Virus record (IMG/VR): IMGVR_UViG_3300042922_000472 | Span: 1-22,384 of that record | DNA: 22,384 nt | Reading direction: 5' to 3' (one strand) | Origin: a virus | Part shown: piece by piece, positions 1-22,384 of the stretch | Position numbering within the stretch: position 1 is the first letter of the stretch | How the letters are laid out: each line of letters starts with the position of its first letter | Made by a program: the position numbers and the translations under genes | The notes under the pieces: generated by a model | Database searches by the model: none | What the model was told of the DNA's origin: nothing | Seen by the model: only the letters and a program-made list of their open reading frames with translations

Positions 1-230
1 AAATATTTTATATTTTATTGTGTTATACGTTGAAAGAACACAGTCTTAATTTAAATTCATTTAAAACAATAATTATAATTGATTGTTTTTGTCTTAAATT
101 TACAATAGTTTTAAATCTAACTAATGTATTAAAAATAATTATTGAAAATTTTGTAGAAAATAGAGGAATATTATGATAATTGTAGAATAATAATTATTAC
201 TGCTACGAATGAAAAATCTGTTTAGCTGAG
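1..230. other. AT-rich leader region, no gene
   Basis: Very AT-rich stretch upstream of the HTH gene. I see no convincing coding frame. It contains a 12-bp AT-only palindrome at 188-199 and a six-codon frame (ATG at 209, TGA at 227-229) that ends inside the GAGGTGG ribosome site of the next gene. No -35/-10 pair stands out. It could hold the promoter of the HTH gene, but I cannot place it. Confidence 0.4.
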
Positions 231-470
231 GTGGTTTGCCTGCTTGAAGAAAAGCGAACTGAAAAAGAACTTTCCTTAAATCAATTGGCTGAAAAAATTG
301 GGGTTAGTAAATCTTATCTATCTAAGATGGAAAAGCACCCTGGTGCTTGTAATCCAACTGTAAACGTGATTTTTAGGTTATCTAAAGAACTTGGAATAAG
401 CTCTTACAGAATCCTACACTACTTCAAACAATATTATAGTTTTGATAGTGAGGAAGACCAGGATAATTAA
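231..470 (+). CDS. XRE-family HTH regulator (79 aa)
   Basis: Small DNA-binding protein of the Cro/C1 (HTH_3) type. Residues about 15-60 carry the usual pattern: SLNQLAEKIGVSKSYLSKME forms helices 2 and 3, followed by NPTVNVIFRLSKELGIS. The length is that of a bare repressor DNA-binding domain with a short acidic tail (DSEEDQDN). The start is uncertain. GTG at 231 sits inside GAGGTGG, which looks like a ribosome site, so translation may begin a few codons later at a non-ATG codon. The gene is convergent with the ATPase gene; the stops are 12 bp apart and share a hairpin. It probably regulates genes to the left of the window or itself; the target cannot be read from the sequence. Confidence 0.8.
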   Translation: MVCLLEEKRTEKELSLNQLAEKIGVSKSYLSKMEKHPGACNPTVNVIFRLSKELGISSYRILHYFKQYYSFDSEEDQDN

Positions 471-482
471 ATATCTTGGTCT
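455..482 (+). terminator. Hairpin between convergent genes
   Basis: An 11-bp stem with one G-U pair (arms 455-465 and 472-482) and a 6-nt loop overlaps the end of the HTH gene and is followed by a short T run. It probably ends the plus transcript. The T run is short, so efficiency is uncertain. It also abuts the stop codon of the convergent ATPase gene. Confidence 0.5.
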
Positions 483-2828
483 TTAAACAGGTTTAGGTAA
501 TTCAGTTATAAAACTAGCTATACCATTTGAATATTGAACTATATTAAAAGATGGATATTTATATGTCTTGCTCATTTCTTTTAAATCTTCATATTCAAAA
601 TTGTCTATTTCATCTTTAAAATATTCAAAGTCTTCTTTTATCGCACCTTTAAGTAGCATAAAGCTGCATCCAGCACCTTTTAAGCTATAAATTGTTTTCT
701 TATCTAATTGATCTAAGTATTGCAATGCTAAAACTGGTTTGAATCCAAACTTTCTACCTTGAGTTAATTTACTTTCTAAAAATCTTTCTGCTGTTTTAGT
801 TTGACTTATTTCATCTATGATTATATGAGTTCTTCGTTGCGTCTCTGATAAATCCCCTCTTAGCTCACATGCCAGCCATGTTTTAGTAATAAAGAAAGTA
901 GTAATAACATTCTTTGCATAGTCTTTAAATTTACTCTGTGGCATACGTATTAACACAACTTTTCCTTCTTCTGTAGCCTTAGCAAAATTTATATTATTCT
1001 TCGGATTTTTCTTAAACATCTTTTTTAAATAAAAATCTCTCATAAGCAAACTTATACGATCAAGAATTCCTTCTATTTTACTATCCTTAGTTCCACACTT
1101 TTGGCTAGGATTATCTTTTGTAGCTTTTGTGTATTCATCTAATTCCTCTAAGGCTTGTATTTCTTCCTCAAATTCTTCTTTTAATTCAGTTGGAATACAA
1201 TTATTAATTGATTCTTCTCTAAATTTATAATCTTGCAAGCACCTTATAACATCTTTCAAGGTAGTGTTTTCCTTCATATATATAACATTAGCTGCCGCAC
1301 TCAAATAACGGCTCATTTTAGGGCTCAAAGGTTCTCCGTTATCATTTATACTATCTACTAATTGTATTGTCATTTCAGCTTTTTTATTAGCTAATGCCTG
1401 CCTTTCAAACAAAGATATATTTTCTGTAAATTCAATTTCATTGTACGATAAAGATTGCAGCCCTTCCTCTGTACTTAAATCTAATATTATTAAATCTTCT
1501 TTAGGTACTACTTTTTCAATAGTTTTACTGGCTTCATTATTCCTTATAAAATCTATGTGTACTATACTCTCTTTTCTGGATAAACAATCTTTGGAATAAT
1601 GACATAAGTAAGTTGTTTTCCCTCCACCTTGCCTTGCCAATAGAACTAAACCTAATGATCCTATGTCTTTATGATCTTCAAAATAAGTTTCGAATGACTT
1701 GCCTTTGAATTTATTAGTTCCTAATGTAATATATCCCTGCCTTAATTGCTCTGGTATTTGAACTTCTTCTACATTCACGAATTTTAATTTAAATTGATAC
1801 AAAAGGCTTCTTGCTGGAATTTGTAAACAAGTGCTTCCCGCTTCTTCTACACTCATAGTATTATAATCTACTCTATAATCAGTTTGTTCTATATTCTTAA
1901 ACTTTTTTCTTATCTTCTTTTTTACCTTTTTATATATAAGTTCGTTATCTTCATCTAAAACCCTATAGGCTTGGCATGTACTCAAAGCATTATTAGTTTT
2001 TCTTATATTGTCTTGGCTTTCTGAAAACACAACCATTTGCGTATCTAAAACAGTAGATTCTTTTTTCTTTTTTGTAGCCGCTGAAAGCTCTTTCTTATTT
2101 TGCATATAACCTATAACTACATCATATATACTTCTTTGTTGTTGTTCTGGATTACCGCCTGTAAAATCATCAATAACACGAAACAAGTCACTGATAGTTT
2201 TAGTTAAAAACAATACACTCATTTTGAAAATGTATTCTGGTGATGTTTGCTTTTTATCTACTATTTTATTTTCTTTTAATTTTTCTATAGTTCCTAAGTA
2301 TCTTTCTAACCATGAAAACTGGCTTATAGGTAAGAAATTATATATTATTGTTACTCTATCATCATCTTTCAAAATATCCATTACTGACAAAATGGAGTTT
2401 AATGGTTCATTTGATTTCTTATCTACCTTAAGGCTTAGTGCATCTTCTTTTTTGTATGATAATTGATACATTTCGGCATTGTCTGAGATAGGTTTTATTG
2501 GTTCCTCCAACACTTCAACTGTAGCTTTATTCCATATCTCTGTTATTTTCTCAAATAGCATATTCAAATATACTTCAGGAACTAAAAAATAAAAACTGCA
2601 ATCATTATTTTGTATATCTATAATGTAAGAAATTTTAAAAGTTGTTTCAAAGAATATCTTCCTTTGTTCTCTTCTTATTCTTCTATCAAGACTTTTGTAG
2701 GTAAGGGCAATAAATTTGCTTAAGTTATCAGAATTGTAATTTCGAATTGATTTATGGCTTGTAATTTTAATATAACGGTAGGTTGGCTTTACTAATTCAA
2801 AGTAATTGCTTAATTTTAGACTTTTCAT
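483..2828 (-). CDS. VirD4/HerA-like ATPase, conjugation-type (781 aa)
   Basis: P-loop ATPase resembling DNA-transfer proteins of the VirD4/TraG/HerA kind. Walker A is ARQGGGKTT (residues 398-406) and Walker B is HIIIDEIS (668-675), with a following ALQYLDQL (701-708) like the post-Walker-B glutamine segment of this superfamily. About 390 residues precede the P-loop and match nothing I recognise. They include a charged stretch (about 245-260) and a basic segment (299-312). No clear transmembrane helix is visible, so membrane contact may come from the small membrane proteins encoded just upstream. The start overlaps the preceding stop as ATGA, which indicates translational coupling. Role inferred: an energy source for moving DNA or protein through a membrane complex. 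No relaxase is visible in the window. Family placement is good at superfamily level; the function is open. Confidence 0.65.
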   Translation of the reverse strand: MKSLKLSNYFELVKPTYRYIKITSHKSIRNYNSDNLSKFIALTYKSLDRRIRREQRKIFFETTFKISYIIDIQNNDCSFYFLVPEVYLNMLFEKITEIWNKATVEVLEEPIKPISDNAEMYQLSYKKEDALSLKVDKKSNEPLNSILSVMDILKDDDRVTIIYNFLPISQFSWLERYLGTIEKLKENKIVDKKQTSPEYIFKMSVLFLTKTISDLFRVIDDFTGGNPEQQQRSIYDVVIGYMQNKKELSAATKKKKESTVLDTQMVVFSESQDNIRKTNNALSTCQAYRVLDEDNELIYKKVKKKIRKKFKNIEQTDYRVDYNTMSVEEAGSTCLQIPARSLLYQFKLKFVNVEEVQIPEQLRQGYITLGTNKFKGKSFETYFEDHKDIGSLGLVLLARQGGGKTTYLCHYSKDCLSRKESIVHIDFIRNNEASKTIEKVVPKEDLIILDLSTEEGLQSLSYNEIEFTENISLFERQALANKKAEMTIQLVDSINDNGEPLSPKMSRYLSAAANVIYMKENTTLKDVIRCLQDYKFREESINNCIPTELKEEFEEEIQALEELDEYTKATKDNPSQKCGTKDSKIEGILDRISLLMRDFYLKKMFKKNPKNNINFAKATEEGKVVLIRMPQSKFKDYAKNVITTFFITKTWLACELRGDLSETQRRTHIIIDEISQTKTAERFLESKLTQGRKFGFKPVLALQYLDQLDKKTIYSLKGAGCSFMLLKGAIKEDFEYFKDEIDNFEYEDLKEMSKTYKYPSFNIVQYSNGIASFITELPKPV

Positions 2829-3091
2829 GCTTTTATAAAACCTCTAAGTGCTTGTAGTATAAAATACAATATAAATGATCCTGAAACGTATTTACCAGCC
2901 TTTCTATTACCGCCTATATAAAAAGCTAATGCTATTAAACAAATTATAGGACAAACTATATCAGAACTCTCTAAAGCAAAATTTCCTATAGATTTTAATA
3001 TATATATCATAAAGCCAGAAATTTTATCCTTTATACTATCAGAAACTTTATCAAATCCGTTTTGAATTGCATTAGATATACTTTCATTCAT
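2825..3091 (-). CDS. Small two-helix membrane protein (88 aa)
   Basis: An amphipathic N-terminal half (residues 1-40) is followed by two hydrophobic helices at about 44-60 (IVCPIICLIALAFYIGG) and 68-83, separated by a short basic turn (NRKAGK). This layout is that of VirB2/TrbC- or Maff2-like small membrane subunits of conjugation machines, but sequence similarity cannot be claimed. An AAGGAG ribosome site precedes the ATG, and the stop overlaps the ATPase start by 4 nt, so the two proteins are probably made together and may interact at the membrane. I do not recognise the family. Confidence 0.65.
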   Translation of the reverse strand: MNESISNAIQNGFDKVSDSIKDKISGFMIYILKSIGNFALESSDIVCPIICLIALAFYIGGNRKAGKYVSGSFILYFILQALRGFIKA

Positions 3092-3102
3092 AATTAAACT
3101 CC

Positions 3103-3519
3103 TTATACATTAATTCCGCATAAATGTGCTATCCATGTAAATACTCTCGGCACTAAACAAGTTCCAACTGTAGCAGCAAGATATTTCATCACAATACTTC
3201 CTACATCTGAACTTCTATTTCCAATCAAGGATTTTGCGATTTCTAACAAGCACATGACAATACATATAATCACAATACAAACCTGTAATACCATTACAAC
3301 TTCGCCTTTTGCACTCCTTAGTTGCTCCATTTCATCAGCATAAGCACGCATATGCATATTCATATAAGCTATTGATGTAATAACTGCTGTTTTTAGTTTT
3401 GGATTCTTCAAGATTTCTCCTGCTATCTTATCTAACGTATCTAAATCTAATTCTTCTAACGTAAGGTTTCCTCTCTGAATTTCCATAAAGTCATGGATAC
3501 TCATGGTAATTTCTTTCAT
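3103..3519 (-). CDS. Membrane protein, pilin-like topology (138 aa)
   Basis: First gene of the ATPase operon. A soluble acidic N-terminal region (1-70, with LTLEELDLDTLDKIAGEIL) is followed by two long hydrophobic helices at about 73-96 and 108-130, separated by a polar loop (GNRSSDVGS). Two helices with a small polar loop is the topology of VirB2-like transfer subunits. Here the long N-terminal domain is not a signal peptide, so that assignment is weak. A GGAGG ribosome site lies 8 nt before the ATG. A second in-frame ATG (MSIHDF) is possible. It is 11 bp from the next gene and surely cotranscribed with it. Confidence 0.65.
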   Translation of the reverse strand: MKEITMSIHDFMEIQRGNLTLEELDLDTLDKIAGEILKNPKLKTAVITSIAYMNMHMRAYADEMEQLRSAKGEVVMVLQVCIVIICIVMCLLEIAKSLIGNRSSDVGSIVMKYLAATVGTCLVPRVFTWIAHLCGINV

Positions 3520-3594
3520 TTTTCAAACCTCCATCGAATAATTATTTGATTTTTGTAAATAATAAAGATATTAATAAAAAGTGAGGTGATTTCA

Positions 3595-3663
3595 ATGTTC
3601 ACATTTACTTTAGGTGCAATTGCATTTTACACTGTTGCAGTAGGTGTTATAACTTTTCTGTAA
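3595..3663 (+). CDS. 22-aa hydrophobic peptide
   Basis: Tiny ORF beginning MFTFTLGAIAFYTV and ending VITFL, so the whole peptide is one membrane-spanning helix with no charged side chain. It has a good ribosome site (GTGAGGTG, 6-nt spacing) and a possible promoter upstream (TTGATT 3546-3551, TATTAA 3569-3574, 17-bp spacer). It is divergent from the membrane protein/ATPase operon, and its transcript would run about 125 nt on to a strong terminator at 3790-3823. Such peptides are often type I toxins, holin-like toxins or small membrane regulators; nothing in the sequence decides between these. Short length makes coding a risk, but the ribosome site and composition support it. Confidence 0.4.
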   Translation: MFTFTLGAIAFYTVAVGVITFL

Positions 3664-3735
3664 ACTAAGTTAAATCTTAATTTATTCTTAAAATTAATCT
3701 CCGATATATAAAAACAGGAAACTTTTTAAAACTTG

Positions 3736-3786
3736 TAGCATATGCTATTAGCGTAAGCGAAGCGCAGCAAGCAGAGCTGATAGCTC
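3736..3786 (+). other. GC-richer AGC-repeat region with palindromes
   Basis: In an otherwise AT-rich gap, this stretch holds a perfect 12-bp palindrome (TAGCATATGCTA, 3736-3747), a run of closely spaced AGC/AGCG units (about 3750-3776) and a 5-bp hairpin with a 3-nt loop (GAGCT at 3774-3778, AGCTC at 3782-3786). It would lie in the 3' region of the 22-aa peptide transcript. It may be a structured RNA, or a DNA site such as a partition or transfer locus. I do not recognise it. Confidence 0.35.
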
Positions 3787-3789
3787 CTT

Positions 3790-3823
3790 AGCCTAAGTCT
3801 ATTATTTTAGATTTAGGCTTTTT
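3790..3823 (+). terminator. Intrinsic terminator (plus strand)
   Basis: A 12-bp stem with one G-T pair (AGCCTAAGTCTA at 3790-3801 against 3808-3819) and a 6-nt loop is followed by TTTTT. On the minus strand no T run follows, so it serves a plus-strand transcript, most simply that of the 22-aa peptide. Confidence 0.75.
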
Positions 3824-3830
3824 AAATGGC

Positions 3831-3997
3831 TTATTTAGGTAATATAGTGTACTTATTAGCGCAATAAATAAGATACTCGTTAAAATTGATATTTGACATA
3901 GTTTTAAATGTTTCTGAGTTCTTATTCCAATCTTTTATAATATCAGTTATATTTGCTTCAGGCTTTGTCTCTGATTCTTTTTTATTTATTTTTTCAT
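3831..3997 (-). pseudogene. Interrupted 55-aa ORF (frameshift at an A6 run)
   Basis: A good ribosome site (AGGAGAGG, 6-nt spacing) leads to ATG AAA AAA TAA. One base back in frame the reading continues: MKKINKKESE..., then NITDIIKDWNKNSETF, and to the end NEYLIYCANKYTILPK, stopping at 3831-3833. The intact product would be 55 aa. The break is exactly at a six-A run, so it is a one-base deletion, a sequencing error, or a site of -1 ribosomal or transcriptional slippage. It lies 12 bp downstream of the 55-aa RHH-like gene and would be cotranscribed. The product is acidic to neutral and lysine/asparagine rich. The family is not recognised. Confidence 0.45.
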
Positions 3998-4009
3998 TGC
4001 AGTCCTCTC

Positions 4010-4177
4010 CTATATATCTTTAATTTTCCTTCTATATTTTTCTGGATAATATATCTCTCCAAGCACTTGTTTTAATTCTGTTCCTCGGTCTTCCAGTTCG
4101 TATAAACGCTTATACAGTTCTACTTCTTTTGTAGACGTAGTTTTGAAACTCAATGGTATTATTAAAGGCTTATCCAT
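4010..4177 (-). CDS. 55-aa RHH-like, partition-type DNA-binding protein
   Basis: Begins MDKPLIIPLSFKTTSTKEVE and continues with LYKRLYELEDRGTELKQVLG. An early beta-strand (IIPLSF) followed by TSTKEVELYKRLYEL and a second helix is the layout of ribbon-helix-helix proteins. The phrasing resembles small clostridial plasmid proteins that accompany partition functions. The ribosome site AAAGGAG is well placed. Two palindromes lie in the promoter region just upstream (4236-4253 and 4277-4290), consistent with autoregulation or a centromere. RHH assignment is by pattern only; there is no ParA or ParM in the window to confirm partition. Confidence 0.45.
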   Translation of the reverse strand: MDKPLIIPLSFKTTSTKEVELYKRLYELEDRGTELKQVLGEIYYPEKYRRKIKDI

Positions 4178-4235
4178 TCCTTAACTCCTTTTTAATCAAT
4201 CTTTAGTTAAAATATATGCTGGCTTTTTATAAAAG

Positions 4236-4253
4236 TTGCCAAATATTTAGCAA
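4236..4253. promoter_or_regulatory. 18-bp near-perfect palindrome, likely operator
   Basis: TTGCCAAATATTTAGCAA is symmetric at 8 of 9 paired positions. It overlaps a possible minus-strand promoter for the 55-aa RHH-like gene: its minus strand supplies TTGGCA, or TTGCTA with TATAAA 16 bp on. This position fits a repressor operator. Confidence 0.4.
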
Positions 4254-4276
4254 AAATATTTTATTTATTTCTTTAT

Positions 4277-4290
4277 TACTAATATTAGTA
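4277..4290. promoter_or_regulatory. 14-bp perfect palindrome
   Basis: TACTAATATTAGTA lies between the XRE terminator and the RHH-like gene promoter region. It could be a second operator half or partition site. It is AT-rich, so chance is possible. Confidence 0.3.
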
Positions 4291-4301
4291 TTTTAGATAA
4301 T

Positions 4302-4329
4302 AAAAAAGGCACCTAATCTTCAAGGTACC
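4302..4329 (-). terminator. Terminator of XRE gene
   Basis: On the minus strand, GGTACCT (4329-4323) pairs with AGGTGCC (4314-4308), 7 bp with one G-U, with an 8-nt loop, followed by TTTTTT. It overlaps the stop codon at 4313-4315. Confidence 0.65.
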
Positions 4330-4516
4330 AAATGTCATCTACCTTTCGATTAAGTGCTTTAGCTATTATCAACAACGTTTCTATATTGCCTTGAACCTTC
4401 CCTAACTCTAATGAATTATATGTGCTACGCTTTATTCCCAATAATCTAGCAAACTCAGTTTGGTTCATCATATATTCTTTCATTCTAATTTCTTTTAATT
4501 TATTCTTTACGCCCAT
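4313..4516 (-). CDS. XRE/Cro-C1 regulator (67 aa)
   Basis: A bare HTH_3 domain: NQTEFARLLGIKRSTYNSLE (about 18-37) holds helices 2-3, then NIETLLIIAKALNRKVDDIW gives the rest of the five-helix fold. It is the length of plasmid and phage Cro-like repressors. A strong GAGGTGG ribosome site precedes the ATG, and its own terminator overlaps the stop, so it is monocistronic. It faces away from the 47-aa membrane protein gene across 71 bp and probably controls that shared promoter region. Confidence 0.85.
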   Translation of the reverse strand: MGVKNKLKEIRMKEYMMNQTEFARLLGIKRSTYNSLELGKVQGNIETLLIIAKALNRKVDDIWYLED

Positions 4517-4534
4517 AACACCACCTCAATGTAT

Positions 4535-4564
4535 ATTTTACCATATTGTGGGAATAATTAAAAT
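4535..4564. promoter_or_regulatory. Divergent promoter region, XRE / 47-aa gene
   Basis: On the plus strand TTTACC (4537-4542) and TAAAAT (4559-4564) are 16 bp apart and would start a short leader carrying the GAGG site of the 47-aa gene. On the minus strand TAAAAT (4540-4535) is a possible -10 for the XRE gene. The two overlap, so the regulator could control both. Weak matches only. Confidence 0.3.
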
Positions 4565-4587
4565 ATCATTATATTGCGAGGTATATT

Positions 4588-4731
4588 ATGGATTTTATTT
4601 CAACTAAATCTCATTTCTATATTGTACTAGCTATTGTAGTTGCTACTTTGACTTTTACTGGATATGTAGAACCTTTAGTTTTATATGGTATATTGATAGA
4701 TAGAATAATTATATATTCAACAAAAAGCTAG
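4588..4731 (+). CDS. 47-aa membrane peptide, unknown
   Basis: Starts MDFISTKSHFY, then a strong hydrophobic helix (IVLAIVVATLTFTGYV, about 12-27), a second hydrophobic stretch around VEPLVLYGILI, and a basic tail (DRIIIYSTKS). GAGG lies 6 nt before the ATG. The stop codon falls inside the following terminator hairpin, so the transcription unit is compact and monocistronic. It is divergent from an XRE repressor, an arrangement seen for tightly controlled small membrane proteins (toxins, exclusion or holin-like factors). I do not recognise the family. Confidence 0.55.
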   Translation: MDFISTKSHFYIVLAIVVATLTFTGYVEPLVLYGILIDRIIIYSTKS

Positions 4732-4751
4732 GAATTTAACCCTAGCTTTTT
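4722..4751. terminator. Bidirectional terminator, 11-bp perfect stem
   Basis: AAAAAGCTAGG (4722-4732) pairs perfectly with CCTAGCTTTTT (4741-4751) around an 8-nt loop, with A and T runs on both sides. It ends the 47-aa gene on plus and the 92-aa gene on minus. Confidence 0.85.
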
Positions 4752-4754
4752 TAT

Positions 4755-5033
4755 TTATGCTATTTCTTCAATCTTTCCGATATATCCAATGCACTCATCA
4801 TATTCATCTTTTAATATATAACACCAGTCAAATTTCTCGATTATATTCCCTGGCCTTCTTATTGTTTTTAATTTGTCTTTATATACACCTACTATTCCAC
4901 CTTTAAAAAATATCTCTAATTCTACATCATCATAGCTTACAACATTGTATATATCGCCCTTTACATACAAGCTATTTTTATAATAAAAAAATGTTCCTTT
5001 TAGTAACTTATCTTTTAATTTATCTACATTCAT
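4755..5033 (-). CDS. Hypothetical 92-aa protein
   Basis: Predicted small soluble, beta-rich protein (GTFFYYKNSLYVKGDIYNVV, later WCYILKDEYDECIGYIGKIEEI). A GGGAG ribosome site precedes the ATG by 8 bp. It lies between the HTH gene at 5123 and a shared terminator, so it is probably the second gene of that operon. A candidate plus-strand RNA overlaps its leader. Family not recognised; the alternation of aromatic and charged residues would fit a small barrel, which is only a guess. Confidence 0.6.
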   Translation of the reverse strand: MNVDKLKDKLLKGTFFYYKNSLYVKGDIYNVVSYDDVELEIFFKGGIVGVYKDKLKTIRRPGNIIEKFDWCYILKDEYDECIGYIGKIEEIA

Positions 5034-5046
5034 AATATCAACTCCC

Positions 5047-5121
5047 TTGATTTTTAGGAGCCGCCTATGCTATACTAATTTTGCAAAATGGATTAGGTAG
5101 TAGCTTCGGCTGCTGCCTTTT
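5047..5121 (+). ncRNA. Candidate ~40-nt plus-strand RNA with cUUCGg terminator
   Basis: TTGATT (5047-5052), an 18-bp spacer and an extended -10 TGCTATACT (5068-5076) would start RNA at about 5083. Only 12 nt later comes a 10-bp stem (5095-5104 with 5109-5118, two G-U pairs) closed by a cUUCGg tetraloop and followed by TTTATTATTTT. The hairpin works on plus but has two mismatches on minus. No plus-strand gene upstream needs this terminator. The RNA would be antisense to the leader of the 92-aa gene and could control its translation. Includes a 12-bp palindrome ATTTTGCAAAAT (5078-5089) near the start site. Confidence 0.4.
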
Positions 5122-5122
5122 A

Positions 5123-5371
5123 TTATTTTCTTTTATTTCCTTTTTTAATAATGTTGATTAGCTCTTCTTTACTCATGTTTTCATAATCTTCTATGGTGGA
5201 TTTAACTATTTTCTTTACACCTTCAGGTGATAATAATATTGGCTGCCTCTCTCCTAGCCTCCTATATTCTATTCCTTCTTGCAAATTTTTTAGCCTACCA
5301 TGCAATGTTTGGCGAGAAATATTATATTCATCTGCTACCTCTTGTATTGTTTTTATATCTTTTAGTTCCAT
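5123..5371 (-). CDS. Excisionase/replication-type HTH protein (82 aa)
   Basis: Begins MELKDIKTIQEV; the motif IQEVADEYNISRQTLHGRLK is a classic helix-turn-helix, followed by a wing-like GERQPILLSPEGVKKI. The tail (DYENMSKEELINIIKKGNKRK) is charged. I chose the ATG at 5371 because AGGAGGTG lies 5 bp before it; the frame is open to 5419 but that extension crosses the promoter. The promoter at 5398-5426 and the palindrome on its -35 suggest autoregulation. It sits just past the late-operon terminator and so marks the start of a different transcription unit. It could be a phage excisionase-like or antirepressor-type regulator. Confidence 0.75.
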   Translation of the reverse strand: MELKDIKTIQEVADEYNISRQTLHGRLKNLQEGIEYRRLGERQPILLSPEGVKKIVKSTIEDYENMSKEELINIIKKGNKRK

Positions 5372-5397
5372 AAAATCACCTCCTACCTGATAATATA

Positions 5398-5437
5398 AAT
5401 ATAATACATCTGTTTCCAATTGTCAATACACGTGTAT
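5398..5437 (-). promoter_or_regulatory. Strong promoter with palindromic operator
   Basis: On the minus strand the -35 TTGACA (5426-5421) is consensus and the -10 TATATT (5403-5398) is 17 bp away. The perfect palindrome ATACACGTGTAT (5426-5437) abuts and overlaps the -35, where a bound repressor would block RNA polymerase. It drives the HTH gene at 5123-5371. Confidence 0.75.
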
Positions 5438-5479
5438 CATGTTTCTAAATTAATCATAAACCTGTATTAATTATATACA

Positions 5480-5516
5480 AAAAAATAAAAGGGCATAGAA
5501 ATTAATCTATACCCTT
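5480..5516 (-). terminator. End-of-late-operon terminator
   Basis: On the minus strand AAGGGTATAG pairs with CTATGCCCTT (10 bp, one G-U; arms 5516-5507 and 5498-5489), followed by TTTTATTTTTTT. It is directly downstream of the endolysin gene and closes the tail/lysis block. Confidence 0.85.
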
Positions 5517-5541
5517 AAAATTTCTATATATTAAATTATCA

Positions 5542-6327
5542 CTATCCTATAGAATAAAACCAACTTCCTAACGTCTCTTTTAATTCTAAGCATTTGCTCA
5601 TAGGTAAGTTTTGAGTCTCTATCCATACGCCCTTCTCATTCCCTCTAAAATAACACCTAATATCTTTGAAGTATTGGAGTACATAATTAGAATCAACACC
5701 TTCAAATTCATTATTTCCTTGATAACCATTAGGTAAATAGTTTGTAACAACATATCCAGTAGTTTTATTTAATATTCCTTCATTAAACTCATTCATATCA
5801 CAATCTGTATCTATACCATCTACACGTCCTGTTTCAGAATATTGATGGCCTACTCTATTAGTAAAGAAATTAGAATTTAATTGCCATGGAATATTATTAT
5901 AATTTGCTTCCCATAATGGATAATCCGCAATTCTACTATCTAAATTATCCATGAAACTAGTATAAGTATAAATACCTATTTGCATATTAGATAGCTCTTT
6001 GAATTTAGCAATGAACCTTAATATATAATCCATTAGCCCATCAAAATTAGTTTCTACATCTAGCATTGGAATAAGATCACTAGCTTTATCCTTTATAGCA
6101 TTATAGAAACTATTAGCCTGAGTTTCTGGAGAACTAGTTCCAACCAAGAAATGATAAAATCCTGTTTTTAATCCTACATAGTGTGCATTAGAATAATTAG
6201 TGTCTAAGTAACTATCTGTAAATGTCGTTCCTTCTGTAGCTTTAATGTATACAGCTTCCACTCCTGCCGCTTTAACTTGATTGAAATTTATATTTCCATT
6301 ATGATTACTTACATCTATACCTTTCAT
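5542..6327 (-). CDS. GH25 lysozyme endolysin (261 aa)
   Basis: Phage N-acetylmuramidase that cuts the cell wall at lysis. Residues 1-190 form the GH25 barrel: MKGIDVSNHNG gives the first conserved Asp (D5), PMLDVET holds D90 and E92 of the catalytic DxE, and DCDMNEF (D177) matches the late conserved strand. About 70 C-terminal residues, from GYVVTNYLPN onward and including YVLQYFKDIRCYF, should bind the cell wall; they are not SH3 or LysM by eye. I prefer the ATG at 6327, which lies 8 nt after AAGGA; ATG 6333 is too close, and the 17-residue extension to 6378 crosses a terminator. No signal peptide, so it needs the holin. Confidence 0.9.
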   Translation of the reverse strand: MKGIDVSNHNGNINFNQVKAAGVEAVYIKATEGTTFTDSYLDTNYSNAHYVGLKTGFYHFLVGTSSPETQANSFYNAIKDKASDLIPMLDVETNFDGLMDYILRFIAKFKELSNMQIGIYTYTSFMDNLDSRIADYPLWEANYNNIPWQLNSNFFTNRVGHQYSETGRVDGIDTDCDMNEFNEGILNKTTGYVVTNYLPNGYQGNNEFEGVDSNYVLQYFKDIRCYFRGNEKGVWIETQNLPMSKCLELKETLGSWFYSIG

Positions 6328-6347
6328 TTTCATCTTCCTTTCTATAA

Positions 6348-6381
6348 TAAAAAAATAAGAGCAACCTATAAAGGCCACTCT
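6348..6381 (-). terminator. Intrinsic terminator between holin-like gene and endolysin
   Basis: On the minus strand AGAGTGGCCT pairs with AGGTTGCTCT (10 bp, three G-U) around a 4-nt loop, followed by TATTTTTTTATT. It would limit endolysin transcription unless read through. Confidence 0.6.
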
Positions 6382-6386
6382 AAAAA

Positions 6387-6830
6387 CTAAGCTTGTACTG
6401 TTTGTTGCACATCTGTGTTTGTTGTTGCTGCTGCAAGCGATTGAAATTTACTTAATTGATCTTTTAGACTTGCATTTTCTGTTTGTAATTCTACGGTTCT
6501 ATCTTGTAGTATCTTTAAGGCAGCTAATTCACTTAAAGCAGCATCTTTCCCTTGATTTACTTCACCAGCAACCGACTGTCTTAATTCAGATATATCATCC
6601 TGAGTTAATTCTGGGAATTTGGCGAGTAATATTTTATCGAATGCATCAGCTTTGCTTGCAATTTTTTCCTCAACAGTCTTAGTGATCCTAAAGTTTTCTT
6701 CAACTACATTCCAAGTTTGTTTTGCTGCTGTAATATAATTTTGATTTTTTAATAATGTTTCTTCTAATCCTGCCTTAATTGCTTTCTTTCCTAATACTTC
6801 TATTAATAATTTCACTAGTGTTTTTATCAT
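6387..6830 (-). CDS. Phage holin, LLH family (147 aa)
   Basis: Resembles the LLH-type holins of Gram-positive phages: a short hydrophobic N-terminus (IKTLVKLLIEVLGKKAI), then a long soluble helical part (KADAFDKILLAKFPELTQDDISELRQSVAGEV, about 82-113) and a coiled-coil-like segment (KILQDRTVELQTENASLKDQLSKF). The N-terminal hydrophobic stretch is short for a full membrane helix, so the pore role is less sure than the family. It lies between a second holin and the endolysin, as expected of a lysis cassette. The ribosome site AAGGGAAG is 8 bp before the ATG. Confidence 0.7.
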   Translation of the reverse strand: MIKTLVKLLIEVLGKKAIKAGLEETLLKNQNYITAAKQTWNVVEENFRITKTVEEKIASKADAFDKILLAKFPELTQDDISELRQSVAGEVNQGKDAALSELAALKILQDRTVELQTENASLKDQLSKFQSLAAATTNTDVQQTVQA

Positions 6831-6855
6831 TTTACATACTTCCCTTCATTCTTAA

Positions 6856-7299
6856 TTATTCTTTTTCTTTACTTTTAATTTTTAAAATATCAATTGCTTC
6901 AATAACTGCGGGTGGCATTTTAATTCCCATTAATCCTAGATTCTCTACTATGCTTAACACCTCATTTGTCATAAACCCCAATATAGCTGCATTTCGTAAG
7001 AATCCATTTGAATTTACAACAATATCTATTTGAACAATCACCATAATCATTAGATATAAATATATTTTTTTTACTAATCCTTTAAATCCGGCGTCGCTTT
7101 GTGCTCCTCCTGTTTCTGTTTTAGGGCTGTTTTTGAAAATAATGGCCACAGCTCCACCACTTAAATAGTCAATTACACTGCAAATTACTAATGCGTGTAT
7201 AAGATAGTCCCACCCGCCTAATAAAGGGGTTAAAAAACCTCCTACTGTACAAATGCATCCATAAAATGCTGTTTTTATTACAAGTGCTTTTTCATCCAT
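6856..7299 (-). CDS. Phage holin, TcdE/holin_4_1 type (147 aa)
   Basis: Membrane protein of the phage holin family that also contains clostridial TcdE. Hydrophobic helices lie at about 7-27, 32-54 (WDYLIHALVICSVIDYLSGGAVAII), 76-96 (KKIYLYLMIMVIVQIDIVVN) and 103-125. GFLTPLLGGWDYLI followed by DYLSG is the hallmark segment. A charged tail (DILKIKSKEKE) ends the protein. The role is to open the membrane to the endolysin at a fixed time. Good ribosome site (GGAAGGTGAC). It is followed 25 bp on by the LLH-type gene. Confidence 0.88.
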   Translation of the reverse strand: MDEKALVIKTAFYGCICTVGGFLTPLLGGWDYLIHALVICSVIDYLSGGAVAIIFKNSPKTETGGAQSDAGFKGLVKKIYLYLMIMVIVQIDIVVNSNGFLRNAAILGFMTNEVLSIVENLGLMGIKMPPAVIEAIDILKIKSKEKE

Positions 7300-7321
7300 A
7301 TGTCACCTTCCTCATTTCAGA

Positions 7322-7459
7322 CTAATTAATATACCTTTCTACGATTAGGTCTAAATCTCTAATAAATTTTTCTTCCTTTTGAGTTAACTCCTTTTTATCA
7401 GTTAATTCTTTACCCAAATTTATAGCACTAATAATGAACTCTTCCATGTCCTTTTCCAC
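7322..7459 (-). CDS. Small acidic/basic phage protein (45 aa)
   Basis: Short gene starting at GTG 7459 (GAGGTG 5 bp before it); ATG 7447 is a second choice. The product MEKDMEEFIISAINLGKELT, then DKKELTQKEEKFIRDLDLIV, is one or two charged helices. It sits immediately upstream of the holin, 22 bp away, where clostridial phages often carry small unnamed proteins. No function is assigned. Confidence 0.6.
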   Translation of the reverse strand: MEKDMEEFIISAINLGKELTDKKELTQKEEKFIRDLDLIVERYIN

Positions 7460-7481
7460 AACGTCACCTCTGTATTTAAAA

Positions 7482-7516
7482 CAATAAAAAAACACCTCAT
7501 CGGTGCCGATCTATTG
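7482..7516 (-). terminator. Hairpin with T7 run
   Basis: On the minus strand GCACC pairs with GGTGT across GATGA and is followed by seven Ts. Flanking CAATA/TATTG extends the stem with two mismatches. It lies between two small genes of the lysis region. Confidence 0.55.
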
Positions 7517-7543
7517 CTTGTATTATTTTATTAGTCTATTTTT

Positions 7544-7717
7544 CTATGATGCATTACTTTCTGTCTCTGTATTTTCCATAGCTCCCATATCAATGAGAAC
7601 TAATTTTACCTGCTCTTGCAAGTTTAAAAGATTAGGAACATCTTTATATTCATAAGTACCTCCTACTATTAATGTAATCCATACTTTTACACATCCACTA
7701 TTTTTATTAAATTGCAT
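7544..7717 (-). CDS. Small phage protein, CD1375-like (57 aa)
   Basis: Frame starts MQFNKNSGCVKVWITLIVGG with an AAGGAGAGTG site upstream, then TYEYKDVPNLLNLQEQVKLV. The pattern V-x-LI-x-x-G-x5-DVP-x-L-x5-V resembles a family of very small proteins encoded between tail fibre and holin genes in clostridial prophages. The function is unknown. It is followed by a hairpin terminator. Confidence 0.6.
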   Translation of the reverse strand: MQFNKNSGCVKVWITLIVGGTYEYKDVPNLLNLQEQVKLVLIDMGAMENTETESNAS

Positions 7718-7741
7718 TTAAAACACTCTCCTTATCCAATA

Positions 7742-8023
7742 TTAAACACTTGGTTTTTCCATTGTTGCCACTATACTTGTTAGCTCTGCATTTGCCTGTG
7801 TTAAACTATCTATTTGTTCTTTTAAAAGCTCTATTTCTGTTTTTGGAATATCTTCGTATATTGGTGTATTTGGTGTTACAGAAACATCAATTCCTACTAT
7901 TCTTTTTCCTGTTGGGACTTCATCCTCTAAATATTGAATACCTCCTTCAGGTATTCTGTTCTTATCTGATGTTAATTGAAAAAATATATACCCTGTAGTA
8001 TCATAAATAACTAATGTTTTCAT
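7742..8023 (-). CDS. Small phage protein with coiled-coil tail (93 aa)
   Basis: N-terminal beta-rich part (MKTLVIYDTTGYIFFQLTSD), a conserved-looking GIQYLEDEVPTGKRIVGIDV, then a predicted coiled coil (EIELLKEQIDSLTQANAELT, about 63-82). This form is common just downstream of tail fibres in clostridial phages, and a fibre-tip or accessory role is plausible but unproven. AGGAGG ribosome site, 20 bp from the fibre gene. Confidence 0.65.
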   Translation of the reverse strand: MKTLVIYDTTGYIFFQLTSDKNRIPEGGIQYLEDEVPTGKRIVGIDVSVTPNTPIYEDIPKTEIELLKEQIDSLTQANAELTSIVATMEKPSV

Positions 8024-8043
8024 AAAATAATTCCTCCTTAATT

Positions 8044-9489
8044 TTAATAATAAGCTCTCCAGCTACCACTTTCACCATCACTAGATTTTAAATTAACATT
8101 AAATACAAATCCAGTATCAGTTAACGCCCTATACGTTGGATCTATATCCATACTTCCATAATCCCCACTATGATTATCTAAATAGGTCATCTTCCAATAA
8201 TCTGTTAATATAGTATATTTATATTCATGAGTATTTTCAGAACTTGACTCTAATAGATACTCATAAATAAATACAACTTTAGGTCTAGAACCCAAATTAA
8301 TTGTTTGAGAAGATACATCCTGTGTAAAGGTTCCTGATGCTTCCCTAGAACCTCTTGCTGTTCCTGTAATATTAAACATTGTTACATTAGCCACTATATT
8401 TTCTGGAGTCAAGTGAGAATCTCCTTTAATTGTTTGCGCTTCTGAAATATATTGCCCTGCAGCAATTGTTTTATCTGTAGTCCCTGGCGTTATTGTTTCT
8501 GCTGATTTTGTAGGAATATTTTGAGTAACTACTTCTGTACCTGGATGATAGCCCTTTGGTATTGCATAAGTTCCGTTTATAGGTAAATTAGTAGTTGGCG
8601 TATTGTTATTAGCCATACCTCCATGAACTATTCCACTATTGCCAGTACCGTAATATCCGGTTAATAACGTATCTGATGTTAAATTCCCCTCACCCCCTTT
8701 ACCCAGCAATTGAAAATTTGAATTCTTAGCATCATAGATAATATTAGCAATTAAATCCTTCCTTATATTTGAGACTTTATTACCGAAATAATCTACTATA
8801 TCCATTGCACTTGAGTTATTAACTATTAGTGTAGAATTTCCTGTGCTATCTGCATTAAATCTTACTTTTAGCGGATACCCGTCAGTTAAAGAATCAATAT
8901 CTGTGCTAGTAATTGTATAAACATTGCCATTATTAGTAGTTGGATAAATTTTAAATTTATTATCTATGCTTTTATTTATTTCTTTTTGGTTACTACCTTT
9001 TATAATTGAAAATGTTGTATTTGTATTAACAATCCCTGTATCATATTGCAAATTGCTTAATGTAACGGTAACATTTGCAGCATTTCCTATCGCTGCATAT
9101 ACTTGATAATTCCAAGAATAAGGTCCATTTGAGGCAGGTGAAGTATAATCTCCATATTCACCAGCACTTGCATAAGAATAAAGGATTTCCCCTTCGTCAG
9201 GATCTTGAGCGTATAATCCAATTTCTTGAATATAAACACTCTCTGTCATATTTTCATTCGTTAAGGTTCCGCTAATCAATGCAACCTTTTCAGCAGTATT
9301 TACAGTTTTACCTTGTATAGCTATATCATATTTATGATTTACTAACGCTGTTAAAGTCTGTGGATCTGTATTTCCAATACTTCCTATACCAACAGCTATT
9401 TTAGTGAAATTTATTACTTTACCAGCTTGGCCTTTAGCATACAAAACCTGTCCTTTATTGGTAAGAATCATGCTATTAAAATTAGCCAT
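8044..9489 (-). CDS. Tail fibre, tail-collar type N-terminus (481 aa)
   Basis: Receptor-binding tail fibre. The N-terminal 150 residues (MANFNSMILTNKGQVLYAKG, then FTKIAVGIG and YIQEIGLYAQDPDEGEILY) are the tail-collar/baseplate-attachment domain. The middle is Ser/Thr/Asn rich (about 180-290). Next comes the module PKGYHPGTEVV, SAETITPGTTDKTIAAGQYI, AQTIKGDSHLTPENI, a repeat unit frequent in Firmicutes phage fibres. The last 100 residues (from RPKVVFIYEYLL) are probably the receptor-binding tip. It is the second host-contact protein, separated from the tailspike by the acyltransferase gene. Confidence 0.85.
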   Translation of the reverse strand: MANFNSMILTNKGQVLYAKGQAGKVINFTKIAVGIGSIGNTDPQTLTALVNHKYDIAIQGKTVNTAEKVALISGTLTNENMTESVYIQEIGLYAQDPDEGEILYSYASAGEYGDYTSPASNGPYSWNYQVYAAIGNAANVTVTLSNLQYDTGIVNTNTTFSIIKGSNQKEINKSIDNKFKIYPTTNNGNVYTITSTDIDSLTDGYPLKVRFNADSTGNSTLIVNNSSAMDIVDYFGNKVSNIRKDLIANIIYDAKNSNFQLLGKGGEGNLTSDTLLTGYYGTGNSGIVHGGMANNNTPTTNLPINGTYAIPKGYHPGTEVVTQNIPTKSAETITPGTTDKTIAAGQYISEAQTIKGDSHLTPENIVANVTMFNITGTARGSREASGTFTQDVSSQTINLGSRPKVVFIYEYLLESSSENTHEYKYTILTDYWKMTYLDNHSGDYGSMDIDPTYRALTDTGFVFNVNLKSSDGESGSWRAYY

Positions 9490-9512
9490 TTACATCATCC
9501 TTTCTTAAAAAT

Positions 9513-9554
9513 AAGCAATAAAAAAAGACTATTGCTAGTCCTCTTTTATTGCTT
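9513..9554. terminator. 19-bp hairpin upstream of tail fibre gene
   Basis: Arms 9513-9531 and 9536-9554, outer 10 bp perfect and inner 9 bp with two wobble-type positions on the minus strand, loop 4 nt. T-rich sequence follows on both strands. It ends acyltransferase transcription or attenuates entry into the fibre gene 24 bp downstream. Confidence 0.6.
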
Positions 9555-9611
9555 TTAAAATTTTTATTTTACTACATCCTTTTTTTCTATTGTGTATTAA
9601 AAGAGTTAAAT

Positions 9612-10637
9612 TTATATGTTTGAACTCTTATTTAAGTTATTAATTTTAATATTATCCTTATAGTTTCCTAGCAAAATTATATTTAAAATATTTATTTTCC
9701 TTATGACAAATTTTGAAATTATATACGGTATAACTAATCCCCATATAAACATATTTACAACTACAAAATTATAGTTCAAATTCATTTTTGTAAATAATAT
9801 TACTCTAATTGGAACTTGCACAAACCATGAAATTAAATAAATGTCATAACTAAAATCTGATATCTTCCCTATTATATTATTTACCTTATAAAAGTTTAAT
9901 AAAAATAGCCCTAATGACAAACTTGTTATTATTCCAATTAAAGATATGATAAAATTAAAATAATAATTTTGTGAATTAAAATTTATAATGTTTAATAGTA
10001 CCAATAGGGTAATTCCGAAAAATAATGTCATTTTATTTCGCACTATTTTTTCTATTGATTCATAATGTTTATAAACAATTAATCCGAAATAGAAAAAAAA
10101 TAAATATTGAAAAACATTATAAAACGGGCCCGAAATTTCTTGTAATAAAAAGTGTAATACAAATGATAACAAGAACATCGCTTCTAAATTTATTGAATTT
10201 AACAATATAAATATTATTGATATTATAAATAAAGTATATAAAAACCAAGAACCACCGTAAGGCGAACCACCAGTCAAAATACTCAACAACGAATTGCTAA
10301 AATCAAATTTATGATGTGCTACATCTGAAAATAAATATTTTAAAATTAATGCTGGCACAGATAATATGAAATACGGAATCATTAATCTGAAAAATTTCTT
10401 CTTAATACATTGTAATTTACTTTTTAAACCACTAATTTTTAATATTTTAAATGAAACAAACCCAGACATAAACATAAATAATGGCATATGAAAAGAATAT
10501 ATAAATTGCTCCATATACTTTATAATCATGCTATGATTATAAATATGAAAGTCTGAATCTGGAAAGGAATGTCCTAATACGACCAATATAATAGCTATTC
10601 CTCTTGTAGTCCTTATTTCTTCAAAAAACTTATTCAT
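9612..10637 (-). CDS. Acyltransferase 3, surface O-acetylation (341 aa)
   Basis: Integral membrane acyltransferase of the OafA/Oac type, which moves acyl groups (usually acetyl) onto surface sugars. The R-x10-H signature is present: IRTTRGIAIILVVLGH with R12 and H23. About ten hydrophobic helices follow, including YMEQFIYSFHMPLFMFMSGF and GGSWFLYTLFIISII, with the HMPLFMFMSG motif usual for the family. It has its own consensus promoter and a hairpin downstream, and sits between tailspike and tail fibre genes, so it looks like a lysogenic-conversion gene that changes the polysaccharide the phage itself binds. Substrate unknown. Base use is even more AT-rich than its neighbours. Confidence 0.85.
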   Translation of the reverse strand: MNKFFEEIRTTRGIAIILVVLGHSFPDSDFHIYNHSMIIKYMEQFIYSFHMPLFMFMSGFVSFKILKISGLKSKLQCIKKKFFRLMIPYFILSVPALILKYLFSDVAHHKFDFSNSLLSILTGGSPYGGSWFLYTLFIISIIFILLNSINLEAMFLLSFVLHFLLQEISGPFYNVFQYLFFFYFGLIVYKHYESIEKIVRNKMTLFFGITLLVLLNIINFNSQNYYFNFIISLIGIITSLSLGLFLLNFYKVNNIIGKISDFSYDIYLISWFVQVPIRVILFTKMNLNYNFVVVNMFIWGLVIPYIISKFVIRKINILNIILLGNYKDNIKINNLNKSSNI

Positions 10638-10682
10638 CCCCTATTATCTCCCCTTATATTTTTTTACTTTAAATTCCTTCCA

Positions 10683-10711
10683 ATTATACAACACTAAAGT
10701 TATTCTATCAA
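10683..10711 (-). promoter_or_regulatory. Promoter of acyltransferase gene
   Basis: On the minus strand the -35 TTGATA (10711-10706), a 17-bp spacer and a perfect -10 TATAAT (10688-10683) lie in a 126-bp gap. This house-keeping-type promoter would be active in the prophage state. Confidence 0.85.
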
Positions 10712-10763
10712 CAGGAGGCAAGTTTGGACATAGGCTTAAAATCAAATTTAAGATACTTTATTT

Positions 10764-12224
10764 CTAATAATATCGATATATGGCATCGATGTTTATTTTA
10801 TATTGAGTGTAACCACTTACAGTAGGGAAAGTTCCTGTTAATATAATATCATTACCACTAGAACTTACACTTAAAGGAATAGTCTGGTTTACAATATTAT
10901 TGGAAGTATTATTTATTATCGCATATACATAGGGGAAAAATAGTGGGCTCATATTTGGTATTTTTAAATTTAATGCCTGAGAACTTCCTGTATTCACACT
11001 TCCATTTATAGCTCCAAATAATCTACCATCAGTAATTCGCAAACTTGATCCATCAATAAAACTATAACTATTATTAGGAGTAGGAGTTATTGTAGTAAAA
11101 TATTTCTTGAATGAATATATTCCATCTACATTGCCTAAATAAAAAGTAGTTGGTTTACTATCTAATCTAATATCTACTATATATTGAGCAGTTGTCGAAT
11201 TATCTTCATTGTAAAACAAATACCCACTAGATTTATTAGACCATGAGCATATCGAGTTTGTAATTCTTAACTGAGGTTGTAATGCTCTAGCTTTAATTTT
11301 AAATGCTGTTTCGTATGTATCACTATAAACAGAATCTAAAATACTCGAAACATTAATGTCGGATAAGTCGTAATAAAATACCGATCCTGCATAATCACTA
11401 TCTACAGGCCATGCATGAATATTATTATATTGATTATAAGTTTTATTAATTATAAAAGTATGTTCTCCGTATCCTGTTACATTGTTTACAATACAATCAG
11501 AGGTGATAATATATATTCCAACGCTTGTACCACCATTAGCAACTAAATTTAAATCATGTATAATATTTTCATATCCAGATTCAATTTTTATAGCAATACC
11601 TGTGTTATTAATTCTACCGCCATATATTTGTGATCTCTTACAGTTCATTTTTATTCCATTTACACAAGTTAAATATAAATTAGTTATATCTGTATTATCG
11701 CAAGCGTAAGGGGTACTAGTATCATCAATATTAAGAAACCAATCAGCACTACATACTACTTTAGCATAATTAAAGTCAATCTTTATTCTTTTAGTTATAT
11801 TTAAAGTTGTATTAACTAAATAAGTCTTTTTGGAATTAAATTTCAAACAAGCGTTATTTAATTGCGCTGAATTAATAGCATTTTGAATTGCAACTGAATC
11901 ATTTGTTACACCATCACCAATTGCACCGAACATTTCGGGAATAAAATAGATCGCCATTTCTGACAAATGCGCATTAATTGAAGTAATAGAATCTGAATGA
12001 TTTTTTAAATTAGTGTTAATAGTATTTAATATATTTTTAACATCTTGAGCACTTGCAGCCTTATTAAGTAAATCTGCTAATGTAGTGTTAGCTATATCAC
12101 TTGCTAAATTTCTTATTTCTTCAATTGTTGTTTTTCGGTATGATCCTTCCTTACTTACAAGAATAAGTTCTGTTCCATCTATGCTATCTACATCTATATA
12201 ATCGCTTATTTTTAACTCTGACAT
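10764..12224 (-). CDS. Tailspike, pectate-lyase-fold beta-helix (486 aa)
   Basis: Residues 1-45 (ISDYIDVDSIDGTELILVSK) form the particle-binding N-terminus shared by many spikes. A helical linker (45-90) follows. MFGAIGDGVTNDSVAIQNAI (98-117) is the start signature of the pectate lyase-like/GH28 right-handed beta-helix, followed by Asn/Ile-rich rungs up to about 420 and a small beta-rich end domain. Such spikes usually bind and often cleave capsule or wall polysaccharide. Catalytic residues cannot be picked out by eye. The neighbouring DUF2612 protein and short fibre-like protein probably attach it to the baseplate. Confidence 0.82.
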   Translation of the reverse strand: MSELKISDYIDVDSIDGTELILVSKEGSYRKTTIEEIRNLASDIANTTLADLLNKAASAQDVKNILNTINTNLKNHSDSITSINAHLSEMAIYFIPEMFGAIGDGVTNDSVAIQNAINSAQLNNACLKFNSKKTYLVNTTLNITKRIKIDFNYAKVVCSADWFLNIDDTSTPYACDNTDITNLYLTCVNGIKMNCKRSQIYGGRINNTGIAIKIESGYENIIHDLNLVANGGTSVGIYIITSDCIVNNVTGYGEHTFIINKTYNQYNNIHAWPVDSDYAGSVFYYDLSDINVSSILDSVYSDTYETAFKIKARALQPQLRITNSICSWSNKSSGYLFYNEDNSTTAQYIVDIRLDSKPTTFYLGNVDGIYSFKKYFTTITPTPNNSYSFIDGSSLRITDGRLFGAINGSVNTGSSQALNLKIPNMSPLFFPYVYAIINNTSNNIVNQTIPLSVSSSGNDIILTGTFPTVSGYTQYKINIDAIYRYY

Positions 12225-12239
12225 TTTTTATTCCTCCTT

Positions 12240-12455
12240 TTAGCTAACGATATAGTTACCATTTTCATCTACAAGATAATTTCCGCCCTCATCCACTACT
12301 TTTGAACCTTTTATTAAGATATCCACCAATTCAAGTGTTTGTTGTGCTTGTATAAGCTTTTTATCAATAATCTTGGAATTATAATTAAAATCCTCCTGAT
12401 TTACCTTGTCAGTGTCTTCAGGCATTTTTAATCCAAAGTTATTTGTATATTGCAT
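12240..12455 (-). CDS. Short fibre-like protein (71 aa)
   Basis: NNFGLKMPEDTDKVNQEDFN followed by YNSKIIDKKL is the opening seen in many clostridial tail fibres, yet the protein ends after 71 residues with two near-identical units (VVDEGGNYLV and VDENGNYIV). I take ATG 12455 (GAAGGTGG upstream) over the ATG at 12488, which would overlap the previous gene. It may be a fibre adaptor or a remnant of a longer fibre whose distal part was lost or replaced by the tailspike. Confidence 0.65.
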   Translation of the reverse strand: MQYTNNFGLKMPEDTDKVNQEDFNYNSKIIDKKLIQAQQTLELVDILIKGSKVVDEGGNYLVDENGNYIVS

Positions 12456-12468
12456 TGTTCCACCTTCT

Positions 12469-13224
12469 TTAATAAGTTTTTGCATCATCCCACGTTGGAC
12501 TATTATTTTTTGTATCTTCCCACGTTGGAGCTACTGCTTTATAAGCTCCCCATATTACATTTGTTGGCTGTTCCGTTTTAATCACCTCAGTTTTTAAGAT
12601 TCCTATCTTCATAGCAATATAAGACTTAGCATGAATTTTCTCTGCTGGATCCCAATTTGTATTTACAGTTTCAACTTTAGAAACTGTAACTTTCATTGCT
12701 GAATAAGGATGAAAAGGAATTTTAGAACGACCAATGTAGTTAACCTTAACTCCTTGAGGCTTAGGAATAATATATCCATGTTGCACCAAATCCTGCTGTA
12801 TTTGATCTGCATATCCTGTTATATAGGCATTAAAACTCATGTCCTGATTATCTTTAATTTGTAAACTTAAATCAGGATCATCTCCAAAAATATTGCTCCA
12901 AATTTCATACATTGATGGTATAGTTCCATCCCACATATTAAATGCAATTTTAGCTTTTAATACTAATCTATAGTAATTATCTGTTAAAACAGGATCAAAA
13001 CCATTCAACGGTTGAAATGTTAAAGCCCTTTCCCTGCCTATTATCACTCCTAATGTATCTAATTGCTTTCCTATTGCATTATCTATGTCAAAAGCTTCAT
13101 CCATACCTTTTAAAACATTATAAATATCATCTACTATATTTAGGTTTGATGTTAGCCAAGCTATGAAGTTGGGTTTATCTCTATGTTGGGATGTTATATT
13201 ATTTAAATAACTATCTATGGCCAT
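12469..13224 (-). CDS. DUF2612 baseplate/fibre-connector protein (251 aa)
   Basis: Recognised by MAIDSYLNNITSQHRDKPNF, LDTLGVIIGRERALTFQP and YYRLVLKAKIAFNMWDGTIP, typical of DUF2612, the wedge-end protein that follows baseplate J in DUF3383-type myophages and links to fibres. The last 30 residues carry two related units (PTWEDTK and PTWDDAK). It starts 10 bp after the J gene stop, so the genes are coupled. Confidence 0.8.
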   Translation of the reverse strand: MAIDSYLNNITSQHRDKPNFIAWLTSNLNIVDDIYNVLKGMDEAFDIDNAIGKQLDTLGVIIGRERALTFQPLNGFDPVLTDNYYRLVLKAKIAFNMWDGTIPSMYEIWSNIFGDDPDLSLQIKDNQDMSFNAYITGYADQIQQDLVQHGYIIPKPQGVKVNYIGRSKIPFHPYSAMKVTVSKVETVNTNWDPAEKIHAKSYIAMKIGILKTEVIKTEQPTNVIWGAYKAVAPTWEDTKNNSPTWDDAKTY

Positions 13225-13234
13225 TTAACCACCT

Positions 13235-14410
13235 CTATGTCACATTAATGGTAATGTAATTAACATCGCCTCTTGTTATTTCTTTAAAACTCAAATCTAT
13301 TTCATTAGTTCCTTGCATTCCTCCATGTCTAGCTGCTGTTAGGCCTGTTATTGAGAATGTGGGATTTGTTAAATCAGCATTAGCCTGCAAAGCAATTCCC
13401 CATAAAGCAGATATGTCTAAATTTGAGCCTATTCCCAATGAATTAAGATAAGTCCCAATGTTATTTTTAATAGTGCTTGTTGTATTTGTTGTATAATTTC
13501 TTAAGGCCTTAACATTTACAACCACATCTATATCTACATATTCAATTCTAAAAAATCTTATTGGGGTAATTTCACCAGCCGAATCTGTAACTTCAATTTC
13601 TATATCACCATTTGTATAACATCCAGGCCCTTTATGCGTAAAAATAGCTTTAGCAATATCTTCGTTATCACCATTTTCAACTACAGCTGTAATGGAATGA
13701 GGTGGTAATCCTCTAGAATCTACAACATTTGTATCATTTTCATATACTTCTGATCTTGTAACTCCAGCAACATTTGCTACCGCTCCTTTTGTTCCTTCTA
13801 ATACTGTTTTACTTGGTTGTGCTGTGCTTGTAGATTGCCTTTTTCTTAATTTACTATTGCTTTCAATTTCCGAACCTAAAGTTGCGCTTTCTTGATTATA
13901 AGCACCCTTCCAACCATAAACAGGATTATATATACCTGTTATTTCGCCTACATTAGCTACAATAGGGCCAGCTATTTCACATGTAGCAATAACTGTTATA
14001 TTTCCTTCTTCAGGAATTGTTACTATGTTTGGTAAATCCCATTTAATATTGCCAATATCCAATACAATACCATTTCTTATTGGTGTTCCTGGTATACCAG
14101 TAATAGTGATTGGTACTGTGCTATAAGTAGCAGATTGCCTCTTTATTCCATTAATCTTCACCAATGAATCTAGAGCATTTGTTAATGCTGTAACAGGGCT
14201 TTTGTTATTATAAACATCTACAGCTAATTGAAAAGCATCATATATTTTTTCACTTACAGTCGCTATCCATTGATAATCTTGCGAGTCTGCCCCTAAATAT
14301 ATATCTGAACCCCAAATTTTTTGAGCACTTGAAATTAAGCTATCTCTAATATCTATATACGTAGGAATATGAATTCCAGTATCATTAATACCAGGTGTAG
14401 TATAAGACAT
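13235..14410 (-). CDS. Baseplate J-like wedge protein (391 aa)
   Basis: Baseplate J (gp47-like) protein that builds the wedge around the hub. Typical features are the opening FPT-like part (TGIHIPTYIDIRDSLI), LYDAFQ-like IYDAFQLAVDVYNNKSP, the NGIKRQSATYS segment, SNSKLRKRQST-like EIESNSKLRKRQST (about 183-196) and a C-terminal YVDIDVVVNVKALRNYT region. Full length for the family. Followed by DUF2612 and preceded by the gp25-like gene, the standard order. Confidence 0.9.
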   Translation of the reverse strand: MSYTTPGINDTGIHIPTYIDIRDSLISSAQKIWGSDIYLGADSQDYQWIATVSEKIYDAFQLAVDVYNNKSPVTALTNALDSLVKINGIKRQSATYSTVPITITGIPGTPIRNGIVLDIGNIKWDLPNIVTIPEEGNITVIATCEIAGPIVANVGEITGIYNPVYGWKGAYNQESATLGSEIESNSKLRKRQSTSTAQPSKTVLEGTKGAVANVAGVTRSEVYENDTNVVDSRGLPPHSITAVVENGDNEDIAKAIFTHKGPGCYTNGDIEIEVTDSAGEITPIRFFRIEYVDIDVVVNVKALRNYTTNTTSTIKNNIGTYLNSLGIGSNLDISALWGIALQANADLTNPTFSITGLTAARHGGMQGTNEIDLSFKEITRGDVNYITINVT

Positions 14411-14425
14411 TTGACCACATCCTTT

Positions 14426-14788
14426 CTATAAAGTATTTGAAACTGTGACAGTTCCATATTTCGTATTAACTGTAGCTGAATATGAATATTGTCTTTTGGA
14501 TGAATCATAGCTACTTGAAAAACTCTCAATTCCTGTTACGTCAGTAGTCCCTAAAATTCTTGATTTTATAAGAGAATCAACTATCGTGATATTATCTCCA
14601 GTGCCCCTAACTCCTAAGATTTGTTGAAATAATGGAAGTCCTTCTTCTGTATCTTCAAACCATTCATTTTTTAAAAGCTTCATGCGTGTGCTTATTGCTT
14701 GAGCTACTGCATAAGTTCCATAAGTAAGACACTGCTGTCCTTTTCCAAAAGTATAATCTCCATTAACATCTAATTTACGGTACTTCAA
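14426..14788 (-). CDS. gp25-like baseplate wedge / sheath initiator (120 aa)
   Basis: Small protein with the gp25/W layout: VAQAISTRMKLLKNEWFEDT and EEGLPLFQQILG (residues about 28-60), then strands and a helix around IVDSLIKSRILGT, and a TVTVSNTL end. It starts at TTG 14788, placed 8 nt after AGGAGGG; no ATG suits. Its role is to anchor the sheath to the wedge. It lies directly before baseplate J. Confidence 0.8.
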   Translation of the reverse strand: MKYRKLDVNGDYTFGKGQQCLTYGTYAVAQAISTRMKLLKNEWFEDTEEGLPLFQQILGVRGTGDNITIVDSLIKSRILGTTDVTGIESFSSSYDSSKRQYSYSATVNTKYGTVTVSNTL

Positions 14789-14814
14789 TCCTATATCCCT
14801 CCTAAAAAAGGCAT

Positions 14815-14837
14815 AAAAATAACACCTTTAAGGTGCT
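14815..14837 (-). terminator. Possible terminator after spike gene
   Basis: On the minus strand AGCACC pairs with GGTGTT around TTAAA, followed by ATTTTTA. It overlaps the end of the Gp138-like gene. The stem is short, so attenuation is more likely than full stop. Confidence 0.4.
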
Positions 14838-15382
14838 TGATAATCTTCTCCATTTATTTTTAAATTTCCTACTATATTAATTTCTGTATCTTTTACTTCT
14901 ATATATTGAGTTCCGGCTAAATTTCTTAATTGTGCTGAATCTGTAGAATAATTTGATATTACATTAGGCTGTGAATATGTTCCTAAAATTGCAAAACAAT
15001 CTGAAAGATCATGTCTTCTTTTTTCAAGCTGATTTTGAATTTCACCCAAACTAAGCCATCCGTCTATACACATATCAGAAAATATTATAAGACATTCATC
15101 ACCTTGTTTTACTGGCAATGTTAAAATAAAATTTCCAGCACGAGGAATGACAATTGGTACATCAAGCAATAAAGGCAAGTCCTTCCATGAAGTAGAATAA
15201 TCAGAGCCAATAACCTTTTCTCTTATGCAAGGTTGCACTGTGCAAGTTTGAGTTTTAGCATCAAAACTTTGAATTATTCCAGGAATAGAAACTCTAATTA
15301 CATTCTTTATTGACTTTGCTAATGCTTTATCCTTCTCTGAATCATTATTAGATATAATTATCTCTTTTATATTTCTGCTCAA
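14828..15382 (-). CDS. Gp138-type baseplate spike protein (184 aa)
   Basis: Matches the Gp138 N-terminal OB-fold spike family: VIRVSIPGIIQSFDAKTQTC, then VQPCIREKV, DLPLLLDVPIVIPRAGNFIL, PVKQGDECLIIFSDMCIDGW. The end (YIEVKDTEINIVGNLKINGE) is a short beta-helical tip. I start it at TTG 15382, 11 bp past the hub stop with GGGGTG between; the frame is open to 15457 but that would overlap the hub gene by 64 bp. It is probably the central tip that pierces the envelope. Confidence 0.8.
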   Translation of the reverse strand: MSRNIKEIIISNNDSEKDKALAKSIKNVIRVSIPGIIQSFDAKTQTCTVQPCIREKVIGSDYSTSWKDLPLLLDVPIVIPRAGNFILTLPVKQGDECLIIFSDMCIDGWLSLGEIQNQLEKRRHDLSDCFAILGTYSQPNVISNYSTDSAQLRNLAGTQYIEVKDTEINIVGNLKINGEDYQAP

Positions 15383-15393
15383 AGTATTCACCC

Positions 15394-17364
15394 CTAACTT
15401 GCAACCGATGGAATCACTCCACCTTCTTGAGTAATTGTTTGAAAATTTATATACCAATCATTTCCTCTTGTATCTCCTTGATATGTCATAGCTATAACAC
15501 GATAGATTCCGTCTTTATCAAGTGATCTAAATAAAGCTTGAGAATTATTTGTATTAGAATTTGTATCATTAGTTGCACTTGGTAATTCTCCACCATCTAC
15601 ATCTATGAGTGGCCTTGGTCTGCCTATAACATAATCACCATAAATAGGTCCATAAGATACTTGCTCATCCCCTGCTTTATTAGCCGTTCTTGCTGCATAT
15701 ATATCGTTGTTACCTCCATATATAGCCACATGATAACATGTGCCATCTCCATCAAACCAAAATACAATATCTCCAGCAATTGCAGCTTGAAGATCTATAT
15801 TATATAGCCCTTGAGCTTTTACTTGCTGCCATTGATTTGTTGTTATATCTAATATGTCTAAACCTGCTACTCCATAACAGTGCTTTACAAACAAAGAACA
15901 ATCATAATATGTTATTCCTTCTATTGTTTGGCCTCTTTTTTCTTGACTATATCTAACATTAGGATCATCGCATATTTTCTTAGCTTCCGCGATAATAGCT
16001 TGTCTTGTACTATTTACACTTGGCATATTTTCGCTACTGTTAGTACTAGTCGTTGAAACACTTGGTGCAGAATTATTGCTATTAATTTCAATCTGCTTAG
16101 CTCTAACTAAGCTATTATTTATATGAATAAGGCTATTAAGCTTAATTTGAGGATTCAATAAGCATTGTCCTGTTAATCCATAATCTGTTTGTGATGGAAC
16201 TCCTATAAGTCCAGAACTTGGATTCAATTCGAATATCTCACCATCTGGTAACTCATCCATACTCACTAAATTTAATTCACCATTATCCATATAAAAATGT
16301 AAGTCATAACTTTCAGCTATCTGTTGTATATAATCACTTATTTTTCCAAACATTACTTTCCCTCTTGTTAATGTTCTATCTTTTAATTTATCAGAAATAC
16401 TTCCAAGTGGAATAGGAATGCTTGCTTTGCTTGCTATATGTTCAATTATATCTCTTGCAGTTTGTCCTCTAGCTATGGAGTAATTAGCAATTTCAAAGTT
16501 TATAGCTCTATCTGAATCTAACGCTACTATTGTTAATTTATAAGTATTACCATTCTCTTTTTCTCGAATTGTCTGAAGAATATCACCATCAAATATTAAT
16601 CCGAATTGAGAACCTTCATAACCTGCTTCTACTGTTACTCTAACCCCAGACATCATAATTTTATTTTCGGTAAGTGCATTTAAATTGTAAATAGTAATTA
16701 CGCTCGAATTAGGTTGCATTAGTATAGTTTTTTCTATATTGAATGTACAATGCAAATCTGAAACATCTAGAGCGTTACCTGAATTATCACTAACAGTTAT
16801 TCGGTATCTTCGTCCAAAAATCATATCACCTTTTTTCTCGCTGTTAGCAACAATTTGATAATTAGTGGCTTCAACAGTTATTTGTTCTGAATTACTATTA
16901 GAACTATCTCCACCTATATACGTCCCATTATCGTACTGAGTTAGATTATTTTCATTTAATACCTGCATTGTTATTGAATAGTAGTTTGATTCAGTCGCAT
17001 ATCCTGCATCAGCTATTGCTTTGACTTGAGCACTTGCATCCTTTAGACCAATCGCGGCCTTGTAACGTGAGTTGTTGGCTAAAAAATATCCGTGATCGTC
17101 TATAGAATCATCCCAGGAGTTATAATGAGTATAGTATCCACCATCATCCGTTGCCCATGTTCCTTGAGATATATTTAAGTTTGGATTATGATTTCCATTA
17201 TACTTAATCCCAAATAAATTATTATCTGTTCTGGCTAAATAACTATTCCCCCACCCACTTTCATTTATGGCTTGAGCGATTGTTACAGATGGCAAAATTC
17301 CATATTTCTGATAACCTTTTTTTGCACCATTCACTATTTTATTTATAAAGTCTTGGTTGCTCAT
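15394..17364 (-). CDS. Baseplate hub with GH73 and NlpC/P60 domains (656 aa)
   Basis: Tail lysin and hub in one chain. Residues 1-150 are a GH73-type glucosaminidase (ILPSVTIAQAINESGWGNSY, catalytic Glu35). Residues about 160-425 are the gp27/XkdQ-like hub (TFNIEKTILMQPNSSVITIY, FDGDILQTIREKENG, NPQIKLNSLIHINNSLV). A linker leads to an NlpC/P60 endopeptidase (455-590) with Cys489 in YYDCSLFVKH and His545 in CYHVAIYGG. After it the hub resumes: DKDGIYRVIAMTYQGDTRGN (616-635). So the peptidase is inserted inside the hub's last domain. It would cut glycan strands and peptides during infection. Confidence 0.88.
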   Translation of the reverse strand: MSNQDFINKIVNGAKKGYQKYGILPSVTIAQAINESGWGNSYLARTDNNLFGIKYNGNHNPNLNISQGTWATDDGGYYTHYNSWDDSIDDHGYFLANNSRYKAAIGLKDASAQVKAIADAGYATESNYYSITMQVLNENNLTQYDNGTYIGGDSSNSNSEQITVEATNYQIVANSEKKGDMIFGRRYRITVSDNSGNALDVSDLHCTFNIEKTILMQPNSSVITIYNLNALTENKIMMSGVRVTVEAGYEGSQFGLIFDGDILQTIREKENGNTYKLTIVALDSDRAINFEIANYSIARGQTARDIIEHIASKASIPIPLGSISDKLKDRTLTRGKVMFGKISDYIQQIAESYDLHFYMDNGELNLVSMDELPDGEIFELNPSSGLIGVPSQTDYGLTGQCLLNPQIKLNSLIHINNSLVRAKQIEINSNNSAPSVSTTSTNSSENMPSVNSTRQAIIAEAKKICDDPNVRYSQEKRGQTIEGITYYDCSLFVKHCYGVAGLDILDITTNQWQQVKAQGLYNIDLQAAIAGDIVFWFDGDGTCYHVAIYGGNNDIYAARTANKAGDEQVSYGPIYGDYVIGRPRPLIDVDGGELPSATNDTNSNTNNSQALFRSLDKDGIYRVIAMTYQGDTRGNDWYINFQTITQEGGVIPSVAS

Positions 17365-17395
17365 ATCGTTTCGCTCCTTTTTAATTATTGGATAT

Positions 17396-17426
17396 AAAAA
17401 AGACCTTAGTAAGCTACTAAGACCTT
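17396..17426 (-). terminator. Terminator of secreted moron gene
   Basis: A 12-bp stem with two G-U pairs (plus-strand arms 17400-17411 and 17415-17426), 3-nt loop and a T run at 17401-17396 on the minus strand. It sits just past the stop of the moron gene and before the hub gene. Confidence 0.8.
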
Positions 17427-17451
17427 AAAATTGAAAAGTTTTATTTAGTTA

Positions 17452-18207
17452 TTAAACCTTCATAATATAACCTGTACTTTTATCTACATAAAACCATGCT
17501 GATGTAGCGGTATGATCTCCCATGTCATCATAACAATGAATTAAATAAGTATTATCTGTATCTTCCTCAATTGTAATCTTTGAAGGAATGTAAGCATTAT
17601 TTTCACTTAGATAAATTTTAATATTTTGGATTGCCTGTTCTTTGCTAATATTATCATTTGTATTTCCTTTACCTAAGTACTTTATTTCTAAATTGTCATA
17701 AAGCTTAAATATTTTGCAATTATATGGATCATAAATATAATAGAAATCTGCATCATCGCCATATTCATTTTCAGCCTTTAAGCCAACAACCCATTTGTCA
17801 GCCAAACCATAATTGCTTAATCCACTTGCCTCTTTGATGTAGCTTTTTCCAACATATCTTAATTTTAAGCCGCCTGAGAAAGGATTGACTATATTAATAA
17901 TTGATTGAATTTCACTTGGAATTACTGTTGTTGTTTTAGAATCATTCAGGGAACCATTCTCACGCATATAGTACCATGTTCCCTTATCAGTTATCCACCC
18001 AGTTAACATGTTACCATTTCCATTAAAAAAATACCATTGGCCGTTGTTTTGAAGCCATCCCGTCTTTAACGTACCATCTGGACCAATATAATTCCAATAT
18101 TGGTTACTGTTTTGTTTCCATTCAGCATATGCTGGAACACTCGCTACAAAAGTTGTTGTAAATATCATAATCAAACTTAATATTCTTTTTTTAATATTTT
18201 GTCTCAT
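17452..18207 (-). CDS. Secreted cell-wall-binding-repeat protein, moron (251 aa)
   Basis: A signal peptide (MRQNIKKRILSLIMIF then VASVPAYA, cut after residue 28) is followed by two to three choline-binding-type repeats: W-NYIGPDGTLKTGWLQNNGQ, WYFFNGNGNMLTGWITDKG, WYYMRENGSLN. The C-terminal 130 residues (from NPFSGGLKLRYVGKS) include ISKEQAIQNIKIYLSENN and AWFYVDKSTGYIMKV, a PepSY-like look, not certain. It has its own promoter and terminator and is not a tail part. Probably expressed from the prophage and attached to the host surface. It interrupts an otherwise conserved baseplate gene order. Confidence 0.8.
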   Translation of the reverse strand: MRQNIKKRILSLIMIFTTTFVASVPAYAEWKQNSNQYWNYIGPDGTLKTGWLQNNGQWYFFNGNGNMLTGWITDKGTWYYMRENGSLNDSKTTTVIPSEIQSIINIVNPFSGGLKLRYVGKSYIKEASGLSNYGLADKWVVGLKAENEYGDDADFYYIYDPYNCKIFKLYDNLEIKYLGKGNTNDNISKEQAIQNIKIYLSENNAYIPSKITIEEDTDNTYLIHCYDDMGDHTATSAWFYVDKSTGYIMKV

Positions 18208-18240
18208 TATATCATCTCCCAGTTTCTAATATATAACATA

Positions 18241-18269
18241 ATTGTATATTATATATTTAGATTGGGCAA
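18241..18269 (-). promoter_or_regulatory. Promoter of secreted moron
   Basis: On the minus strand TTGCCC (18269-18264), a 17-bp spacer and TACAAT (18246-18241) lie 34 bp before the start codon, in the gap after the plug gene. Confidence 0.65.
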
Positions 18270-18276
18270 CTTTATT

Positions 18277-18600
18277 TTATGCTGTATCTCCCCATACAAT
18301 AACAAAGCTAGTTCCAAGATTATATTCTGTAGGTAAATCATCTGTCAAAGATGTGTCCACTTTTATTAATCTCAATGAGCCCAATTTTAAATAGCTATAT
18401 TGCTCTAACAGATTAACTCCAGTGACTAAATTAATTCCTGAAACTAAGCCATTATTACTAGAATCTAAAATATCTAGCACCCAACAACCAGATTCTGTAT
18501 TATACCTAAGGAAAAAATTAAACCTTATAGAGCCTCCATCTACAGGTATTGTGCTTGTAAAAGTTTGATTTGGATTTGATGTTACAGGTAATATATACAA
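18277..18600 (-). CDS. Baseplate plug protein, Pam3 gp18-like (107 aa)
   Basis: Small beta-rich protein of the baseplate plug family: ILPVTSNPNQTFTSTIPVDG, FNFFLRYNTESGCWVLDILD and GINLVTGVNLLEQYSYLKLG are its typical strings. It starts at TTG 18600 with GGAGG 8 nt before. In this phage type it closes the tail end near the hub. It follows the Dit-like gene as expected, while the hub normally next to it is displaced by the moron. Confidence 0.8.
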   Translation of the reverse strand: MYILPVTSNPNQTFTSTIPVDGGSIRFNFFLRYNTESGCWVLDILDSSNNGLVSGINLVTGVNLLEQYSYLKLGSLRLIKVDTSLTDDLPTEYNLGTSFVIVWGDTA

Positions 18601-18615
18601 TTAAATTTCCTCCTT

Positions 18616-19149
18616 TTAATCAAGGAAACTAGCTAGTGCGCTTGCCTCTTGAACCTTTTGCTCTCCCTCATTTGTTACATCTGTCTTTTGTGGTCTTTGT
18701 GAAATTTTAACTGTAGTAACAATGGCCACTAACAATTCTTTTAACGTTACGTTTGCTTTTAATGCATATGCTGTCTCATTTGAATCAGATGCAGATAGAG
18801 TTTCTATAAGCATATTTTTATAATTCCATAACTTAGTATAAACATTAATCATTATTCTATCAGATTGCAACTGCTTTAGTATTTTATAAGCATTCACTGA
18901 TCTACTAGCTGAATCATTTGAAAAGCTTTCGAAACCTCCATATGTTACATCAACCATTACATCAGACATTCCTATTTCAAAACTTAATATATTAGGTTGC
19001 ATAAATGCATGATCTGCTACATTAGCTCCTGTTTGAACTGGATGTTCTGTTATAGATAATGTGCTCTCGTGGTCTATATTAAAATAGGCATCAAATAAAT
19101 AATTTCCTTGTGCTGTTTCAAAATATGTCTTAAATATTTCCTGTGCCAT
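18616..19149 (-). CDS. Dit-like baseplate protein (177 aa)
   Basis: Found between tape measure and plug genes, where DUF3383-type myophages encode a Dit-like hub-ring protein. FDAYFNIDHESTLSITEHPV, ANVADHAFMQPNILSFEIGM and NVTLKELLVAIV fit that family. It should form the ring joining tail tube to the hub. It starts 1 bp after... the tape-measure stop lies 2 bp downstream of its start in reverse order, so the two genes sit back to back without a gap of note. Confidence 0.7.
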   Translation of the reverse strand: MAQEIFKTYFETAQGNYLFDAYFNIDHESTLSITEHPVQTGANVADHAFMQPNILSFEIGMSDVMVDVTYGGFESFSNDSASRSVNAYKILKQLQSDRIMINVYTKLWNYKNMLIETLSASDSNETAYALKANVTLKELLVAIVTTVKISQRPQKTDVTNEGEQKVQEASALASFLD

Positions 19150-19150
19150 T

Positions 19151-20854
19151 TTAATACCCTCCTTGTAAACTTCTCAATGTTATTCCATTAAGATTTTTAT
19201 TTACAGTTTTTGCAGTTGCATTAGCATCATTTCCACTATACACATAAATTTTATTATCATTTTTTATATTATTATGTGAATTTTGTGTTGTAGTTGATGA
19301 ATTAGATTCATTTCTTATACTTGAAGTAGTATAATTTGAAACTTTATTATTCATATTAGTATTAGAAAAATTATTTACATTTGCACTAGCATTACTTAAC
19401 CTATTTTTAAATTCAGAATTTTTGGATGGATCGCTGAATGCGTTTTTTACACTATTCCAAGCACCTTGAGCACCTTTTACAAAGGAACTGTTCATAACTT
19501 CTTTTTTTAACTCTTTAAAATACTCAATTAAATTTCTAATTTTTTCTTCTAAATAAGCTGCACCCTTTCCTAATTTATCTAGAAATGTGCCTGTTACAGA
19601 CTTACCACCTTTGAAATAAGTCATTAAATCATCTAAAAGAGCTAATAACCCCACTATTGGAAAAGTTGCCGCAATAATTAAAGCTGCTACTACTTTTAAT
19701 GCCGATTTAACTGGGCCTGGCAATTTATCAAATGCTTCTCCAATATTTCCTATAAGCCTTATTATTCCTACAATTGGTGATGTTAATTTCAAAACTTCTA
19801 CTACTATTTTTACTATAATAGAAAACATCCTGAATAATATTCCTAATATACTTCCTATGATTTTACCTGCATTAGGAATATTTTTAATAATCCATTCATT
19901 AAAACTTCTTACAGTTTGTCTCAAATTATTTAATGGTCCTGCCGCATATTTAAGAATATAATTTCCTATCCATTGAAAAGCTAAACTTCCTAATTGTTTC
20001 AATCTAGAAAACTCCAAACCGATACCTTGAATGACTTTTAAATTATCGGTGTATTCTCTTGGTAATTTTAGTTCTTTAGAATCTTGCCTTAATTGGTTGA
20101 ATTGCTTTAGCAAAGTAGGACTTAGCCATAAATCCTGCATAGATACACCTAATGTTTTCATTGCCATATCTACTTCTTTAGCATTCTCTTTAGTAGTCCA
20201 TAGTTGCCGTGAAAGTTTCTCGTTTTCTATATCTTGCTTTGCCAAACTTGAAATTCCAGAAACTAACTTTGCTATTCCTGCAACTACTCCAACAATAGCT
20301 GTACCAACTAAAGCAAACTTAGTAACTGCACTAAGAGAAAATTTTACTATGTTAGCTGTACCTTCTTCTGCCAATTCTTTGGTTGCATTCTTTGCGTTTA
20401 AAACTTGATCTACTAAATTTACATTCTGTAATTCATTTTTAGAGATAGTGGCCAGCCCTTTAGCTCCAGATTCTGAAGTATTTTGATTAGTTGCAGGTCC
20501 TTTAGTCTCTGCGTTAGATGTTTTGATATTACTATTATCAGCTTTCTTCTTGATTTGCTCATTAAACTTAGAATACAATTTAGCTAATATTAGAATGTCA
20601 TTAATCATATTTTGAAAAGGAGTTCTTAACCCTGGTGTTAACTCACTAACGCCTCGGCTAAAAGTATTAAATAAAGAAAAAAGATCTCTCAGAGTTTCGC
20701 TAGATTCTGAAAAACCTTTCTGGTTACTTTCATTAAATTTTTTAATATTTTGTTCTGCGTTATCCATGGATGAATTAGCTTTGTTAAATGAATCTTCATC
20801 TACTTTAAACCCGATACCAACTAGATAACTTTTAATTAAATCAATAGTAGCCAT
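19151..20854 (-). CDS. Tape measure protein (567 aa)
   Basis: Long helical protein that sets tail length. An N-terminal helical/coiled region (SSMDNAEQNIKKFNESNQKG) is followed by hydrophobic stretches at about 173-203 (ALVGTAIVGVVAGIAKLVSG), 332-370 and 385-408 (ALIIAATFPIVGLLALLDDL) and an Asn/Ser-rich C-terminus (about 480-550). It lies directly after the frameshifting chaperone gene. With the usual ruler of roughly 0.15 nm per residue it implies a tail of about 85 nm, an estimate only. Its ribosome site AGGAGGTG lies inside the end of the frameshifted chaperone frame. Confidence 0.88.
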   Translation of the reverse strand: MATIDLIKSYLVGIGFKVDEDSFNKANSSMDNAEQNIKKFNESNQKGFSESSETLRDLFSLFNTFSRGVSELTPGLRTPFQNMINDILILAKLYSKFNEQIKKKADNSNIKTSNAETKGPATNQNTSESGAKGLATISKNELQNVNLVDQVLNAKNATKELAEEGTANIVKFSLSAVTKFALVGTAIVGVVAGIAKLVSGISSLAKQDIENEKLSRQLWTTKENAKEVDMAMKTLGVSMQDLWLSPTLLKQFNQLRQDSKELKLPREYTDNLKVIQGIGLEFSRLKQLGSLAFQWIGNYILKYAAGPLNNLRQTVRSFNEWIIKNIPNAGKIIGSILGILFRMFSIIVKIVVEVLKLTSPIVGIIRLIGNIGEAFDKLPGPVKSALKVVAALIIAATFPIVGLLALLDDLMTYFKGGKSVTGTFLDKLGKGAAYLEEKIRNLIEYFKELKKEVMNSSFVKGAQGAWNSVKNAFSDPSKNSEFKNRLSNASANVNNFSNTNMNNKVSNYTTSSIRNESNSSTTTQNSHNNIKNDNKIYVYSGNDANATAKTVNKNLNGITLRSLQGGY

Positions 20855-20859
20855 ACTCT

Positions 20860-21485
20860 CTACACACCTCCTTCTTTCCTTGAAGCTTCATACGCTCTTC
20901 TTTTATTTTCTTCCGTCACTTCTAATAACTCATGAGCATCTAATAGATCATCTAAAGTGTATGTTCCATCCCATAATTGATGCTGTTGCCACATTCCTGC
21001 AATTACTGGCGCATATAAAAAAGCATCAATATTCTTTAATTCTGCTGGGATATATTCAATTTGGCTGTCAGAGATTTCAAGAGGCTTTCTGGAAAAAAAT
21101 TTTTTAAGTTAAAAAATAAGCTTTGAATTGTAAGATTCATTGTTAATCCAACATTATCTGATATGTTCAAAGCTTCAAATTCTCCATATTGATTTAAAAT
21201 AAATGGTTTGCCTCCTGGTAATATTTCTTGAACTACTTTTAATGCATTCTGCTGGATATATTTAAAATCTTTCTCTGGTAAATCTGTTAACCCATCTATT
21301 AAAGCTTCTAAATTTAAATCCTCTAAATTAATATCAAAAGTTTGTGTGTTTATGTTTTTAAAAAGTGGCTTTAATATTTTTAAAAGTTTAAGTAACATAA
21401 ATGAACTTGTCTGAGCATCCATTTTATTTAATATAAATGCACGTCCATCTACATCAATTTGTTTTGTTTTTTCTGGAATATCCAT
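20860..21485 (-). CDS. Tail assembly chaperone, -1 frameshift fusion (208 aa)
   Basis: Long form of the tail chaperone, like G-T of lambda. Ribosomes slipping back one base at 21093-21105 leave the short frame after residue 131 and read 77 more codons (SRKPLEISDSQIEYIPAELK, later MWQQHQLWDGTYTLDDLLDA, ending ASRKEGGV) to TAG at 20860-20862. This second frame has no own start or ribosome site, is open across its full length, and ends 5 bp before the tape measure ATG, exactly where such a T domain belongs. Its job is to hold the tape measure before tube polymerisation. Confidence 0.8.
21036..21485 (-). CDS. Tail assembly chaperone, short form (149 aa)
   Basis: Zero-frame product, the lambda gpG analogue. 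IDVDGRAFILNKMDAQTSSF is typical of these small helical chaperones, followed by a helical core (TQTFDINLEDLNLEALIDGL) and FFNLKNFFPESLL, inside which the slip occurs. The last 18 residues (PESLLKSLTAKLNISQQN) exist only in the short form. It lies between the tube and tape measure genes. Ribosome site AAAGGAG. Confidence 0.85.
   Translation of the reverse strand: MDIPEKTKQIDVDGRAFILNKMDAQTSSFMLLKLLKILKPLFKNINTQTFDINLEDLNLEALIDGLTDLPEKDFKYIQQNALKVVQEILPGGKPFILNQYGEFEALNISDNVGLTMNLTIQSLFFNLKNFFPESLLKSLTAKLNISQQN
21093..21105 (-). promoter_or_regulatory. -1 ribosomal slippery site (A6T7)
   Basis: The minus strand reads TTA AAA AAT TTT TTT CCA in the chaperone frame. It contains two overlapping X-XXY-YYZ heptamers, A-AAA-AAT and T-TTT-TTT, both allowing tandem -1 re-pairing into the open frame that runs to 20860. 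Confidence 0.8.
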
Positions 21486-21502
21486 TGATTAACTCTCCTT
21501 TC

Positions 21503-21943
21503 TTATTCTCTAGTTATCTCTGCAGCCATTAGATTCCATGTAACCATTTGCCCTTGCGCCTGGTATGGAATATCTGCTGGCTTTTCAGGTGATACTCCTG
21601 TACATGTTATAGTAAAATCTGAATTGTTATCTTTAATAGTGATTGCCATAGCCGCCCAATCAGCTGTTGTTGATCCTGAACCATTAATATAGTTATACCA
21701 AGATTTTTGTAACCATTGATGAATCTCTGATGTTTGTTGAACGTTAACCGCTACTGTTCCATTGTCACCAGCAACTTTAGAGATCATTACTCGCCCATCT
21801 GCCGAAACATTATGTTCAGTCTTAGTAGTTGCTTGAGAAACTGCTATACTACCAGTACCAGCTCCAGTAGTTGATTTTGAACCCACATTCTCATGAGAAA
21901 ACGAACAAGTTACATCATTAAAACTATAAACATCATAAGCCAT
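21503..21943 (-). CDS. Tail tube protein, DUF3277 family (146 aa)
   Basis: Follows the DUF3383 sheath-type gene and precedes the chaperone, the fixed place of the DUF3277 tube protein. Characteristic strings are YSFNDVTCSFSHENVG, SADGRVMISKVAGDNGTVAV, SEIHQWLQKSWYNYI and the closing KPADIPYQAQGQMVTWNLMA. Full length for the family. Good ribosome site (AAGGAGAG). Confidence 0.88.
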   Translation of the reverse strand: MAYDVYSFNDVTCSFSHENVGSKSTTGAGTGSIAVSQATTKTEHNVSADGRVMISKVAGDNGTVAVNVQQTSEIHQWLQKSWYNYINGSGSTTADWAAMAITIKDNNSDFTITCTGVSPEKPADIPYQAQGQMVTWNLMAAEITRE

Positions 21944-21958
21944 TTACTTCTCTCCTTC

Positions 21959-22384
21959 CTATCTATTCACATATAAATTAATAGAAACATATTCAATTGC
22001 ACCTGCTAATTTAACTAATATATAAATCGGAGGTGCTTTTCTAGCCTCTCTATCTGCTTGCGTTTGATTTGCAATACTATCAGCGATTATCTTATAACCT
22101 CTAGGTAATTCGTCGCCTGTGTTTACTGTTAAAATGCTTGCTGCATTCCAAGTACCTCCAGTTATAAAACCAGTTGTCCTTGATTTTTCTAATGCTGCAG
22201 TAAGATTATTTATTAGTAATGCAATTCCATCGTCTGTCTGAGCTATTTTAGAATTTGATTGTAATGAATTTAAAGCTGCAGCTTGAATATTATTAGTCAG
22301 TACATCTAGTCCTAAAATTTCATCAAAAGGTGTACCATCTGCTGTAACCCCATTTTCAAACATATTATATACAGACCCTCTATT
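21959..22384 (-). CDS. DUF3383 sheath-like protein, C-terminal part (partial)
   Basis: The frame stays open through the right window edge (NRGSVYNM precedes the first visible Met), so this is the C-terminal 141 residues or so of a longer protein. ADGTPFDEILGLDVLTNNIQ, GDELPRGYKIIADSIANQTQ, ADREARKAPPIYILVKLAGA and the closing YVSINLYVNR are the end of DUF3383, the sheath-type protein of this myophage group. It implies a contractile tail. The ATG at 22363 is internal. Confidence 0.88.
   Translation of the reverse strand, partial: NRGSVYNMFENGVTADGTPFDEILGLDVLTNNIQAAALNSLQSNSKIAQTDDGIALLINNLTAALEKSRTTGFITGGTWNAASILTVNTGDELPRGYKIIADSIANQTQADREARKAPPIYILVKLAGAIEYVSINLYVNR

Follow-up and report, generated by a model that had tools for sequence, protein, structure and literature searches.

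A conserved phage gene module with a HerA/VirD4/VirB4-class ATPase and pilin-like membrane proteins: a possible reduced translocon in viruses of Gram-positive bacteria

Gene content of the locus

The window analysed here is a whole virus record of 22,384 bases, with nothing readable to the left of position 1, and what it carries is a stretch of tail and lysis genes from a phage with a contractile tail (sheath end, hub, baseplate J, holin, and endolysin). Three genes, hereafter the trio, are placed after the lysis genes, as they are in TPDSL_ph2, GBK2, and Ray17. The features of this region are as follows.

483–2828, minus strand: 781-aa ATPase of the HerA/VirD4/VirB4 class (PHROG 5156), with an N-terminal alpha/beta domain (residues ~1–365) and a motor domain (~366–777)
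2825–3091, minus strand: 88-aa two-helix membrane protein, a putative second pilin-like hairpin (from the ORF and profile comparison)
3103–3519, minus strand: 138-aa protein resembling VirB2/TrbC pilin hairpins, with a leader-like N-terminus (from the ORF, Pfam, hhalign, and AlphaFold)
3595–3663, plus strand: divergent gene for a 22-aa hydrophobic micropeptide (MFTFTLGAIAFYTVAVGVITFL), with the Shine-Dalgarno sequence GAGGTG
3744–3784, plus strand: hairpin with a covarying stem, within the 3' portion of the micropeptide transcript (9-bp stem, GCTATTAGC/GCTGATAGC)
3790–3819, plus strand: intrinsic-terminator-like stem ending the micropeptide transcript (12-bp stem, loop of 6, TTTTT)
4010–4177, minus strand: conserved 55-aa protein encoded upstream of the trio, with a ribbon-helix-helix/ParR-like look and no Pfam hit

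The coordinates of the three ORFs (781, 88, and 138 aa) given in a first-pass annotation of this DNA were confirmed, as were the GGGKT P-loop and HIIIDE Walker B motif of the ATPase. The 138-aa gene lies upstream of the 88-aa gene with a gap of 11 bases; the 88-aa and ATPase ORFs overlap by 4 bases, and translational coupling of these two genes is plausible. Relative to L009, the closest relative of the window trio, the trio genes are under strong purifying selection (dN 0.033/dS 0.72 for the ATPase, 0.022/0.35 for the 138-aa gene, and 0.005/0.14 for the 88-aa gene), and the reading frames are therefore not chance readings.

Family relations of the ATPase

The ATPase matches PHROG 5156, a family of unknown function, over its full length (E 5e-101, residues 5–766). 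More specifically, it contains the P-loop RQGGGKTT (G401/G403/K404) and the Walker B motif HIIIDE (D672/E673), and residues G401, G403, K404, E673, R692, and K693 are invariant in an alignment that extends down to ~20% identity; the GBK2 and Ray17 counterparts are ~21–22% identical to the window protein. The AlphaFold model, predicted like the others as a single chain, is confident (pLDDT 86), and its top PDB match in Foldseek is full-length TrwK/VirB4 (E 1e-12 over ~880 alignment columns) with a low TM of 0.35, followed by TrwB, HerA, and IcmO. Profile comparison of the motor domain gave 98.4% with VirD4, 97.9% with HerA, and 96.6% with Gram-positive VirB4, against at most 0.2% for reversed controls, these and the other hhalign values below being single pairwise comparisons of small alignments. 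The profile alignment is confined to the motor domain, from residue 366 onward, and the N-terminal domain has no match at the sequence level in this comparison. Among Pfam families, TrwB_AAD_bind matches at 4.3e-5, over Pfam's cut-off, and no VirB4-family entry matches. The N-terminus is a 365-aa alpha/beta domain, whereas that of VirD4 is a short membrane domain.

Walker A, Walker B, the conserved R/K pair, and the motor fold place the protein in the FtsK-HerA superfamily (HerA/VirD4/VirB4). Because the motor alone aligns, and does so with VirD4, HerA, and Gram-positive VirB4, we place the ATPase as a separate branch of this group and name it neither VirB4 nor VirD4. The first-pass description of a VirD4/HerA-class ATPase accompanied by small two-helix membrane proteins was right.

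The two small membrane proteins

A protein of 100–150 aa corresponding to the 138-aa protein occurs shortly upstream of the ATPase in all 25 aligned loci. The two-helix topology originally described for it holds for a predicted hairpin (residues 64–99/103–133) and is refined by a leader-like helix at 40–56, in a model of moderate confidence (pLDDT 73.5). We assessed VirB2/TrbC likeness by a leader ending in A-x-A, a two-helix hairpin, and profile similarity, using VirB2 reference proteins from conjugative plasmids. Pfam TrbC/VirB2 matches 7 of the 25 family members (best 6.5e-6) and T4SS_pilin matches three (3.1e-5); the best member scores 26.7 bits, just below the gathering cut-off of 27.9. 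These best single matches are distant members, and the window protein itself has no Pfam pilin match. With hhalign, the family reached 72% against VirB2, compared with 0.5% for the reversed control and 0.2% for VirB3, and the clostridial clade alone reached 46%. A fold search with the 138-aa model returned no PDB match, and profiles of both small-protein alignments gave only chance-level matches to PDB sequences. At the level of sequence, the 138-aa family resembles VirB2/TrbC pilins.

The 88-aa family, for which 22 sequences were aligned, matches the 138-aa family at 75% by profile comparison, and the 88-aa protein is best described as a putative second pilin-like hairpin. An identification as VirB3 was rejected (hhalign 0.1%). 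TP-84-type loci lack the second hairpin protein, and SPO1 encodes three very small membrane proteins in place of the usual hairpins. In six loci the 88-aa counterpart bears an M23 peptidoglycan peptidase, which is N-terminal to the hairpin in L006, L019, L027, and L029 and C-terminal in L023; the Alicyclobacillus phage MMB025 encodes the same kind of M23-hairpin protein. Such homologues come from Alicyclobacillus, Sutcliffiella, Desulfosporosinus, and L019. Because the peptidase occurs at either end, both hairpin termini are probably outside the membrane, which would imply the topology of VirB2. In many members, the two helices are joined by a basic loop (GNRKAGK, GYKKGAK), which fits a cytoplasmic position.

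Distribution and neighbouring genes

The trio is part of a module conserved in ~60 phage records, and Clostridia and Bacilli carry it in their prophages. With tblastn, the ATPase family was found in 53–61 phage records, depending on the query, including the SPO1 group, SPP1-like Bacillus and Geobacillus phages, TP-84, phage G, Slash/Staley/Stahl, and phages of Lysinibacillus, Alicyclobacillus, and Terrisporobacter. Bacterial genomes carrying it include Clostridium, Paraclostridium, Sutcliffiella, and Desulfosporosinus. The family is widespread yet not common, as 20 of 398 sampled Bacillota genomes have matches and few of these are full-length. A search of Bacillota with Pfam PF03135 (VirB4) found one genome only. 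Closer subsets of the ATPase family were used for the locus searches because the alignment of the whole family is too divergent for this purpose.

The first-pass annotation had suggested that the trio is carried by a phage-plasmid and had proposed a survey of other clostridial phage-plasmids. Nothing in the window supports a phage-plasmid, and we reject this reading: in the nearest relative, G006, the ATPase is 94% identical and the surrounding DNA looks like an integrated prophage that has a serine integrase, the module lying near lysis genes at the prophage end. The trio is not restricted to clostridial phage-plasmids, as it occurs in lytic SPO1- and SPP1-type phages and in integrated prophages.

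A small protein of beta-helix-helix appearance is encoded upstream of the trio in the window (4010–4177), in SPO1 (27.8), and in other loci. By its pattern it looks like a ribbon-helix-helix DNA binder; Pfam gives nothing convincing, and DNA binding is thus inferred. An actin-like gene precedes this small gene in SPO1 (gp27.9, ALP_N 2e-27), L009, L010, L018, L015, and MMB025, and a tubulin-like gene lies upstream in L022. No upstream filament gene was seen in the window, GBK2, Ray17, or TP-84.

In phage G, gp156 belongs to the ATPase family of the window and is preceded by gp150, whose hydrophobic segments are laid out like a leader and hairpin, by the TrbL/VirB6-like gp153 (1.8e-11), by the small gp154, and by the VirB4-like gp155 (1.6e-15). 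These neighbours tie the ATPase family to genuine type IV secretion (T4SS)-type genes. The phage G genome therefore has a VirB6-like multi-TM channel gene, whereas no CedA/VirB6-like gene was found beside the trio. The earlier statement that no relaxase or other secretion genes are nearby holds for a relaxase among the window proteins scanned, but it understates the other secretion genes, given the VirB2/TrbC likeness of the 138-aa family and the VirB6- and VirB4-like neighbours in phage G.

A divergent micropeptide RNA gene

The trio is separated from the small gene before it by a gap (3520–4009) that holds a gene on the opposite strand. This gene consists of an ORF of 22 codons, which has a strong Shine-Dalgarno sequence, followed by a hairpin and a terminator. 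The first-pass annotation had overlooked both this gene and the DNA-binding-type gene that precedes it. The strong inverted repeats in the gap are the terminator and the RNA hairpin, and a search for centromere- or oriT-like direct repeats there found only short two-copy families.

All the clostridial loci compared encode a divergent hydrophobic peptide of 20–26 aa at a distance of ~60–80 nt from the start of the trio, and so does L034, a locus left out when the pattern was defined. A strict scan accepted 9 of 15 loci, compared with 0.2% of shuffled sequences under the same pattern; the micro-ORF limits of the second pattern were set after the sequences had been seen, and the L001 micropeptide, found with the first pattern, falls below them. 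Most Bacillus-type loci showed no counterpart, and possible counterparts outside the clostridial loci occur in vB_BpsM-61 (L012) and L035. Over 63 bases of the micropeptide gene, the window and L008 are separated by 13 synonymous and 10 nonsynonymous changes. The stem of the hairpin persists despite sequence change, with both sides altered in five of six pairs; the trio strand has no predicted structure at this site. A covariance model of the RNA element matched 2 of 398 genomes, each time beside the trio; one of these, G001, is effectively within the model (via L010), and the other, G367, is independent. No Rfam family matches the element.

Small membrane peptides of the Ibs, Fst, and TisB class are produced as type I toxins. 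The micropeptide gene is like these in its hydrophobic peptide of 20–26 aa, strong Shine-Dalgarno sequence, structured 3' region, and terminator; it is unlike them in lacking an Rfam match and in being divergent to the proposed translocon operon. The transcript could be an mRNA of the type I toxin kind; alternatively, it could act as an antisense regulator whose micropeptide gates the complex.

Proposed function and alternative explanations

The shared gene set suggests that many viruses of Gram-positive bacteria build their own stripped-down pump for DNA or protein in the cell envelope. Gene content, conservation, and family relations are observed; from them we infer complex formation, substrate, direction, and benefit. 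A reduced transfer device, as already proposed in the first-pass annotation, is the best-supported reading. More specifically, we consider the trio to be a reduced translocon of the type IV secretion kind (Ced-like) that is carried by the phage and has no relaxase, with DNA as its likeliest substrate, and we assign this reading a probability of about 0.5.

In such a translocon, the ATPase would probably be a hexameric motor at the cytoplasmic face of the membrane, and the hairpins of the 138-aa and 88-aa proteins would form a pilin-like conduit whose positively charged loop faces the cytoplasm and whose termini lie outside. Where a relative has the M23 peptidase on the second hairpin, this enzyme would open the peptidoglycan. 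The ribbon-helix-helix-type protein would hand phage DNA to the motor, joined in several relatives by a ParM- or TubZ-type filament; DNA is taken as the likeliest substrate because this upstream protein and the filament are proposed to deliver phage DNA to the motor. In clostridial phages, the divergent micropeptide and the structured RNA in the trio leader probably regulate or gate the trio; of this, the RNA covariation is observed. It is conceivable, and we suggest it tentatively, that phages of Gram-positive bacteria possess a relaxase-free DNA transport machine of their own that carries phage DNA through the envelope without the virion, under divergent micropeptide RNA control in clostridial phages. 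Its parts might be a pilin-type conduit, wall peptidase, HerA-class motor, DNA adaptor, and, in several cases, an actin or tubulin filament.

Several observations speak against a translocon. They include, from the results above, the low TM of the Foldseek matches, the N-terminal domain without a sequence match, the pilin similarity below Pfam's cut-off, the lack of a PDB match for the pilin model, and the pattern-only likeness of the small upstream protein to a DNA binder. No VirB6, VirB8, VirB3, or relaxase was recognised among the window proteins scanned, the window being a fragment, or among 25 of 29 Pfam families of the complete TPDSL_ph2 genome. In addition, SPP1 gp32 is reported to be non-essential (PMC6316719, on which all our statements about SPP1 rest).

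The cargo of the same membrane complex could instead be protein or peptide, such as a phage effector sent out early in infection. T4SS relatives can move protein, and neither a relaxase nor an oriT was seen. In addition, the SPP1 module belongs to an early operon that also contains lysis genes (PMC6316719), much as the module follows the lysis genes in the window and the three phages named with it above. However, no candidate substrate gene consistently accompanies the trio, and the genes that do accompany it resemble DNA-binding or filament proteins; protein export appears doubtful to us.

It is also imaginable, if rather improbable, that nothing exits the cell and that the ATPase and hairpins anchor and pump phage DNA at the membrane in an FtsK-like role, with ParM/TubZ and the small adaptor segregating or centring it. 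The motor is of the HerA/FtsK class, and SPO1, L022, and many Clostridium prophages have an actin- or tubulin-like gene upstream. Set against this, the four loci without a visible filament gene, the window among them, do not fit, the hairpins are of the pilin type, and the M23 fusions suit a complex that reaches the cell wall.

Exclusion factors are typically small membrane proteins, and the trio could form a superinfection-exclusion or host-takeover complex that blocks other phages or conjugative DNA and transports nothing. The module position near lysis genes at the end of the G006 prophage agrees with this, as does the dispensability of SPP1 early genes (PMC6316719). A conserved motor of 780 aa with invariant catalytic residues would be costly for a passive block, though, and the module is widespread among unrelated phages; we regard exclusion as unlikely. 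The first-pass annotation likewise raised a defence complex, but a role of the trio as a HerA-type system against phages is highly improbable: the PADLOC mad8 profile matches homologues (TPDSL_ph2 2e-9, SPO1 5e-8), but this match is to the shared motor domain, the window ATPase has no PADLOC match, no nuclease, SIR2, or DUF4297 partner was seen, and the module occurs in lytic phages.

If the translocon reading is true, a pump of the conjugation type is made by tailed phages while they infect or lysogenize a cell, even by the textbook phage SPO1, which like SPP1 is a laboratory phage of B. subtilis. DNA or protein would gain an additional way to move that is independent of the virion. The transfer machines of phages and plasmids would then be linked, and a conserved gene block of unknown function in ~60 phage records would be explained. 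The divergent micropeptide RNA offers a handle on the control of this block in clostridial prophages.

Comparison with known systems

The general idea of a translocon is already known, as Godinho et al. proposed one for SPP1 gp31.1/31.2/32 in 2018 and remarked on synteny with GBK2 (PMC6316719). The SPP1 gp31-gp31.1-gp31.2-gp32 and GBK2 genes represent the same module, with a small upstream protein, small membrane proteins, and a large ATPase, which in SPP1 has 836 aa and a TrwB/VirB4/FtsK-like C-terminus. The available part of that description contains no pilin, M23, actin/tubulin, or micropeptide/RNA relation. By comparison with the open-licence literature, new points are how broad the family is, its relation to pilins, the fusions to M23, the association with actin/tubulin genes, the T4SS neighbours in phage G, and the micropeptide RNA; no paper naming SPO1 gp27.4 was found in that literature.

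The Ced/Ted DNA transport systems combine two-helix VirB2-type pilins with VirB4/HerA ATPases and have no known relaxase (PMC9905601, PMC11868833). The trio would resemble them in these respects if its hairpins are pilins, and may also share the VirB4-like N-terminal domain of their ATPase; they differ from it in possessing the multi-TM channel protein CedA/VirB6, in being chromosomal and archaeal, and in lacking M23 and ParM. Filament partners have a precedent in plasmid R1, where ParM binds the T4SS ATPases TraC and TraD and Par proteins promote transfer (PMC4949242). Compared with ParMRC/TubZRC partition systems, the window has no visible cytomotive filament gene, whereas relatives have one, and its putative RHH adaptor is recognised by pattern only, with no Pfam hit.

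The trio also resembles R388 trwL-trwM-trwK (virB2-virB3-virB4), both in gene order and in the lengths of its putative pilin, its small membrane protein, and its large ATPase, and the peptidoglycan hydrolase nearby is a further likeness to conjugative T4SS. Unlike in the virB2-virB3-virB4 block, the 88-aa protein is not VirB3, VirB5–VirB11 and a relaxase were not seen, and the motor is at least as near to VirD4/HerA as to VirB4. Finally, phage G gp150–gp156 shares the ATPase family of the trio through gp156, yet carries a fuller T4SS set in gp153, gp154, and gp155.

Genes around the module in the window

The ATPase module is bracketed by two HTH_3 (XRE-type) regulators, one on each side, and the window also retains a remnant of a 63-aa ORF, recognized by comparison with L009, the closest relative of the trio, in which this ORF is intact at 6802-6993. 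The window copy has a stop a few codons past its start, while the coding sequence beyond this stop is still conserved. The tail-fibre region contains a membrane acyltransferase gene, which is likely a surface-modification (lysogenic conversion) gene, and a gene for a secreted repeat protein is inserted among the tail genes.

Features of the window
231-470, plus strand: HTH_3 (XRE-type) regulator (domain match)
3832-3997, minus strand: remnant of the 63-aa ORF (comparison with L009)
4313-4516, minus strand: HTH_3 (XRE-type) regulator (domain match)
9612-10637, minus strand: membrane acyltransferase (PF01757, 2.3e-31)
15394-17364, minus strand: baseplate hub that carries an endolysin-like domain fused at its N-terminus (both functions are matched in PHROG)
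17452-18207, minus strand: secreted protein with choline-binding/cell-wall-binding repeats

Related modules in other genomes

The 108.9-kb G006 record (L059-L064), which encodes a 94%-identical ATPase, looks like a tandem pair of prophages, both carrying an endolysin of their own in addition to a serine integrase. The trio is located in the first prophage, at its right end. Microcystis phage MaeS (MT362618.1, L068) is a cyanophage according to its record and possesses a module similar to the one in Staley, a Slashvirus phage of Bacillus, and the host or the record of MaeS may be wrong.

Cytomotive filament genes also occur near related modules. A Tubulin/FtsZ-family protein (PF00091, 1.9e-12) is encoded upstream of the module at 5648-6745 of L022, a 179-kb viral contig, and SPO1 gp27.9 (L004 2986-4005) is an actin-like (ALP) protein, present despite the lytic lifestyle of this phage. 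Finally, the giant Bacillus phage G (L065) carries a T4SS-like cluster, gp150-gp156, that includes VirB6-like and VirB4-like genes and possibly a pilin.
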